From positions 1 through 54,707 of IMG/VR virus record IMGVR_UViG_3300025809_000025: DNA of 54,707 nucleotides, one strand, 5' to 3'. This stretch comes from a virus. Of the stretch, positions 1 to 54,707 are shown one piece after another (position 1 is the first letter of the stretch; each line of letters opens with the position of its first letter). The translations under genes and the position numbers were made by a program. Under the pieces are notes generated by a model that worked only from the letters and a program-made list of their open reading frames with translations, was not told the DNA's origin and made no database searches.

Positions 1-1629
1 GTTAAGTCTTAGGCAAGAAGCCCCAGACTGCGTAGCCGATGCCTGTCCAGTGGGTGCAACCTCAAAACCTGCATTAGCGAGACCTTGCGTAGTTTTACCC
101 ACCAACAGGTTTCGTGAGGCATCAATTCGCATGGCTTCTACATTGTTTGTTCTAAACTGCATATCTCCGTTTTCACGGTTATTGATAAACGCAGTTACTC
201 CTGAATGACTAATATCAAAACCATCTGTATTGGCATTGCCTTGCGCGTCTGAGCTTAGTTTTAAAGTAGAGCCTGTAGAACCACTGACATGAAGTGTTGT
301 ATCAGCATAAGAAGTTGGCAAACTAGTACCAATACCTACGCTACCTGAGAACGTGGCGTTGCCTGATGAGTTTATAACAAAGCGGCTTACACCTTGCGTT
401 ACATCTCGTATTTCAAAGCCATTGTTGGATACACCTGATATTACGGGCGCTATTCTCCAATTTGTAACTGTAGTTCCCCATGTGTTTTGTAATTCAAGCC
501 TACCAGACCCATTAGCACCAGATAAATGTAACAGAGAAGCAGGATTCGTAACGCCCAACCCTAGCCGCGAGGTAGAACTATCCCAATAGAAATTTTGTGA
601 AGTCCCCGCAGAATCGTAGAAGCTGATGTCACCGCCAGTGGCTATGTCTAGCCTAAGCACTTCAGACCCAGAAGCCCCTGACCTAAACTGATAACGTCCG
701 TTATAAAAGTTATCAAATTTTACTATTTCGTCAGAATCAAGATTTATTGCGGCATCTATCGTCCCACTGCGATTCCATTGAATACCTCTCTTTTGAACTC
801 CGTTTCTATCAACAGTAAGCCCATCGGCTGTCACTGAGCCTGATACCAACACAGCGCCTGATGAAAATCTAGCAACCTCAGTAGAGCCGTTAAAAATTTC
901 TACCCTAGACCCTGAGTCAACACTATTAGCATCTGATGTAATTCTTAAATTGTCACTAGCAGACAAAATCGTGTGCGATAAATTTGTAACGCTTGAATCG
1001 TTAAAGGTAATAGTAGGATTTGTGTCACCTAGCGTAATATCTCCCGTGACCGAAATTCCGCTAGAGGTGGTGGCTACAGAAATATTTCCTGCGTGGCGTA
1101 AAGTTACAGCACCGCCTTGGAGGGCTTCCATATACAGCGTATTGTTTGCATCGCGTAGATTGAGGTGCGTTCCTTTGATAATTAAGTTGCCAGTGCCTAC
1201 ATCCGAAATGTAGCTATGGCTACCATCACCATAGATTTCTAACTGGCTGTTAAAGATTGCCTTATTGTTTGTACCAAGTGACAGGTTGCCTGTCATCGTA
1301 TCTCCAGTAATGGAGACAGATTCTGTGTCGGCTTGGGTGCTTAAATCATTTAGTGCAGCAGCAGTTACACGGAGTGAAAACTCCGCGCCAGAGGAATGGC
1401 TTATTGCAGTCGTGCCGTCCTGCCCCCTTACAACTGTAAAGGTCGTTCCCGAGATGGCTGTTACCTTGACAATCTCCGAGCCTGAACCCGTTCCGATTGT
1501 TGCATAGAAATAATCACTGCCTCCCAACGTAGGGAAGAGTGAAGCGCTGGTAACACTGAGAGACGTTGCTGTATCAGAAACGCCACTAGCCAGCGTAGTG
1601 CTAGCTAGGTTCGAGAACTTAATCGCCAT
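1..1629 (-). CDS. Tail fibre protein, N-terminal part (runs off window start)
   Basis: An open frame of 543 codons starts at ATG 1629 and stays open to base 1. An AGGAG Shine-Dalgarno overlaps the stop codon of the preceding gene. The first ~70 residues (MAIKFSNLASTTLASG...) look like an N-terminal virion-attachment domain. After that come degenerate fibre repeats with motifs such as GNLLVGKT, LGLGVTNPASLLHLSG and TTLHVSG, typical of long beta-structured phage fibres. The same kind of repeat (NLLVGKAS, EFRKDG) fills the open frame at the right end of the window, so the two may be halves of one gene. It probably acts in host recognition. Fibre identity is confident; the continuation is inference. 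Confidence 0.85.
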   Translation of the reverse strand, partial: MAIKFSNLASTTLASGVSDTATSLSVTSASLFPTLGGSDYFYATIGTGSGSEIVKVTAISGTTFTVVRGQDGTTAISHSSGAEFSLRVTAAALNDLSTQADTESVSITGDTMTGNLSLGTNNKAIFNSQLEIYGDGSHSYISDVGTGNLIIKGTHLNLRDANNTLYMEALQGGAVTLRHAGNISVATTSSGISVTGDITLGDTNPTITFNDSSVTNLSHTILSASDNLRITSDANSVDSGSRVEIFNGSTEVARFSSGAVLVSGSVTADGLTVDRNGVQKRGIQWNRSGTIDAAINLDSDEIVKFDNFYNGRYQFRSGASGSEVLRLDIATGGDISFYDSAGTSQNFYWDSSTSRLGLGVTNPASLLHLSGANGSGRLELQNTWGTTVTNWRIAPVISGVSNNGFEIRDVTQGVSRFVINSSGNATFSGSVGIGTSLPTSYADTTLHVSGSTGSTLKLSSDAQGNANTDGFDISHSGVTAFINNRENGDMQFRTNNVEAMRIDASRNLLVGKTTQGLANAGFEVAPTGQASATQSGASCLRLN

Positions 1630-1638
1630 TTATGGCTC

Positions 1639-2085
1639 CTAGCTAGCTGTAATTGTCCACGTAATACTTAAACTGTCTGTACTTGCCTTGTTAATAATCG
1701 AAAAGACAGTTCTGCAAAGCATCGTACCGCTTGAAGATGCATTAAAGATTGCAGCCTCAACAACACCAGCCGAAGAGGAAGGAGTTCCTGCGGGGAACGT
1801 GGCGACATAAACAATGTCATTGTTTGTAGCTGTAGTGCTAGCAAGCGCGACTCGCGCAACTTCTGAGCCCAGTGTAGTATTACCTACAGCTGCTGCCGTA
1901 CTGGATGTACCGATAGCCATGTGCGACATAACGGTAGCTGACGTTCCAGCCATACGAGATGCAACAAAGGTCTTACCTGTAGTAACAACCAAGTTGGGAA
2001 TTTCTTGAGTTTCTTTTGTGGTGCCGTCTGCTGCTATTAAGTTAACAGTCAAGCGCCCTTTTAAATTTAGATCATCAACGATCAT
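1639..2085 (-). CDS. Virion structural / tail-associated protein, 148 aa
   Basis: A 148-residue protein starting at ATG 2085 with GGAG 8 nt upstream. It is rich in Ala, Ser, Thr and Val. A central MSHMAIGTSSTAAAVG segment resembles small beta-rich phage tail proteins that sit next to fibres, but no catalytic motif is visible. It is the first gene after a sigma70-type promoter (2260-2288), and its stop lies 10 nt before the fibre start, so the two are probably co-transcribed. The structural role is inferred from position and composition. Confidence 0.7.
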   Translation of the reverse strand: MIVDDLNLKGRLTVNLIAADGTTKETQEIPNLVVTTGKTFVASRMAGTSATVMSHMAIGTSSTAAAVGNTTLGSEVARVALASTTATNNDIVYVATFPAGTPSSSAGVVEAAIFNASSSGTMLCRTVFSIINKASTDSLSITWTITAS

Positions 2086-2122
2086 GGTAGGTCTCCGAAT
2101 TAATCAGCATTCAATATCTTAC

Positions 2123-2147
2123 TGCCGTATATTTTTAAATAACGGCA
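2123..2147 (-). other. Leader hairpin upstream of the 148-aa gene
   Basis: A 6-bp inverted repeat (TGCCGT/ACGGCA) with a 13-nt A/T-rich loop, about 38 nt before the start codon and inside the predicted leader of the fibre-region transcript. It lacks the U-run of a terminator. Function unknown. Confidence 0.35.
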
Positions 2148-2259
2148 ATACTGAACTGTCGAACTTTCCTATCCATGAAGACAGCGTAACTGCGTCATGT
2201 AGCTAAGGTACTGATATGACAGACTCCGACGCAGGAAAAAGTCAGTGGTTTCACAATAC

Positions 2260-2288
2260 ATTATAGTGGTTGAAACAGTATTTGACAA
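2260..2288 (-). promoter_or_regulatory. Sigma70-type promoter for fibre genes
   Basis: On the minus strand: TTGTCA (2288-2283), a 17-nt spacer, then TATAAT (2265-2260). This is 5/6 and 6/6 match to the -35 and -10 consensus with ideal spacing. It lies in the 232-nt gap between the 319-aa tail protein and the 148-aa gene, the largest gap within the structural genes. It would give a leader of roughly 165 nt. This is the best-matching promoter in the window, and suggests host RNA polymerase boosts fibre expression independently of the upstream late transcript. Confidence 0.75.
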
Positions 2289-2317
2289 AGCAAATAAATC
2301 CTGTTTACACCTAGAAG

Positions 2318-3277
2318 CTAGCCTGCGTTAAGAACCATGTTGCCGACTAACGTTCTGTTTAATAAAGCGTGCGTTACAATATGGTCAAACGCCAAGCTAT
2401 CAGACATACCAACCACGTTAGTTTTAACACCCTCAACATCTTTATCAATCTGAGCAAAATCATCTAACGTGTAGTAATCCTGAAGGGTGGTATTTATAAC
2501 AAAGGTAGGCGTTGCGTCTGAGAATGTTACGGTGTCATTAAGCTCACCCGTTACCGTTACTGCGCTACCGACCTGATTAAATACAAAGTTGTTTGGCTGT
2601 CTTGTTATGGTTAACTGGTCCAGTAAGATGGCTGGCTCTGATATACCTTTACCCACTACAAATGTTTGTGACTCTGTAAATGATTGAGCGTCAACAGCAC
2701 CTTTGTTGGGGTGGGTAGATATTTGATCCGCAAAATTATAATTATTAGATAGAGCCTTTCCGGCATGAGATGAAATGCTCTCAGCCATGACTACTGGGTT
2801 ATTGAAGGATCGTATGAAGGTTAAAAGCGTGTGGACATTTTCACTGAAAGCAAAAGAGTCAACAGAAGCCTTGCCTACAGTAACTGCATGAGACTCAGTT
2901 AAGGAGTAGGGGTCTGATACGTTCTTTCCCGCTTGTGTTCGTGCAAAGTCAGCAAAGTTAATATTATCAGATAAAACCTTTCCGACCGTAAACACAGGGT
3001 CAGGTGATAAGAATCCAAGCGTGTCGTTTATACCCTTATCTACGGCAAATACAGCAGAATCAGCTAATGAGTACTGATCATTAAACGTGTAAATTGTTCT
3101 TTCAGCATTGACATGTACGTCGTGGAGATAGAGGTTTTTCCAGTTTGCTACAGCAGTTAACTTAGAAAAAGATATCTGATTACCTAATTCAGGAACTAAC
3201 GACGCATCTAAGCTCAGCTTCCTGTGAGAAACTGTAGCTTGGATGGTTTTAAAGGATACTGTAGCCTTAATAGCCAT
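2318..3277 (-). CDS. Repeat-containing tail protein, 319 aa
   Basis: Starts ATG 3277, ends 2318. About eight imperfect repeats of 25-35 residues follow the pattern GK..SD...F.E....VGK (for example VGKASVDSFAFSENVHTLL). Such repeats are seen in elongated phage tail or fibre proteins. There is no signal peptide, membrane segment or enzyme motif. It lies between a BppU-like protein and the fibre promoter, which fits a baseplate or tail-spike accessory role. The exact function is not recognised. Confidence 0.7.
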   Translation of the reverse strand: MAIKATVSFKTIQATVSHRKLSLDASLVPELGNQISFSKLTAVANWKNLYLHDVHVNAERTIYTFNDQYSLADSAVFAVDKGINDTLGFLSPDPVFTVGKVLSDNINFADFARTQAGKNVSDPYSLTESHAVTVGKASVDSFAFSENVHTLLTFIRSFNNPVVMAESISSHAGKALSNNYNFADQISTHPNKGAVDAQSFTESQTFVVGKGISEPAILLDQLTITRQPNNFVFNQVGSAVTVTGELNDTVTFSDATPTFVINTTLQDYYTLDDFAQIDKDVEGVKTNVVGMSDSLAFDHIVTHALLNRTLVGNMVLNAG

Positions 3278-3283
3278 AAGCTA

Positions 3284-3658
3284 TTAACCGAACTGTGATC
3301 GAACTTTAAACTTAATCAAATCCAAAACAGTCTGAGTTCTAGAAGCCGAGTCTGTAAATTCAATCTCACCCTCTAAAACACCACTACTATCTAAAGTGTC
3401 TGAGTCAAAAAGGAACGTTACCTTTCCTGCTTGAGGGTTGGTAATAGTACCAAGCAAGGTGTCCACTAAAGCAGTCTGACCAACAACACGAACTCTCATT
3501 CGAACAGATCCACCAGTCAAATCAAGAGCTGCAAACGTAGTGGGATCATCAACATCAAGTACAGCTCCAGCAACAGCAGTGTTGCTATCTTTTAAAGTGA
3601 TCTCAATCTCCGGCAGCTGGTCTCCCTGAACTAGATTGATAGTAGTTAAATATGCCAT
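3284..3658 (-). CDS. BppU-like N-terminal domain protein, 124 aa
   Basis: A compact 124-residue beta-rich protein (MAYLTTINLVQGDQLPEIEI...). Its opening and the pattern 'low-energy strand, D-x-L-P, V-x-M-x-V' resemble the N-terminal domain of lactococcal-phage baseplate protein BppU and similar tail adaptors. Its ATG overlaps the stop of the 207-aa adaptor by one base, so translation is probably coupled. It probably links fibres to the tail. The family assignment comes from memory of the pattern and is moderate. Confidence 0.6.
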   Translation of the reverse strand: MAYLTTINLVQGDQLPEIEITLKDSNTAVAGAVLDVDDPTTFAALDLTGGSVRMRVRVVGQTALVDTLLGTITNPQAGKVTFLFDSDTLDSSGVLEGEIEFTDSASRTQTVLDLIKFKVRSQFG

Positions 3659-4281
3659 CAGATAAATGCCCTCGGTTTACAGGTTAAAGAACCACCGCTA
3701 AATCCATACTTCACCTGACGTATTACTCGACCAACGCTTCTCTCAAACAGCTGCTTGTTATTACCAGCAGCGTTAGGGTTGGACCAAGGCTGACCTGACA
3801 TCATTTGTAGCCGATACAATGCACCGTGAGCAATAGCTTCTCTATGCTCCTTACCTACACTGTCAGGGATACTTGTGCTTGTTGATGTCGGTTTAACTGA
3901 ATACAAAACTCTGAATGAATCAGACTCAGCAGGAATTGGCGCTAAATAGAAGTCAGAGTTGTCACGCTGTGCATAATAAGCAGGCGTTCCTGTTGTGTTT
4001 TCATCGCCTAAACGAAGCAGTAATTGGCTGTAGCTAATAGGATTCAAAGCAGTCTTGTCATTAAAAACGTCAAGAATGTGATTTAACTCTGTGCCTGTAG
4101 GTAGAGATACAGCATATTCGTTCAGTCCAGCAATTACCGTAATGAACTCGGGCTCCGGTATGTAGATGTCAGTTCTAGCACAAAAGTCTATTGCCGAATC
4201 TCTTACCGATCTCTCAATAAGAAAGTCAGGAGCGCCCTGCGCCTCAGGTCGAACGTACAGAGAAAAATCAGAATACTTCAT
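3658..4281 (-). CDS. Head-tail adaptor / tail tube-like protein, 207 aa
   Basis: A 207-residue protein starting MKYSDFSLYVRPEAQGAPDFLIERSVRDSAIDFC. The helical N-terminal block followed by beta strands resembles head-to-tail adaptor (T7 gp11-like) proteins of podoviruses. It follows the DUF6682-like gene with a one-base overlap, the usual place for adaptor proteins after the capsid gene. It probably docks at the portal. Role from pattern and position; moderate confidence. Confidence 0.65.
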   Translation of the reverse strand: MKYSDFSLYVRPEAQGAPDFLIERSVRDSAIDFCARTDIYIPEPEFITVIAGLNEYAVSLPTGTELNHILDVFNDKTALNPISYSQLLLRLGDENTTGTPAYYAQRDNSDFYLAPIPAESDSFRVLYSVKPTSTSTSIPDSVGKEHREAIAHGALYRLQMMSGQPWSNPNAAGNNKQLFERSVGRVIRQVKYGFSGGSLTCKPRAFI

Positions 4282-4946
4282 TAGCCATTACCCATCATTG
4301 CAGGTACTGGCGTGGTTGCGCTATCCGCTTGGGTCTTAACGCCTAAGGCATTAGCAAAGCTTTGATAGTGCATCATTGCCCTTTGAGCGTTACCGGCAAA
4401 CTCTGAGTCTTTCTGATATGAGCGATACAATACATAATCTAATATACAATTTGAATAAACGTCATCCAAACTGATTACGGTCGTGTCTGTATCGAAGTTC
4501 GATATAGAAATTTCTGCCGGTGCAGAACTATACACAACTTCTAGGCTGTGAGTTCCACTAGCACCCTTAGGGTAAACGTAAAAATTCTTTGGGTCGGCGG
4601 GATCGTACACATAGTGCTCAATCTTATTTGTTCCCGCAGCTGTTTCATGCCAGTTAGGTAAAGTCTCATCAAGGATTCTTCTCTCTACTTGAGTCACTGC
4701 TCTACCGCCAACATTCCTAACCACCTCAATTAAACGCAAAGCTTGCGTCGGAAGTGTTTGTTTACTGCCTGCTGCACACGCAAACGTAGTGTTAACCATT
4801 GTTGCGTCTGGACGATGCAATACAACTTCTTTCTGTGCATCGTTAAAGAACTTTAAAAGCTCTGAGTTTGGAAACCGGACATTCGTATTATCCTGAAGAA
4901 TAATTGCAGCCCGATCTAAAATGTCTATTACCTTAGTTGTCGCCAT
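4281..4946 (-). CDS. Phage adaptor protein, DUF6682-like, 221 aa
   Basis: Residues 1-70 carry a helical segment with LDRAAIILQD...SELLKFFNDAQKEVVLHRPDA, followed by LPTQALRLIEVVRNVGG, LPNWHETAAG, HYVYDPADPKNFYVYP and LEVVYSSAP. This order of motifs matches the DUF6682 phage adaptor family closely. These proteins sit between portal/capsid and tail in podovirus genomes. It overlaps the 92-aa gene by 14 nt and the next adaptor by one base. Confidence 0.82.
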   Translation of the reverse strand: MATTKVIDILDRAAIILQDNTNVRFPNSELLKFFNDAQKEVVLHRPDATMVNTTFACAAGSKQTLPTQALRLIEVVRNVGGRAVTQVERRILDETLPNWHETAAGTNKIEHYVYDPADPKNFYVYPKGASGTHSLEVVYSSAPAEISISNFDTDTTVISLDDVYSNCILDYVLYRSYQKDSEFAGNAQRAMMHYQSFANALGVKTQADSATTPVPAMMGNG

Positions 4947-5211
4947 TATCGGTCTCCCATTCGATTACTTGTAAATCGGGGTTGTTTTTAAAAATCGGGT
5001 TGTAGTCAAACTCGTTACCAGTGATAACATTTTTGACCCGCTTCGGGATAAGCTCTTCAGTCTTTTTTGGAGGGTTAGCTTTATCTTTAGCTAATCTCTG
5101 CACCTGATCTTCTAGCTGCTCAAGGGTTAGCCTTCTGTCTAAATTAACGTTGAAGTCTTCCTTAGCCTGAATGAATATCTCGTCTTTTTTTGTCTTTGAT
5201 TTCTTGGTCAT
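4933..5211 (-). CDS. Small protein after the capsid gene, 92 aa
   Basis: A charged 92-residue protein. The Lys-rich start (MTKKSKTKKDE) leads into a predicted coiled-coil helix (LTLEQLEDQVQRLAKDK) and an acidic C-terminus. There is no enzyme motif. It lies directly downstream of the capsid terminator and overlaps the DUF6682-like gene by 14 nt. Genes here in podoviruses often encode neck or accessory capsid proteins, but this one is not recognised. Confidence 0.65.
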   Translation of the reverse strand: MTKKSKTKKDEIFIQAKEDFNVNLDRRLTLEQLEDQVQRLAKDKANPPKKTEELIPKRVKNVITGNEFDYNPIFKNNPDLQVIEWETDNGDN

Positions 5212-5223
5212 AAGTGTCTCGCT

Positions 5224-5248
5224 AAAAAGGGGGAGGAAAACCTCCCCC
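5224..5248 (-). terminator. Rho-independent terminator after the capsid gene
   Basis: On the minus strand, a perfect 8-bp G/C stem (GGGGGAGG/CCTCCCCC) with a TTTT tetraloop is followed by TTTTT. It lies 16 nt beyond the capsid stop codon and is the strongest terminator in the window. Because the adaptor genes continue in the same direction, it probably acts as a partial terminator that keeps capsid mRNA above tail mRNA. Confidence 0.9.
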
Positions 5249-5263
5249 GATCATTAGTCGATC

Positions 5264-6121
5264 TTAGGTCCACTTACCAACGCAAAGTGCGTCAGGAGTA
5301 ACAACCTTAGAACCGTACACCTTCAAACCACGTACCTGATCGCCAAAAGTGCTTTCCATGCGAACAGTTTCAGTGTTAGTGAACTGTGAAGCGAAGGACA
5401 ACGCTTTTGGGTGACCGGCTAGAACGTGGGTGTAACCCGCGTCGGCACCAGAAGCAGGGGCGTAAACCATGTTGCTTTGGAATACCTTGAAACGGTCAAC
5501 CATTCCAACCAATCCGTTACGGAGAGGAGAAGTAGCATCGCCAGTCAAGTACGCTTGACGCAACTCAGACTGCTTGAGCATAGAGATGAACTCAGGAGAA
5601 AGAACGATGAATCGACCTTCTTCTGGAATGTTCAACTCATCAAGAGTCTTAGAAAGAACCAAGATGTTTTCCAAAATGTTGGAAGACGTGATAGTCGTCT
5701 GTGCACCGATAGTAGTGGCACCAGTGACAGCGCTAGACAATACGTCAGTCTCAACTGCAATACGCATACCTTCAGAAGCATCAGTAGATGCAGCTTCTAG
5801 CATGTTAATGTCAGCTTGAGCAGCCAACACATCATCAACTTTAAAGCTGTAGTACTTAGCTTTATCAACAAGCATTTCTACTTTAGCAGTAGTCAGCTCT
5901 TGAGTTGTGATAGTGCCAGCGTAGTCATTAATAGTTACAGCCGGAACTGTACGAATAACAACTTTGTCGCCTTGACCAGAGATCTCACCTTCATAGTCGG
6001 TGTTTGAAATTTCGGGTAAAATTGATTTGCTGTAGAACTTAGCCTGAAGGAGTTTGGAAAACACCTCTGGGATAAAGTTTACTTCAGATGTAGCACCCGT
6101 TGAAAATTGTGAAAAAGACAT
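5264..6121 (-). CDS. Major capsid protein, 285 aa
   Basis: A 285-residue protein (MSFSQFSTGATSEVNFIPEVFSKLLQ...) with the layout of HK97-fold podovirus coat proteins: FIPEVFSKLL helix near residue 20, GDKVVIRTVP strand, then DVLAAQADINMLEAA and LNIPEEGRFIVLSPEF around residues 165-180. It follows the scaffold gene and is followed by a strong terminator, as expected for a highly expressed coat gene. No proteolytic delta domain is evident, so the separate upstream scaffold probably directs assembly. Confidence 0.9.
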   Translation of the reverse strand: MSFSQFSTGATSEVNFIPEVFSKLLQAKFYSKSILPEISNTDYEGEISGQGDKVVIRTVPAVTINDYAGTITTQELTTAKVEMLVDKAKYYSFKVDDVLAAQADINMLEAASTDASEGMRIAVETDVLSSAVTGATTIGAQTTITSSNILENILVLSKTLDELNIPEEGRFIVLSPEFISMLKQSELRQAYLTGDATSPLRNGLVGMVDRFKVFQSNMVYAPASGADAGYTHVLAGHPKALSFASQFTNTETVRMESTFGDQVRGLKVYGSKVVTPDALCVGKWT

Positions 6122-6140
6122 TTTATTACCTCACAAGAGA

Positions 6141-7061
6141 TTAGCGGCGTATCGATCCACTTTCCATCGCTTTGAGAATTTCTGTTTGATGCTTTTCAAA
6201 CACTTGGTTTGGCATCCTCATAATCTCATCGACAGTCCAGTATTTCTTATCGCCTTTAATTTGTGACTTTCGAGCTTTGGGCATTTTAGGTTCTGCAACC
6301 GTCTTTGCTCGCTCAAGAGCCTGCTCTTGCAGCGTGGGAGCTGGTACGCCCATATCCGCCTTAAACTTCGAAAGAACAGTGTTTACATCATTAGACGAAC
6401 CTTCTTGAATCCAAGTCTTCGTCTGAGCGTCCGCATCTTCTAACCAGTTCAACCAATCAGCAGAGTCCACAATGGAATCTACGTCAGGGTGTACAGATCG
6501 AATCCGCTCGAAGTGCTCAGCATGTGCCTGCGCCTCTAACGCCTGATATTTACTTTGTTCCTGCTCAGCTAAAGCTTCCTTAGCCTTACCAACTTCATCT
6601 TGCGTCCGCTTAAGTTCATCAAGCAAAGGTCCAGCTAGATCAGGATAATCTTCCCGAATCTGTGCCAGCTTGCTGTCATCCCTAGAAACTTCTACAAGTT
6701 GACTCTTCAACTCCGTAACACTTTTGATCAGGTCGGCATTTTGCCGCTTCAAGTCAGCAGTTTCTTGAGTTGCTTTCGTCATTCTCGCCTGTGCGCCCTT
6801 CATTGCTTTCTCGGCTTTTTCTAAAGCCAACTTCAGTTCCGAGTCCTCGCTGCGTTCTGACTCTTCTTCTGTGTCCTCATCCGCTTGAATTTCAACCTTG
6901 TCCGTGGGATCGGGGGCTTCTACTTGCAACGCCTCGGGTTCTTCTGGGGTATCCTCTTGAGGTTGATCTGCCTCTAGGGTCTCAGTCTTACCTTTAGTCA
7001 TTTGTTCGAACAATTCTTTCGCTTCAGCTTCCAGTCGCGCTGGGTCATTTCTCTTTGACAT
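6141..7061 (-). CDS. Capsid scaffolding protein, 306 aa
   Basis: A 306-residue acidic, almost wholly helical protein. Residues 20-90 are rich in Glu/Asp, residues ~75-190 form a coiled coil (LKLALEKAEKAMKGAQARMTK...), and the C-terminus is basic. Composition, length and position between portal and capsid match podovirus scaffolding proteins, which assemble inside the procapsid and leave before packaging. No protease motif is seen. The function is inferred from these features. Confidence 0.88.
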   Translation of the reverse strand: MSKRNDPARLEAEAKELFEQMTKGKTETLEADQPQEDTPEEPEALQVEAPDPTDKVEIQADEDTEEESERSEDSELKLALEKAEKAMKGAQARMTKATQETADLKRQNADLIKSVTELKSQLVEVSRDDSKLAQIREDYPDLAGPLLDELKRTQDEVGKAKEALAEQEQSKYQALEAQAHAEHFERIRSVHPDVDSIVDSADWLNWLEDADAQTKTWIQEGSSNDVNTVLSKFKADMGVPAPTLQEQALERAKTVAEPKMPKARKSQIKGDKKYWTVDEIMRMPNQVFEKHQTEILKAMESGSIRR

Positions 7062-7097
7062 TATTAATTTCCTTCGAGTCCCACAATGGGATATTCG

Positions 7098-7301
7098 TTA
7101 GTCTATTGCGGATATCCTTTTAGGGGTCCGCGCTTTGTCTAGAACGGCTTTTGCCGCGTCTTCAAGTTCAAGCATAAAACGCAGCTCTAATAGCCTGCCT
7201 TGCTCGAACCTAAAATTCGTCTCGTCTGCTCTTTCTAATGCTGATTGGGCACTATCAAATCGGGCTTTAATTAAGTCCCGAAGGAGATCCCATTCCGGCA
7301 T
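7098..7301 (-). CDS. Small helical protein between portal and scaffold, ~67 aa
   Basis: A helical protein (MPEWDLLRDLIKARFDSAQSAL...) that overlaps the 3' end of the portal gene by 35 nt. The frame is open further upstream to a TTG at 7382 with a GAGGAG sequence about 10 nt before it. That start would overlap the portal by 116 nt, and the extra residues mirror the portal poly-Gln region, so ATG 7301 is preferred. Small proteins of this type often follow podovirus portal genes; function unknown. Confidence 0.6.
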   Translation of the reverse strand: MPEWDLLRDLIKARFDSAQSALERADETNFRFEQGRLLELRFMLELEDAAKAVLDKARTPKRISAID

Positions 7302-9252
7302 TGCCTTGAGCCGCAGGATCGCCTGCGATTGCTGCCTGTTGCATTTGAGCTTGGAGTAATTGTTGTTGTTGCTGCTGTTCAAGAGCTACTTGCTCCTCAG
7401 TCTTAATAATTTCGTCGGGGTCAATATCCATGCTTTGAGCAATGTCTCGAAGAAGCTGTGTGCGCTTAACAACGCCACTTTGATCTTCCCCAACAATTGA
7501 CAAGAACTGAAGTAAACGCTGACTCTGTATCTCTTTCTGAACGAGAGAGGTACTGCCGCGTGCAACAATTCGCAAGTCACCCTTTGACTTCTCGTTAGTT
7601 CCAAACTCCATATTGAAGTGAAACAAAGCCTCAATCATTGGCTCAATCAAGAAGTCATCAATATTTTTAATTGTGCTTTTAAGTGCAATGTTTGCTGCAC
7701 CCATAAGCATAGACATACCTGTTGCTGTTTTATTTAGACCTTGTGTCTGCTCACCATGTGTATAGCTAGGTAGGCTAGTAGTCTCATCAGCAAATCTTCG
7801 GAATATCTCCACAATCTGGTTCAGTCCATTAGCGTTCGCTACTGGCTGATACCATCTAACAGCAGGCATAGAACCGTCTCCACCCTCACGCAAGAATACT
7901 CGCCAAGGGTGGATGTCTGTCGGGTCTTCTCCTGCTGCAAGCAAGTCTGTATTCACCTCGACCATAGGACCAGAAGACAAAGCCATGTTGTCTAGCCAGA
8001 TTCTTGTTGCGGTATTCATAGTTCCCTGAGAATCACGCATCATACGAGGCACGCCTGTACCCCAGAACTGATGGGGGCTGCGCTCATACGGGAAAATATG
8101 GTATGGAATTTTGTAACCAGTAATCGGGTTTAGCATTACTTTTAATACTTTCCCGTCACATACCCACACACAAGCAGAGTAATCATCAGAAAGATCTGCA
8201 TCTTCCTCCAACTCTATGCCGTGCTCTTCTAGCTCGTAACCATCTACAGTGCCCCAATACTCCATAACAACGAAGCGATTGGACTCAGAGTTCTCATGTA
8301 TACCAGCAATTCTGCGTCGTGTAGTCTCGTGATCTTCCTCTGTATGATTACCGTTACGGTGAATCTTAAGAAGATACTTAACCATGTCGCCATCAAACTG
8401 GGGTAGGTCAGCCAGATCACGCATTTGGCGGCGTGTTAAAACGTGACGACGGAACAATCCATCGCAGTCATCTAGCGTTGTGCAATAAGGGTCGGGATAT
8501 AGATCGAAGATGCTGACGCTTTCTACATCAGGAGCAACAGTTTCAACAACGCTGAGCGCATAACCCTGCTCACCGCTCTCTGGATCAAGCATCTTAGAGT
8601 AAGACTGCTTCTTATCTATCCGCACAGTACCAGCTTTTACGGCACCTGAACCAAAGATACATGCTTCTAACATGCTTTCTTTGAGCTTCATTTCTGCGTT
8701 GGTCTCTACAAGCTGGTCTTCAATGTCTACAGTCATAGACTCGGCAGCTTTTTTAGCCACCTCTATTTCTAATTCTAAAAACTCTTCCTCTAGCTCTGCC
8801 ATCCTTGCGGCTACCAAGTCCTGATTCATCATCGGATCTTGACCGCTTGCCATCATGATCTGCTCCATAGCCATCTGGCGCATTTGCATCGCCTTAAGAG
8901 GATCGATCTGAGGGACTGGGGTAGGGTCTACAGAAAAGAAAACATCGCCGTGCTGAAACAACAGGTCTATTATTCGACTGTAAGCAGCCATCACTTTTGT
9001 TCGTGTTAGCCCGACGAATACTTTTGATCGCGAACCAGACGCAGCATCTAGGCGTGCAAGTACATCAGGCTCATAAATGCCCTGATATTGGCGTAAGTCT
9101 TTTAGCCACTCGTTTTCTGTTTCTTTACGAGCGTCTTTATACTCTTGAAAAGTTCCGGCAAGACGAGAACCCAGACTCTGCATACTTTGCGCTTGCAAAC
9201 CATCTGGCTCTTTCTCTAGTTCTTCTTCACCTTCATACTCAGCATCATGCAT
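7267..9252 (-). CDS. Portal protein, 661 aa
   Basis: A 661-residue portal protein that forms the DNA-packaging vertex ring. The N-terminal block (ENEWLKDLRQYQGIYEPDV, residues ~50-70), a central FDLYPDPYCTTLDDCDG region, WGTGVPRMMRDSQGTMN, and a Gln-rich C-terminal tail are typical of large podovirus portals. It follows the terminase large-subunit gene after 3 nt, the canonical order. The poly-Gln tail (residues ~625-645) is low-complexity. Confidence 0.92.
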   Translation of the reverse strand: MHDAEYEGEEELEKEPDGLQAQSMQSLGSRLAGTFQEYKDARKETENEWLKDLRQYQGIYEPDVLARLDAASGSRSKVFVGLTRTKVMAAYSRIIDLLFQHGDVFFSVDPTPVPQIDPLKAMQMRQMAMEQIMMASGQDPMMNQDLVAARMAELEEEFLELEIEVAKKAAESMTVDIEDQLVETNAEMKLKESMLEACIFGSGAVKAGTVRIDKKQSYSKMLDPESGEQGYALSVVETVAPDVESVSIFDLYPDPYCTTLDDCDGLFRRHVLTRRQMRDLADLPQFDGDMVKYLLKIHRNGNHTEEDHETTRRRIAGIHENSESNRFVVMEYWGTVDGYELEEHGIELEEDADLSDDYSACVWVCDGKVLKVMLNPITGYKIPYHIFPYERSPHQFWGTGVPRMMRDSQGTMNTATRIWLDNMALSSGPMVEVNTDLLAAGEDPTDIHPWRVFLREGGDGSMPAVRWYQPVANANGLNQIVEIFRRFADETTSLPSYTHGEQTQGLNKTATGMSMLMGAANIALKSTIKNIDDFLIEPMIEALFHFNMEFGTNEKSKGDLRIVARGSTSLVQKEIQSQRLLQFLSIVGEDQSGVVKRTQLLRDIAQSMDIDPDEIIKTEEQVALEQQQQQQLLQAQMQQAAIAGDPAAQGNAGMGSPSGLN

Positions 9253-9255
9253 AGA

Positions 9256-10836
9256 TTAATAACCCGTCACAGGATCTAACGATTTAAAACGTTTTTGTAT
9301 AGTCCGGTGCCGAGGTCTCGGCATAGAAGCAAGTCCATGCAGGGCAATAGCATAAGCCATCACCCTGTCATCATAACATCCATTTTGGGAATTGTAACTC
9401 CCTTTATCATCAATGATGTAAGTTCGCAACTCATTTAATAATTCTATATCTGCAACACCGCTCTCTCCCTGCCTAAGCAGCGCCGCTAAATTGTCAACGA
9501 TTAATGGTTTTGTTTTGCTTGTCGTTAGAAAGCCTCCGCGTTTTGTCAAGCGATCTCCGTAGGCACCATCGACAGAACTCTCTACAAATAAATTTGAATA
9601 ACCTAAATCTTGCATTTTACGAAGCGTACCAAGACCGTGGTTGTTACGCTCAACTATTACATATGCAGTGTTATAGCGTTTTCCCAACATTGCTACTAGG
9701 GCGCCATAATCAAATGGATCTATGTGTCCGTGCCAACAGGCTACTTGATTGCCTAACGAGTCAAGTACTTGGGCGCAACTATAATCGCCATAGGCGAGAC
9801 CTTCCGCAACATCCACGCCAATGACGTAAGCTTCCTCTCTGGAGGGGGAATACCATTCTTGATAGTTGCCGTGTTCACGCTCAATTAAACTACCGTCAAT
9901 AATGTCGCCTTTAAAGTCTGCGGTGTAACAATTATTTTCACATTGAGATATCGCGGACTCTTCTACGAAACAACGACCGGAGGTTAAAAATGCTTCGAGC
10001 GGGGTACTAGGGTATTCCTGACGGAATAAATCTGTCCCACCTAACTCATCTAGTTTGGCGCGTCTAAATGAAAGTTGCTCATCGTCCAATCCATACTTTT
10101 GAGCCAGATCATATTCTTCTGGTGTAGCAACAAAGTAGGGCGATACTTTTTTTCTATACTCTGGCATCCAGTACCAAGGAATAAAGCAAGTAATCCACTC
10201 GGATTCGCCTCGAAGCGACTTCATTACCTGATCGTAGAACCATCCACCGGCACCATTGGCAGTACTCTCTAGAATTACCTCAGTGTTCTTACCACCGACA
10301 GTCTGTAATAGACCTGCGACTATGTCTGATCCTTGTGGGTAGAACGCCACTTCAGAGCCGTGGACAAATCGATTTGTTTGTCCTCGTCCCGTTTGGGTTG
10401 ATCTTGCTGTTCCGACCCTGTATCGCGAATTGATGTCATCAAAAACCAACGTTGACGCCGACTGACTAGCGAGCGGCGGCTTAAATGCCGGATGCGGGAC
10501 ATTGTCATAAAAGTATCTCACCATGTTAAAAATTGCGTTAGTAGATTCGGCAAGATGCGACAGTACGAATGCGTTAGCATTGCGATTCTGCGTGACTTTC
10601 CAGAAGTTTCTGCCCTGTGTGTACGTCGATATTCCGGTTTGGCGAGCTTTCAGGACCAATGCGCGGATATTTCCCTGATCTTTTAGCTGCTTTTCAAGCA
10701 TGGCATGGACATGTAACTGTGCAGCATTTAGGACAAAAGGCTTGGATTCACCCTCTTTTGTCACGATTTTCAGCATATTCTTACTATATAAAGGGAAGTT
10801 ACCCTTCAATTTGCGAGCTACCTCTTCAATTTCCAT
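9256..10836 (-). CDS. terL: Terminase large subunit, 526 aa
   Basis: The ATP-driven DNA-packaging motor and headful nuclease. A Walker A-like motif KARQTGIST lies at residues 63-71, and a Walker B-like strand EVILESTANG near residue 190. The RNase H-fold nuclease has GVDVAEG (Asp342), VIVERNNHG (Glu396) and DDRVMAYA (Asp489/490). All expected acidic residues are present, so the enzyme should be active. The start codon overlaps the HNH gene by 11 nt and the portal follows at once. Confidence 0.96.
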   Translation of the reverse strand: MEIEEVARKLKGNFPLYSKNMLKIVTKEGESKPFVLNAAQLHVHAMLEKQLKDQGNIRALVLKARQTGISTYTQGRNFWKVTQNRNANAFVLSHLAESTNAIFNMVRYFYDNVPHPAFKPPLASQSASTLVFDDINSRYRVGTARSTQTGRGQTNRFVHGSEVAFYPQGSDIVAGLLQTVGGKNTEVILESTANGAGGWFYDQVMKSLRGESEWITCFIPWYWMPEYRKKVSPYFVATPEEYDLAQKYGLDDEQLSFRRAKLDELGGTDLFRQEYPSTPLEAFLTSGRCFVEESAISQCENNCYTADFKGDIIDGSLIEREHGNYQEWYSPSREEAYVIGVDVAEGLAYGDYSCAQVLDSLGNQVACWHGHIDPFDYGALVAMLGKRYNTAYVIVERNNHGLGTLRKMQDLGYSNLFVESSVDGAYGDRLTKRGGFLTTSKTKPLIVDNLAALLRQGESGVADIELLNELRTYIIDDKGSYNSQNGCYDDRVMAYAIALHGLASMPRPRHRTIQKRFKSLDPVTGY

Positions 10837-11278
10837 GATTATTTACCACCGCCTTACACCACCAGACAAAGTCATGGTCATCCATATCGTTTCTCATTAA
10901 ATTTATTCGGGCGCAAACAAACCTAATATTGCCTTCGACGTAACCTTTATCCGTATCAATACGGTCTGGGCTCGCACATAAATCAGAATAATCAGTACTT
11001 GTGTGCATAGGTATGTTAGAGATGGCGCAAATGCCCCTTTGCTGCTCGTATAAGCTCATTAAGTACTCAAGTGATACTAGGGTGCCCGCATAATTCTTTT
11101 GCTTGTGACGTTGTTTAATGCTCGTTAATCGGGCTCCAAGAAAAAGCTCTACCGTCGAGTTCTGTCTATCTCTATTCCTTGATGTCCGGCACTTGTTACA
11201 AGCTCCACGATTTGCAGAAAAGTTACCTATTGATTTGGTAATCCCGCATATGTTGCACTCTTTACTTTCAGCCGCCAC
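10826..11278 (-). CDS. HNH-type (His-Me finger) endonuclease with zinc finger, 150 aa
   Basis: Starts at GTG 11278 with a GAGGA Shine-Dalgarno inside the upstream gene (52-nt overlap). An N-terminal zinc finger (CNIC...CNKC, residues ~8-30) is followed by a C-terminal segment with GICAISNIPM, SPDRIDTDKGYVEGNIRFV and INLMRND, the arrangement of small phage HNH/homing-type nucleases. It lies directly before terL. HNH proteins beside terminases assist packaging in some phages, but it could equally be a freestanding homing endonuclease. Confidence 0.75.
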   Translation of the reverse strand: MAAESKECNICGITKSIGNFSANRGACNKCRTSRNRDRQNSTVELFLGARLTSIKQRHKQKNYAGTLVSLEYLMSLYEQQRGICAISNIPMHTSTDYSDLCASPDRIDTDKGYVEGNIRFVCARINLMRNDMDDHDFVWWCKAVVNNHGN

Positions 11279-11637
11279 TCCATATTCCTCGTAATCTCCT
11301 CAAACCTTGCTACAGCTTTACGGCTATTACTCACAGCGACTCGATCTCCCATCAACCCAGTCCCTAGCCCTATACACCCTTGAACGTCTTTAGAAAAGTT
11401 GGCTGCGTGAATCAGTATGTATGTTCTATCCGCAACATCTTTGATATGCCATGTCTCACCAAACCGTGGGGAGTCTCTCCAGCCCGTGTCGTATGTCCCC
11501 TCAGGAATACACGAGACGTTTGGAGCGTTATCTAACCAAGGGCGCTCTATCGTATAAAAGCGCTCTCCGTTTAAATCTATAACACCTAGAGTTCCCTCAG
11601 GGTGATATGCAAATCTTTTAAGCTCTACCTCAACCAT
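11227..11637 (-). CDS. DUF5675-like protein, possible lysis protein, 136 aa
   Basis: Begins MVEVELKRFAYHPEGTLGVIDL and contains FYTIERPWLDNAPNVSCIPEGTY, WHIKDVADRTYILIHAANF and GCIGLG. This run, including a His near a beta strand and a Cys-Gly-Gly-like GCIGLG turn, matches DUF5675 proteins, which resemble L,D-transpeptidase-type folds and often sit among phage lysis genes. ATG 11637 is chosen because the family starts there, and it overlaps the preceding 55-aa gene. No other endolysin is recognised, so it is a candidate cell-wall enzyme. Confidence 0.75.
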   Translation of the reverse strand: MVEVELKRFAYHPEGTLGVIDLNGERFYTIERPWLDNAPNVSCIPEGTYDTGWRDSPRFGETWHIKDVADRTYILIHAANFSKDVQGCIGLGTGLMGDRVAVSNSRKAVARFEEITRNMEWRLKVKSATYAGLPNQ

Positions 11638-11797
11638 TATTATCGGAACCTCTTTTTCGAGCCCGAACATCGTTTCGCTCTTTTCGGTTGAGCTTAGAAT
11701 CTCCAAAGATTCGATCGAAGTTTTCATTAAACTTTTTAGTATCTTCAGGGCGGCGGTTGTCGCCCTTGCTATAAAGTGTTTCACGAGAGTTCTTCAT
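11630..11797 (-). CDS. Small basic protein, 55 aa
   Basis: A 55-residue charged protein starting MKNSRETLYSKGDNRRPEDT, a pattern I recognise from tiny conserved proteins in marine podovirus genomes. Its ATG overlaps the stop of the preceding gene in an ATGA junction, and its stop overlaps the next start. This pair of overlaps strongly supports a real coding sequence. Function unknown. Confidence 0.72.
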   Translation of the reverse strand: MKNSRETLYSKGDNRRPEDTKKFNENFDRIFGDSKLNRKERNDVRARKRGSDNNG

Positions 11798-11925
11798 TTC
11801 TTTTTTGCCGTCCTAGCCGCACGCTTAAAATCCTTATTAGTCGGAGCGCCTTTGTCACCCGCATTCCGCATTTTTTTTCCAGCTTTTTTCTTGGCGTTGA
11901 TGTTTGCGTATAGACCGTTGCCCAT
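11794..11925 (-). CDS. Small Lys-rich protein, 43 aa
   Basis: A 43-residue protein starting MGNGLYANINAKKKAGKK. The LYANINAK(K/R)KAG motif is a recurrent tiny protein in podoviruses of marine bacteria. It is embedded in a tight series of genes with start-stop overlaps on both sides. Highly basic, so it may bind nucleic acid, but this is inference. Confidence 0.75.
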   Translation of the reverse strand: MGNGLYANINAKKKAGKKMRNAGDKGAPTNKDFKRAARTAKKK

Positions 11926-11927
11926 AA

Positions 11928-12050
11928 TCAGCTACCTTTCTTAGCTTTTGGTTTAGCTTTCGGTTTAACTGCGGCTTTCTTCGCCGCGATTTTTGCTTTT
12001 GCTACACCAGCTTTCGTATATGCAAACTTCTTACCGTTGACCATTGGCAT
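11928..12050 (-). CDS. Small Lys/Ala-rich protein, 40 aa
   Basis: A 40-residue protein starting MPMVNGKKFAYTKAG and ending in alternating Lys, Ala and Pro. The 'VNGKK(F/Y).YT..G' opening recurs in tiny phage proteins beside the LYANINAK protein. Two nt separate it from the next start. Strongly basic; function unknown. Confidence 0.68.
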   Translation of the reverse strand: MPMVNGKKFAYTKAGVAKAKIAAKKAAVKPKAKPKAKKGS

Positions 12051-12052
12051 AA

Positions 12053-12364
12053 TTAGCTTCCTTTTTTCCACTTAGTTGATGATGACTTGGTTTTGGAGGG
12101 CGCCCATTTAGTTTTTGCTGCCCAATAAGCTGCACTCATCTTGCCCTTGCTTATGTTCTTAGCATGACGACTCTCAAATGCTTTTCTTTGACCAACCGTC
12201 TGATTTGTTTTTACACCCTGCTGTCCAAATCTGATGGTCTTGACCTTGTCACCCTCTTTGGCAACAACAACATGAGACTTAGTAGGGTGGGATGGAGTCC
12301 GCTTAGGCTTGTTATAACCACTGACCCCCGCACTTTTTAGTCTAGAATCCTTCTTATCTGCCAT
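12053..12364 (-). CDS. DUF6321-like basic protein, 103 aa
   Basis: ATG 12364 (MADKKDSRLKSAG) has GAAGG 8 nt upstream and lies one base after the stop of the 52-aa gene. A longer frame to 12382 lacks such support. SHVVVAKEGDKVKTIRFGQQG, ESRHAKNISKGKMSAAYWA and the Lys/Ser-rich tail match DUF6321, found in many phages near terminase genes. It is highly basic and may bind DNA or RNA; the role is unproven. Confidence 0.82.
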   Translation of the reverse strand: MADKKDSRLKSAGVSGYNKPKRTPSHPTKSHVVVAKEGDKVKTIRFGQQGVKTNQTVGQRKAFESRHAKNISKGKMSAAYWAAKTKWAPSKTKSSSTKWKKGS

Positions 12365-12365
12365 A

Positions 12366-12524
12366 TCAAACCTTCCGATCAATGAATCTGCTGTGTTTTT
12401 GATAACCCTTGCACTTGTTACACCACACCAAAGCTCTATAAGGCTCTACTTTGTAGATGCAGGTGCAAATCGCTGCCCTACTTCTTTCTATTTTTTGTAT
12501 TTGTGTAACGGTGGGTACTCTCAT
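12366..12524 (-). CDS. Small Cys-motif protein, 52 aa
   Basis: A 52-residue frame (MRVPTVTQIQKIERSRAAIC...) with CTC at residues ~20-22 and CNKC near residue 36, enough for a small zinc-binding knuckle. Its stop lies one base before the DUF6321-like start, which supports it. The first codons share a 14-bp direct repeat with the start region of the neighbouring upstream small gene. A G-rich sequence precedes the ATG rather than a clean Shine-Dalgarno. Function unknown. Confidence 0.5.
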   Translation of the reverse strand: MRVPTVTQIQKIERSRAAICTCIYKVEPYRALVWCNKCKGYQKHSRFIDRKV

Positions 12525-12527
12525 AAG
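12514..12527. repeat. 14-bp direct repeat, copy 1
   Basis: GGTACTCTCATAAG here recurs exactly at 12756-12769. On the minus strand each copy contains an ATG that begins a frame reading MRVP. The duplication may be a local recombination scar or a shared regulatory or start element. Confidence 0.7.
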
Positions 12528-12538
12528 GACCGCCCCCC

Positions 12539-12745
12539 CTAATCAACTAGGTGCAAATGCACTTCATCATCCGAAGAAATCTCTATCAGCGTGTAAACAG
12601 CATCCTCAACCTGATCAGCTAAGTAATAAAGGCTCCCACCAAAGCGCAAAGAGGTAACATGAGGGACAATAAACGCCTCAAACGTCAATTCATCCATATC
12701 TAAGTATTCAAGTGCCGTAACACGACGCATTAATAGCTTTCTCAT
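12539..12745 (-). CDS. Small protein, 68 aa
   Basis: A 68-residue protein (MRKLLMRRVTALEYLDMDELTFEAF...) with an acidic C-terminus. ATG 12745 is preferred because GAGG lies 6 nt upstream. An in-frame ATG at 12766 would add seven residues but has only a hairpin before it. It resembles no family I know. It sits between the terminase small subunit and the tiny-gene cluster. Confidence 0.5.
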   Translation of the reverse strand: MRKLLMRRVTALEYLDMDELTFEAFIVPHVTSLRFGGSLYYLADQVEDAVYTLIEISSDDEVHLHLVD

Positions 12746-12755
12746 TTTTTGCCTC

Positions 12756-12769
12756 GGTACTCTCATAAG
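12756..12769. repeat. 14-bp direct repeat, copy 2
   Basis: Second exact copy of GGTACTCTCATAAG. Directly beside it is an inverted repeat GACCC/GGGTC (12769-12783). Confidence 0.7.
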
Positions 12770-12943
12770 ACCCGTGGGGGGTCAAAATACGGTGGTGGGG
12801 GCTGGCATGTCCCCCATGGAACCACACTCTCGATCGTCGTCAGAAGCCAGAAACTACCCCTCCCCCTACCTTCTATTACGCATGACCCGTGACGCCACAC
12901 ACCACCTTTAACAGACCATTTGCCCTATGAGCAGTTGGTCGAT
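12767..12943. other. Non-coding gap next to the terminase small-subunit gene
   Basis: No credible gene on either strand. It contains two G/C hairpins: GACCC/GGGTC at 12769-12783 and GGGGG/CCCCC at 12797-12815. Gaps beside terminase small-subunit genes can hold the packaging (pac or cos) site, but nothing here proves that. Confidence 0.4.
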
Positions 12944-13402
12944 CTAGTGTAAGTCCTTGATATCGTTAGGGTCTTTAACCTCTAACTCAACCAAATCTTC
13001 CTCATCCAAGTCTAAGTCAGCCAGAAAGGAGCCATTAAACTGCACAACTTCCTGTTTCTCTGGGGCAATCCATCCCTCAGCCTTGAATAATTGCTCAATA
13101 GCCCTGAGGCGGTCAGAATCCTTCTCTGCTAGCGTTCCCAGTTGCTCCAATGCATTGATCCACTGATCCCTTCTCTGCTCTGTATCCTGTGCCATATCGT
13201 CTCTAATCGCCTCTATTGCCGCCTTTACACTAATATTTCCCAACAACCGGAATGCTTGGTGATTTGCGTGTGCATACCCTGCGTGCTCTGCCGCTCTGGT
13301 CGCATTGCCTGAAGTAACGTAGTAATCCACAAACTTTTGCTGTCTTAGGTTTAATGGCTTTACTGTTTCGGTTGGCTTTGTTGTATCTCTCTCTATGTTC
13401 AT
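12944..13402 (-). CDS. terS: Terminase small subunit, 152 aa
   Basis: Residues ~18-60 (LNLRQQKFVDYYVTSGNATRAAEHAGY) match the N-terminal HTH of Terminase_2-type small subunits, which recognise the packaging site and load the large subunit. Helical middle and acidic C-terminal tail fit the family, and length (~150 aa) is normal. It lies about 2 kb upstream of terL, separated by the tiny-gene cluster, which is a wider spacing than usual. Confidence 0.88.
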   Translation of the reverse strand: MNIERDTTKPTETVKPLNLRQQKFVDYYVTSGNATRAAEHAGYAHANHQAFRLLGNISVKAAIEAIRDDMAQDTEQRRDQWINALEQLGTLAEKDSDRLRAIEQLFKAEGWIAPEKQEVVQFNGSFLADLDLDEEDLVELEVKDPNDIKDLH

Positions 13403-13459
13403 CTGTATGTTCCCCTATAGGAGAAGTCGGAATTGGGGGGGTTTAGGTTTTTCCCCGCG

Positions 13460-13732
13460 CTATAAAAATTTCGCGATCGCCGTGATACATGCCGCGAATA
13501 TGATCCATGCCGCTCGTTCTGCAACCATGCCCTTACCTGCTGACTTGGCAATGTCTTGCTCAACCTGCCGGATGTTGCCCTCCAACTGGTTAAGGCGCCC
13601 TTCGTGTCTGTCCAGTCGCTTGTGACTACTAACCAGTCGCTCATCTATGCGAGCCAATACAGCAACGGTATCGCTTAATTGATCAAGTTTTTGCTCGATC
13701 CTGTCGAATCTCTTCTCAATACTCAATTCCAT
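13460..13732 (-). CDS. Coiled-coil membrane protein (XhlA/spanin-like), 90 aa
   Basis: Residues 1-65 form a coiled coil (FDRIEQKLDQLSDTVAVLARIDERL...). A single hydrophobic segment (AAWIIFAACITAIAKFL) ends the protein, giving a C-tail-anchored topology like XhlA-type haemolysin/holin partners and some spanin-like proteins. It is the first gene of the leftward late block, facing the early promoter region. A lysis role is inferred. Confidence 0.7.
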   Translation of the reverse strand: MELSIEKRFDRIEQKLDQLSDTVAVLARIDERLVSSHKRLDRHEGRLNQLEGNIRQVEQDIAKSAGKGMVAERAAWIIFAACITAIAKFL

Positions 13733-13771
13733 ACCTTTTGCCGCTTTGAATGTAGGTTAATAATCTGAACG

Positions 13772-13788
13772 TGTTACCAATTGTAACA
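13772..13788. promoter_or_regulatory. Candidate operator palindrome
   Basis: A 6-bp inverted repeat TGTTAC/GTAACA around a 5-nt centre lies between the divergent late and early genes. It sits just before the -35 of the first early promoter. On the minus strand it overlaps a TACAAT that could serve as a -10 for the late genes. A related TGTTA/TAACA repeat lies before the integrase (26224-26236). A repressor or Cro-type binding site is likely but unproven. Confidence 0.5.
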
Positions 13789-13790
13789 TT

Positions 13791-13819
13791 TTAACTGCTT
13801 GAGTAAATTATTTTATGCT
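13791..13819 (+). promoter_or_regulatory. Early promoter candidate 1
   Basis: TTAACT (13791-13796), 17-nt spacer, TATGCT (13814-13819). Moderate sigma70 match with ideal spacing, directly after the operator palindrome. Transcription would start near 13826 and include the whole structured leader. Confidence 0.5.
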
Positions 13820-13825
13820 GAAGTA

Positions 13826-13854
13826 TTGACAAGCGATTCTCTAGAGATTACGGT
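13826..13854 (+). promoter_or_regulatory. Early promoter candidate 2
   Basis: A perfect -35 TTGACA (13826-13831) with a 17-nt spacer to a weak -10 TACGGT (13849-13854). It would drive the early operon from about 13861. Tandem arrangement with candidate 1 suggests regulated early transcription. Confidence 0.5.
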
Positions 13855-13856
13855 GC

Positions 13857-13933
13857 GAACCATGAAGTGTTGATTAGACACTGATTCCGACCCAGAGGTC
13901 ATGGGGGCGCTCGGAGAATCCAAGGATGGTTTC
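13857..13933 (+). ncRNA. Structured early leader (three-way-junction fold)
   Basis: Complementary segments predict a closing helix AACCAT/ATGGTT (13858-13863 with 13926-13931), a hairpin AGTGT/ACACT (13866-13870 with 13878-13882), and a longer arm GATTC/GAATC plus CGA/TCG (13883-13920). It lacks ribozyme core sequences I know. It lies between the early promoters and the hammerhead, so it could be a regulatory RNA or an insulating leader. Prediction by eye only. Confidence 0.4.
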
Positions 13934-13957
13934 AATGAGTGAAGCGGCAAGACCCAC

Positions 13958-14013
13958 TAAGTGTCTGCATCTACCTGATGCACTGATGAGGGCAAGCAAG
14001 CCCGAAACACTTA
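13958..14013 (+). ncRNA. Hammerhead ribozyme, type III topology
   Basis: All catalytic-core elements are present in order. Stem III is TAAGTGT (13958-13964) with ACACTTA (14007-14013), 7 bp. The cleavage triplet GTC ends at C13965. Stem I is TGCATC/GATGCA (13966-13982), 6 bp with loop TACCT. The core CTGATGA lies at 13983-13989. Stem II is GGGC/GCCC (13990-14003) with loop AAGCAA, followed by GAAA at 14004-14007. Every stem is perfectly paired. Cleavage is expected between 13965 and 13966, about 66 nt before the first early gene. It lies in the leader of the early operon, one base before a Shine-Dalgarno hairpin. Confidence 0.93.
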
Positions 14014-14014
14014 C

Positions 14015-14027
14015 TGCCGAGGAGGCA
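14015..14027 (+). promoter_or_regulatory. Shine-Dalgarno hairpin 1
   Basis: TGCC-GAGGA-GGCA: a 4-bp stem with the Shine-Dalgarno in loop and 3' arm, 4 nt before ATG 14032. It starts one base after the hammerhead. Member of a set of five such hairpins. Confidence 0.6.
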
Positions 14028-14031
14028 CAGC

Positions 14032-14208
14032 ATGACCATTCAAGTATTGATTAAAAACAATTACGGAACCCAAGCCGTCTACCCTACCTGCACTGTCGGT
14101 GAAACCTTTGCACAGATCGCAGGAACCAAGACTTTGACCGATGAGACCAGAGCGCTAATGAAGAGACTGGGCTATCAATTTGAAGCCAAGATGGAGGTGT
14201 CGCTGTGA
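14032..14208 (+). CDS. Small early protein, 58 aa
   Basis: A 58-residue protein (MTIQVLIKNNYGTQAVYPTC...) with a strong GAGGAGG Shine-Dalgarno. It reads as a short beta-hairpin followed by a helix with many Thr. It is the first gene of the early operon, directly downstream of the ribozyme. Its stop overlaps the next start (GTGA), which supports it. No family is recognised; first early genes of phages often counter host functions. Confidence 0.75.
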   Translation: MTIQVLIKNNYGTQAVYPTCTVGETFAQIAGTKTLTDETRALMKRLGYQFEAKMEVSL

Positions 14209-14309
14209 AACTATTTAAAGCGTTTATCGAGACTAACCTAGCAATCTATCTAGTTGGCGCTTGGGTGACGGTTACCGTCATCTATATCGCCTTTAGCAAC
14301 CTAGCCTGA
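14205..14309 (+). CDS. Small membrane protein, 34 aa
   Basis: GTG start at 14205 with GGAGG upstream, overlapping the previous stop by 4 nt. The peptide is almost entirely one membrane segment (AIYLVGAWVTVTVIYIAF). Overlap and Shine-Dalgarno make translation likely. Role unknown; small early membrane proteins can act in superinfection exclusion or host takeover. Confidence 0.6.
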   Translation: MKLFKAFIETNLAIYLVGAWVTVTVIYIAFSNLA

Positions 14310-14316
14310 GGAGGCT
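14303..14316 (+). promoter_or_regulatory. Shine-Dalgarno hairpin 2
   Basis: AGCCT-GAGG-AGGCT: 5-bp stem with a GAGG tetraloop, 4 nt before ATG 14321. It overlaps the stop codon of the 34-aa gene, so a ribosome finishing that gene would open the hairpin. Confidence 0.65.
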
Positions 14317-14320
14317 CACC

Positions 14321-14587
14321 ATGTCCCAAACATCAAGAAAGATCACCTACTTTCAACACAGCAACGGTGTTGATTTCGCTTACGAGGCAAACAACCCTGC
14401 TGATAGTTGGCTACCAGTCGTCAACTATCCGCACAGAGTCTGGGTCAGTTGCAACCCAATTAATGACTCAGGTTGGCGATATGCCAACGTTAAAAAGACT
14501 GTCGCCTATATCGTTGTCGATGAGGACGACCACGGTCAGCCAGTGATCGAGAAGTGGTCAATTAAGAATCACCGTAACTTCCATTGA
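14321..14587 (+). CDS. Early protein, 88 aa
   Basis: An 88-residue protein (MSQTSRKITYFQHSNGVDFAYEANN...) with several Trp and aromatic residues and predicted beta-rich fold. It has an excellent Shine-Dalgarno within hairpin 2. No family recognised. It lies between a small membrane protein and the ArdC-like antirestriction gene. Confidence 0.78.
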   Translation: MSQTSRKITYFQHSNGVDFAYEANNPADSWLPVVNYPHRVWVSCNPINDSGWRYANVKKTVAYIVVDEDDHGQPVIEKWSIKNHRNFH

Positions 14588-14599
14588 GTAAGCACTGAG

Positions 14600-14620
14600 A
14601 GCGCCTTCGCTGAGGGCGTT
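14600..14620 (+). other. Hairpin between the 88-aa gene and ardC-like gene
   Basis: AGCGCC/GGCGTT, a 6-bp stem with a G-T pair and a 9-nt loop. It lacks a U-run, so it is probably not a terminator. The 73-nt gap also carries Shine-Dalgarno hairpin 3. Confidence 0.35.
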
Positions 14621-14641
14621 CAACTGTATTTATTCAACTCA

Positions 14642-14653
14642 GCCTGAGGAGGC
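14642..14653 (+). promoter_or_regulatory. Shine-Dalgarno hairpin 3
   Basis: GCCT-GAGG-AGGC: 4-bp stem with the GAGG tetraloop, 7 nt before ATG 14661. Confidence 0.55.
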
Positions 14654-14660
14654 AACCATT

Positions 14661-15530
14661 ATGAAAAAATATGACGAACTATTTGAGAAAGTAACCAACC
14701 GAATTATCCAGAACCTAGAGAGCGCTGATCGATGGCAGAAGCCGTGGGCTTCAATCGCTGACGGATCAGTACCCCATAACGCCAGTACAGGCAGACCCTA
14801 TTCTGGGATCAACTTCTTTAACCTTGGGTTTGAGTCTGAAAAGTGGGGGAACACTGGATGGCTAACCTACAAACAAGCTACCGCTCTGGGTGGCACTGTA
14901 CCCAAGAACAGCGCAGAGAATGGCGGCTGTGAGTATGTCTGGTTTATGGCTAAGTCGATCTATAAAGATAAGCAGACTGGCGATGACAAGATGGGATTTA
15001 TCAACAAGTGCTTCCCAGTATGGAATGTTGCCCAGATCGAAGGGCTAGAGGGTGGCAAGCAATACACCCCACCATCAGCGGGTACAGGTGCAGTCAACAG
15101 ACTGGCTGATAGCCTCAACATCAATCTTCAATATGGTGGTGATAAAGCTTGTTTCATCCCATCCATTGACACCATCAAGATGCCATCAGTTGATGCCTTT
15201 ACGACTGAGGCAAATCATGACGCAACCCTGCTTCATGAGATGGTCCATTGGACTGGTCACTCTGACCGACTAAAGCGCCAGATCAATAACAGCTTTGCAT
15301 CTGAAGGCTATGCCTTTGAAGAGTTAGTTGCTGAGTTAGGTGCGGCAATGGGTGGTGCTCTGTTAGGTATCCCCTACGAGGGACTGCAACACGAGTCCTA
15401 TATTAAGTCATGGCTTAAGTCTCTTAAGGATGACCCCAGACATATCGTTAAGGCGGCTAAGCAAGCGTCTAAGGCTGTTCAGTATCTAGATGAGAACGGT
15501 AGTACTGACCTATTGGAGCAGGCGGCATAA
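14661..15530 (+). CDS. ArdC-like antirestriction protein, 289 aa
   Basis: Residues 1-120 resemble the ArdC N-terminal ssDNA-binding domain (KPWA, YSGINFFNL, GWLTYKQATALGG, CFPVWNVAQ). The C-terminal domain is a zincin-like metallopeptidase: HEMVH at residues 192-196 and a downstream FEELVAELG near residue 220 supplying the third ligand. ArdC proteins protect incoming DNA from restriction enzymes, and the early position fits. Length (~290 aa) is normal and the active-site residues are intact. It lies inside the segment bracketed by the two ribozymes. Confidence 0.92.
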   Translation: MKKYDELFEKVTNRIIQNLESADRWQKPWASIADGSVPHNASTGRPYSGINFFNLGFESEKWGNTGWLTYKQATALGGTVPKNSAENGGCEYVWFMAKSIYKDKQTGDDKMGFINKCFPVWNVAQIEGLEGGKQYTPPSAGTGAVNRLADSLNINLQYGGDKACFIPSIDTIKMPSVDAFTTEANHDATLLHEMVHWTGHSDRLKRQINNSFASEGYAFEELVAELGAAMGGALLGIPYEGLQHESYIKSWLKSLKDDPRHIVKAAKQASKAVQYLDENGSTDLLEQAA

Positions 15531-15564
15531 GGGTGAAAGATTTATTTTCCCCGACTCAAAAAAT

Positions 15565-15622
15565 TCTAGCTGATGAGCAACTGGATGGTGACCAGTCGAA
15601 ACGCCCAGTGGGGCGTCCTAGA
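15565..15622 (+). ncRNA. Hammerhead ribozyme, type I topology
   Basis: Stem I (open ended): TCTAG (15565-15569) with CTAGA (15618-15622). The core CTGATGA lies at 15570-15576. Stem II: G15577-C15597 plus ACTGG/CCAGT (15580-15584 with 15592-15596), with a 2-nt CA bulge and a 7-nt loop. GAAA lies at 15598-15601. Stem III: ACGCCC/GGGCGT (15601-15606 with 15611-15616), 6 bp with loop AGTG. The triplet GTC ends at C15617, the expected cleavage site. The bulge next to the core in stem II is unusual and could lower activity. It lies 34 nt after the ardC-like stop and 8 nt before Shine-Dalgarno hairpin 4. Confidence 0.88.
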
Positions 15623-15630
15623 TAACCAAC

Positions 15631-15646
15631 AATCCTGAGGAGGATT
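15631..15646 (+). promoter_or_regulatory. Shine-Dalgarno hairpin 4
   Basis: AATCCT-GAGG-AGGATT: 6-bp stem, GAGG tetraloop, 4 nt before ATG 15651. Immediately follows the second hammerhead. Confidence 0.7.
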
Positions 15647-15650
15647 AAAT

Positions 15651-15956
15651 ATGCAAAAAGCACACTTGCACCTCATTAAATGGGGCTTAGAAAAAGGATA
15701 CACAATTGAGGTTGATATTGAAGGTCATCATGAGTATCGCGGTACTAGCTACAAGGAAGCAAAGGAAGCCAGTGAAGCCGGAGATATGGGCTGTATATAT
15801 CTTATCACTGGTCAAGCCGAAACAGACTACTCCTACTTTGGCTATATGCACGAGTGGAAGCAAAATCCTGATGAAATAATCTATGACTACGGTCTTGATG
15901 CTGTCTCTGAAGAATGGGCGCGTGATTACGATAAGCATTGCGAGGTTGCGGAATGA
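15651..15956 (+). CDS. Early protein, 101 aa
   Basis: A 101-residue acidic protein (MQKAHLHLIKWGLEKGYTIEVDIEGHHEYRG...). It starts with a helix and a strand and carries many Tyr, Glu and Asp. No family is recognised with confidence. Its stop overlaps the next start by an ATGA junction. Acidic small early proteins sometimes mimic DNA, but that is speculation. Confidence 0.78.
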   Translation: MQKAHLHLIKWGLEKGYTIEVDIEGHHEYRGTSYKEAKEASEAGDMGCIYLITGQAETDYSYFGYMHEWKQNPDEIIYDYGLDAVSEEWARDYDKHCEVAE

Positions 15957-16222
15957 AGTCTACCACCAAGCGAATTGATGAAGCTAAAAGTCGTATCGAA
16001 CAAGCTAGCGATGAGATTGATCGAGCCAAAGAGGCAATAATATTGTTCGTCCTCGTAAATCGAAACCGAAAACGAGTTGCTGAATTGTCAGGCGTACACC
16101 TAAACACAGTGTCTGATTTTGTCAGCGGTCGGAGAGGCGGCATACGTCTAGACACCTTGATCAAGATCGAAAAAGCTTGCCACGTCATCAAAGAGAGTCC
16201 GTTTTTTATGCCGAAGAGTTAG
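15953..16222 (+). CDS. HTH DNA-binding protein, 89 aa
   Basis: ATG 15953 overlaps the previous stop and has GAGG 8 nt upstream; a TTG five codons earlier is less likely. Residues 1-40 are helical (coiled-coil), and residues ~45-75 (RVAELSGVHLNTVSDFVSGRRGG) form an XRE-type helix-turn-helix. It may be a transcription regulator of the early operon. Confidence 0.8.
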   Translation: MKSTTKRIDEAKSRIEQASDEIDRAKEAIILFVLVNRNRKRVAELSGVHLNTVSDFVSGRRGGIRLDTLIKIEKACHVIKESPFFMPKS

Positions 16223-16240
16223 TCGGAGTAAACAGCAGGG

Positions 16241-16282
16241 AGCTACCTGAATGGTAGTTTCTTAGTGTTAATTCCAACACTA
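16241..16282 (+). ncRNA. Two leader hairpins before the 55-aa gene
   Basis: AGCTACC/GGTAGTT (16241-16259, 7 bp with one G-T) and TAGTGTT/AACACTA (16263-16282, 7 bp). A long-range TTAGT/ACTAA pairing (16219-16223 with 16285-16289) would close both into a junction but competes with Shine-Dalgarno hairpin 5. No ribozyme core is seen. Confidence 0.45.
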
Positions 16283-16286
16283 CAAC

Positions 16287-16304
16287 TAATCCTGAGGAGG
16301 ATTA
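16287..16304 (+). promoter_or_regulatory. Shine-Dalgarno hairpin 5
   Basis: TAATCCT-GAGG-AGGATTA: the longest of the set, a perfect 7-bp stem with the GAGG tetraloop, 3 nt before ATG 16308. Confidence 0.72.
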
Positions 16305-16307
16305 ATC

Positions 16308-16475
16308 ATGGAAACAATTGATGCAACGCCAACATGGCAAGAAACAGCAGTAATGCTTACGCAGATACTGGAATCGGGCAGTGACAAGTCTTGGGCACGC
16401 GATGAGATTATTCGAATGGGCAAGATCATTGATCAACAGCAGGCATTCATTAAGCAGTCAAAGGAGGTGGCGTGA
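16308..16475 (+). CDS. Small early protein, 55 aa
   Basis: A 55-residue helical protein (METIDATPTWQETAVMLTQILESGSDKSW...). It has an ideal Shine-Dalgarno in hairpin 5 and its stop overlaps the next start. No family recognised. Confidence 0.72.
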   Translation: METIDATPTWQETAVMLTQILESGSDKSWARDEIIRMGKIIDQQQAFIKQSKEVA

Positions 16476-16765
16476 TGGAAGTTTCAAAGAAGCGTCATCA
16501 AGAAATAATTAACCTAGCTAACACGCTATCAAACGATGATTTATGTACTTTGATTAATGCGGTTAGTAGTAGGTTAGAAGTTTACTTAGGCACAATCGGC
16601 TTAGTGTGTATTTCAACTGAGGTTGAATACGCTCACATGAACGGTATGACAGTACAAGTCAATACCACAATGGCTCAGCTGGATGATATGCGTGAAGACG
16701 ATCAGATCCAACATGCAATGAAAATGTATGAGCTGCGTAATCCAGAAAAGGAGGTGGCGCGATGA
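16475..16765 (+). CDS. Early protein, 96 aa
   Basis: ATG 16475 is chosen because AGGAGG lies ~7 nt upstream; a GTG one codon earlier is possible. The protein is helical with a central beta patch (LVCISTEVEYAHMNGMTVQV). Start and stop overlap both neighbours, indicating translational coupling. Function unknown. Confidence 0.75.
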   Translation: MEVSKKRHQEIINLANTLSNDDLCTLINAVSSRLEVYLGTIGLVCISTEVEYAHMNGMTVQVNTTMAQLDDMREDDQIQHAMKMYELRNPEKEVAR

Positions 16766-17142
16766 GAGATTCAACTTATATGATCGACCTTAACGTCGTT
16801 ACCTTCGATGCATTCTGCAAGCTAGATGCGCTAGACGAAACCTTTATAGGCACCCCCGATTATATGGGGGTTGCTTACTTTTGGGGTCATGGAGTGAAGC
16901 ATTACCTTCGAGAAGCTTCTCAAGCACAGAGACGTAGAATCCATAAAAAATGGCTTGAACAAGGACTTGATCTGTACGACGACAGTGACGACCACTTTAG
17001 AGTTATAGGTGAAGTGATGCCGCGCTATCGTCAAGAGATACAGAACAGTCTGAAGGTCAACGGCTTTGAAAAGCACCGTGTACCCGAATGGAACAGGGTC
17101 AAGTTTGGAAACAATCCACCAGTGACAGCGGAGGTAGCGTAA
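16762..17142 (+). CDS. Early protein, 126 aa
   Basis: A 126-residue protein (MRDSTYMIDLNVVTFDAFCKLDALDETF...) with mixed helices and acidic patches. It is preceded by AAGGAGGTGG and overlaps both neighbours. No domain is recognised. Confidence 0.75.
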   Translation: MRDSTYMIDLNVVTFDAFCKLDALDETFIGTPDYMGVAYFWGHGVKHYLREASQAQRRRIHKKWLEQGLDLYDDSDDHFRVIGEVMPRYRQEIQNSLKVNGFEKHRVPEWNRVKFGNNPPVTAEVA

Positions 17143-17321
17143 TGAACAAATTTAAATGTGAGCAATGCGACTTCTTTGGCAATGATGATGAAATTGTCAT
17201 TGTTAAAGAGGTTGATATGGAACCATACGGAGACAGAAAGGTTGAAAGGGCAAGCTACTACTATCACTGCCCAGACTGCAACTCTGACGACCTCACAGAA
17301 TACGCTGAGGTGAATTGGTAA
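17142..17321 (+). CDS. Zinc-ribbon protein, 59 aa
   Basis: ATG 17142 overlaps the previous stop (TAATG) with GGAGG before it. CEQC (residues 6-9) and CPDC (residues ~44-47) frame a classic four-Cys zinc ribbon. Such mini-proteins usually contact nucleic acid or polymerase; the partner is unknown. Confidence 0.8.
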   Translation: MNKFKCEQCDFFGNDDEIVIVKEVDMEPYGDRKVERASYYYHCPDCNSDDLTEYAEVNW

Positions 17322-17332
17322 ACCCCGAAATT

Positions 17333-17401
17333 GCGCTAAGGATGGCGCTCTTTTTCGTTAGTTTTTCAGGTGCAACCCGAGGGTTGTATCTAATGAACTA
17401 A
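17333..17401 (+). ncRNA. Structured gap with a 10-bp tetraloop hairpin
   Basis: The 97-nt gap before the 112-aa gene holds a short GCGC/GCGC hairpin followed by a T-run (17333-17355), possibly a weak terminator. It also holds a 10-bp stem AGGTGCAACC/GGTTGTATCT with a CGAG tetraloop (17368-17391), enclosed by TTAGTT/AACTAA (17358-17363 with 17396-17401). Possibly a regulatory leader. Confidence 0.45.
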
Positions 17402-17418
17402 TCAAAGAGGAAAGCAAC

Positions 17419-17757
17419 ATGTTTTTATTTAAAGAAACGCTAGAACACGCAGGCATGGCAGACACCAGAACACAGAAGCTTGCCGAAGCACTCAACTTAC
17501 TGCACTCAGCTATATCGCAGTGCGATCTAGGCAACAGAAAAATCTTTGCGGACAACTTCCCTTACGCTGTTAGGTCTGCCGTCGAGTACGCAAAGATAGA
17601 GGAGCTAAATCAAGACTTGTGGGGGATTAGCGCACTGGATCGATACCGACAAGACACTGAGCTTGCAGAGTGGATCTCTGAATACTCAGAGTATGAAGAC
17701 AGCATCCAGACTCATCCAATTAGAGATAATGTATTCGATATGGGAGACTACCGATGA
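17419..17757 (+). CDS. Early protein, 112 aa
   Basis: A 112-residue helical protein (MFLFKETLEHAGMADTRTQKLAEALNLLHS...). GAGGAAAGCAAC precedes the ATG. It overlaps the next start by an ATGA junction. No family recognised. Confidence 0.76.
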   Translation: MFLFKETLEHAGMADTRTQKLAEALNLLHSAISQCDLGNRKIFADNFPYAVRSAVEYAKIEELNQDLWGISALDRYRQDTELAEWISEYSEYEDSIQTHPIRDNVFDMGDYR

Positions 17758-17885
17758 TTATTGAAATCATTTTTACAATTGTATTTTTTTCCGCAATGGC
17801 TGTGCTTTTAAGTGGAGCTTTTCTAATCGTTCAGGACAAAGAAAGACAATACCAAGAGAGAAGGAATCAACGTGACAACAAATGA
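17754..17885 (+). CDS. Small membrane protein, 43 aa
   Basis: A 43-residue protein with one N-terminal membrane segment (IIFTIVFFSAMAVLLSGAFLIV) and a charged tail. Overlaps the genes on both sides, which supports it. Role unknown. Confidence 0.62.
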   Translation: MIIEIIFTIVFFSAMAVLLSGAFLIVQDKERQYQERRNQRDNK

Positions 17886-18063
17886 AGAACTGCAACACCT
17901 TATGCGAAAGCACAATCTGTCTCAGACTGATGTTTCAAAAATGCTAGAGATTCCCTTGGACACTGTAAAAAACTACAGCCGAACCGCTAACCGTAGTAGA
18001 GTGCCCAAGGTAGTCATAATAGCTTTGCGTTTGAGTATTCAACTAAGAGACAAAACGGAATGA
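17872..18063 (+). CDS. Small HTH regulator, 63 aa
   Basis: GTG start 17872 with AAGGA upstream. Residues 8-40 (LMRKHNLSQTDVSKMLEIPLDTVKNYSR) form a Cro/C1-type helix-turn-helix and the whole protein is just that domain. It is the last early gene and converges with the replication operon, overlapping the last 50 nt of an opposite-strand gene. A Cro-like role is plausible. Confidence 0.75.
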   Translation: MTTNEELQHLMRKHNLSQTDVSKMLEIPLDTVKNYSRTANRSRVPKVVIIALRLSIQLRDKTE

Positions 18064-18439
18064 GAAAGACCCACTTTGGATGCCGGTCCTGAGGACCATG
18101 AATTTGGACCGGCTCCATCCCTTCAAGCAAGATACATTCAAGTATCCCCTCCCTGCTAAACCAATACTCCCCCTTACCTGTATCAATCACCCAGAAATCA
18201 GCTAGCGACACGCTGAATGCAGACGGCTTGTTGTGGTAGTACTCGACCACAATGTTGCCTGTCTTTTGCGACATCGGATCGTACTTAACCTCAACAGTTT
18301 TACCTATCTCAGGAATCTCAATATCCCAGTCGGGATGATACCCCTCAGCCTTCCTAGCTTGAGGGAATACCAATCTCAACCGATCAAGTAAGTTACGCTC
18401 AATCGCCTCGCCTCGAATGAGGTCTTTAGCGAATCCCAT
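18014..18439 (-). CDS. PD-(D/E)XK nuclease-like protein, 141 aa
   Basis: ATG 18439 (MGFAKDLIRGEAIERNLL) is chosen over an upstream in-frame ATG that would overlap the preceding gene more. The core YHPDWDIEI...GKTVEVKYD gives Asp and Glu-x-Lys on adjacent strands, as in PD-(D/E)XK nucleases and resolvases. It is last in the replication operon. The family is inferred from the motif. Confidence 0.7.
   Translation of the reverse strand: MGFAKDLIRGEAIERNLLDRLRLVFPQARKAEGYHPDWDIEIPEIGKTVEVKYDPMSQKTGNIVVEYYHNKPSAFSVSLADFWVIDTGKGEYWFSREGILECILLEGMEPVQIHGPQDRHPKWVFLIPFCLLVEYSNAKLL
18082..18113. repeat. 8-bp inverted repeat at the convergence point
   Basis: GCCGGTCC (18082-18089) and GGACCGGC (18106-18113), with an alternative inner pairing GGTCC/GGACC (18085-18097). 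It lies just past the end of the early operon, within the 3' coding end of the opposite gene. It could slow converging polymerases; no U-run is present. Confidence 0.45.
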
Positions 18440-18716
18440 TTGCTCTGTCTTTTTTCCACAGCATCTCAACGCCAATCTTTACTAAGTCTTTACTGTGACT
18501 GGGCGTTGCATTATCTGGAATGCTGTCTATTGCCGCTCGCCTTTCATCCTTGCTTGGCAGTTCCAGTATGTTGCTTGGAAGGTAATAGGGTAGGGTTGCT
18601 TTTGCTAGATCATGAAAGTCTGGATCTAGGTTGTCCTCTATATACTGGAGGCACTGGGGGTAGTATGTTTTTTTCGCGGCTAATTTTATTTCAGCATTGA
18701 ACTTTGCAGGCTTCAT
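18426..18716 (-). CDS. Hypothetical replication-operon protein, 96 aa
   Basis: A 96-residue helical protein (MKPAKFNAEIKLAAKKTYYPQCLQYIEDNLD...) lying between two PD-(D/E)XK proteins and overlapping both. Function not recognised; context suggests DNA metabolism. Confidence 0.7.
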   Translation of the reverse strand: MKPAKFNAEIKLAAKKTYYPQCLQYIEDNLDPDFHDLAKATLPYYLPSNILELPSKDERRAAIDSIPDNATPSHSKDLVKIGVEMLWKKDRANGIR

Positions 18717-19128
18717 TGGGAACCTCTAGTAATTCTCTCATTAACAAGATGCCTGTCTCCCAATCCACCGTGACTGTTTCGACAGGTTTAAATGAGTATT
18801 CCTTGAATGTCCGTAACGGAAATACCATGCGTATCGGTTGGCGGTCGTACTTGTATATCAGCACCGGAATATAATCATCCCCTGCTGAAGTCTTTGCTTG
18901 CTCCCACCACTCCGGCTTGTACCAGTGACCAGTCGCGTATCGTTTGGCTTCGATCATTAAGTTGTGAAACTCAATGTCAGCCTTGCCGCAAGTCTGGTAT
19001 TGATCTAGGTTTCGCTTTAGGTGATTAGCGCAGGAGCCGAACTCATCTTGAAATTTCTTGATGAGCTCACGCTCAAACGCATGACCCTTAGCGCGACCGT
19101 TTATCAACTCTCTTCCTCTTCTAACCAC
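18691..19128 (-). CDS. PD-(D/E)XK nuclease / Holliday-junction resolvase-like, 145 aa
   Basis: GHAFERELIKKFQDEFG near residue 15, then KADIEFHNLMIEAKRY (Asp and Glu-x-Lys near residues 50-62), match Hjc/VRR-type resolvase folds. Several starts are possible; GTG 19128 or a TTG at 19107 that overlaps the upstream stop. It probably resolves branched replication intermediates before packaging. Confidence 0.78.
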   Translation of the reverse strand: MVRRGRELINGRAKGHAFERELIKKFQDEFGSCANHLKRNLDQYQTCGKADIEFHNLMIEAKRYATGHWYKPEWWEQAKTSAGDDYIPVLIYKYDRQPIRMVFPLRTFKEYSFKPVETVTVDWETGILLMRELLEVPNEACKVQC

Positions 19129-19349
19129 TGCAAGTAAACTCTTGCCTTTTGCAATGACTGGACCTTTCCGTTTGGATGATTTTCATATCGCCAAACATAC
19201 TTCTGAACATTACCTTTGAGGTAACCTTTGAACTGCTCAGATGTCATAGAGGATTTGATAGCTTCGATGCACTCAATCGCATCGTCTGATTTCTTATAGT
19301 GTTTGGGCTGATTTACAGCGTCCCACTCTTGAGGTGTTGCATTAACCAT
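19104..19349 (-). CDS. DUF3310 protein, 81 aa
   Basis: VNQPKHYKKS...IECIEAIKSSMTSEQFKGYLKGNVQKYVWRY is the DUF3310 signature, common in phage replication regions and sometimes called nucleotide kinase-like, though its role is uncertain. Full length, overlapping neighbours on both sides. Confidence 0.9.
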   Translation of the reverse strand: MVNATPQEWDAVNQPKHYKKSDDAIECIEAIKSSMTSEQFKGYLKGNVQKYVWRYENHPNGKVQSLQKARVYLQWLEEEES

Positions 19350-19653
19350 TATTTTTCTCCGTTATCTTTTGTTTGGTCCAGTCGAGCAGTTCCATTTGTG
19401 TTCCGTAACGCTCTTCGAACCTCCGTTTAAAAGGGTGGCGACTTGTGTAACTAACATTGTCTTCACCGCCACGATGATGCTTGTAACAAAGGGGTATCGA
19501 CTTAAGGTGCGCCCCTTCTTTAGTTTTTCCGTCGATGTGATGCACCTCAGCAGGCGTGAATACGTTGAACTGACGGTGACATACACAACATCCAAACTGA
19601 GTGATGTCATCCATCCATTTCTTATCAACTGCATTCGCACCACGTCCTTTCAT
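19342..19653 (-). CDS. Ref-like RecA-dependent nuclease, 103 aa
   Basis: CCVCH...EVHHIDGKT...GAHLKSIPLCYKHHRGG...SRHPFKRRFEERYGTQ matches the HNH-fold recombination enhancement function (Ref) of phage P1 and relatives. Ref cuts DNA at RecA-made D-loops. The His-rich catalytic region and Cys pairs are complete. Its position beside primase-helicase fits a recombination/replication role. Confidence 0.87.
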   Translation of the reverse strand: MKGRGANAVDKKWMDDITQFGCCVCHRQFNVFTPAEVHHIDGKTKEGAHLKSIPLCYKHHRGGEDNVSYTSRHPFKRRFEERYGTQMELLDWTKQKITEKNNG

Positions 19654-19982
19654 GTACCGTAAACTCTCCGCTCAGCTCTCTCACTGGCTAGCATTGACTG
19701 CCAGACTTTGAACTCAACTTCAGCTGCCAACATCTCTGACTTTGCCGCCGCTAACATTCCCTTAGCCTTGCCTCTAGCAAGACGGGCTTCATACACATTG
19801 GCGTCTTCATCAGAAGCTCTTAATTGAGCGGCATTAGTCTTAGCTCCTTTTGCTTCAGCCATGACCATCGTTTGTGCGACAATTCTTTTCTCATCTGCAT
19901 CAGATTTCGATAGCTGATACTCAGCCTTACCAACCGCTGTGCCTGCTTCTCGAATCTTCATTGCGAAGTCTTCTTGATCCAT
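19650..19982 (-). CDS. Coiled-coil protein, 110 aa
   Basis: Almost entirely helical and Ala/Glu/Lys-rich (MDQEDFAMKIREAGTAVGKAEYQLSKSDADEK...). Overlaps the Ref-like gene by 4 nt and follows the primase-helicase directly. Function unknown. Confidence 0.72.
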   Translation of the reverse strand: MDQEDFAMKIREAGTAVGKAEYQLSKSDADEKRIVAQTMVMAEAKGAKTNAAQLRASDEDANVYEARLARGKAKGMLAAAKSEMLAAEVEFKVWQSMLASERAERRVYGT

Positions 19983-21818
19983 CTAGTTCTCCTTTGAATA
20001 GTTAATGTAATAACGAGCCTTGCCGTTCTTTCTGTCTCTGTACTGACAGCACTTATTGTCGAACTCAAAGCCAACTTTGCCTTCGTACATACCATTACGA
20101 TTCTTTAAAACCTCTAGGTACATATCCCATTGCCTTGTGTACTGCTCATCAGGCTCTTCACCTAACATTTCAGCCTGCTCAATCTGCTCTGTCTTGCGCT
20201 TGTTTTTCCACACGGATATGAATCCATCAGCAAGGTCTGTAATTGACCCCGAACCCTTAACGTCATACTTGTTTGGTGCTGAGTACTCTGACTCACCCTT
20301 TCGGACGTGGGTCACAATGAATATCGTGACTGGAAATGACAGCTTGAAGTTGACAAGCTTTTCTATGAATCTCTGCTGACCCTCATAGTCATCTTGCCTA
20401 ACCATATTGGTTAAAGAATCGACAACGAATGTGGTAATGCCGTAACGTCGATATGCATATTCAAAGCAGGACATTAGGTCTTCAGGTTTCGGAGTTAACT
20501 TATCAACAAACAGCCACAGGTTTGGGCACATCCACTCAAGCAGTTTCTTTCTATAGGGTTGGGGTGGTTGCTCTGATCCTGCCGCCTGACGAACCATTCG
20601 ACCCATCGTTGCTTTAGGTGTCATCTCCATCGAAGCGATTAGTACTTTCTGTTGCTGTTCAACAGCGTTGAGTGCAAGTTGATTTAGCCACATTGATTTA
20701 CCGTGACCATTGATGCCGCACACACCCCAGAGTTCATTGGGTCTGAACTTGATGTCTTCTTCGTCTAACTTCGCCCAACCAGAGCCAAAGCCCTGAGTGT
20801 CATCAGCCTTGTTTTCAAAGTAGTCATCTATCTCTGACTCAAAATCTAAGACAGATCTAAGAGTCTCAGGATCTTTCCACCGAGCCTCTTCATATGCACA
20901 CTTGAGCATCCATTGAGCCTGCTCATAACCTTCCTTCTGCAAGAGCTCATTAATGTCTTTGGTAGGCAGGTTGACTCGATAGCATCGATCACCAAGTCGC
21001 TGCATTATTTCTGCGGCGGCAAGCTCCCCCTGCTCATCCATATCAGTAGCGATAAGGATCTCTTCGAAGCGTGCTAGGTTCTCGTATTCATGAGCTATCC
21101 ACTTAGTCTGCTTTGCACCTTTACCTCCACCCATTGGTACAGATAGAGCAGGGAAACCTAACTCACCACAAGCAATAGCATCCCACTCACCCTCTGTAAT
21201 CCAGATCTTCCTAACAGTGTCAGGGATTGCCTGCCAACCAAACAGGATTGGCTTTAGATCTTTCTGGGTAGATGGGTTGCCATCATGATTGATCGGCTTA
21301 GTCTTTATGAATGTCTCTTTGCCGTCTGTATCAAAGAAAGGAAACACTACATCCTGACCGCCTCTAGCATCTGTCTCATAGATCTTGTATCGGAAGCACA
21401 CCTCTCCTACATCTTTGAATCCTCTCTTCTCCATGTATTCATGAAGGTGTTGATGCTCATTCCTTTCGGGAGGTTTAGGTAGGGTGTAATTTTTCTTTTC
21501 CGCCGGAGCAACTTTTTTTGCAGGCGTGTTGTCCCTGATACCATATCTTTTCTTTGCCCAGTCCATAGCATTGACTAAAGAAAGACCTTGGCTGTACATA
21601 ATCAAGTCAAGAAGGTCACCACCTTCTCCGGTGCTGAAATCCATCCACTTACCGCACTGATCACCGTTGAGATAGACAGACATACTTCTACCTCTTTCAC
21701 CCTGTATCGATCCTATCTTGTAGCATCCAGACTCGACTCGACCGTCAGGATATAACTCGTTGCAAATGCCTGCGGCATGAGGTGCTAGGTTCTGCGCTAG
21801 CGTTTTAACATCCATCAT
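19983..21818 (-). CDS. Primase-helicase (T7 gp4-like), 611 aa
   Basis: Residues ~1-100 are a primase N-terminal region, without an obvious complete CHC2 zinc motif. The TOPRIM domain has EGEWD (209-213) and the DMD pair (Asp259, Asp261). A RecA-type helicase domain follows with Walker A GINGHGKS (368-375) and a VVDSLTN Walker B near residue 460. The fusion is typical of T7-like phages and would unwind DNA and make primers at the fork. Confidence 0.93.
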   Translation of the reverse strand: MMDVKTLAQNLAPHAAGICNELYPDGRVESGCYKIGSIQGERGRSMSVYLNGDQCGKWMDFSTGEGGDLLDLIMYSQGLSLVNAMDWAKKRYGIRDNTPAKKVAPAEKKNYTLPKPPERNEHQHLHEYMEKRGFKDVGEVCFRYKIYETDARGGQDVVFPFFDTDGKETFIKTKPINHDGNPSTQKDLKPILFGWQAIPDTVRKIWITEGEWDAIACGELGFPALSVPMGGGKGAKQTKWIAHEYENLARFEEILIATDMDEQGELAAAEIMQRLGDRCYRVNLPTKDINELLQKEGYEQAQWMLKCAYEEARWKDPETLRSVLDFESEIDDYFENKADDTQGFGSGWAKLDEEDIKFRPNELWGVCGINGHGKSMWLNQLALNAVEQQQKVLIASMEMTPKATMGRMVRQAAGSEQPPQPYRKKLLEWMCPNLWLFVDKLTPKPEDLMSCFEYAYRRYGITTFVVDSLTNMVRQDDYEGQQRFIEKLVNFKLSFPVTIFIVTHVRKGESEYSAPNKYDVKGSGSITDLADGFISVWKNKRKTEQIEQAEMLGEEPDEQYTRQWDMYLEVLKNRNGMYEGKVGFEFDNKCCQYRDRKNGKARYYINYSKEN

Positions 21819-22537
21819 TTGACAGCCCCCAACAGATCATTCTTTCTGTCGTGACCTCTAAATGACTTAAGAGCATCCCAGTCAGGCTTACCAACAGACT
21901 TCCACTCCCTGCTGATTGCAAAATCCACAACACCTGACAAGTCAAAGCCTTGCTTTTTAAGAACAAGAAAGTCCTGAGAAATGACCGTAATCATTTTCTT
22001 GGCAGGCTTCCTACCTTTACGATCATCAAGCTTGTACTCCCACCACTTAACCCAAGCGGCTTTCGTTACACCTTCTGGTGGAGCGTTAAGGAGAGAAGAA
22101 CGCCAACATATTTGTTCTTTCTTATCTTCGTTAGTAATAATGTTTGTTCTTTGGGTTTGATTTACTTGATCTGGGTTTACTTGATCTGGGTTTTGATGAT
22201 CTGGTGGAAAGCGACCGCGAACATCTGTAACTAGCCAGTCCCATCGGACAACATGACCACTTTCGTTTCGGACAATTTCTCTACGGATATACCCTGCGTT
22301 CTCTAGCTCATCAGTAATGCGAGTCATCTTCACATTGCCGACACCAAAGACTGTACAGAGTTGGTTGTTAGTTATTTGCCAGTCATCGACATGGCTTAAA
22401 AGGTAGACAAGAACACCGAGGGATTCGGGGCTAAGTCCATCGCCTCTATACTCGCTGGCGGAAAATCCACCTCGAAGGAGTAAGTTGGGGATTCGGGTAT
22501 AATAATCTTGCTTAAGATTGGCAGGACGAAAAATCAT
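21815..22537 (-). CDS. Winged-helix replication initiator-like protein, 240 aa
   Basis: Residues 30-110 form a winged HTH (LSPESLGVLVYLLSHVDDWQITNNQLCTVFGVGNVKMTRITDELENAGYI), like phage O/DnaD-type initiators. A linker with tandem NPDQVNPDQVN follows, then a C-terminal DnaT/DnaD-like helical part. First gene of the leftward replication operon; its stop overlaps the primase-helicase start. The phage origin may lie within or near it. Confidence 0.82.
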   Translation of the reverse strand: MIFRPANLKQDYYTRIPNLLLRGGFSASEYRGDGLSPESLGVLVYLLSHVDDWQITNNQLCTVFGVGNVKMTRITDELENAGYIRREIVRNESGHVVRWDWLVTDVRGRFPPDHQNPDQVNPDQVNQTQRTNIITNEDKKEQICWRSSLLNAPPEGVTKAAWVKWWEYKLDDRKGRKPAKKMITVISQDFLVLKKQGFDLSGVVDFAISREWKSVGKPDWDALKSFRGHDRKNDLLGAVK

Positions 22538-22575
22538 TAATCAGACAGCTCCATGTAATATTCATTTGAGCAGGG

Positions 22576-22604
22576 ATAATAATCTGCATGTATTAATTTG
22601 GCAA
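22576..22604 (-). promoter_or_regulatory. Promoter of the replication operon
   Basis: Minus strand: TTGCCA (22604-22599), 17-nt spacer, TATTAT (22581-22576), each 5/6 to consensus. It gives a ~30-nt leader. Lies in the divergent gap with the repressor-like gene, where that protein could act. Confidence 0.7.
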
Positions 22605-22671
22605 ATTTATTTATCTGAAGGTCTTGTTAAATGATCTTAAATATGGAAGATCCTGACTCAGGGAGAAATAC

Positions 22672-23085
22672 ATGGACGATAAAACTAAAAAAGAAAAACG
22701 TGCGGAAATATTTAAAGACGCTTTAGATCAAGCGGGAGTGCCGGAATGGGGCAGGGGCGCAGCGATTGTAAAGCAGACCGGCTGTAGCCCAGCTTCAGCG
22801 CAGGCTTGGATTCGAGGAAGCCTGCCATCGGACGGGGAGCGTATAGTAGAGTTATGTGATCTTTATCACATTGACTTATACCTATGGATAACCTTGGCGT
22901 CGCGAGGTGATTCGCTGATAGCAGATTCGATGACTGAAGCTATCATTTACGTTAAGCATTTTGAGGAAAAAACAGCTTTCACCCTTACACCAGAGCAGTT
23001 TTCTCTTATGTGTCTAATGTATACAGATGCTCGAAAGCGCGATGGGATAGCAGGCATGATGAAAGTTTTGACTGCAAAAGGTTAA
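22672..23085 (+). CDS. Repressor-like HTH protein, 137 aa
   Basis: Residues ~20-65 (AIVKQTGCSPASAQAWIRGSLPSDGERIVELCDLYHID) form an XRE-type HTH with a C-terminal helical part. GGGAG lies 8 nt before the ATG. It is transcribed away from the replication operon, the arrangement of a CI-type lysogeny repressor. It lacks a LexA-like peptidase domain, so induction would need another route. Confidence 0.75.
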   Translation: MDDKTKKEKRAEIFKDALDQAGVPEWGRGAAIVKQTGCSPASAQAWIRGSLPSDGERIVELCDLYHIDLYLWITLASRGDSLIADSMTEAIIYVKHFEEKTAFTLTPEQFSLMCLMYTDARKRDGIAGMMKVLTAKG

Positions 23086-23103
23086 TCAAATATTTATATT
23101 TGA
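23086..23103. promoter_or_regulatory. 18-bp A/T-rich inverted repeat after the repressor gene
   Basis: TCAAATAT-TT-ATATTTGA: perfect 8-bp arms around 2 bases, directly after the stop codon. It could be an operator or a weak transcription stop. Confidence 0.45.
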
Positions 23104-23147
23104 AAGATAATTTTTAAAGAAATAATTACATTAAATGGACGTTTTAT

Positions 23148-23339
23148 ATGGCAAGAGTTACACCGGAAGATAGATTAAGCTGTAATCAGTTGCTTAAATT
23201 TTTAAGAGGCAATGATGGTATTCGTAGTGAATTTTATATAGGGAGGCGAAACTTTTGGAAACACTATGAGACAGTTAAAATGATTGAGACAGGTTTAGAA
23301 AATAAAATAAAAAATTTAGATGACGATTTAACAATCTGA
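23148..23339 (+). CDS. Small protein, 63 aa
   Basis: A 63-residue basic, helical protein (MARVTPEDRLSCNQLLKFLRG...). The Shine-Dalgarno is weak and the surrounding DNA A/T-rich, unlike the neighbours. No family recognised. It precedes the promoter of the recombination genes. Confidence 0.5.
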   Translation: MARVTPEDRLSCNQLLKFLRGNDGIRSEFYIGRRNFWKHYETVKMIETGLENKIKNLDDDLTI

Positions 23340-23344
23340 AAGTG

Positions 23345-23373
23345 TTGAAATAAATCTGCATGGTGTGTAATAT
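23345..23373 (+). promoter_or_regulatory. Promoter of the recombination operon
   Basis: TTGAAA (23345-23350), 17-nt spacer, TAATAT (23368-23373). Good sigma70-like match, about 27 nt before ATG 23400. Confidence 0.62.
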
Positions 23374-23399
23374 GTCTGTTGAATTAACGGAGATATTAC

Positions 23400-24053
23400 A
23401 TGGATATGCTTACCCGAGCCCAAATCTGGGCGACACTGTCTAATATAGATGTAACAGAATTTTGTACCGAAACAGAGATACTCGACAATAAAACGTTGAC
23501 CTATCTGCCTTGGATGAAAGCCCATGAAATCATGATGGGCGAGTTTCCTGAATACTCTTGGGAGTTCACCGAAGACCCTTCTTCTCGTGAATGTCACTAT
23601 TTTGATGATGGTTCTGCCGAAGTTAGGTGCCGAATGACTATCGGTGGGCAGACCAACATCACCTACTTACCTGTCCACTCCTCTGGCAAAGCAGTCAGTT
23701 CACCCTCAGCAACCGATATCAACCAAGCTAAACAGCGGTGTCGTGTTAAGGCAATGGGTGAGTTTGGTCTGGGCTACCGGATGTGGATTAGCTCTCAAAT
23801 TAAAGATATTGAGTCTAAAAGTGCTTCTCAAGATGTACAAAGTACACCTCCAGAAACAGATGATGCAGATGCAGAACTTCAAAAGGTTATTGCGATCTGG
23901 GATCACCTGAAGTTTGGTGACGCCAAGACCCTGAGTGAAGCCACAAAGCTGTACGACAAGTTTAAACGTGGTCTAACTAATAGAGGCTTAACAGATACCA
24001 CTGGTAACTGGGAAAAGCTCTGTAAGGAGAATGGTTGGAGGGCTAAGAAATGA
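23400..24053 (+). CDS. DUF1071 / Sak3-like single-strand annealing protein, 217 aa
   Basis: LPWMKAHEIMMGEFPEYSWEF, a beta-rich core, LPVHSSGKAVSSPSATDINQAKQRCRVKAMGEFGLGYRMW are hallmarks of the DUF1071 annealing-protein family, which pairs ssDNA during phage recombination. GGAG precedes the first ATG. The stop overlaps the exonuclease start, giving the usual annealer-exonuclease pair. Confidence 0.88.
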   Translation: MDMLTRAQIWATLSNIDVTEFCTETEILDNKTLTYLPWMKAHEIMMGEFPEYSWEFTEDPSSRECHYFDDGSAEVRCRMTIGGQTNITYLPVHSSGKAVSSPSATDINQAKQRCRVKAMGEFGLGYRMWISSQIKDIESKSASQDVQSTPPETDDADAELQKVIAIWDHLKFGDAKTLSEATKLYDKFKRGLTNRGLTDTTGNWEKLCKENGWRAKK

Positions 24054-25078
24054 GTTTAGCTGTCCAAGGATCACCCGAATGGCACGCGGCAAGAGCTGGA
24101 AAGATCAAAGCATCTGTCTGCGCCGCGCTAGAGGGTAAGCACCCATACATGAAACCTGCTGACTTAGTTCGCCAAGAAGTACGAGCGCTGGCAGGGGCTG
24201 AATCAGAATTCAAGATGGTTCCGGCAGTTGCTCACGGGCAAATGATGGAAGACCATGCAAGGATCTTTCTTGAGAACTTGCAGGACTACACTGTCGAAGA
24301 GACTGGTCTAGTTGTACATCCTAAGTATGACTTTATTGCAGCATCTCCAGACGGACTTGTCGGACTTGACGGTTGCGTTGAGATTAAGTGTCCGTTCCCC
24401 CAATACACTAAGACCCCTTACTCTATCTTTGCTCCCAAGAGAAGCATGTACCTAATGCAGGTCTATATGCAGATGGAAGTGCTTGATGCAGAGTGGTGTG
24501 ATTTTATTTGCTACCTCGCAAAAAATGAAACGGCGGAACCCCAGTACACGTTGGAGAGAGTTCACCGCAAGGAAGACTTTCTAACTGAACTGTTAAGCCG
24601 CAAGTACCTGCCTCAGCCTGAGAAGGGAACTATCTCTCGCCTTGATCTATATAGATGTTGGCACAACTGGATTCAAGAACAGTATAGAGACGAAGTAACC
24701 CGAGCTGAACACGTAAAAACAATTGAGGTCAACGCTCCTGAGGTCATTAAGACCGATGAGGAACTGAACCGACTAACTGCAATGCAGAACAGGATTGCAG
24801 ACATTAAGTCACGAATCAGTGACGACTTAGAAACCTTGGACGTACTGGGAAAGACCAGTGACTCCCTGAAAAAAGATATCGCCGAACGTTACAAGAGTTC
24901 TGTCAGCAATGGCAAGACTACTGTGAAGGTGATTATGAAGAACCCACCAATAGACTATAGAAAAGCGTTCGAGTTCTTGGGTGGTGAAGATGAAGTATTA
25001 AATAAAGACGAGTCCCTAGATTCTTTTCGAAGATCGACGGGAGCAATGCAGGTACAAATTCAACACGGAGAAGTGTAA
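24050..25078 (+). CDS. YqaJ/lambda-type exonuclease, 342 aa
   Basis: N-terminal QGSPEWHAARAGKIKAS and the catalytic SPDGLVG (Asp101), VEIKCP (Glu111, Lys113) define a YqaJ-domain viral exonuclease that digests one strand to make ssDNA for the annealing protein. The C-terminal ~120 residues are coiled-coil. ATG overlaps the upstream stop. Confidence 0.93.
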   Translation: MSLAVQGSPEWHAARAGKIKASVCAALEGKHPYMKPADLVRQEVRALAGAESEFKMVPAVAHGQMMEDHARIFLENLQDYTVEETGLVVHPKYDFIAASPDGLVGLDGCVEIKCPFPQYTKTPYSIFAPKRSMYLMQVYMQMEVLDAEWCDFICYLAKNETAEPQYTLERVHRKEDFLTELLSRKYLPQPEKGTISRLDLYRCWHNWIQEQYRDEVTRAEHVKTIEVNAPEVIKTDEELNRLTAMQNRIADIKSRISDDLETLDVLGKTSDSLKKDIAERYKSSVSNGKTTVKVIMKNPPIDYRKAFEFLGGEDEVLNKDESLDSFRRSTGAMQVQIQHGEV

Positions 25079-25452
25079 TGCAAAAACCAACAGCATTTGA
25101 ATCATTAAAAGCCGGCAAGGGTAGATTATACCCAATGCCAAAAGAGAAGCGCGTCGAAGAGTGGAACCGCCTTAAGCAATACGACTGGGCAACCAAAGCA
25201 CATGTGCCAAAGTTCGATGGCTTTATTAAAGTTAGTCGCGAGTTAGTCGCTGACCTACAGGCTGCTCTTGACGTACATGGCGGTAACGACTTCCGCTACA
25301 ACATAAAAGTCTGCGAGCAGATGGGTGACGATGGGAACTTACAGCAGTTAAATGTTGATTACTGGATTCCTAAGCCAAACCCTAATACGCAATCTTCAGC
25401 GCCAGCAGCTGCGCCTGCTGACGACTTTTTAGACGACGACCTACCTTTCTAA
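25078..25452 (+). CDS. Single-stranded DNA-binding-like protein, 124 aa
   Basis: The extreme C-terminus (DDFLDDDLPF) is the acidic tip typical of SSB proteins that recruit partners, preceded by a Pro/Ala linker. Residues 1-95 are a compact mixed domain not clearly an OB fold by eye. It follows the exonuclease with a one-base overlap, completing a recombination module. SSB function is inferred from tip and context. Confidence 0.78.
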   Translation: MQKPTAFESLKAGKGRLYPMPKEKRVEEWNRLKQYDWATKAHVPKFDGFIKVSRELVADLQAALDVHGGNDFRYNIKVCEQMGDDGNLQQLNVDYWIPKPNPNTQSSAPAAAPADDFLDDDLPF

Positions 25453-25463
25453 GGACTTACTAA

Positions 25464-25865
25464 ATGCCTCTAAGAATTACCCGAAGAGCTAACTCCGTCT
25501 TTTATGGCGGAGAAAGCCTTGACCCCGACGACCTCGAAGGCACTTTCGATCATCGAGTTTGGGTTCGCGGTGTAGTGGACTTGGACGGCAGACATGAGGC
25601 GATCCTTAACGTGCATACCAAACGTAAAGGGCATCAGGACCATGTATTAACTGCTGGGGATGAAGGTCTTCAGCTTACTGATTCTGTGTTTGTCGAGATG
25701 ACAGGTGTACAGCCGTATTTTGTAAAACCCCAAGTAACGTGCCCTGAATGCGGACGATCTGATGGAGTAGGGGCTAAGCCCTTTATGTTGCCATCAGCGA
25801 AGCTGCTAGTAGGAGCACCCCGAAACTACCAAATAGTGCGTGATGACGCGAGGAAAAAGAAATGA
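25464..25865 (+). CDS. Hypothetical protein with one CxxC, 133 aa
   Basis: Begins MPLRITRRANSVFYGGESLD, recalling short beta-barrel proteins, and has a single CPECG (residues ~92-96). Beta-rich, ending in a basic tail. It overlaps the next gene by 4 nt. Function unknown. Confidence 0.72.
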   Translation: MPLRITRRANSVFYGGESLDPDDLEGTFDHRVWVRGVVDLDGRHEAILNVHTKRKGHQDHVLTAGDEGLQLTDSVFVEMTGVQPYFVKPQVTCPECGRSDGVGAKPFMLPSAKLLVGAPRNYQIVRDDARKKK

Positions 25866-26122
25866 GTGAACAACCACAAATTATCTCTATCGATAATACC
25901 CCTTACTTAATTGATGACCTAAGTGATCTGTGTAAAGAGCAACTTAACCTAGCACAGGCAGGCAGCCAAGCCCTTGGGCAAAAGCAAGCTGAAGCTAAGC
26001 TCTTACAGATGGGTCTTGACGTTGCGCTTAGTGAAGCTAAGAAATTGTTGCCTGAACCTTATCAAGCTGAAGCTGCTGAAGAAGCAGACGAAGATGTTGA
26101 AGTGGTAGATAACCGCCACTAA
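25862..26122 (+). CDS. Hypothetical acidic protein, 86 aa
   Basis: An 86-residue helical protein (MSEQPQIISIDNTPYLIDDLSDLCKEQLNLAQAG...) with an acidic C-terminus, last in the recombination operon. The 'I.I.G..Y.ID.LSDE...' opening occurs in several small phage proteins of unknown role. Confidence 0.73.
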   Translation: MSEQPQIISIDNTPYLIDDLSDLCKEQLNLAQAGSQALGQKQAEAKLLQMGLDVALSEAKKLLPEPYQAEAAEEADEDVEVVDNRH

Positions 26123-26176
26123 GGCTCCCCTAGAGGGTTAGGGCGTTCCCTCCTCACGTCCTTTTATAGCAGGCTT

Positions 26177-26208
26177 GGTCTACCTGTCCCTCGAGAACAG
26201 ACCTTTTT
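26177..26208 (+). terminator. Terminator after the recombination operon
   Basis: GGTCT/AGACC stem (26177-26181 with 26199-26203), with inner CTGT/ACAG alternative pairing, followed by TTTTT. It separates the recombination operon from the integrase gene. The rest of the 120-nt gap holds no gene. Confidence 0.65.
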
Positions 26209-26223
26209 ATTAGGGCATACGAG

Positions 26224-26236
26224 TGTTAATCTAACA
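26224..26236. promoter_or_regulatory. Candidate operator before the integrase
   Basis: TGTTA-ATC-TAACA inverted repeat 31 nt before the integrase ATG. The arms match those of the early-region palindrome at 13772-13788. Confidence 0.4.
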
Positions 26237-26267
26237 TTGCGGTATGTCTCTGTTCATGGAGACGAAT

Positions 26268-27185
26268 ATGAAGCTAACATTTAAAGAAATAACTGATCGC
26301 TATCTTCTGCAACCAACAGATCATAACGATGAGAAGCAGAGAACCACGGTCATAGTGGCTAATAACCTTGTTAAGGTGTTTGGCTCTAAGCCGATAAAGT
26401 CTTTCGAGAAGATCGCTCTAATCGATAACTTTATAGAGAATCTGCGAGTACAACCATCTAGGAGGAATATAGGTCACAGAGTCAGCAACAGCTGGGTAAA
26501 CAAGCACATCATAACTGTGCGTGCCATTCTTAACTATGCTTATAGCAAAGAGCATATCCAAAGAGTGCCGAAGTTGTCGGTGTATCCTGAAAAGAAAAGC
26601 AAAGTTTTCCTAAAGCCAGAGCAGGTTCTAAAACTTATAGATAGCTTAGATGACTTAAGAGCAAGCATGGTTAGGTTTGGTGTAGCAACTGGGCTACGCA
26701 AATCAAACATAAGGCTTCTGAAGTGGGATCAAATAGAGCCAGATTTTTCAGCTCTACTTGTTGACGGTGATGATGCCAAGATGGGTGAAGAGATTCGCAT
26801 ACCTCTGAACAGTGATGCTCAGAAAGTTTTGCGGGAAAGGAAAGCCATCAACGATTCTTTAATTAAGAAACATAAGTACCTTAACAACGGAATCGATTAT
26901 GTGTTTGTGCAACAAGTAGGTGGAGGTACTAAGGTGGGCAAAGTTCTGGGTGAGATCACTAATCGCACTTGGAGAAATGCTTGTAACAAAGCAGGAATGC
27001 CAGCCAAGACAACCTTCCATACTATGCGTCACACATTCGCCAGCTGGCACATTGAGAACGGGACGAGCGAGATGATTCTTATGGAGTTAGGGGGGTGGAA
27101 AGATCGTACTTCATTGCAACGATATGCCCATTTAAACCAAGCCCAAAGACAGGTCGCATCGTCAAATATTGAAGGAATAATTTAA
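26268..27185 (+). CDS. int: Tyrosine integrase, 305 aa
   Basis: ATG 26268 is chosen because GGAGA lies 7 nt before it; an ATG eight codons earlier has no Shine-Dalgarno. Catalytic residues: Arg144 (TGLRKSN), His251-x-x-Arg254-His255 (HTMRHTFASW) and Tyr286 (LQRYAHL). An N-terminal SAM-like domain covers residues ~1-105. All active residues are intact. It catalyses integration and, with an unseen excisionase, excision at the adjacent attP. Confidence 0.95.
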   Translation: MKLTFKEITDRYLLQPTDHNDEKQRTTVIVANNLVKVFGSKPIKSFEKIALIDNFIENLRVQPSRRNIGHRVSNSWVNKHIITVRAILNYAYSKEHIQRVPKLSVYPEKKSKVFLKPEQVLKLIDSLDDLRASMVRFGVATGLRKSNIRLLKWDQIEPDFSALLVDGDDAKMGEEIRIPLNSDAQKVLRERKAINDSLIKKHKYLNNGIDYVFVQQVGGGTKVGKVLGEITNRTWRNACNKAGMPAKTTFHTMRHTFASWHIENGTSEMILMELGGWKDRTSLQRYAHLNQAQRQVASSNIEGII

Positions 27186-27231
27186 TCATAAACATAATCT
27201 ATCAGCTGTAACCTATTGATAAATAAAGAAA

Positions 27232-27285
27232 TGGTGCCGGAAAGAGGACTTGAACCTCCGACCAATTGCTTACGAAGCAACTGCT
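27232..27285 (-). other. attP: attP core matching the 3' part of tRNA-Thr(CGU)
   Basis: Read on the minus strand, this 54-nt segment folds as the end of a D arm, an anticodon arm (GTTGC/GCAAT with loop TTCGTAA, anticodon CGU), variable region, T arm (GGAGG/CCTCT) and acceptor strand ending in ACCA. The 5' half of the tRNA is missing. Together with the integrase 47 nt away, this marks an attachment site that would restore the tRNA gene on insertion. Confidence 0.9.
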
Positions 27286-27368
27286 TTATACTATTTTTTT
27301 ATTCAATTAAATCAATAACTTACAGATTCATGCCGCAAGGTTATAGCTGGTAATATTGAGGGAAAACA

Positions 27369-27557
27369 ATGGATATAAAGAAAGCAATTAGAGACGCCAA
27401 CGACTTCGCTGATGAAGCAATAGCTGACACTTGTGGAGACTTAAAGAGTATCGAAGCCACCACAAAGAGATGGATGAACGCAGGAACATACAACCTACAG
27501 AACAAGCATTTGTTTGGGTGGTTTGTTGTTACTGTAGCTCTCTGTTTAGTGTTTTGA
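27369..27557 (+). CDS. Small tail-anchored membrane protein, 62 aa
   Basis: GAGGG precedes the ATG. A charged N-terminal helix ends in a single membrane segment (FGWFVVTVALCLVF). It lies beside attP, where lysogenic-conversion genes are common. Function unknown. Confidence 0.6.
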   Translation: MDIKKAIRDANDFADEAIADTCGDLKSIEATTKRWMNAGTYNLQNKHLFGWFVVTVALCLVF

Positions 27558-27660
27558 TATACCAAAAAAACATGGAGCAGATTGCAAATATTCATTAGCC
27601 GTTAAGCTAAAACAACACTACAATGCGCCCTCACTTTAATTGAGAGTAAGGATTTTTGTA

Positions 27661-27735
27661 ATGGTTGTTATGTGTGCTTGTGTTCTAGCTGGTCTTTGTC
27701 TTATCGCTTACAACGATCTAACCGATTCACTTTAA
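27661..27735 (+). CDS. Possible membrane micropeptide, 24 aa
   Basis: MVVMCACVLAGLCLIAYNDL, a hydrophobic 24-residue peptide with AAGGA ~9 nt upstream. Its end overlaps the opposite-strand gene end. Weak evidence; the 103 nt before it hold no other gene. Confidence 0.3.
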   Translation: MVVMCACVLAGLCLIAYNDLTDSL

Positions 27736-28203
27736 TGGATTAGAGACGTAGTCAAGCGCCTCCCAAACAGAATCTAAATCCCTTCCGATTGCCTGAATCC
27801 TCTTGTCAATATCTTCGCTCTTAGCTGTAATTAGTTCAGCCTGCTTGACCGTGGACTTCATGGTCTCAATGTCTTTCTCAAGATCGGTGACCTTTGTCTT
27901 GATGTCTAGTAGACCAGACTGCTGATCCTTAATGGTCACGAGGTTTACGCCCAGCTCTGCCAGCTTACCTTGCAGCTGACTTACATCATTTGCTTTAAGC
28001 TCTTGCTCAACTAGCAGGACCTTTTCTTCTAGTGGGGCGATGTCTGGAATCTTCTTTGATTCGACTGCCTCTAATCGGCTATACAATGAGCTTGCCGTCC
28101 AGACACCACCGCCAAGAGTGGTTGCAAGGCTTAGCAGTATGGCGATGTAGACGCCCTTAAAAGACGTTCCGCCTATCGTTAATTCAGTTTCAGCTAAACT
28201 CAT
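27727..28203 (-). CDS. Membrane-anchored coiled-coil protein, 158 aa
   Basis: One membrane segment at residues ~17-36 (GVYIAILLSLATTLGGGVWT), then a long coiled coil (residues ~45-150). Last gene of the leftward late block, starting in a TAATG overlap with the exported protein. Topology suits a spanin-like or ejection-related protein; not proven. Confidence 0.7.
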   Translation of the reverse strand: MSLAETELTIGGTSFKGVYIAILLSLATTLGGGVWTASSLYSRLEAVESKKIPDIAPLEEKVLLVEQELKANDVSQLQGKLAELGVNLVTIKDQQSGLLDIKTKVTDLEKDIETMKSTVKQAELITAKSEDIDKRIQAIGRDLDSVWEALDYVSNPLK

Positions 28204-29084
28204 TACCCACCTGACTCTGTAGATTCATCGCATTCGTTACCATAAACAAAGCACTGGTAACCCAAGTTTGTCGGACCAGTGATATAAAGCTCTGACTCTT
28301 GACCCGCCAAAAGAACGTCGGAACCAGAGAGGTACAGGTTTAGACCGAATTGATCTGTGCCATTTAAGAACACGCTGCTCTGCTCAAGCATTCTTGTATT
28401 AGTCTGCCACGTAAGCGTGACCGCCTGACTGCCAGAGCTATAAGCTAGATTGCTTTCTTCTACTCGTAGGTTTCTGTCCGCAGCTTCACCCTCAAGAAAC
28501 GCAACCGCTTCTGGGCTTGCCGCAACACCTAAGAACGCACCAGCATTGTTGGCATGAGTTTCGATGTCGTCGAGGCTTTGGTTGTACGTATCTGCATCGT
28601 CCTGATCAATGGTCAGGGACTCAATATTGTCTGCAACAAATTGTTGGACTTCAGCTTCATCGTCAGGGGTTGCTGCTGTCTCTGCTATTTCCGCGACATT
28701 CTGAACAGCAATCATCGCCACAACAACATCAGTGAATGCACCTATTGCCGCATCCATCAGCTCTAGCTCAGCCGCTGCCTGCTCTTCAAGATAGTCCACG
28801 GCACTACCGTAAGGCTGATAGCTTTGCATGCCCGACAGTGCGGCGTTATACGCCTGTACTTGCTCTGAGCTGATATGAGCAGTCCCAGCTAGAGAGCCAT
28901 CAGAAATACCAGCCCCAGTGTAAGCATAGCCTTGTGCTGCACCAGCAAGCATGATTCCTTTGTCCATCTGATCAACAATGGCAGATGATGCCGATATCAA
29001 ATTATCTAGCTCACTGCCGTTTGCGCCGGAACTTATCGCTAACAGACTCGCTAGAGCCGCTGTCTGTAATTTCCTCTGCTTCAT
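28203..29084 (-). CDS. Exported protein, 293 aa
   Basis: A signal peptide (MKQRKLQTAALASLLAISSGANG) with cleavage near residue 23. The rest is Ala/Glu-rich and helical, ending in a beta-rich part with two Cys (CFVYGNEC). GGAG precedes the ATG. It resembles exported proteins that end podovirus structural operons; function not recognised. Confidence 0.75.
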   Translation of the reverse strand: MKQRKLQTAALASLLAISSGANGSELDNLISASSAIVDQMDKGIMLAGAAQGYAYTGAGISDGSLAGTAHISSEQVQAYNAALSGMQSYQPYGSAVDYLEEQAAAELELMDAAIGAFTDVVVAMIAVQNVAEIAETAATPDDEAEVQQFVADNIESLTIDQDDADTYNQSLDDIETHANNAGAFLGVAASPEAVAFLEGEAADRNLRVEESNLAYSSGSQAVTLTWQTNTRMLEQSSVFLNGTDQFGLNLYLSGSDVLLAGQESELYITGPTNLGYQCFVYGNECDESTESGG

Positions 29085-29721
29085 TTTCTGCTCCTATACC
29101 TAATATTGAGTTGTACCACTTCTGGGTATCGCTGTATTTGTTGACTGGTGGCTTCTTACTAAAGGTTGCGTGCCTATAAACCTTGACCTCTCCGTAATCT
29201 GGAATATAGAGAGACGGCTGCATCTTCATTAATAAAAATGCGCGGCGACCAACAACCAACCTACCACCCTTGATTACAGGGCACGGAGTTCCAGAAACAA
29301 ACATCGCTCTAAACACCGCCTCGTCTGCACACATGACGGAGATTGCTGCGACCTTCATACCGAGGTCACTGAGCACCTTGGCATTCCTACGCCTATTACA
29401 GTACTCATCTACCTTGTAATTGCCCGATGTGTATCCGACTATGCCTGTCTGAATACTGCTGCCAGTACCCTGCAAGCACGTCTCAAGCCCGTTAGACATA
29501 TAGCTAGGTGCTATAGCGCTGCCAACTGGCATGTCAGATGAGCTTCCTGCGCCGTTGTAAGTGTTGCTGGTACTGTGATCCGTGCTGTTGTTATTGCTGC
29601 TCACCGTAGAGTCGACGGTATTCGTATTTAACGAACCATCCTGATTGTTCTCGCTATTAGTTGACTCTTCGCCAAAAGCAATTGACGTGAGTAACAGTGC
29701 TGCTGCACCTAAAGCTCTCAC
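29011..29721 (-). CDS. Exported Cys-containing protein, 236 aa
   Basis: GTG 29721 is chosen: it lies one base after the giant-gene stop, follows AGGGA, and begins a clean signal peptide (VRALGAAALLLTSIAFGEES). An ATG 23 codons earlier would add a basic stretch inside the giant gene. A Ser/Thr/Asn-rich linker is followed by a conserved-looking CLQGTGSS...DEYCNRRRNAK...MCADEAV...GTPCPV region with four Cys. Similar proteins follow ejection proteins in marine podoviruses; role unknown. Confidence 0.72.
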   Translation of the reverse strand: MRALGAAALLLTSIAFGEESTNSENNQDGSLNTNTVDSTVSSNNNSTDHSTSNTYNGAGSSSDMPVGSAIAPSYMSNGLETCLQGTGSSIQTGIVGYTSGNYKVDEYCNRRRNAKVLSDLGMKVAAISVMCADEAVFRAMFVSGTPCPVIKGGRLVVGRRAFLLMKMQPSLYIPDYGEVKVYRHATFSKKPPVNKYSDTQKWYNSILGIGAENEAEEITDSGSSESVSDKFRRKRQ

Positions 29722-29722
29722 G

Positions 29723-32700
29723 TTAGTCCCTAATTCCCTTCTCTGCCTTTCGATACATCTTGTTGTACAGGTCAAATATCTTGTTCTCATTCTCGAGCAG
29801 CTTGTCCAATAGTTCTCTGCGACGCTCCTCTGGAATATCCTGACGCTCTACCAACTTACGAGTCTTGGAGATATTTCTTAAATCTCGGTTAGACATCTTG
29901 TATAGGCTGTTACGTCCTCCCTCAATTACGGGTATGAACGATTGATACTTATTTCTAAGCTGAACTAACTCGCCTTGATCTCCAGCCTCAACAGCATCTT
30001 TTAGTTTTGCCTCTATCTTTCTAGATTCATCCCAGTTGGCATAGAACTCAAATCGATCTTCGTACTCCGAAGGGCTTTCAAAGAATGTTCCGACAATAGG
30101 TAGGTCTTGCTTTCTAAAATCTTCGTCAGCCATCATTCTTGCCGAAACATCTGAAGACTGACTTACAAAGCGACCTACGCCCCCAAGGAAGTACTCATAT
30201 ACATACTCCATCTTGTCTGGGTTCATAGATACAAACCCGTCGGTGTACTTATCCCCGCCTGTAGCATCGTTAAGGAACTCAGCAGCGGCAGTGAATGCTT
30301 TATCTGTAGATCTTCTAGAGTTGTAAGCGTTAGATCGCTCAACAATAAACGGATTCTGCTCAATGTATATGTCGCTGCCAAAGAAGTTCTTGTTAGCCAG
30401 CATGTCTAAGTGAACCTCTAGAAGGTCAGGATAGAATCCTCGCATCTGTTCTTCCCAGCTATCGCCACTGGACGGTGCAACAGGAACAAAGTTTAGAAGT
30501 AAGTTTTCCCATAAGTACAATGCGGACTCCTCTGGAGTGTTGACCCCAAAAGACATTTCGACACCCAGTCTGCCTATGTTGGTAAAGAAGTTGTAACCAT
30601 ATGAAGCAGGCAAAGCGAAGCCTTCGTCACTGTTATACATAAACAATAATGAACGGTTCTTCGCATGCTCAGGCAAATCTGCATAAACCTTCTCATCATC
30701 ATCATCATCATCAGACATAAGAATATTAATGGCGGCTAATGTACCGCCCAAAGCAATCAGACCAGCAGCAGTTTTTTGTGCCGTTGTGGCTTTTCCTGTA
30801 TCACTACTTAGAGCTTGAGCTATGTTTACGTTACCCTGTACCGCAGCATTGAAGAACAAGAATCCTGCATTGACTACTGCGGTGTTCTCACCCTTACGAT
30901 TAAAGTTTACTGTAAGATCTTTTGCTAAAGTTGCAGCTGTTTCTCTGTCAGTTCCAGCTTTTCTTGCCTCAACATATGCAGATAAACGTACAGAGTTTTC
31001 CATTGTGGTATTGAAATCTTCGACCCACTTACCGATAGCTCTCAACGCTTCTCTCGTATAACCTTTCTTTAATTTACTTTTAAGAATTCTTAGCTGTTCG
31101 TCTTGGTCACGAACTAGCATCATGCCTGTGGATGCACCGTCTTCCATAAACTCTGATGCGTACTGATCTAATGTATTTTCTCGAACAGGCTTACCGCGCA
31201 TTACGCGATACATAGATCTCATAGAGGGAAGATAACTCGCAGCCATCTTGCCGATCAGGTTCTCACCCTGAACTCTACTGCCGAGCTTGTCCTTAGATGA
31301 CAGGGCATACATAAGACCAGTCTGAACATCTCGCAACGGGTTAACTAGTCCCCATGAGGGGTTATAGTTTATTAGCATGTTACGTCTAAATGTCTGGAAC
31401 CTAGTTGCTAGGGTTAGCACTTTGCTTACGTCATCGTTAGCTCTGCTTAGCATAGGCACACTCATGTTCTGTAGTGCGTGATTTAAGCTGTCGCTTCTGA
31501 ACTCAATAAAGAATGTCTGACCACCCTTCTTCACCTCTACGTACTTAGGATCGCCATTAGGTCTGATATCCCTAGACATCTGATCAAGATCTTGCATGGT
31601 CAGTTCATCGCTAGGCTTAGGTGGTCTAAACTTATTGTTGTATATCGTGTATGAGTCGCTGTTACCTAGATTGCTTAGAAGGTCTAACAAGGTTTGGGCG
31701 GTTTCATTTTTTCTCGCTCGAATAATTTTTCTCTGCACATCTTCAATGGCGGTAAACAGCGGGTTTACAGGCAATGTCTTTCTGCCTTTAGCCTTCATGC
31801 TCTCGCTACCTACAATAGAGAACCCTCTTGAAGACGAGCTGCGAACGTACTTATCTCCATCTTCCTCAGCGGCAAAACCTTTTAAAGGAACGTAAAACTC
31901 ATAAGTGTCCTCCCAGTCAGCTTTTGATTCACCATCAAGCAAACCGGATTCAACCATGCGATCTCTCTGGAACTGAAGCATTTCGTATACTTTGCCGGCA
32001 ATACGATCCATGTCGGCTTTAGTGCCTTCTCTCTCAGCTAAATTTAAAACGCTTTCAGCTTCAGCATATGTCATGCCAGAACCAGTATCTTGAAATTGAA
32101 GTGGCAAGGTTTTGTATGACTGCAATTTTTCTTGCAGGTTAGCTATCTGAACGGTGTGATCTACCTCAACATCCTCTTGCAGTTTTTCTATCTGGCGCTC
32201 AGTTCGTAAAATGTTGCGCTCTCGTTGAGCTTTTACTTTCTCAGCAATCACGTCATTACGCTCTGCCGCGTGTTTAGCGATAAGGTATATGCCGACAGAA
32301 TCTGGATCGACTTTTAGCTCAGCTATAAGGTCGCCCAAAGGGTCAACGTAATTTTCATGGAAGGCATCAAGATCATTTTGAATCTTGCCATGCGACAAGT
32401 TTTCTTGATCTCTAGCTGATAAGCCAGCCGGAAGTCTACCCTTATCAAGAAAGTCTGCCGCTTGGTTTTCGAAATCTTCTAGGGGAGCGTAACGATCTAC
32501 TAACGACCTATATATCTTCTTGCCTTTAAGTCTTCTAGCAAGATCGGACTGTCCGTCTATTTCGTCGTTGTAGCTAAATCGATTTGTTGAGGGGGTGCCA
32601 TCGTCAAGAGTATTATTCTTGGCGTTGTTAATCTTCTTCTTTACGAAGGAAACTTCTTCTGGGGGTGAGTCTAACTCTTGTCTGGAGACATCGGTGTCGG

Positions 32701-35700
32701 GCTGACTTTGAAGAGTTCCTTCAAAAGCATATTCCCTTTGAGTCGCTTTTCTTCCAGCGTTTTCTTTGAGGATTTCGTCAAGTCTTTCTCTGTTGACTCC
32801 TTCTGCTTCATACCACGGGAATCCTTTGTCATATGTACTTACCTTAAAGTTTTTAGGTAAAACCCCTGCTTTTGGTTTTTTTATCTCATTCAAAAAATTT
32901 CTAAATTCATCGCGAGACAAGCGATAGGGTTCGCCCTTAGAATCATTATATATGAAATAAGGCTCTCCCGCCTCATCTCTTGCGTAGATGGCTCCATAAG
33001 CAAACGTGTTTTGCTTTCCCTCTGGAGCACCCATAAAGGCATATGGGTCGGCATTACCCTCCATGTCTTTTACAATTCCTTGCATGGTTGGGTGAGCTAC
33101 TACCTGTCCTGAGTTTAATACCCAGCTCTCCCAATGATAGCGTCCGACAGAAGCGTCTTCCGGTCTACCAATAGCTTCGTACAACTGACCGACTTTTAAT
33201 GCTAGCGACTTCTCCATAACTTCATATCTAGCAACACCGTGAAGCCCATTAAACTCGTCAGCTATATCATCATAAATAAGCTTTCCGTAACGACCAGAAT
33301 CCCACATTGTGTTTAGCTGTATTCTATCCAAGATAACTACATCATCACGACCAGTCATCAGCATAAGAAATGAAAACACTTTGTTATCAATTCCTGCGTT
33401 CTCAAGCATACCCTGAAATTGTCGGCGCACTTCACTGGTTGGTGTGGATCTATCTTCAATAAGATTGTGCAGCTTTTGAAGCTTGGACACACCCTGCTCA
33501 TCAACCTCTGAAAGCTTTATCATTAGCGAGCCAAATGCATTTGCGTTAGAAGTTCCTCCCTTACCAAAAGATCCTTGAGGTATTAGGTTTGGTACTTTGT
33601 TGCGCCATTCTGCCAGATCATCCTGCGTCACGTTTCCTTGCAAAGCTTTTTCTGAAAGCTCTGACACAGCATTGTTTTTGGTTAATAAGTCTACAAAGGC
33701 GGCTTCTTGCGAACTTGCCGTTAACATGCGAGATAACATTCCCCAAAGCATTAGCTTAGAGGTATGTTCCGGCAAAGCGTTTCCGCTACCGTAAAGCTCT
33801 CCCATCTTATATGCTGTTTGTAGCCCTCTGTCTGCTGCCTCTATTTGCTCTTTAGTTAATCTAGAGTGCGTCTTAGCCCAGAGATCTATGTCGTTATATA
33901 AAGCTATTAACCCGTGCGGCGGTCTAAGAGTTTCATTGCTGCCGGTCAAATCTCGTTCAAATGCCAGCCAACTATCGACTGAGCCTAAAGCATCTGGGTG
34001 TCGATCAACTAACTCTTTTAATAATGGCAGCTGAGCATCAGCATTCTTGGGACTAATTACTTTTGTGATCGCAGAGTTTGGCTTTCCCTTTGCAGATTTT
34101 TCCCTAACATCACCCTCAGAAGTCTGTAGTAAATACTCTGCACCCTTCTTAATAAAGTTAAGGTCGTCAAGATCTGCCGCAGTATCGTCTAGCTGCTTCT
34201 CCTGAACATATTCATAAGAAAGGTAATTGCCGTCTTCGAGTACTACTACATCTTCTGCATCATCTTTTTCAGACAAGATTGACTGCTTAAGGTTTTCAAA
34301 CTGGTTGTCTTCGAGAGATTTAAACTTTGTACGTAACTGCTTTTCAGTTACCGCACCCTTGTCCTGAATAAAGTCCCACGCTTTAAACTCTGTATCTCTC
34401 CCCACATTTGGATCTAAAGGGGTGTTAAAGGAATTTTTTCCCTCCGCAAATAATTTTTCGCGGTGATCAATGATTGTCTGAAGAGCCTCTTTTTTTGTCG
34501 TGCCAAGATAATCATCAAAAATCTTTCCGTCAATAGACTGATAATAAACGCCTTCGCCACCAGAGTTTCTGTCATTAGGCAATGCACCAAACTCTGCATC
34601 AGCCGCATCCTCGTCAAAGTAGACTTGATAGCGATCACCATCAGAAAAAGTGACAGTAAGCGTTCCAGTGTCTTCCCAGTTCTCAGCCTTCTTAAATGCA
34701 GGTTTTTTGGCAGATAAATTTATCGTTACAGGGGTATCTTCAGTAGACTTTATATTGATCAGTTTTGAGACATCGGTTTCTTTACGAAGATCTATGCTTC
34801 CAGACAGGTAACCCCCGCTATATATTCCTCCACGAGAATCACTGTTATCGTCTAGCTTGTAGCTTAAACCGTTTTTATTCTGGTAGCCGTCTCTATAACC
34901 CGCAACATAGTTCTTGCGGTTTCTTTCTGTGTAGTAGCCGTTTTTAGTGCCGAGATCGCCCTGAGCCGCAGTGTAAAGGCGATTACCTCGTTCCGTTTGC
35001 TCAGAAACGGTGAGTCCTTTTACGCTAGGCTTTTGTACATCTGATCGTTCACGTTGCCCAGCTTCTTCTTGGACCTGTCCCGCCACTGAGGTATCGGCTC
35101 TCCCGTCTCCAGTGCTTGCTTCGCCATCTCGTCCAGCTGATTCAGGCTGTACGACCTCGACGCTTCTGGACTCTGGCGGTGCCCGAACTTCTCCTGATAT
35201 GCCTTCAGGTTGGGAGGTGTCTGGGGTGCTGATACTAGTCGGCGCTTCATCGTTTACCTCTACTGCTTGTGCAGTCTGTAAGTTATTGTCTCTTATTTCT
35301 TTTATATAATTATACGCCTGCGGTGCAAGCTCTTGTAGTTCTTTTGGGTTAGAGTGAAACAGCGCTCCTAGCTGAGCGAACACTTCCTCTCTCATTGTTG
35401 AATTTACTTTGGCGTTATCCTTTTCAGGATCTAATATGTGAGCCTGAAGATCGTTAAATGGGTAATCAAATCGCTTACCTAATGCAGACCCTTGCTCCCA
35501 GTTGTCGTAGATCTCCTCCATGATGTCACCCATAACCACTGTAGGCTCATCAATAGATTCGTCAATCTGTATACCAAACCGGCTATCTTTATCACTAAGC
35601 CCCATGGAGAAGTCAGCAGCATGATAGATCTCGTGAGTCATCGTCCAAGCCAACTCACCTAACACGTCTTGATCTGTCATAGATCCGTTAATTAAATCTT

Positions 35701-37654
35701 CATTGACAGATATGCCTCTAGTCTGTTTTCCTGTAAGAGCTGGCGCATCTATCTCAGCTTCCTTATGGACGTAAACGCCTGACACCTGATCCATAAACGA
35801 TGTAGGAACACCGTTCGCAGACAGGTCAGCCATAACACCAGCTAGGGTATTTGTCGCATCTTCCGCACGATCACCATAAGCCTCGTCTATAGTAGGAAGA
35901 CTTTTTCCTTTAGGCTTTTGCGTAGTTGGAATTTGAATTGAGTCGTTGCGATCAAAGATTCTATCAATGTCATCTTGATCTATAGCCTCTACAATAACAT
36001 CGGTATTGTTAGGGTCTAATGCTTCTGGGCTATTAGCCTTTACTGATAAATCTAATAACTGTTCTTGTACTGGTTTTTGAGCTGGAGATATTTCTGCATC
36101 CCACCTATGGTCAGATCCAAACTCTCTCTTACCTTGGGGTACAGCTCTTCCTCCAAACATGGGAGATGAGGGGAAGTCTGTGACTATATCTGCCTGAGGA
36201 GCTTGAGGGGATGGGGGTAATGTGTTTTCCCCGAACTCTTTATTTTCTTGATCAACCGCAACTTTAGTAACCTGAAGCGGGTCAGCTTTAGCGTCAACCT
36301 CAGGAACTTCAATCTGAGTCCCGTCATAATCTGTCAGCTCAGATAGCCCAGCTTCTCTACGCTCTGCGTTTGATAAAGGAGGGTTGTCATCAAGGAATGA
36401 GGTGTCACCAACATCTATAGTAGTTCGACCATTTCTTGCATTATTTTCTGCTTCAGAAAACATCTCTTTTATTCGAAGAGCAAACTCAGGGTCATTTACT
36501 GACCTTGTTCGAACCTCTTTAGCGTCGTCGCCTAACTTAACATCTTGACTATAACCGCCGGTCGCACCCTTAAAAGCACCACCTACTGAACCAGTAACGC
36601 CACCAAATAAAAACCCAGCTGCTGCGGATTCTATTAAGGCTCCGCGCTTTCTTTCATTACTTAAATAATCAAAGTATTCTCTTTGTTCATTATCGCTGTA
36701 GTTGTTGTTGACATAAGATATTATCTCTTCCTCAACAATTAACTGTAACGCTTCGGTGCCACCCTCTACTCCCATCTGAGTTGTTGCGTCTTTTACAAAC
36801 TGACCAACCCATGCAGGTTTATCATTGACAGCTCCTGAAATAAACTCACCAACCTCATCCGCTTTTCCTTTAGGCAAAAACTTATTGAGTGCTGTAAAAG
36901 CAGGGATCGCATTTAAAGCACCTATTGTTAAACCAGAAACAGCAGCTGCGACTGGCGCTTCTTCGCCTGTCTCTTCTAGCGTTCTGGAGAACGTGCTAGA
37001 CGCTCCCTGCTGTGTTCCATAAAGAACTGCCCCAGCAGTTGCGCCTCTAGTCGTTAACTTTGCAACTTTATCTGCTGCAAATTTATCCGCCATGTTTCTT
37101 GCAATCTTATCTGCCGCTTGTTTTTCGAGACCTTCCTTAAGTAAACGGTCTGAAGCTTGTTGAGCCAGCGTGTCCGCCATCTCTCCAACGCCCTTCTTTA
37201 CAGCCTGCTTTGTTACTAATCCACCAACTCCACCTGTAGCCGCCATTCCGGCTAAATCCGGAACAACTGAACCCAAGGTATAGGCAGCCCATGCACCAAA
37301 GTCTGTAGCGCTGTCTATATCTTGAAAGGTTACGTCAGGGGCGTACTGCTCTGCTTCTTTGGTTTGCTCTTGGTAGTATTCAATACCTTCAGTAACCATC
37401 TCCTCATCGCCAATTACAGATCCAGTCAAAGCCTTTAGCCCTCCGCCGAGAGCCTGCATGTTATCGACACCACCTTTTAGACCGCGAACGAAATTACCGT
37501 CAACCTCTGGAGCTGCGGCTAAAGTTGGATCGAGTTCTGGAGATGAATCAGGCTGACCCTCAGCAGGCTGAAGGTTGTTGTCTTCTTCTAGTAAAGCATC
37601 TCGGGCTGCGTAGTACTCGCTCTTAGAGAACTGAGTTACAGACTTTAACGGCAT
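29723..37654 (-). CDS. Giant internal/ejection polyvalent protein, 2643 aa
   Basis: A 2643-residue protein, the likely counterpart of the large T7 gp16-type ejection protein. Visible parts: a zincin motif HEIYH at 674-678 (TMTHEIYHAADFSMG); a coiled coil near 1800-1850; an LPD38-like segment near 2095-2111 (NYNPSWGLVNPLRDVQTGL); a hydrophobic stretch near 2290 (AAGLIALGGTLAAINILM) followed by a DDDDDD run. Polyvalent proteins of this kind are injected with phage DNA and combine several activities. No lytic transglycosylase motif is evident; the zincin may replace it. Confidence 0.88.
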   Translation of the reverse strand: MPLKSVTQFSKSEYYAARDALLEEDNNLQPAEGQPDSSPELDPTLAAAPEVDGNFVRGLKGGVDNMQALGGGLKALTGSVIGDEEMVTEGIEYYQEQTKEAEQYAPDVTFQDIDSATDFGAWAAYTLGSVVPDLAGMAATGGVGGLVTKQAVKKGVGEMADTLAQQASDRLLKEGLEKQAADKIARNMADKFAADKVAKLTTRGATAGAVLYGTQQGASSTFSRTLEETGEEAPVAAAVSGLTIGALNAIPAFTALNKFLPKGKADEVGEFISGAVNDKPAWVGQFVKDATTQMGVEGGTEALQLIVEEEIISYVNNNYSDNEQREYFDYLSNERKRGALIESAAAGFLFGGVTGSVGGAFKGATGGYSQDVKLGDDAKEVRTRSVNDPEFALRIKEMFSEAENNARNGRTTIDVGDTSFLDDNPPLSNAERREAGLSELTDYDGTQIEVPEVDAKADPLQVTKVAVDQENKEFGENTLPPSPQAPQADIVTDFPSSPMFGGRAVPQGKREFGSDHRWDAEISPAQKPVQEQLLDLSVKANSPEALDPNNTDVIVEAIDQDDIDRIFDRNDSIQIPTTQKPKGKSLPTIDEAYGDRAEDATNTLAGVMADLSANGVPTSFMDQVSGVYVHKEAEIDAPALTGKQTRGISVNEDLINGSMTDQDVLGELAWTMTHEIYHAADFSMGLSDKDSRFGIQIDESIDEPTVVMGDIMEEIYDNWEQGSALGKRFDYPFNDLQAHILDPEKDNAKVNSTMREEVFAQLGALFHSNPKELQELAPQAYNYIKEIRDNNLQTAQAVEVNDEAPTSISTPDTSQPEGISGEVRAPPESRSVEVVQPESAGRDGEASTGDGRADTSVAGQVQEEAGQRERSDVQKPSVKGLTVSEQTERGNRLYTAAQGDLGTKNGYYTERNRKNYVAGYRDGYQNKNGLSYKLDDNSDSRGGIYSGGYLSGSIDLRKETDVSKLINIKSTEDTPVTINLSAKKPAFKKAENWEDTGTLTVTFSDGDRYQVYFDEDAADAEFGALPNDRNSGGEGVYYQSIDGKIFDDYLGTTKKEALQTIIDHREKLFAEGKNSFNTPLDPNVGRDTEFKAWDFIQDKGAVTEKQLRTKFKSLEDNQFENLKQSILSEKDDAEDVVVLEDGNYLSYEYVQEKQLDDTAADLDDLNFIKKGAEYLLQTSEGDVREKSAKGKPNSAITKVISPKNADAQLPLLKELVDRHPDALGSVDSWLAFERDLTGSNETLRPPHGLIALYNDIDLWAKTHSRLTKEQIEAADRGLQTAYKMGELYGSGNALPEHTSKLMLWGMLSRMLTASSQEAAFVDLLTKNNAVSELSEKALQGNVTQDDLAEWRNKVPNLIPQGSFGKGGTSNANAFGSLMIKLSEVDEQGVSKLQKLHNLIEDRSTPTSEVRRQFQGMLENAGIDNKVFSFLMLMTGRDDVVILDRIQLNTMWDSGRYGKLIYDDIADEFNGLHGVARYEVMEKSLALKVGQLYEAIGRPEDASVGRYHWESWVLNSGQVVAHPTMQGIVKDMEGNADPYAFMGAPEGKQNTFAYGAIYARDEAGEPYFIYNDSKGEPYRLSRDEFRNFLNEIKKPKAGVLPKNFKVSTYDKGFPWYEAEGVNRERLDEILKENAGRKATQREYAFEGTLQSQPDTDVSRQELDSPPEEVSFVKKKINNAKNNTLDDGTPSTNRFSYNDEIDGQSDLARRLKGKKIYRSLVDRYAPLEDFENQAADFLDKGRLPAGLSARDQENLSHGKIQNDLDAFHENYVDPLGDLIAELKVDPDSVGIYLIAKHAAERNDVIAEKVKAQRERNILRTERQIEKLQEDVEVDHTVQIANLQEKLQSYKTLPLQFQDTGSGMTYAEAESVLNLAEREGTKADMDRIAGKVYEMLQFQRDRMVESGLLDGESKADWEDTYEFYVPLKGFAAEEDGDKYVRSSSSRGFSIVGSESMKAKGRKTLPVNPLFTAIEDVQRKIIRARKNETAQTLLDLLSNLGNSDSYTIYNNKFRPPKPSDELTMQDLDQMSRDIRPNGDPKYVEVKKGGQTFFIEFRSDSLNHALQNMSVPMLSRANDDVSKVLTLATRFQTFRRNMLINYNPSWGLVNPLRDVQTGLMYALSSKDKLGSRVQGENLIGKMAASYLPSMRSMYRVMRGKPVRENTLDQYASEFMEDGASTGMMLVRDQDEQLRILKSKLKKGYTREALRAIGKWVEDFNTTMENSVRLSAYVEARKAGTDRETAATLAKDLTVNFNRKGENTAVVNAGFLFFNAAVQGNVNIAQALSSDTGKATTAQKTAAGLIALGGTLAAINILMSDDDDDDEKVYADLPEHAKNRSLLFMYNSDEGFALPASYGYNFFTNIGRLGVEMSFGVNTPEESALYLWENLLLNFVPVAPSSGDSWEEQMRGFYPDLLEVHLDMLANKNFFGSDIYIEQNPFIVERSNAYNSRRSTDKAFTAAAEFLNDATGGDKYTDGFVSMNPDKMEYVYEYFLGGVGRFVSQSSDVSARMMADEDFRKQDLPIVGTFFESPSEYEDRFEFYANWDESRKIEAKLKDAVEAGDQGELVQLRNKYQSFIPVIEGGRNSLYKMSNRDLRNISKTRKLVERQDIPEERRRELLDKLLENENKIFDLYNKMYRKAEKGIRD

Positions 37655-37668
37655 AAATTCTCACCAAG

Positions 37669-39141
37669 TTATTTCAGTAAATTTAACTTCTCAAGCTGAT
37701 CTAAAAGCCCAGCCGCATCTTCGATCTCACCGTCTTCGTTGTAGTACCCTTGAAGAATTGACGCGTTCTGATAGTTGAACGATGCGTTGCTTCTAGACAT
37801 GAGCTCTCCAAGGTTTGCCGCCTTAATTCCTTTGGGTAGTGGGGCTGATGCAAGAGCTGAACTGGTGGACTCAAACCACTCCTGAATCTTAAATTGCTCA
37901 GAGGTGTCGTCTGTCGGTCCAAACAGCATCTCGTGTTCAATTTCTCGGCGATATTTATCTGTCTTCGTCATGCTTAACTTCTCAGACACGGACGCACTTG
38001 CCATCGCAGGCTGCTGGAAAAGCATGCTTTCCTTAGGGCTCGCACCGCTTTGAATGCCCTTTCTAACCGTCTCCAGTTTAGCGTTAACAGCTGCATCAAA
38101 ATCCTTGTTACCACCGTACATAGTGTGAATCTTTGCGGCTCTTACATCCCTGCTGATCTTTGGACCAATCTGCTGGATCATGTGAGCCGTTCCCGCCATT
38201 GCTTGAGCCATTTCTCCAAATTCAAGCTCTAACGGCTGATTGTCAGCAAAGTTTCTTTTTGATGTTAAAGGTGGGAAGTAGGGGTATGCATTACCTTCCT
38301 TATCTTCCGCCAGAACATAAAGACTTCCGCTTAGCTTGTTTCCATCAACAGACCCTACTTCATGAAGACCTTGCGATTTAATTCTCAACCCCTTTGACTT
38401 CATCCAATCAGGCGCGTTTGTAAATGATTCGTCTATCTGCCTCCCAATTGCAGCTGATTTATTTAGCCCCAATGCGCCGCCGAACGCCGCCCTTAATTCT
38501 GGAGTCATTTCTGCGTTTGCTCCTGATGCAATATCCCCCATAAAAGTCTGCACCGCTGACATGCTACGGGCTGTTTGAGGAGATGTAAGATACCCAAGAT
38601 TAAAGGACGACTGACTGCCATTTTCGTCTATAAGCTCTGATATGCGCTCGTAGTCATCAGGTCCGAGACCGTTAGCTTGGGAAGCTTTAGAATAATTGTA
38701 GATTTCCTGTACGTTTATAGCTCCTTTCTCACGGCTTACCTTTTGCTGCCTTTCATCTGCTTGAGACTGGTAATTGCTTTCCTGAGCTTTGTTCTCAGCT
38801 ATCTCGGACAGACCTTTTTTGTAATCAATAGATTCAGGGTTTGTTGCATTCTTTGCTTTAATATTTGATGTTTGTGCATTTAACAAGGCAGCCTGACCAG
38901 AGAGTCCGGCGTTCTCTGCTTGTATCCGAGCTGTATTGGCACGTAAGCCTGCAAGAAGCGAATCGCTTTCTTGACCGGCTCTTTTTATTTTTAGGTCTTC
39001 TTCTCTGTACCCTCTAAGGTCACTTGCCTGCTGTCTTTTGTATTCCTGATCAGCTTCTATCTGATCACGCTTTAGCTCACGATCCTTAACGTCACTTATT
39101 AGCCCGAAGCCACTTCTAAAACCGTCTGCAAAACCTGCCAT
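37669..39141 (-). CDS. Internal virion protein (gp15-like), 490 aa
   Basis: The first ~150 residues are a charged coiled coil (LKRDQIEADQEYKRQQASDLRGYREEDLK...), then a mixed domain. Placed between a small Gly/Ala-rich protein and the giant protein, as T7 gene 15 lies between 14 and 16. Probably part of the ejected channel. Inferred from order and composition. Confidence 0.75.
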   Translation of the reverse strand: MAGFADGFRSGFGLISDVKDRELKRDQIEADQEYKRQQASDLRGYREEDLKIKRAGQESDSLLAGLRANTARIQAENAGLSGQAALLNAQTSNIKAKNATNPESIDYKKGLSEIAENKAQESNYQSQADERQQKVSREKGAINVQEIYNYSKASQANGLGPDDYERISELIDENGSQSSFNLGYLTSPQTARSMSAVQTFMGDIASGANAEMTPELRAAFGGALGLNKSAAIGRQIDESFTNAPDWMKSKGLRIKSQGLHEVGSVDGNKLSGSLYVLAEDKEGNAYPYFPPLTSKRNFADNQPLELEFGEMAQAMAGTAHMIQQIGPKISRDVRAAKIHTMYGGNKDFDAAVNAKLETVRKGIQSGASPKESMLFQQPAMASASVSEKLSMTKTDKYRREIEHEMLFGPTDDTSEQFKIQEWFESTSSALASAPLPKGIKAANLGELMSRSNASFNYQNASILQGYYNEDGEIEDAAGLLDQLEKLNLLK

Positions 39142-39150
39142 GATAAATAC

Positions 39151-39789
39151 CTAGTCGAATAATTTGTTAAGTAAGAACGCCACGCCTAAGCCAATAGCTA
39201 TTGGTGCTGCTAGCGTAGATAGGGCTGCCATAGGTCCAGTGGATGCTGCTGCCGCAGTTGCTGTACTGGCGGCTCCAGTGGCTGCACCTGTAGCTCCGGC
39301 TGCTGCACCTGTAGTTCCCGCTGCCGCACCTGTGGCTCCCGCTGCTGCGCCTGTGGCTCCGGCTGCTGCACCTGTAGTTCCCGCTGCTGCGCCTGTGCCA
39401 GTAGCGCTTAGCGCGGCTCCAGCGTCAGCCATGCCAGCTGCGCTCTCGATAGCCATACTTGCCGCTTCCCCAGTAAGAGTCTCTGCCCCAGCAACGGCAG
39501 GCGTAAAGGTTAAACCTCCACCCGAAGTTCCAGCCGTTCCCAAACCTTGTATAGAATTATTCAAAGCGCCTACAGCTTCAGTCGCGGTTCTTCCAGCTTC
39601 TGCCATTTTGGTCGCGCCAACCATTCCGCCAATACCAGCGCCAGTTCCTAACGTCGAAGATTCGGCTGCGTCCTCTCTAGCTTTCTGCGCCATCCTTTGC
39701 TGAGCTAGGACACTATCAGCTCTAGCTACCTCTGCCATCCCTCTGTTTGCAAGACCTCTAAGACCTTGTCCTACCGCAATCATTGTCAT
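39151..39789 (-). CDS. Gly/Ala-rich protein with heptapeptide repeats, 212 aa
   Basis: Residues ~131-169 are tandem copies of a 7-residue unit (GAAAG-A/T-T), coded by near-identical 21-bp repeats, and the C-terminus is a membrane segment (LAAPIAIGLGVAFLLNKLFD). An opposite-strand open frame here is a shadow of the repeat. Probably a membrane-interacting ejection protein. Confidence 0.72.
   Translation of the reverse strand: MTMIAVGQGLRGLANRGMAEVARADSVLAQQRMAQKAREDAAESSTLGTGAGIGGMVGATKMAEAGRTATEAVGALNNSIQGLGTAGTSGGGLTFTPAVAGAETLTGEAASMAIESAAGMADAGAALSATGTGAAAGTTGAAAGATGAAAGATGAAAGTTGAAAGATGAATGAASTATAAAASTGPMAALSTLAAPIAIGLGVAFLLNKLFD
39284..39397. repeat. 21-bp tandem repeat
   Basis: Five and a fraction near-identical 21-bp units within the Gly/Ala-rich gene, each coding seven residues. 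Differences are mostly silent, suggesting recent expansion under selection on the protein. Confidence 0.75.
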
Positions 39790-40298
39790 TGTCCTGTACT
39801 CCTTGCCTTCTGCGAGATTCCTGATAGAGAGCCTGAAAGGATTGACTGGCGACGATCTGCATCTCTTAGTCTTGTATCGTTAAGTCCACCAACTAAGCCA
39901 CCCACAGCGGTTGTGCTGTTAGATATGTTGCTTCTGTTTTGCAAACCCATTCGAGCCATGTTGCGGTCTTGTTGACCCTGAACATTGGTTACTGCACTTC
40001 CCATATTTGAGCGGGTACGTTCCAGATCTGCACCCAAGGACTTAGTCCCTGTTGCGGTTATTTGCCCTGCCAGAAAATCTTCCATCGGGGCAAATCGCGT
40101 ATTATAGTCTTGAGTCTGAGCCCTAATTAAATCGGCATATAACTGGTCTCCGGGATTGTCTTCGGGACTCATGCCAGAATATCTGTAAGGGTTAATGTTT
40201 GAATAAGGATTACTGCCACCCGAGAAGTTGTAAAAGTTACCAACAGCTCCTGCTACTTCTGGGTTTAACATACCCATATAGCCTCTAAAGTCCATCAT
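39786..40298 (-). CDS. Internal virion protein, 170 aa
   Basis: Gly/Asn/Ser-rich, starting MMDFRGYMGMLNPEVAGAVGNFYNFSGG. No enzyme motif. Overlaps both neighbours. Placed in the ejection-protein block; structural role inferred. Confidence 0.65.
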   Translation of the reverse strand: MMDFRGYMGMLNPEVAGAVGNFYNFSGGSNPYSNINPYRYSGMSPEDNPGDQLYADLIRAQTQDYNTRFAPMEDFLAGQITATGTKSLGADLERTRSNMGSAVTNVQGQQDRNMARMGLQNRSNISNSTTAVGGLVGGLNDTRLRDADRRQSILSGSLSGISQKARSTGQ

Positions 40299-40864
40299 TA
40301 GCCTCCACCTCCTAAGCCATATCCTGCCGCCATGCCGGCACCAGTACCTGCAATAGATGCGAGACTTTGTGATCTAGAAAAGTCTGCTTTCGCTGCGGCA
40401 CCGGCTCTATCTAAACTGTTCTGCATACGATCAATGTTTCCAGTCATTGCTTGAGTTTGAAGACCCTGACCCATTGCTATTACATTACCCAAACCTTGGT
40501 AGGCAGCATCTGTATAACCAAGACCTGCATCTGCACCAGCAAGACCCATACCTCTAGCCTGAGCCTGTCTTAATGCTGATGACTCACCCTGAGCACGACC
40601 AGACATGGGGTCTAATCCCATATTGAATTGAGCGCCTTGCATATCTCCAAAGCCTTGCTCATAGATAGCAGAGGTCTGATTTTGTGCAGACGCCATTGCA
40701 GCATCAGAAGCACCATCAGCAAACATTGCTTTAGTGTCATCAATAAACATGTTCTCTAAAGGGACAAACACATCACCGTAACGTCGCAATGCATTAGCTG
40801 CCTGCTGAGCTAGCGCCTCTTTACTCTCTAATTCCTTTGGATCGCTTCCGCCACCACCGCCCAT
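40298..40864 (-). CDS. Internal virion protein (gp14-like), 188 aa
   Basis: A Gly/Ala/Gln-rich, mostly helical protein (MGGGGGSDPKELESKEALAQQAANALRRYGDVF...) with a glycine-rich end. Composition and order (after a GNAT-like gene, before the gp15-like gene) resemble T7 gp14, which forms an outer-membrane pore after ejection. Confidence 0.7.
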   Translation of the reverse strand: MGGGGGSDPKELESKEALAQQAANALRRYGDVFVPLENMFIDDTKAMFADGASDAAMASAQNQTSAIYEQGFGDMQGAQFNMGLDPMSGRAQGESSALRQAQARGMGLAGADAGLGYTDAAYQGLGNVIAMGQGLQTQAMTGNIDRMQNSLDRAGAAAKADFSRSQSLASIAGTGAGMAAGYGLGGGG

Positions 40865-40871
40865 AAATCAC

Positions 40872-41276
40872 CTATAGCTCTTTGTTTAAAACTGCCCATT
40901 GAAGTTGATAACCGCTGGCTTGAGCCAACGACCAAAGCCCCTTGTGAGGGGACAAAAATTCGATTTGTTTATGCCCTGTGTTTCGGGCAAGGGTTTCTAG
41001 CTCTTCGCAGTAGGTAGCCAGACTATTTTCAACTGGGTCATAAGCTATCCAGATGAGTAGTTTTGCGGCTTGCTGGAATGGAATCCTAACCGACTGAAGA
41101 ATTATAAAACCCGTAGTCGTCCGTGCAGGGTCCATAAGGATGTGAGCCTCTCCACGTACACATTCAGCGTATACATCTTCGAGTCTCCAGTCGGCAGAGG
41201 TATCTTTAGATACGTGTTCTAGACCGACCTTTACGGTGTCCCAGACTTCTCTTATATTGACAAAATCTAACGACAC
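40872..41276 (-). CDS. GNAT-like protein (T7 gp13 analogue), 134 aa
   Basis: GTG start with GGAG 7 nt upstream. The pattern 'beta-alpha-beta with GFIILQSVRIP, LLIWIAYDP, LETLARNTGHKQIEFLSP' resembles acetyltransferase (GNAT) folds. T7 gp13, an internal virion protein needed for assembly, also looks GNAT-like and precedes gp14. Enzymatic activity is doubtful. Confidence 0.65.
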   Translation of the reverse strand: MSLDFVNIREVWDTVKVGLEHVSKDTSADWRLEDVYAECVRGEAHILMDPARTTTGFIILQSVRIPFQQAAKLLIWIAYDPVENSLATYCEELETLARNTGHKQIEFLSPHKGLWSLAQASGYQLQWAVLNKEL

Positions 41277-41308
41277 TCGTTACTCCTATCATACTTTAAA
41301 ATCAAGTA

Positions 41309-41328
41309 AATTACTAAAAAAAGTAATT
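41309..41328 (-). terminator. Weak terminator-like hairpin
   Basis: A 7-bp A/T-rich stem (AATTACT/AGTAATT) with an all-A (T on minus) loop, just past the 115-aa gene. Too weak to stop transcription fully. Confidence 0.35.
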
Positions 41329-41329
41329 A

Positions 41330-41677
41330 TTACGCTTTGGGGTAGGAGTCTTTTACTTCTTTTATTGCTGTAAAGAACTCACCTGTTTCATTAAGTGTGC
41401 CGTTGTCTATATCGTGAAACAGTTTGTCTAACTGATTTGCAATGCTTGGGTAAGTTAATGCCCTAGACTCTGCGTATGTAGGCTCTGGAGCTGTTGCCGT
41501 AACATACTGAATTACTGTTCCAAACTCGTCATCAACAACATAATCTACTTCATCTCTTGGCAACCTATCCGGAGCTGGTGCATACGCATACCATCCTGAC
41601 TGGTCCTTCATGCCTGCTTGTGGACCTGCCGTTATGCGTCCCTCACCTGTATCAAATTGAACATAAAGTTGTGTCAT
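41330..41677 (-). CDS. XkdW-like / fibre-associated protein, 115 aa
   Basis: The C-terminal half has YPSIANQLDKLFHDIDNG, a motif of small phage tail proteins (XkdW-like) that follow fibres. One-base overlap with the 2028-aa fibre. Probably fibre assembly or tail accessory. Confidence 0.72.
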   Translation of the reverse strand: MTQLYVQFDTGEGRITAGPQAGMKDQSGWYAYAPAPDRLPRDEVDYVVDDEFGTVIQYVTATAPEPTYAESRALTYPSIANQLDKLFHDIDNGTLNETGEFFTAIKEVKDSYPKA

Positions 41678-44600
41678 TATCGTAGGCTCATAGCTATGCC
41701 TTCTAAGGCGTAAATTTTATCCATCACCCAATTTTTGTATGGCTGGCTGCTTGGAACGTAGTACTTGTTCGCGTTGTAAACTCCAATCCTAATTTCAAAA
41801 TCAACAGCTGAGCTTGTCTTGGTGCCAAGACCGCCACTAATAGAGAACTGATATGGGTGGTAGTCAGACGCAGACCTGAAGAAAAAGTCATTAACCATAG
41901 TGTACTGATTGGTCAGGATCTGTCCGAACACAGACATGTTTGTGGTGATTGTTGATGTTGACGCTCTTGTGTAATAAATTCGAGTTCTATCTGTTGATGA
42001 CGTATAGCCGCTGGATGATGTGTTGCCGTAGGTGTAGCCCATTACCAGTAATGCAGATCCCGAAGAGACAAGGGATGTTACATCTCCAGCCACTTCAAAC
42101 CAGTAGATAATATAACCAAAGCCGTAATTTTGAGATCCGTGATTGGTTACAGTCCCTAGAGAAGGAGTAGAACTTGATGTGTCGTTTGTTTTCATCCATA
42201 GCTCTAATCTGTAGGCGTCGTCATTCTCAAACACACCCCAACCTTCCGCACTGATGTAAGCTCTTTTCTCTACACCGTCCGCCTGAGCAGGAATTTGACC
42301 TGTGAATATGACTTGCTCTGCTCCGTTAGGTGCATCAATTGCTACCGCCGAAGATAGAGAGAACGGAATCAGATCATTGATATCACCAGTTATTTGGTCA
42401 GCTCTTAGGTTCTCTACTGTTATGTTGGCAGCGTTTATTGTTCCTGAGGTTATCTTGTTAGCTGATATGTCACCTAAGGTTAGTGTGGGAACACCATTAA
42501 CAACCTGCGACGTAAGGAATACACCGTCAATGTTAAGGAGGGAGGTTGATATTTTTCCGCCCGAAATTCTATTTGCGTTTAACTGACCCGTAATGTTTGC
42601 AGTATCAATTGTAGCGTTGCCAATCTGTGCTGTAGTAATCGTACCGTTCTTAATGAACGCACCATCCATATAAACACCGGCAGGGACAATAACATTACCG
42701 TTCTCATCTTCTATATCCTCACCTTCAACCGTGAACGGAACTAAAACCTGAGTGTCATTTATGGGCTCGTTTGAAACTTGAGTCGAAGTCGTCTGAGGAT
42801 TTACGATGGCGAACCGATCAGCCCTAACAATAAATGCAGAGGTTGGTGTTCCGTCATCATTGCTCGTGTTAGACAACCCGAATCCGGCTATATGTCCTTG
42901 GTTGTCTACTTTTACGGAGTACTGTGATGAAAGTCCTGTCTCAGAATCTCCAACAATTTCCTGAGTAGTTTCAATAGCGGCTTTAATTCCGCTTGTTCCA
43001 TCTTCACCATTAACAACTACCTGAAGCGTGTCAATTTTACTTGCGCCAGTCTGGTCTGTCTCAGACCCAAATACCTCTAGATTTATTTTTGACGCAAAGT
43101 CAGCTCCAGCTAATAAGACAGCGTTATCTGGATTACCTTGATCCCAAAGTGCTGCTGATAACTGCGAAACTCTAGATGCATTACTATCACCATTCGGAAA
43201 CACTTCGGTCTGTACTTTGTCAAAAGCCTCGGACGTAGCCAGCTTTAATGTCCCTGACGTATCACTATTAACAAACATAGATGACGCTATGTTATCGACC
43301 TTATCAACCAACGCTCCACTGTTGTTTACCGTCGCATTAAGAGTCCCAAATTGAGCGGCTGTTGCCAAAGCTAGCTGCTCGTTACCATTAGAATCTGTGT
43401 CATAAAGAACCGCTCTTAAACCATCGATTCTAGAAGCTGAAACATTTCCATCGGGACCAAAAACCTCTGTTTGTAATGTTGAAAATGCGTCAGCATCCGC
43501 AAGCTTCACATTATTATTTTCATCAAATACGGCTGAACTGAGAGCGTCTATTTTAGAAGCTCCTGCCTGAGGGGTTACACCCTCACCGTACACGCTAGTG
43601 TTTAATACGGACACAGCACCGGAGGTTGCGGTAAGACCTGTTGTTGGATTTGTTATTGTCGCATCTAACGTGTCTATTCGAGATGAAGTCGCACCAGAAG
43701 GCGTTACTCCATTGCCCCAAACCTCAGTTTCTAACAGAGATAAGGCTCCGGCGCCTGCTAACTTAACATTGCCCCCAGAATCAAACATCGCATTATTTAA
43801 ATCAACCACATCCGACTGAACCGACGTAACAAGACCTGAAGGGGGATCAGTAGAGTCATCGTAAATAGCTGTTACTTTGTTGCTAAGAGCACCTAGAGCG
43901 CTGCCTGTAGCAAGTCTTGAGGTATCGTTAGCATTAAATACCTCAGCATCTAGGCTGGTTACTTTTTCCTGTATGGCGCTAATTTGAGTAACCGCGTCTG
44001 GGTCATTGGGGTTGTATATTGCAGTTACGTTATTAGTTAACCCGTCTAGCGCATCTACTGTAGCTAACTTAACCTGATTGCCATTAAATACCGCACCTTC
44101 CAATGCTGTAGATCTACCTTGTAGCGACTTAACCGCAGACGCTTCATTAGGGTTATCTGGATTATAGATAGCCTCAATGCTAGTTGTTAAACCATCAATG
44201 GAATTTTGCGTTGCTAATTGAACAACTCCTTCAGAATCAAAGACTGCTGACTCAAGATCAGTTACATCGCTTTGAATTGTTTTAACAAGTGATACTGCGT
44301 CTGGATCGTCAGGGTTATAGATAGCTTCAACAGATGTAGTAAGACCGGACAATGCAGAAGTAGTAGCAAGTAAAACATTTCCGCTAGAATCAAAAACGGA
44401 GTTATTTAAATCAGTTATGTCATCCTGAACAGACTTAACAACACTAGCATTTCCGCCATCATAGATTGCAGTAACACTATTGGACACTGTATTTAAAGCA
44501 GAACCTGTAGCTAATCTTGCAGACCCATCTGAATTAAATACTTCTCCTTCTAATGAAGTAATATCAGACTGAATTGTTTTTACAACAGACACTTCACTAG

Positions 44601-47600
44601 GGTTTTCAGGGTTGTAAATAGCTTCCACTTCTGATGAAAGCGCAGATATCGCCGCAGATGTTGCTATTGCTACAGTTCCATCAGCATTAAAAACTGCACC
44701 ATTTAAAGTTGAAACGTCGTCCTGCACTGACTTAACAACACTGGCATTTGTGCCGTCATAGATTGCAGTTACTGAATTACTTACCCCAGTTAAAGCTGAA
44801 CCCGTTGCAAGTCTAGCCGAGCCATCCGAATTAAAGACTTCACCTTCAAGAGCAGTTACATCTGTCTGCACAGTCTTAACTACACTAGCATTCGTTCCGT
44901 CGTAGATAGCTGTTACGCTGTTGGTAAGTCCAGATAAAGCCGACCCCGTGGCAAGTCTAGCCGAACCATCCGAATTAAATACTTCGCCTTCTAGCGCACT
45001 TACATCGGTTTGCACGGACTTAACGACACTGGCGTTAGTACCATCATAAATTGCCGTAACTGAGTTGCTGACTCCAGTTAACGCCGCACCTGTAGCCAAA
45101 CGAGCAGAGCCATCGGAACTAAAAACCTCACCCTCAAGAGATGTAATATCAGACTGAATTGTCTTGATTAAGCTTGGGCTAGTCCCATCGTATATTGCCT
45201 CTACATCTGAGTTCAATGCGCTAATAGCCGCAGACGTGGCAATAGCTACAGTTCCATCTGAGTTAAATACAGCACCATTCAGCGAACTTACATCCGCTTG
45301 AACAGACTTTAATAAGCTGGCATTTGCTCCGTCATAGATAGCAGTAACGTCAGACGAAAGAGAACTAAGAGCCGAACCTGTAGCTAAACGCGACGTGCCA
45401 TCCGAGTTAAACACTTCCCCCTCTAGACTCGTCACATCATCCTGAACGCTTTTTACCACACTAGCATTTGTACCGTCATAAATTGCACTGACTGTACTAG
45501 TAAGCCCCGAAAGAGCCGAACCTGTAGCAAGTCTGGCTGTACCATCTGAGTTAAAGACTTCTCCCTCTAATGCAGTCACATCTGTTTGAATAGTCTTAAC
45601 AAGGCTTGCGTTAGCCCCGTCGTAGATAGCCGATACGCTGTTTGTTAGACCTGTTAACGCAGAACCCGTAGCTAATCTTGCCGAACCGTCGGAATTGAAA
45701 ACTTCACCTTCTAGAGCACTTACATCAGTTTGCACTGTCTTAACTACACTAGCGTTAGTGCCATCATAGATAGCTGTGACCGAGTTAGTTAGACCCGACA
45801 AGGCTGATCCTGTAGCTAGTCTAGAAGACCCGTCAGAATTAAACACCTCTCCTTCTAGGTCGGTAATGTCTGTTTGTACGCTTTTAACGACACTGGCATT
45901 TGTACCGTCGTAAATGGCAGTGACACTATTAGTCAGACCTGACAAGGCAGTTCCGGTCGCTAACCTTGCAGAACCATCGGAGTTAAATACTTCACCTTCT
46001 AAAGCGGTGACATCATCTTGTACGCTTTTAACAACACTTGCGTTGGTCCCGTCATAGATTGCCGTTACGGAATTAGTTACTCCGGTAAGAGCAGATCCTG
46101 TAGCTAATCTTGCAGAGCCATCTGAGTTAAATACTTCCCCTTCGAGTGCTGTAACGTCTGTCTGTATTGAGGTGATTGTTCCGGATTGAGTACTAACTGT
46201 ATTCGTAAGACCTGTTAACGCAGTTCCAGTAGCCAAACGAGCTGAACCATCTGAATTAAATACCTCGCCCTCGAGATCGGTAATATCCGTTTGGGCGCTA
46301 GATATGTTATTTCCTTGAGTGGTTACCGTATTTGTCAGGCTTGTTACAGCTGCTCCAGTAGCTAATCTAGCGGAACCGTCAGAGTTAAATACCTCTCCTT
46401 CCAAACTTGTCACGTCCGAAGCTATAGAGGTTACCGTTCCGTTAAGATTTACAACAGTTGTATCAAGCGTGCTTAAAGCTGAAGATGTGGCTAGTCGAGA
46501 CGTTCCATCCGAGTTAAAAACCTCAGCGTTCAGTGAGGTCACATCACTTTCATTTGCAGCGATTCGCGGATCTTGAAGACTTACCCATTCATTGTCGCCA
46601 TCACCATCACCGTCAATGTATGCGTAAGGTTTCATGTTATCGTCGGTATCGTACCAACGACTGAACTGAGATATGGTTCCAGTGGGAGCAGATGACTGTA
46701 CGTATACAGCACTGGTGCCAGAAGTAATATCTGCTATTGAACTTTGAATGCTCGATACTGAAGAGTTTAGTGTACTTAAGCTGCTGTCTACCGATGTATT
46801 TCTTGTGCTAATTGACGTCTGAAGACTGGTGACCGTGGAGGTTACAGATGACGCGCTAGATGACGCACTGTCAGCTGTTGATTGAGCATTACTTGCAGCC
46901 GTTGCCGCTGCCGATGCTGCTGAGCTTGCTGAGTTAGCTGTCGATTGAGCACTGCTTGCAGCAGATGATGCCGCATTGGCTGAAGATTGCGCTGCGGAAG
47001 CTGCGGAGGCAGCTGTACTCGCAGCTGTATTTGCAGAGGTAGCTGAAGTTTCGGTTAACCCAAGCCGAGCTAAAATGCTACTCCCACTATATGTAGACGT
47101 GTATCCAGTGAATGAGTCTAAATCATCAATTCTTCCGTCAAGTGTTGGTATGGTAGCGATTGGTGTAGATAGGGTAGAGGCTAGCTCTGAGCTTGTTATC
47201 TGGTCCTCAAGAATATCAAGCAAGACTGCTACATCTGTCTGTGTTTGACCCTGCGTTCCAGTAGATGAGTTAAATGGTCCCGCAACACCGTTCTGGTTTA
47301 CTGCTCTTACCCAATAGAAATAAGTCTGCCCTCCACCAACAGCGTCTGAAAATATGCCGTTGAATCCTGATACCTGACCCGCAAGAGTCGCATCAGCAAC
47401 AGAGTCTGAGGTATACCGAAACACCTCGGTGTACGCATGACCCGTGTAAATCTCGAGATTCCACGTAAGCAATATATTTTGAAAGGCACCACTTGCAGAC
47501 AGAGACGTAGGAGCTGGAGGAGTCGCGTAAGTCGTTGCGGTTGTTGTTGGCGCTAAACCTGACGATCCACCAGAGAACGTACTCGACCCTGCCGCTAACT

Positions 47601-47763
47601 TTACAATACCACTATCAAGAAGGTCTCTAGCAGTCAAAGCCCTATCTAGAGGGTCACCTGTATAGCCGCACAACACATCAAGATTGTTCTTGATAGTTTC
47701 GCCAAATCTTTTATCTTGCCCCGCCCATTTTGGCGGTACTGGCATATTGCCTTTTCTAGCCAC
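41677..47763 (-). CDS. Giant repeat fibre with J-like C-terminus, 2028 aa
   Basis: N-terminal anchor (~1-80), an FN3-like domain (~80-185, LLTWNLEIYTGHAYTEVFRY), an Ala/Ser coiled-coil stalk (~245-310), then about 20 copies of a 48-residue unit (VFNSDGSARLATGSAL..., residues ~410-1350) grading into diverged copies. From ~1600 on it resembles the C-terminal part (DUF1983) of siphovirus J proteins (DGAFIKNGTITTAQIG, NANRISGGKI). It is probably the main receptor-binding fibre, with the J-like end exchanged by recombination. Confidence 0.85.
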   Translation of the reverse strand: MARKGNMPVPPKWAGQDKRFGETIKNNLDVLCGYTGDPLDRALTARDLLDSGIVKLAAGSSTFSGGSSGLAPTTTATTYATPPAPTSLSASGAFQNILLTWNLEIYTGHAYTEVFRYTSDSVADATLAGQVSGFNGIFSDAVGGGQTYFYWVRAVNQNGVAGPFNSSTGTQGQTQTDVAVLLDILEDQITSSELASTLSTPIATIPTLDGRIDDLDSFTGYTSTYSGSSILARLGLTETSATSANTAASTAASAASAAQSSANAASSAASSAQSTANSASSAASAAATAASNAQSTADSASSSASSVTSTVTSLQTSISTRNTSVDSSLSTLNSSVSSIQSSIADITSGTSAVYVQSSAPTGTISQFSRWYDTDDNMKPYAYIDGDGDGDNEWVSLQDPRIAANESDVTSLNAEVFNSDGTSRLATSSALSTLDTTVVNLNGTVTSIASDVTSLEGEVFNSDGSARLATGAAVTSLTNTVTTQGNNISSAQTDITDLEGEVFNSDGSARLATGTALTGLTNTVSTQSGTITSIQTDVTALEGEVFNSDGSARLATGSALTGVTNSVTAIYDGTNASVVKSVQDDVTALEGEVFNSDGSARLATGTALSGLTNSVTAIYDGTNASVVKSVQTDITDLEGEVFNSDGSSRLATGSALSGLTNSVTAIYDGTNASVVKTVQTDVSALEGEVFNSDGSARLATGSALTGLTNSVSAIYDGANASLVKTIQTDVTALEGEVFNSDGTARLATGSALSGLTSTVSAIYDGTNASVVKSVQDDVTSLEGEVFNSDGTSRLATGSALSSLSSDVTAIYDGANASLLKSVQADVSSLNGAVFNSDGTVAIATSAAISALNSDVEAIYDGTSPSLIKTIQSDITSLEGEVFSSDGSARLATGAALTGVSNSVTAIYDGTNASVVKSVQTDVSALEGEVFNSDGSARLATGSALSGLTNSVTAIYDGTNASVVKTVQTDVTALEGEVFNSDGSARLATGSALTGVSNSVTAIYDGTNASVVKSVQDDVSTLNGAVFNADGTVAIATSAAISALSSEVEAIYNPENPSEVSVVKTIQSDITSLEGEVFNSDGSARLATGSALNTVSNSVTAIYDGGNASVVKSVQDDITDLNNSVFDSSGNVLLATTSALSGLTTSVEAIYNPDDPDAVSLVKTIQSDVTDLESAVFDSEGVVQLATQNSIDGLTTSIEAIYNPDNPNEASAVKSLQGRSTALEGAVFNGNQVKLATVDALDGLTNNVTAIYNPNDPDAVTQISAIQEKVTSLDAEVFNANDTSRLATGSALGALSNKVTAIYDDSTDPPSGLVTSVQSDVVDLNNAMFDSGGNVKLAGAGALSLLETEVWGNGVTPSGATSSRIDTLDATITNPTTGLTATSGAVSVLNTSVYGEGVTPQAGASKIDALSSAVFDENNNVKLADADAFSTLQTEVFGPDGNVSASRIDGLRAVLYDTDSNGNEQLALATAAQFGTLNATVNNSGALVDKVDNIASSMFVNSDTSGTLKLATSEAFDKVQTEVFPNGDSNASRVSQLSAALWDQGNPDNAVLLAGADFASKINLEVFGSETDQTGASKIDTLQVVVNGEDGTSGIKAAIETTQEIVGDSETGLSSQYSVKVDNQGHIAGFGLSNTSNDDGTPTSAFIVRADRFAIVNPQTTSTQVSNEPINDTQVLVPFTVEGEDIEDENGNVIVPAGVYMDGAFIKNGTITTAQIGNATIDTANITGQLNANRISGGKISTSLLNIDGVFLTSQVVNGVPTLTLGDISANKITSGTINAANITVENLRADQITGDINDLIPFSLSSAVAIDAPNGAEQVIFTGQIPAQADGVEKRAYISAEGWGVFENDDAYRLELWMKTNDTSSSTPSLGTVTNHGSQNYGFGYIIYWFEVAGDVTSLVSSGSALLVMGYTYGNTSSSGYTSSTDRTRIYYTRASTSTITTNMSVFGQILTNQYTMVNDFFFRSASDYHPYQFSISGGLGTKTSSAVDFEIRIGVYNANKYYVPSSQPYKNWVMDKIYALEGIAMSLR
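43700..46540. repeat. Array of ~144-bp coding repeats
   Basis: DNA counterpart of the 48-residue fibre repeats. Spacing near 144 bp is shared, but third positions differ widely between copies, so the array is old and kept by selection on protein. Not a CRISPR. Confidence 0.8.
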
Positions 47764-49396
47764 CTATTTCCTCCGGACTCTCATATACACATACTTCATT
47801 AATAGGTACTGAGCCTGCTAGTTCTATCTCGAACTCGTTAGCTTTGTAACCTGATGGCAATCTAAAGGTGTTACTATTTGTAACACTTTGGGTATGTTTG
47901 AGAACACCGTCTGCATATAGCTTCATGGTAGGATTAGGGCTGTAGCTATCACACTGTACTTTAGCTACTGCTGGGTTGATTGGTCTGGGGGTGTAAAATT
48001 TCTTTCCCCGCCAAACAAAATTTGAGTCTGCACTTCCTTCAGCAAACTTTACAACGCTACCCCCAACCACTAAATAAAGCTGATCATTCTCTAAATCGTT
48101 AAATCCAGCCGTTGCATGGAAGTCTAGTTTTACAAAAGAATTCTTTCCTCCCCTTGGGTCGAATATAAATCCTTTGCTTTCTGAGCTGTTAGTGTAGAAG
48201 GCTATGTAATGACCCTCCCACTGAAACGCTACAATTGAGCTGGGCGTGTATTCCTGCCACTGATCTCTAGTTAGCGACTGCTCTGTAATAAGGCTTAGTC
48301 CGTTATCGTTAGCCATAACAATACCGTCAGGCGATGCGTACATAACAAACTCACCCATATCGACAACAGATCTTTTAGCGACACATGACAAAGAACTGTC
48401 TACCTCCATCATGCTCATGGAGGAGGGGTCTAGACCCTGAATGATTGCTGGCTTTTCTTTTGTAAGAACCAACAAGCCTGTATTAAGGGGCGCTAGTGCA
48501 ACGATGTCAGACTTAACTGTTAGCTTGTACTCATCAGGAAAAGCATGAGGCTGAAACGCCTCACTAAATGAAACTGTTTGACCAGAGAAACCTGCAAGGA
48601 TTCCGTTAGGCATAGACACTAGACCAAGCAAGGGACCATCTTTATGATCTGCCGCGTCATCATCTGGTGGAGCATCAAACGTCGAGGTCGGAATCTCTTC
48701 ACCCAAATTCACCTCAGTCACAGTATCAGCGAATGTATCTGTCGCTATAGGAACGTCCTGAACAAACCTATACGTTCCCCCTGCGTCCGTTCTGTAAACC
48801 CGCTTAAGAGTCAGGTTGTAATTACCAGAAGGGTTGGGTGGGAAATCTAAGGTGACAGTTTGGTCTGTGTGAACATCTACTACTTGAGCAGCTTCCGCAT
48901 CACAGTTGACACCTTCCTCACCGTACGCAGAAACGTACGTAAAAATGTACGATCTTGACTGCGGAACTTCTGTATCAACATTGGCTGATGTTGTTGGGGA
49001 CAGTGTTACGGACGTTAGGTCTGCTGGCTTTGGGATGCCTAAGCGATAGTACTGACTGGCTCCCACTATAGAAGCGGTGGTCATTTGAGGATAAGTAAAA
49101 CCGCTAATATAAATTCTTTCGTGCGGATCTTCTGCAACAGGAGACCTTACGATGTTTATATCATAGTTGCTGCCCATCCATATCGAGCTGCTATATCTAA
49201 ACAAGGTTTTTGTTTGAGAAGATATTGTGTATGACCCGACAACAGAAATGGAAGCCGATGCATTGGTTTTCCAAGGCTCTAACCTGCCAGAATCAAGTCG
49301 GCAGTTAGTAGCAATCTGTGCCATATCATCCGGCAGTAAGCGAGCATACACCTTAGGTGCCTGTCCGCTAAATGTTTGCAGCTTAAAACCTGCCAT
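47756..49396 (-). CDS. Tail protein (possible gp12-like nozzle), 546 aa
   Basis: A beta-rich protein with NCRLDSGRLEPW near residue 32, a central FN3-like stretch (RSYIFTYVSAYGEEG), and a C-terminal beta-propeller-like part (MYASPDGIVMANDNG). Similar long beta proteins make the tail nozzle of podoviruses. Overlaps the fibre gene by 8 nt. Confidence 0.7.
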   Translation of the reverse strand: MAGFKLQTFSGQAPKVYARLLPDDMAQIATNCRLDSGRLEPWKTNASASISVVGSYTISSQTKTLFRYSSSIWMGSNYDINIVRSPVAEDPHERIYISGFTYPQMTTASIVGASQYYRLGIPKPADLTSVTLSPTTSANVDTEVPQSRSYIFTYVSAYGEEGVNCDAEAAQVVDVHTDQTVTLDFPPNPSGNYNLTLKRVYRTDAGGTYRFVQDVPIATDTFADTVTEVNLGEEIPTSTFDAPPDDDAADHKDGPLLGLVSMPNGILAGFSGQTVSFSEAFQPHAFPDEYKLTVKSDIVALAPLNTGLLVLTKEKPAIIQGLDPSSMSMMEVDSSLSCVAKRSVVDMGEFVMYASPDGIVMANDNGLSLITEQSLTRDQWQEYTPSSIVAFQWEGHYIAFYTNSSESKGFIFDPRGGKNSFVKLDFHATAGFNDLENDQLYLVVGGSVVKFAEGSADSNFVWRGKKFYTPRPINPAVAKVQCDSYSPNPTMKLYADGVLKHTQSVTNSNTFRLPSGYKANEFEIELAGSVPINEVCVYESPEEIGG

Positions 49397-49758
49397 TACT
49401 TTTTATCCTTCTTGTTCATGACACCTTCAAAGGCGCCACCACCAAAATAGAAACCCACAATCGTTAACATGATCCAGTCAATCTTAAATGCGCTGATTAA
49501 TTCCTGAACAGGACCAATGTCCTTATCCATAAAGAACAAAGCTAAAACCATTAAGTATGAAGCAACGAACGTAAACCCAAATATTAAAGCCAAGTACCGT
49601 TGAGCAATTTTAAACGGTGCGTAACTGCTTAAGAGATCAGTCTTCGCCTTAGTTTTTGCTTCGATAGCTTCTGTTTCGGACGTATGAAAGCTATCAATAA
49701 GATCTAAGCCCTTACTGACTACATCACCACTGCCTAATATCTGACTTAATATGCCCAT
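49396..49758 (-). CDS. Holin (3TM family), 120 aa
   Basis: Matches the GTA-type 3TM holin family: charged N-terminal helix (SFHTSETEAIEAKTKAKTDLL), APFKIAQRYLALIFGFTFVASYLMVLALFF, and a final IDWIMLTIVGFYFGGGAFEG segment. It would permeabilise the inner membrane at lysis. Short charged tail and normal length. Confidence 0.85.
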   Translation of the reverse strand: MGILSQILGSGDVVSKGLDLIDSFHTSETEAIEAKTKAKTDLLSSYAPFKIAQRYLALIFGFTFVASYLMVLALFFMDKDIGPVQELISAFKIDWIMLTIVGFYFGGGAFEGVMNKKDKK

Positions 49759-49761
49759 TGA

Positions 49762-50091
49762 TTACCAAGGCACTTCTGCAACGACCGAAGGAGCCTTAGA
49801 CTCTGCAATCTGATTTGCAATAGATGCTTCAAGAGAAGTTACTTGATCTTCTCCCATAGAATCTTTACACCATTGGATAGCCATTTCTTCAGTAATATCT
49901 GCAAATGCTACCCACGATTCGCTTTCTGGGTCTGGGCTAAAGGAAGAAGTGCCGTAGGATGATCCGTAATGGCTGACTGCGTCATCACCTGATCCTGATT
50001 CTTCTGAGTCTGACGCTCGCCAATGGGCAACGATTACACCATCGTCACTTGCATTGCGCTCTAATTGTACTACTGTGTAAGTTACTGCCAT
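49762..50091 (-). CDS. Small tail-region protein, 109 aa
   Basis: A 109-residue acidic protein (MAVTYTVVQLERNASDDGVIVAHWRASDSEESG...) with a predicted beta N-terminus. The opening resembles small proteins beside phage fibres, perhaps fibre chaperones. Starts 1 nt before the 180-aa gene's stop region. Confidence 0.7.
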   Translation of the reverse strand: MAVTYTVVQLERNASDDGVIVAHWRASDSEESGSGDDAVSHYGSSYGTSSFSPDPESESWVAFADITEEMAIQWCKDSMGEDQVTSLEASIANQIAESKAPSVVAEVPW

Positions 50092-50092
50092 T

Positions 50093-50635
50093 TTATTGTT
50101 CCTCTACATAAGTTTTAACGGGGGTTGGGGTGCTGTCTATAACAGCCTGTGCTTCGGCGCGTTCTGCGTCGTCCGCTACAATTAAGGGGTTGGGTATTGT
50201 CTCTACAGTAGGCTCTGCTTCTGGGTCATCACCGTGTACAGTGACTTCCACAGTAGCTTCCAGAGGCTCGATAGCAGTCTGAGTGACAAAATCAGCCATC
50301 ACATCTTCCATCTCGAAAGTTTCTTCGCTGTATACTTGCTCGCCTGTGGGTAGGCTTTCTACAACTTCTTCACGACCTACGGATAGCTGGTATTGAGCTA
50401 TGCGAGCCGTTGCTGACACATAGGCGCTTACTTGCTGTGCAAATTGCTTTGTATCTGCGGCAGTTTGTAGGTCAGTAGGTATGTCGCCTTCAAAGCAGTC
50501 AGCGCCTTGTTCGATAATATCGTTGAGTACTCTTTGGTAGTCCGAGTTTGCTGGGTCTAGGGGAGTAAACTTTTCTGTAGAAGAACAGTACAAACTAGTT
50601 TCGCCCATATCCGATGTAATAAATGAATAACTCAT
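50093..50635 (-). CDS. Tail-region protein, 180 aa
   Basis: A 180-residue acidic protein (MSYSFITSDMGETSLYCSSTEKFTPLDPANSDYQRVLND...). The helical part LNDIIEQGADCFEGD resembles small proteins associated with fibres. No enzyme motif. Confidence 0.68.
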   Translation of the reverse strand: MSYSFITSDMGETSLYCSSTEKFTPLDPANSDYQRVLNDIIEQGADCFEGDIPTDLQTAADTKQFAQQVSAYVSATARIAQYQLSVGREEVVESLPTGEQVYSEETFEMEDVMADFVTQTAIEPLEATVEVTVHGDDPEAEPTVETIPNPLIVADDAERAEAQAVIDSTPTPVKTYVEEQ

Positions 50636-51633
50636 AATTCTGCATCCCCTGCTATGCTGGCACCGTGTGCATACACCATTTGATTAGCAGAAATACTAAC
50701 GGAGGAATTTACTTGGCATCCGTCTTTGCTTATTCCTGCGTATGATAAAGCGCCGCTATACCCTGTGTTTGTATTCCAAGTACCGACAGTAGACATTGTT
50801 GGAGCGGCTCTCATATAAACTGGATGATTCCACCAAGCCAGTCCAGACCCTGTATTATTATTATAACGACCGAGATTTAAGTATCGGATTATGTCTGTCT
50901 TGTAATAATACCGCTGACACAACGCCAGTTCTTCGCCGTATGAACGATGCTCGAATGGGGTGGCTACTTTGCCTAGTTCAAACTGGCACTGGGCTATAAA
51001 CATTGCCCCCATAGAAGAGCCATTATCCATTTGGATTTGAAGCTCTACATGGTCTGTATTGACAGTTTCGGATGTCTGAAAGGTAAACGAGTGATACTCC
51101 CACTCATTACTACCACTTTCCCAATACTGGGCTGGAGTTAAATGTGTATACGGGGACGCGGTAATGCGGAATCTAACAAACCCAGAGCGCAATACTGTCT
51201 TTTCATTTTTTAACCAGAAACTTACTGTTACAGGCTTTCCTTTAACAAGATACTTAGCATTTTCTATCGGTTGCTGTATACAGTTTCCTGCGTTCGTATT
51301 GGAGGTATCCGCAGTTGTCCTGTTCCACTTTAAAACATTACCAAACGTACTATCTGTCTCTTTAGATACGGTAAATGCCCCGCCCGTATATGTATTAAAC
51401 GCCCATCTATCGACACTTCTGTACCCGCTGTTGGTTGTGTTGCTAGAAGCTCTTTGCCAGACATCAAAACCGCCATTAATCAACAAATTCCTACGACCAG
51501 CACCGATCAGATTAAACTGTTCTTGCGGTGTCTCAGCACGGAGCATAGCCTCACCAGCTACACCCGTAGGTTTCTTGAGTTCGTTTAGTTGCTCGCGAAC
51601 ATTGATCTCTGGTTTTGTAATTTTTACTGTCAT
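50632..51633 (-). CDS. Fibre/receptor-binding protein, 333 aa
   Basis: After a short N-terminal arm, NLLINGGFDVWQRASS (residues ~50-65) and later YYYKTD and beta strands match the carbohydrate-binding-type domains widely found in phage fibres. Three bases separate it from the preceding fibre. Probably binds host surface sugars. Confidence 0.78.
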   Translation of the reverse strand: MTVKITKPEINVREQLNELKKPTGVAGEAMLRAETPQEQFNLIGAGRRNLLINGGFDVWQRASSNTTNSGYRSVDRWAFNTYTGGAFTVSKETDSTFGNVLKWNRTTADTSNTNAGNCIQQPIENAKYLVKGKPVTVSFWLKNEKTVLRSGFVRFRITASPYTHLTPAQYWESGSNEWEYHSFTFQTSETVNTDHVELQIQMDNGSSMGAMFIAQCQFELGKVATPFEHRSYGEELALCQRYYYKTDIIRYLNLGRYNNNTGSGLAWWNHPVYMRAAPTMSTVGTWNTNTGYSGALSYAGISKDGCQVNSSVSISANQMVYAHGASIAGDAEL

Positions 51634-51636
51634 TTC

Positions 51637-54600
51637 TTAATCCTCCGCCACTAGACCGTTACTGGCACTGATTGCCGAGCCTACAGCGTCTGTTGTATTT
51701 TCAACTCGTCGGAGTCCTTGGAATACGCTACGTCCCGCGCTTGTACCCGCGTGGAGTAGTTCAGTATCGTCATCGTATGCGAGTGCTGTGACAGCATCTG
51801 AAGTGCCGTACAGGGTAGCTTTAGCATTCTCTTGGAAGAGGTGCTTCTCATCGTTGTAGATTTTGGCGATTTGTTCAGCGGTTGGGATTGTCGCCGATAA
51901 TCGCTGAAGGGCGTGGTTCCCTATAAATACATTACTTATAGACCCGCCAGCACTTTTCCAAACACCTGATCTAAACTGCGAATCTGAAGTAGTCGTATAC
52001 GATGAAACCTGAATAGTTGAATCCAATACCCCGTCCACATAGATAGTCCTAGAGGTGGGATGATTAATAAAAGTAACAAAATGCCAAGAACCATCATTGA
52101 TTACTTTTGTGAAGACATCCTGACCATTAGTAGGGTCCCATGTATACAACTTCCCATCACCTGCATTAACTGCCAAGCCCCTAGCATCTGCACTGCCTCC
52201 TAAAGAAAATAAATATCCATGAGTACTCGATTGAGTTGTGTTAATCCAGCCCATAAAGCTAAAAGAAGTTAAGGAAGTTATATTGGAATTCGTTGGCTGT
52301 TCTAAGTAGTTACTCGCAGACCAACCACTATATCCCACAAGGTCAGCACCCGTTGCTACAGCCGTCTTAGTGACTGTGCCGAATACTTGGAGACCGTTGC
52401 CGTTAACACTGCGGTCTTCTTCTGCTAGGCGTACTGAGATGTTGTCTACAGAATCAGAATTTCCTGCTTTAGTCTGTATCACTACATAATGTGTTGTTTG
52501 TGTTGCTATAAATGTTGAACTGTAAGTGCCAACAACATCTTCGTGAACGTAAGCATCACCTCTTGCCCGACCTGACGGTGTATCGCCAATTCCTATATAA
52601 GTATCCGCACCCCCGATAGCAGTAATATCAAGAGAGAAAGTGTAAGTCTTGCCGACTACACAAGTAATCGGAGCCGATAAATAATTACTAAATCCCGTTG
52701 CACCCGTGCCTTGCAGTACGCCTGATGTTACTGCCCACGTTCCTTGAGTAGACCCGCTTTGAGACCACCCAGTAGTATTACTAGCAAACGTACCATTAGT
52801 AACCAACTCAGACCCAGTAATATTTGTATCATCAGTATCCGAAAGGGTAGCTAACTTGATGTCACCGTTCATCCAACCTGTGTTGTATTCTGAGTTGATA
52901 TAAGCTACTGCACCATTGGTCGGGGCTGTTGTGTTTTCGTCTAGTAGTGTTAGTCCTAAGTTACTGCTAATAACACCATCTAAAACATGTTTTTTACTTG
53001 TAGAGTTTTCTCCCAAGATGTATAGATCAGGAGAGCTACCTATGGCATAGCCTTTATAGAAACGCTTAGATGTACCCCTTTCGTACCAATTAGTTCCTAT
53101 ATTTTCGTCAGAAGAAGGTATACTATGAACCCTCATAACCCGTCCGCCGGTACTAGTATCCATACCAAAGATAATCTCATCTGTACCTATGAAGTCAATC
53201 GTATAGGAAGCTTGGTAGGCTGAATCCGTGGTGTTTATAATATCAACAACAGTCCCATCATCCTTAATAACACTCACACCACTATTAGTAGCAACCGCTA
53301 TGGTTGGCACAGGTAGTCCAGTGTCAGCGTCGATTGGTGCGTTGGGTAGGACGGTCATGGCTACGTCGTTGACGTAATTGTTGACTATAGTATAACTGCC
53401 GGCAGTGCCATAAAATGCATTGTCTCTATTTACGATGCCCGTAGCATTCTCTTTTGTATATCCAGCTGTCTTTAGATACGCATAATCACTAATAAAGTTT
53501 ATTACAGATACACCACCATGATTATATCCAGAGGTAGATATTACGACTAGGCTACCATCTTTCATGATAGCACCGGTGATTCCATTATGAGTATTTGAAA
53601 GCATAGAGTAATCTGATCCATCAAATACCATCCACATCGGCATATCAGGGTCATCACCATCGTAGATTGTAAGCTGATTACTTTCTACAACAATCACAGC
53701 AACGCTTGGAAACTTCTTAGTTGCACCACGAGTGCTAGTGTTTAACGTCTCGTTGTACCAGCTAGTGTTTTGTGTGCGGTGTCTCCATGCACCACCGTCA
53801 GAGTCCTTGCTAGTGTCATAGACGAATACGTCTACGGCAGTGTCAGACTTGGATTCTGCTATGGCTTGGAGGTCTAGGGAGTTTGTGCTGACTGCTTCGG
53901 TGTTCACAGTCCCCGAAAAATGAGCGTCTTTGAATTTAGCCCCACTAGTTCCTAAATCAATAGCTTCGGACCTACTTGCTCCACCAGCATTGGCAGGAAG
54001 AATTGCATCTACTCCAGCATGAAATCTAATATTTGTATCACCAGAGCCAGTATAAATATACCCACCATTAACACCAATACTACCTACGGTTGCGCCGTCT
54101 TTGCGGAACTCTGAAATAGAGCCATCAGAGCCGATACGATTAACAAAATGCCCTGCACCAGAGTGTCCTATAAACACGCGACCATCAACCCTAAACTCTT
54201 GTCCTGAAGTAGCGCCAAAGTCCAAACTAGCCTTACCCACCAACAGGTTGCCAAAAGGGTCTACTCGATAGGCTTCACTTCCGTCTGTTGTTACTGCAAA
54301 AGTGTTAGCGGCTGGGAAGAAAATACCGCAGTTAATATCGTTATTAGGTCTAATCGCGGCGGCGGCGGCTGTACCTGTTGTACTTAAAATAGAACCATCT
54401 GCAATGACAGAGCCTGACAGGTAGAGGTCTTTAAACTTAGCGTTACCATCTCCTAAATCAATCCCACCATTTGAATAAGCGCCACTAGCATTGTTCCACG
54501 GTAGAATCTCACCGTTTCTAAAGATTAAGCCACCGTTTGTATTTCCACCTACTGTTGTATAACCAGTGAAAGTACCAATGCTACCTACGGATGAGCCGTC

Positions 54601-54707
54601 TTTGCGGAACTCTTGAATAGCTCCGTCTGTGCTTGTTCTATTAAAATAAGCAACCGTTCCGCCATATCTAGCTACATTTAAATAACCGCCTGAGCCTATG
54701 TTGTAAG
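51637..54707 (-). CDS. Tail fibre, C-terminal part (runs off window end)
   Basis: An open frame of 1022 residues, open from 54705 to the stop at 51637; any start inside the window, such as TTG 54243, falls within repeats. Repeats with EFRKDG, GSIG and NLLVGKAS come first. A carbohydrate-binding-like module (NGTFASNTTGWSQSG...) and a LamG/concanavalin-like domain (FSFMGWINTTQSS...SWHFVTFINH...RTIYVDGVLDS) follow near 52000-52800. Likely receptor binding. It may continue the fibre that runs off base 1. Confidence 0.85.
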   Translation of the reverse strand, partial: YNIGSGGYLNVARYGGTVAYFNRTSTDGAIQEFRKDGSSVGSIGTFTGYTTVGGNTNGGLIFRNGEILPWNNASGAYSNGGIDLGDGNAKFKDLYLSGSVIADGSILSTTGTAAAAAIRPNNDINCGIFFPAANTFAVTTDGSEAYRVDPFGNLLVGKASLDFGATSGQEFRVDGRVFIGHSGAGHFVNRIGSDGSISEFRKDGATVGSIGVNGGYIYTGSGDTNIRFHAGVDAILPANAGGASRSEAIDLGTSGAKFKDAHFSGTVNTEAVSTNSLDLQAIAESKSDTAVDVFVYDTSKDSDGGAWRHRTQNTSWYNETLNTSTRGATKKFPSVAVIVVESNQLTIYDGDDPDMPMWMVFDGSDYSMLSNTHNGITGAIMKDGSLVVISTSGYNHGGVSVINFISDYAYLKTAGYTKENATGIVNRDNAFYGTAGSYTIVNNYVNDVAMTVLPNAPIDADTGLPVPTIAVATNSGVSVIKDDGTVVDIINTTDSAYQASYTIDFIGTDEIIFGMDTSTGGRVMRVHSIPSSDENIGTNWYERGTSKRFYKGYAIGSSPDLYILGENSTSKKHVLDGVISSNLGLTLLDENTTAPTNGAVAYINSEYNTGWMNGDIKLATLSDTDDTNITGSELVTNGTFASNTTGWSQSGSTQGTWAVTSGVLQGTGATGFSNYLSAPITCVVGKTYTFSLDITAIGGADTYIGIGDTPSGRARGDAYVHEDVVGTYSSTFIATQTTHYVVIQTKAGNSDSVDNISVRLAEEDRSVNGNGLQVFGTVTKTAVATGADLVGYSGWSASNYLEQPTNSNITSLTSFSFMGWINTTQSSTHGYLFSLGGSADARGLAVNAGDGKLYTWDPTNGQDVFTKVINDGSWHFVTFINHPTSRTIYVDGVLDSTIQVSSYTTTSDSQFRSGVWKSAGGSISNVFIGNHALQRLSATIPTAEQIAKIYNDEKHLFQENAKATLYGTSDAVTALAYDDDTELLHAGTSAGRSVFQGLRRVENTTDAVGSAISASNGLVAED

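Follow-up and report, generated by a model that had tools for sequence, protein, structure and literature searches.

A type III hammerhead ribozyme in the early-operon leader of a probable temperate phage, with a proposed role in processing the early transcript

The early operon of a virus, probably a temperate tailed phage, carries on its coding strand a genuine type III hammerhead ribozyme, confirmed here from its sequence and predicted to cleave itself. We think it likely that this ribozyme, acting in cis, processes the early transcript as a protein-free form of RNA punctuation. Our data support two hammerheads in the operon, their conservation, their placement and a covarying leader RNA; cleavage, and punctuation as its purpose, we infer. 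The window, that is, the whole stretch of DNA analysed, comprises 54,707 bases and constitutes a single virus record. Its assignment to the temperate tailed phages follows from genes for a terminase, a primase/helicase, a Sak recombinase, a YqaJ nuclease and an integrase. Relatives of the terminase and primase are scattered over many hosts, the best matches having about 30-38% identity. The ribozyme is composed of the following parts.

13958-14013, plus strand: type III hammerhead ribozyme (RF00008 match, paired stems), cleavage predicted between C13965 and U13966
13958-13964 with 14007-14013, plus strand: stem III, 7 bp, the U16.1-A15.1 pair counted in
Last base C13965, plus strand: cleavage triplet GTC
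13966-13971 with 13977-13982, plus strand: stem I, 6 bp, loop UACCU
13983-13989, plus strand: CTGATGA core
13990-13993 with 14000-14003, plus strand: stem II, 4 bp, loop AAGCAA
14004-14006, plus strand: GAA core, the next base being A15.1 at 14007

The invariant core is complete (CUGAUGA, GAA and an NUH triplet with its U16.1-A15.1 pair), and the helix topology is that of type III, with stem III open-ended and stems I and II closed by loops. The coordinates, core and stems of 7, 6 and 4 bp given in the initial annotation proved exact on re-examination. That annotation had also proposed a covariance-model search, with a score below threshold as grounds for rejection. Run with cmscan on the isolated stretch, RF00008 (Hammerhead_3) matches over the full model length at E 8.8e-9 (1.1e-9 when computed for the window), which upholds the element, and with a score of 42.8 bits, which is short of the Rfam gathering score of 48.5 and so falls on the rejecting side of that wording. 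Seven other records score 31.9-40 bits, all below the same gathering score, and at E 0.001 the model finds no match in 14 control genomes. Rfam scans of the whole window and of a 601-nt stretch did not list the type III hammerhead, probably because of their speed filters.

A loose descriptor requiring at least 3 bp per stem finds a single type III copy in the window, with 17 bp in total; applied to 150 dinucleotide shuffles, it gives 0.033 matches per shuffle and a maximum of 14 bp. The 58-nt element alone folds as a hammerhead with a minimum free energy of -19.8 kcal/mol (z -3.9), equalled by none of 200 shuffles. A chance match is ruled out by the shuffles, by the folding z and by conservation across independent contigs with two-sided changes, and thus the claim that a random origin was very unlikely holds. 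Other CTGATGA...GAAA strings of the window (8149, 22276 and 38622) were rejected, as their stems do not fit, and a CRISPR-DR16 match at 13929-13953 was set aside as chance (17.6 bits against a gathering score of 35).

Contact between loops I and II speeds type III hammerheads. In the window such a contact is not obvious (UACCU against AAGCAA) and would have to be non-canonical; Watson-Crick pairing between the loops is possible in the L025 group only (UACCU with AGGUA).

Searching the virus collection by pattern and by protein relatives, we recovered 16 more contigs that carry this hammerhead in the corresponding position. Across nine distinct sequences, 99.2% of the cells in the stems are paired and five pairs are changed on both sides, against 18-48% paired in every one of the slid controls. 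The two-sided changes are confined to stems I and II, for example TGCATC/GATGCA to TGCGTC/GGCGCA in stem I and GGGC/GCCC to GATC/GATC in stem II; stem III is invariant in the counted pairs and therefore gives no covariation evidence. In contig L196 the stems are altered and the cleavage triplet is GUA, yet fold and place are kept. The leader hammerhead of L198 looks damaged (CTGACGA followed by an extra T). As read from first codons, the gene directly 3' of the hammerhead is not constant: L011 and L027 have an ArdC gene there, the window shares the 58-aa gene with L046, L048 and L080, and L012, L025, L028, L140 and L176 have still other genes. Since the next gene differs between relatives, the hammerhead is part of the leader rather than of any single gene.

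The initial annotation had placed the ribozyme in the leader of an early operon, between early promoters and the first early gene. The features of this operon are given below.

13826-13854, plus strand: probable sigma-70 promoter (TTGACA 13826-13831, 17-nt spacer, TACGGT 13849-13854)
13855-13956, plus strand: leader RNA form A, helices P1-P4, about 100 nt, directly 5' of the hammerhead; predicted 5' cleavage product
14015-14027, plus strand: small hairpin TGCC-GAGGA-GGCA with a Shine-Dalgarno box in its loop
14032-14208, plus strand: first early gene, 58 aa, no assigned function; another gene stands there in several relatives
14321-14587, plus strand: 88-aa protein, PHROG 23785, function unknown
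14599-14621, plus strand: weak terminator-like hairpin, GTATTTATT tail, separating two early genes
14661-15530, plus strand: ArdC-type anti-restriction protein (PF08401 E 1.5e-20, PF18818 E 3.5e-40)
15563-15624, plus strand: type I hammerhead ribozyme 3' of the ArdC gene, ahead of the following gene; predicted to cut after C15617
15625-15628, plus strand: 3' flank ACCA, predicted to form a pseudoknot with loop II (UGGU) of the ribozyme at 15563-15624
15651-15956, plus strand: 101-aa gene after the type I hammerhead, no assigned function

A promoter about 100 nt on the 5' side and a first ATG 66 nt on the 3' side sustain the leader placement, and we call the operon "early" because of where it lies and which genes it holds (ArdC, small genes). 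Most relatives share the TTGACA box and a CCTAGAGATTA spacer, and their -10 boxes read TACAGT, TATACT or TATATT. The -10 box of the window is weak, and our promoter scan missed it. Hairpin-borne Shine-Dalgarno boxes like that at 14015-14027 precede most early genes, in the window and in relatives alike; the GAGGAGG boxes of the early genes (14019, 14308, 14646, 15637 and 16294) lie inside small hairpins of the type NCCTGAGGAGGN, and five of the six plus-strand GAGGAGG strings of the window are located in this operon. The ArdC-type protein consists of the ArdC N-terminal domain and a zincin-like metallopeptidase domain, both by Pfam.

Two further elements had been overlooked when the leader hammerhead was first recognised, the structured leader RNA on its 5' side and the type I hammerhead beyond the ArdC gene. 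The evidence for the leader structure is comparative, since the window leader alone folds no better than shuffles. Form-A leaders show nine pairs changed on both sides and 91.8% of cells paired, a level reached in none of 500 shuffles. Our model of this form (R1) finds 14 other loci, each with a type III hammerhead directly 3', and a search with a leader-only pattern gave nine true form-A leaders, all nine followed by the hammerhead; the 17-mer pattern used in viral contigs gives mostly chance matches, of which only those with a full leader were kept. Form B (L017, L019, L025, L046, L049, L196 and L198) also ends in the hammerhead. Form C, of about 300 nt (L030, L034, L045 and L195), has another structured domain ahead of the first gene, keeps the type I arrays described below and is without the leader hammerhead, which is thus dispensable in these relatives. 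The leader 13855-13956 has no match in Rfam. The exact hammerhead pattern has no match in 84,980 species genomes, the form-B leader motif gave unrelated matches only in these genomes, and DNA searches of phage isolates and plasmids gave no match to the leader; these searches thus found no bacterial genome or isolated phage carrying it. The three forms measure about 100, 165 and 300 nt, and the longer ones have repeated GAAAGC...GCGAGTA hairpins resembling loop E motifs (L017, L025, L030, L034 and L045), likewise without an Rfam match.

The type I hammerhead starts 32 nt past the ArdC stop codon. RF00163 scores it at 20.8 bits (E 5.4e-4), with the gathering score of 34 not reached, and our family model R2, which was built from the relatives and includes this copy, gives 70.8 bits. 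It has the core, stems and GUC triplet of the type together with the putative loop II pseudoknot, and there is a two-base bulge (CA) in its stem II. Across relatives, 13 of 17 stem pairs of the family are changed on both sides. Covariation also links loop II to the 3' flank (UAGUU/AACUA, UGGU/ACCA and GGG/CCC), with a mean of 4.38 pairs against 3.86 (highest 4.34) when the flanks were dealt among the sites. Pseudoknots of this kind are on record for natural hammerheads (PMC3088659).

In related contigs the model search finds up to seven type I copies (L033, L034 and L035). Their layout is uniform, with a stop codon touching the ribozyme, followed by a Shine-Dalgarno box and a start codon. Box and start lie within 90 nt downstream in 105 of 126 distinct copies, against 5 in the antisense control, and the median distance to the next start is 25 nt. 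The upstream stop codon has a median position of -2 nt, and its presence near the ribozyme does not discriminate (113 against 82 in the control). The array layout recurs in a distant phage, the 79-kb contig L023, which is of a different kind and in which the model finds seven type I copies and a looser descriptor eight; there, the copies at 5575-10954 stand at gene junctions with hardly any Shine-Dalgarno boxes. Several type I copies have altered cores (TTGATAA, CCGATGA or CTGAAGA) and may be dead or decaying. Core-altered hammerheads, TTGACGA being a further form, were observed at L028 5904, L028 8344, L036 1374 and L045 5259 and in L198, and if inactive they would be natural dead controls.

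We propose the following course of events. Transcription would start near 13860 and run through the structured leader of about 100 nt, then the hammerhead, then the genes. Self-cleavage after C13965 would release the leader RNA, ending in a 2',3'-cyclic phosphate, as 5' product and, as 3' product, an mRNA whose 5'-OH stands right on the stem I hairpin, 66 nt ahead of the first ATG, and which would display its Shine-Dalgarno box in the loop of a further hairpin. The type I hammerhead would cut after C15617, past ArdC, and the ArdC message would end on ribozyme hairpins. The mature early mRNA is thus predicted to span 13966-15617 (1652 nt), with the 58-aa, 88-aa and ArdC genes and ribozyme hairpins at both ends. 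We hypothesize that such punctuation would provide defined and stable mRNA ends, uncouple the leader from the genes and, with no need for a host nuclease, divide a long early transcript into shorter mRNAs.

Decay that depends on the 5' end is impeded when an mRNA has a 5'-OH and a terminal hairpin. For this reason, and because of the RiboJ effect and of ribosome-binding boxes borne on hairpins as in RiboJ, we favour protein-free punctuation as the best reading. In E. coli, RiboJ, a type III hammerhead plus hairpin set between promoter and gene, increases transcript about 2-fold and protein two- to tenfold (PMC6206723). Punctuation is also in agreement with the perfect core and stems, with the low E value and with 16 further contigs keeping the ribozyme in place despite a differing first gene. 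The two-sided changes in stems I and II, the fold retained with GUA in L196, the second hammerhead in the same operon, the arrays at gene junctions of relatives and the covariation of loop II with the 3' flank as a pseudoknot all argue for it. Moreover, the hammerhead clusters that Perreault et al. (2011) reported on either side of prophage genes, ardA included, were proposed by these authors to process transcripts; these clusters cleave in vitro, and the ardA triple also in vivo in E. coli (PMC3088659). On the other side stand the RF00008 score below gathering, the loop contact that is not obvious in the window, competing stem III pairings given by in-context folding in several relatives, the longer-leader relatives without a leader hammerhead, the core-changed type I copies of relatives and the bulge in the type I copy of the window.

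The chief rival to punctuation is that the leader RNA is the main point, as a trans-acting or an antitermination RNA. The leader would then be an undescribed class of RNA, probably of one of these two kinds, and the hammerhead would detach it from the mRNA as soon as it is made, leaving it to stay with RNA polymerase or to act in trans; we consider this unlikely. If true, it would give natural hammerheads of bacteria and phages a concrete role, with the type I arrays as protein-free punctuation of the same transcript. In its trans-acting version it is the 5' product that matters, the hammerhead trimming the 3' end of the leader and releasing a small RNA, for instance for host or phage regulation. 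In forms A and B the structured leader extends up to the hammerhead, which follows every one of the nine form-A leaders from the leader-only pattern, as would be expected of such an RNA. However, form C has no hammerhead and extends into its additional structured domain ahead of the first gene, the type I copies elsewhere in the operon free no such RNA, and no target is known, which makes the trans-acting version quite improbable.

For the antitermination version the model is HK022 put, a structured antitermination leader at the start of the phage early transcript. The leader analysed here likewise is a structured RNA at the start of an early transcript, with no match in sequence or structure established, and to our knowledge HK022 has no hammerhead. 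The leader would ride with the polymerase through terminators of the early operon, and the hammerhead would free the mRNA while the polymerase keeps the leader. Room for this reading comes from the terminator-like hairpins between co-directed early genes (L045 4545 and 4943, L025 921 and 1662, L028 4571 and, weakly, window 14599), which suggest antitermination or attenuation in the operon, although the scans rest on consensus matches and exceed shuffles only modestly. They are hairpins followed by a T run on the coding strand, and for the genes past them we found no convincing promoter of their own; the leader itself is promoter-proximal. Nevertheless, neither boxA nor boxB was recognised and a relationship in sequence to put RNA was not established, and we hold an antitermination leader to be improbable too, a little more so than a trans-acting one.

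A regulated ribozyme, in which the leader or a ligand sets the formation of stem III and cleavage controls early expression, is very unlikely. In the window, L011, L012 and L080, the strands of stem III can pair alternatively within the full leader; however, the competing strands are not kept in L115, L140, L176 and L121, which have other P1 sequences, and no known riboswitch matches. A conserved switch between stem III and leader helix P1 was accordingly rejected as a general mechanism. Hammerheads elsewhere serve mobile or circular-RNA elements, and RtcB-type ligases can join the ends left by two cuts. A remnant of such an element (retrozyme-like or viroid-like) with no phage role is hardly credible here, as the window has two hammerhead types 1.6 kb apart with coding genes between them instead of tandem near-identical copies at the borders of a short noncoding unit, the copies vary in sequence and type, covary and stand at gene junctions with phage genes between, and Perreault et al. 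sought spliced or circular products and saw none (PMC3088659).

Clustered prophage hammerheads near an anti-restriction gene are a known kind, published in 2011, and hammerhead enrichment near Mu-like phage genes is already on record. The window follows the same plan, with more than one hammerhead flanking gene blocks of one putative phage transcript, around small genes that include an anti-restriction gene, and with pseudoknots joining stems I and II; for the published clusters cleavage has been demonstrated. They differ in that the anti-restriction gene here is of the ArdC type and not ardA, the type III copy has a constant position, preceded by a covarying leader RNA and followed by the first gene, and the arrays of relatives, with as many as seven type I copies, have a uniform stop-hammerhead-Shine-Dalgarno layout. 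As far as the literature searched goes (largely without subscription papers), the fixed tie to a covarying leader RNA, the ribozyme-less leader form and the regular arrays are new. Core, stem order and GUC triplet are shared with the RF00008 members of viroids, satellite RNAs and plant genomes, whereas loops and stem sequences, the score below gathering, the DNA phage context and the single copy without tandem repeats are not. Like RiboJ, a synthetic insulator made of the sTRSV hammerhead and a hairpin, the phage element is a 5'-leader hammerhead followed by a hairpin near the ribosome-binding site and predicted to yield a hairpin-capped mRNA with a 5'-OH; unlike the engineered RiboJ, it is natural and preceded by a conserved structured leader.

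The role of hammerheads in bacteria and phages is listed among open questions (PMC6155905), in agreement with the initial annotation, and this phage group makes it testable. Its members form a natural series in which each ribozyme is present or absent: the leader copy keeps one place in many relatives and was lost or never acquired in a sister group, and the type I copies at gene junctions vary in number up to seven, in a layout that predicts exact RNA ends. This suggests a possible natural source of RiboJ-like insulators and of intergenic processing parts. Type III hammerheads of other sequence are also present in unrelated virus contigs (L015 12235, L022 1880 and L024 1741), those of L015 and L022 each having an ATG shortly downstream.
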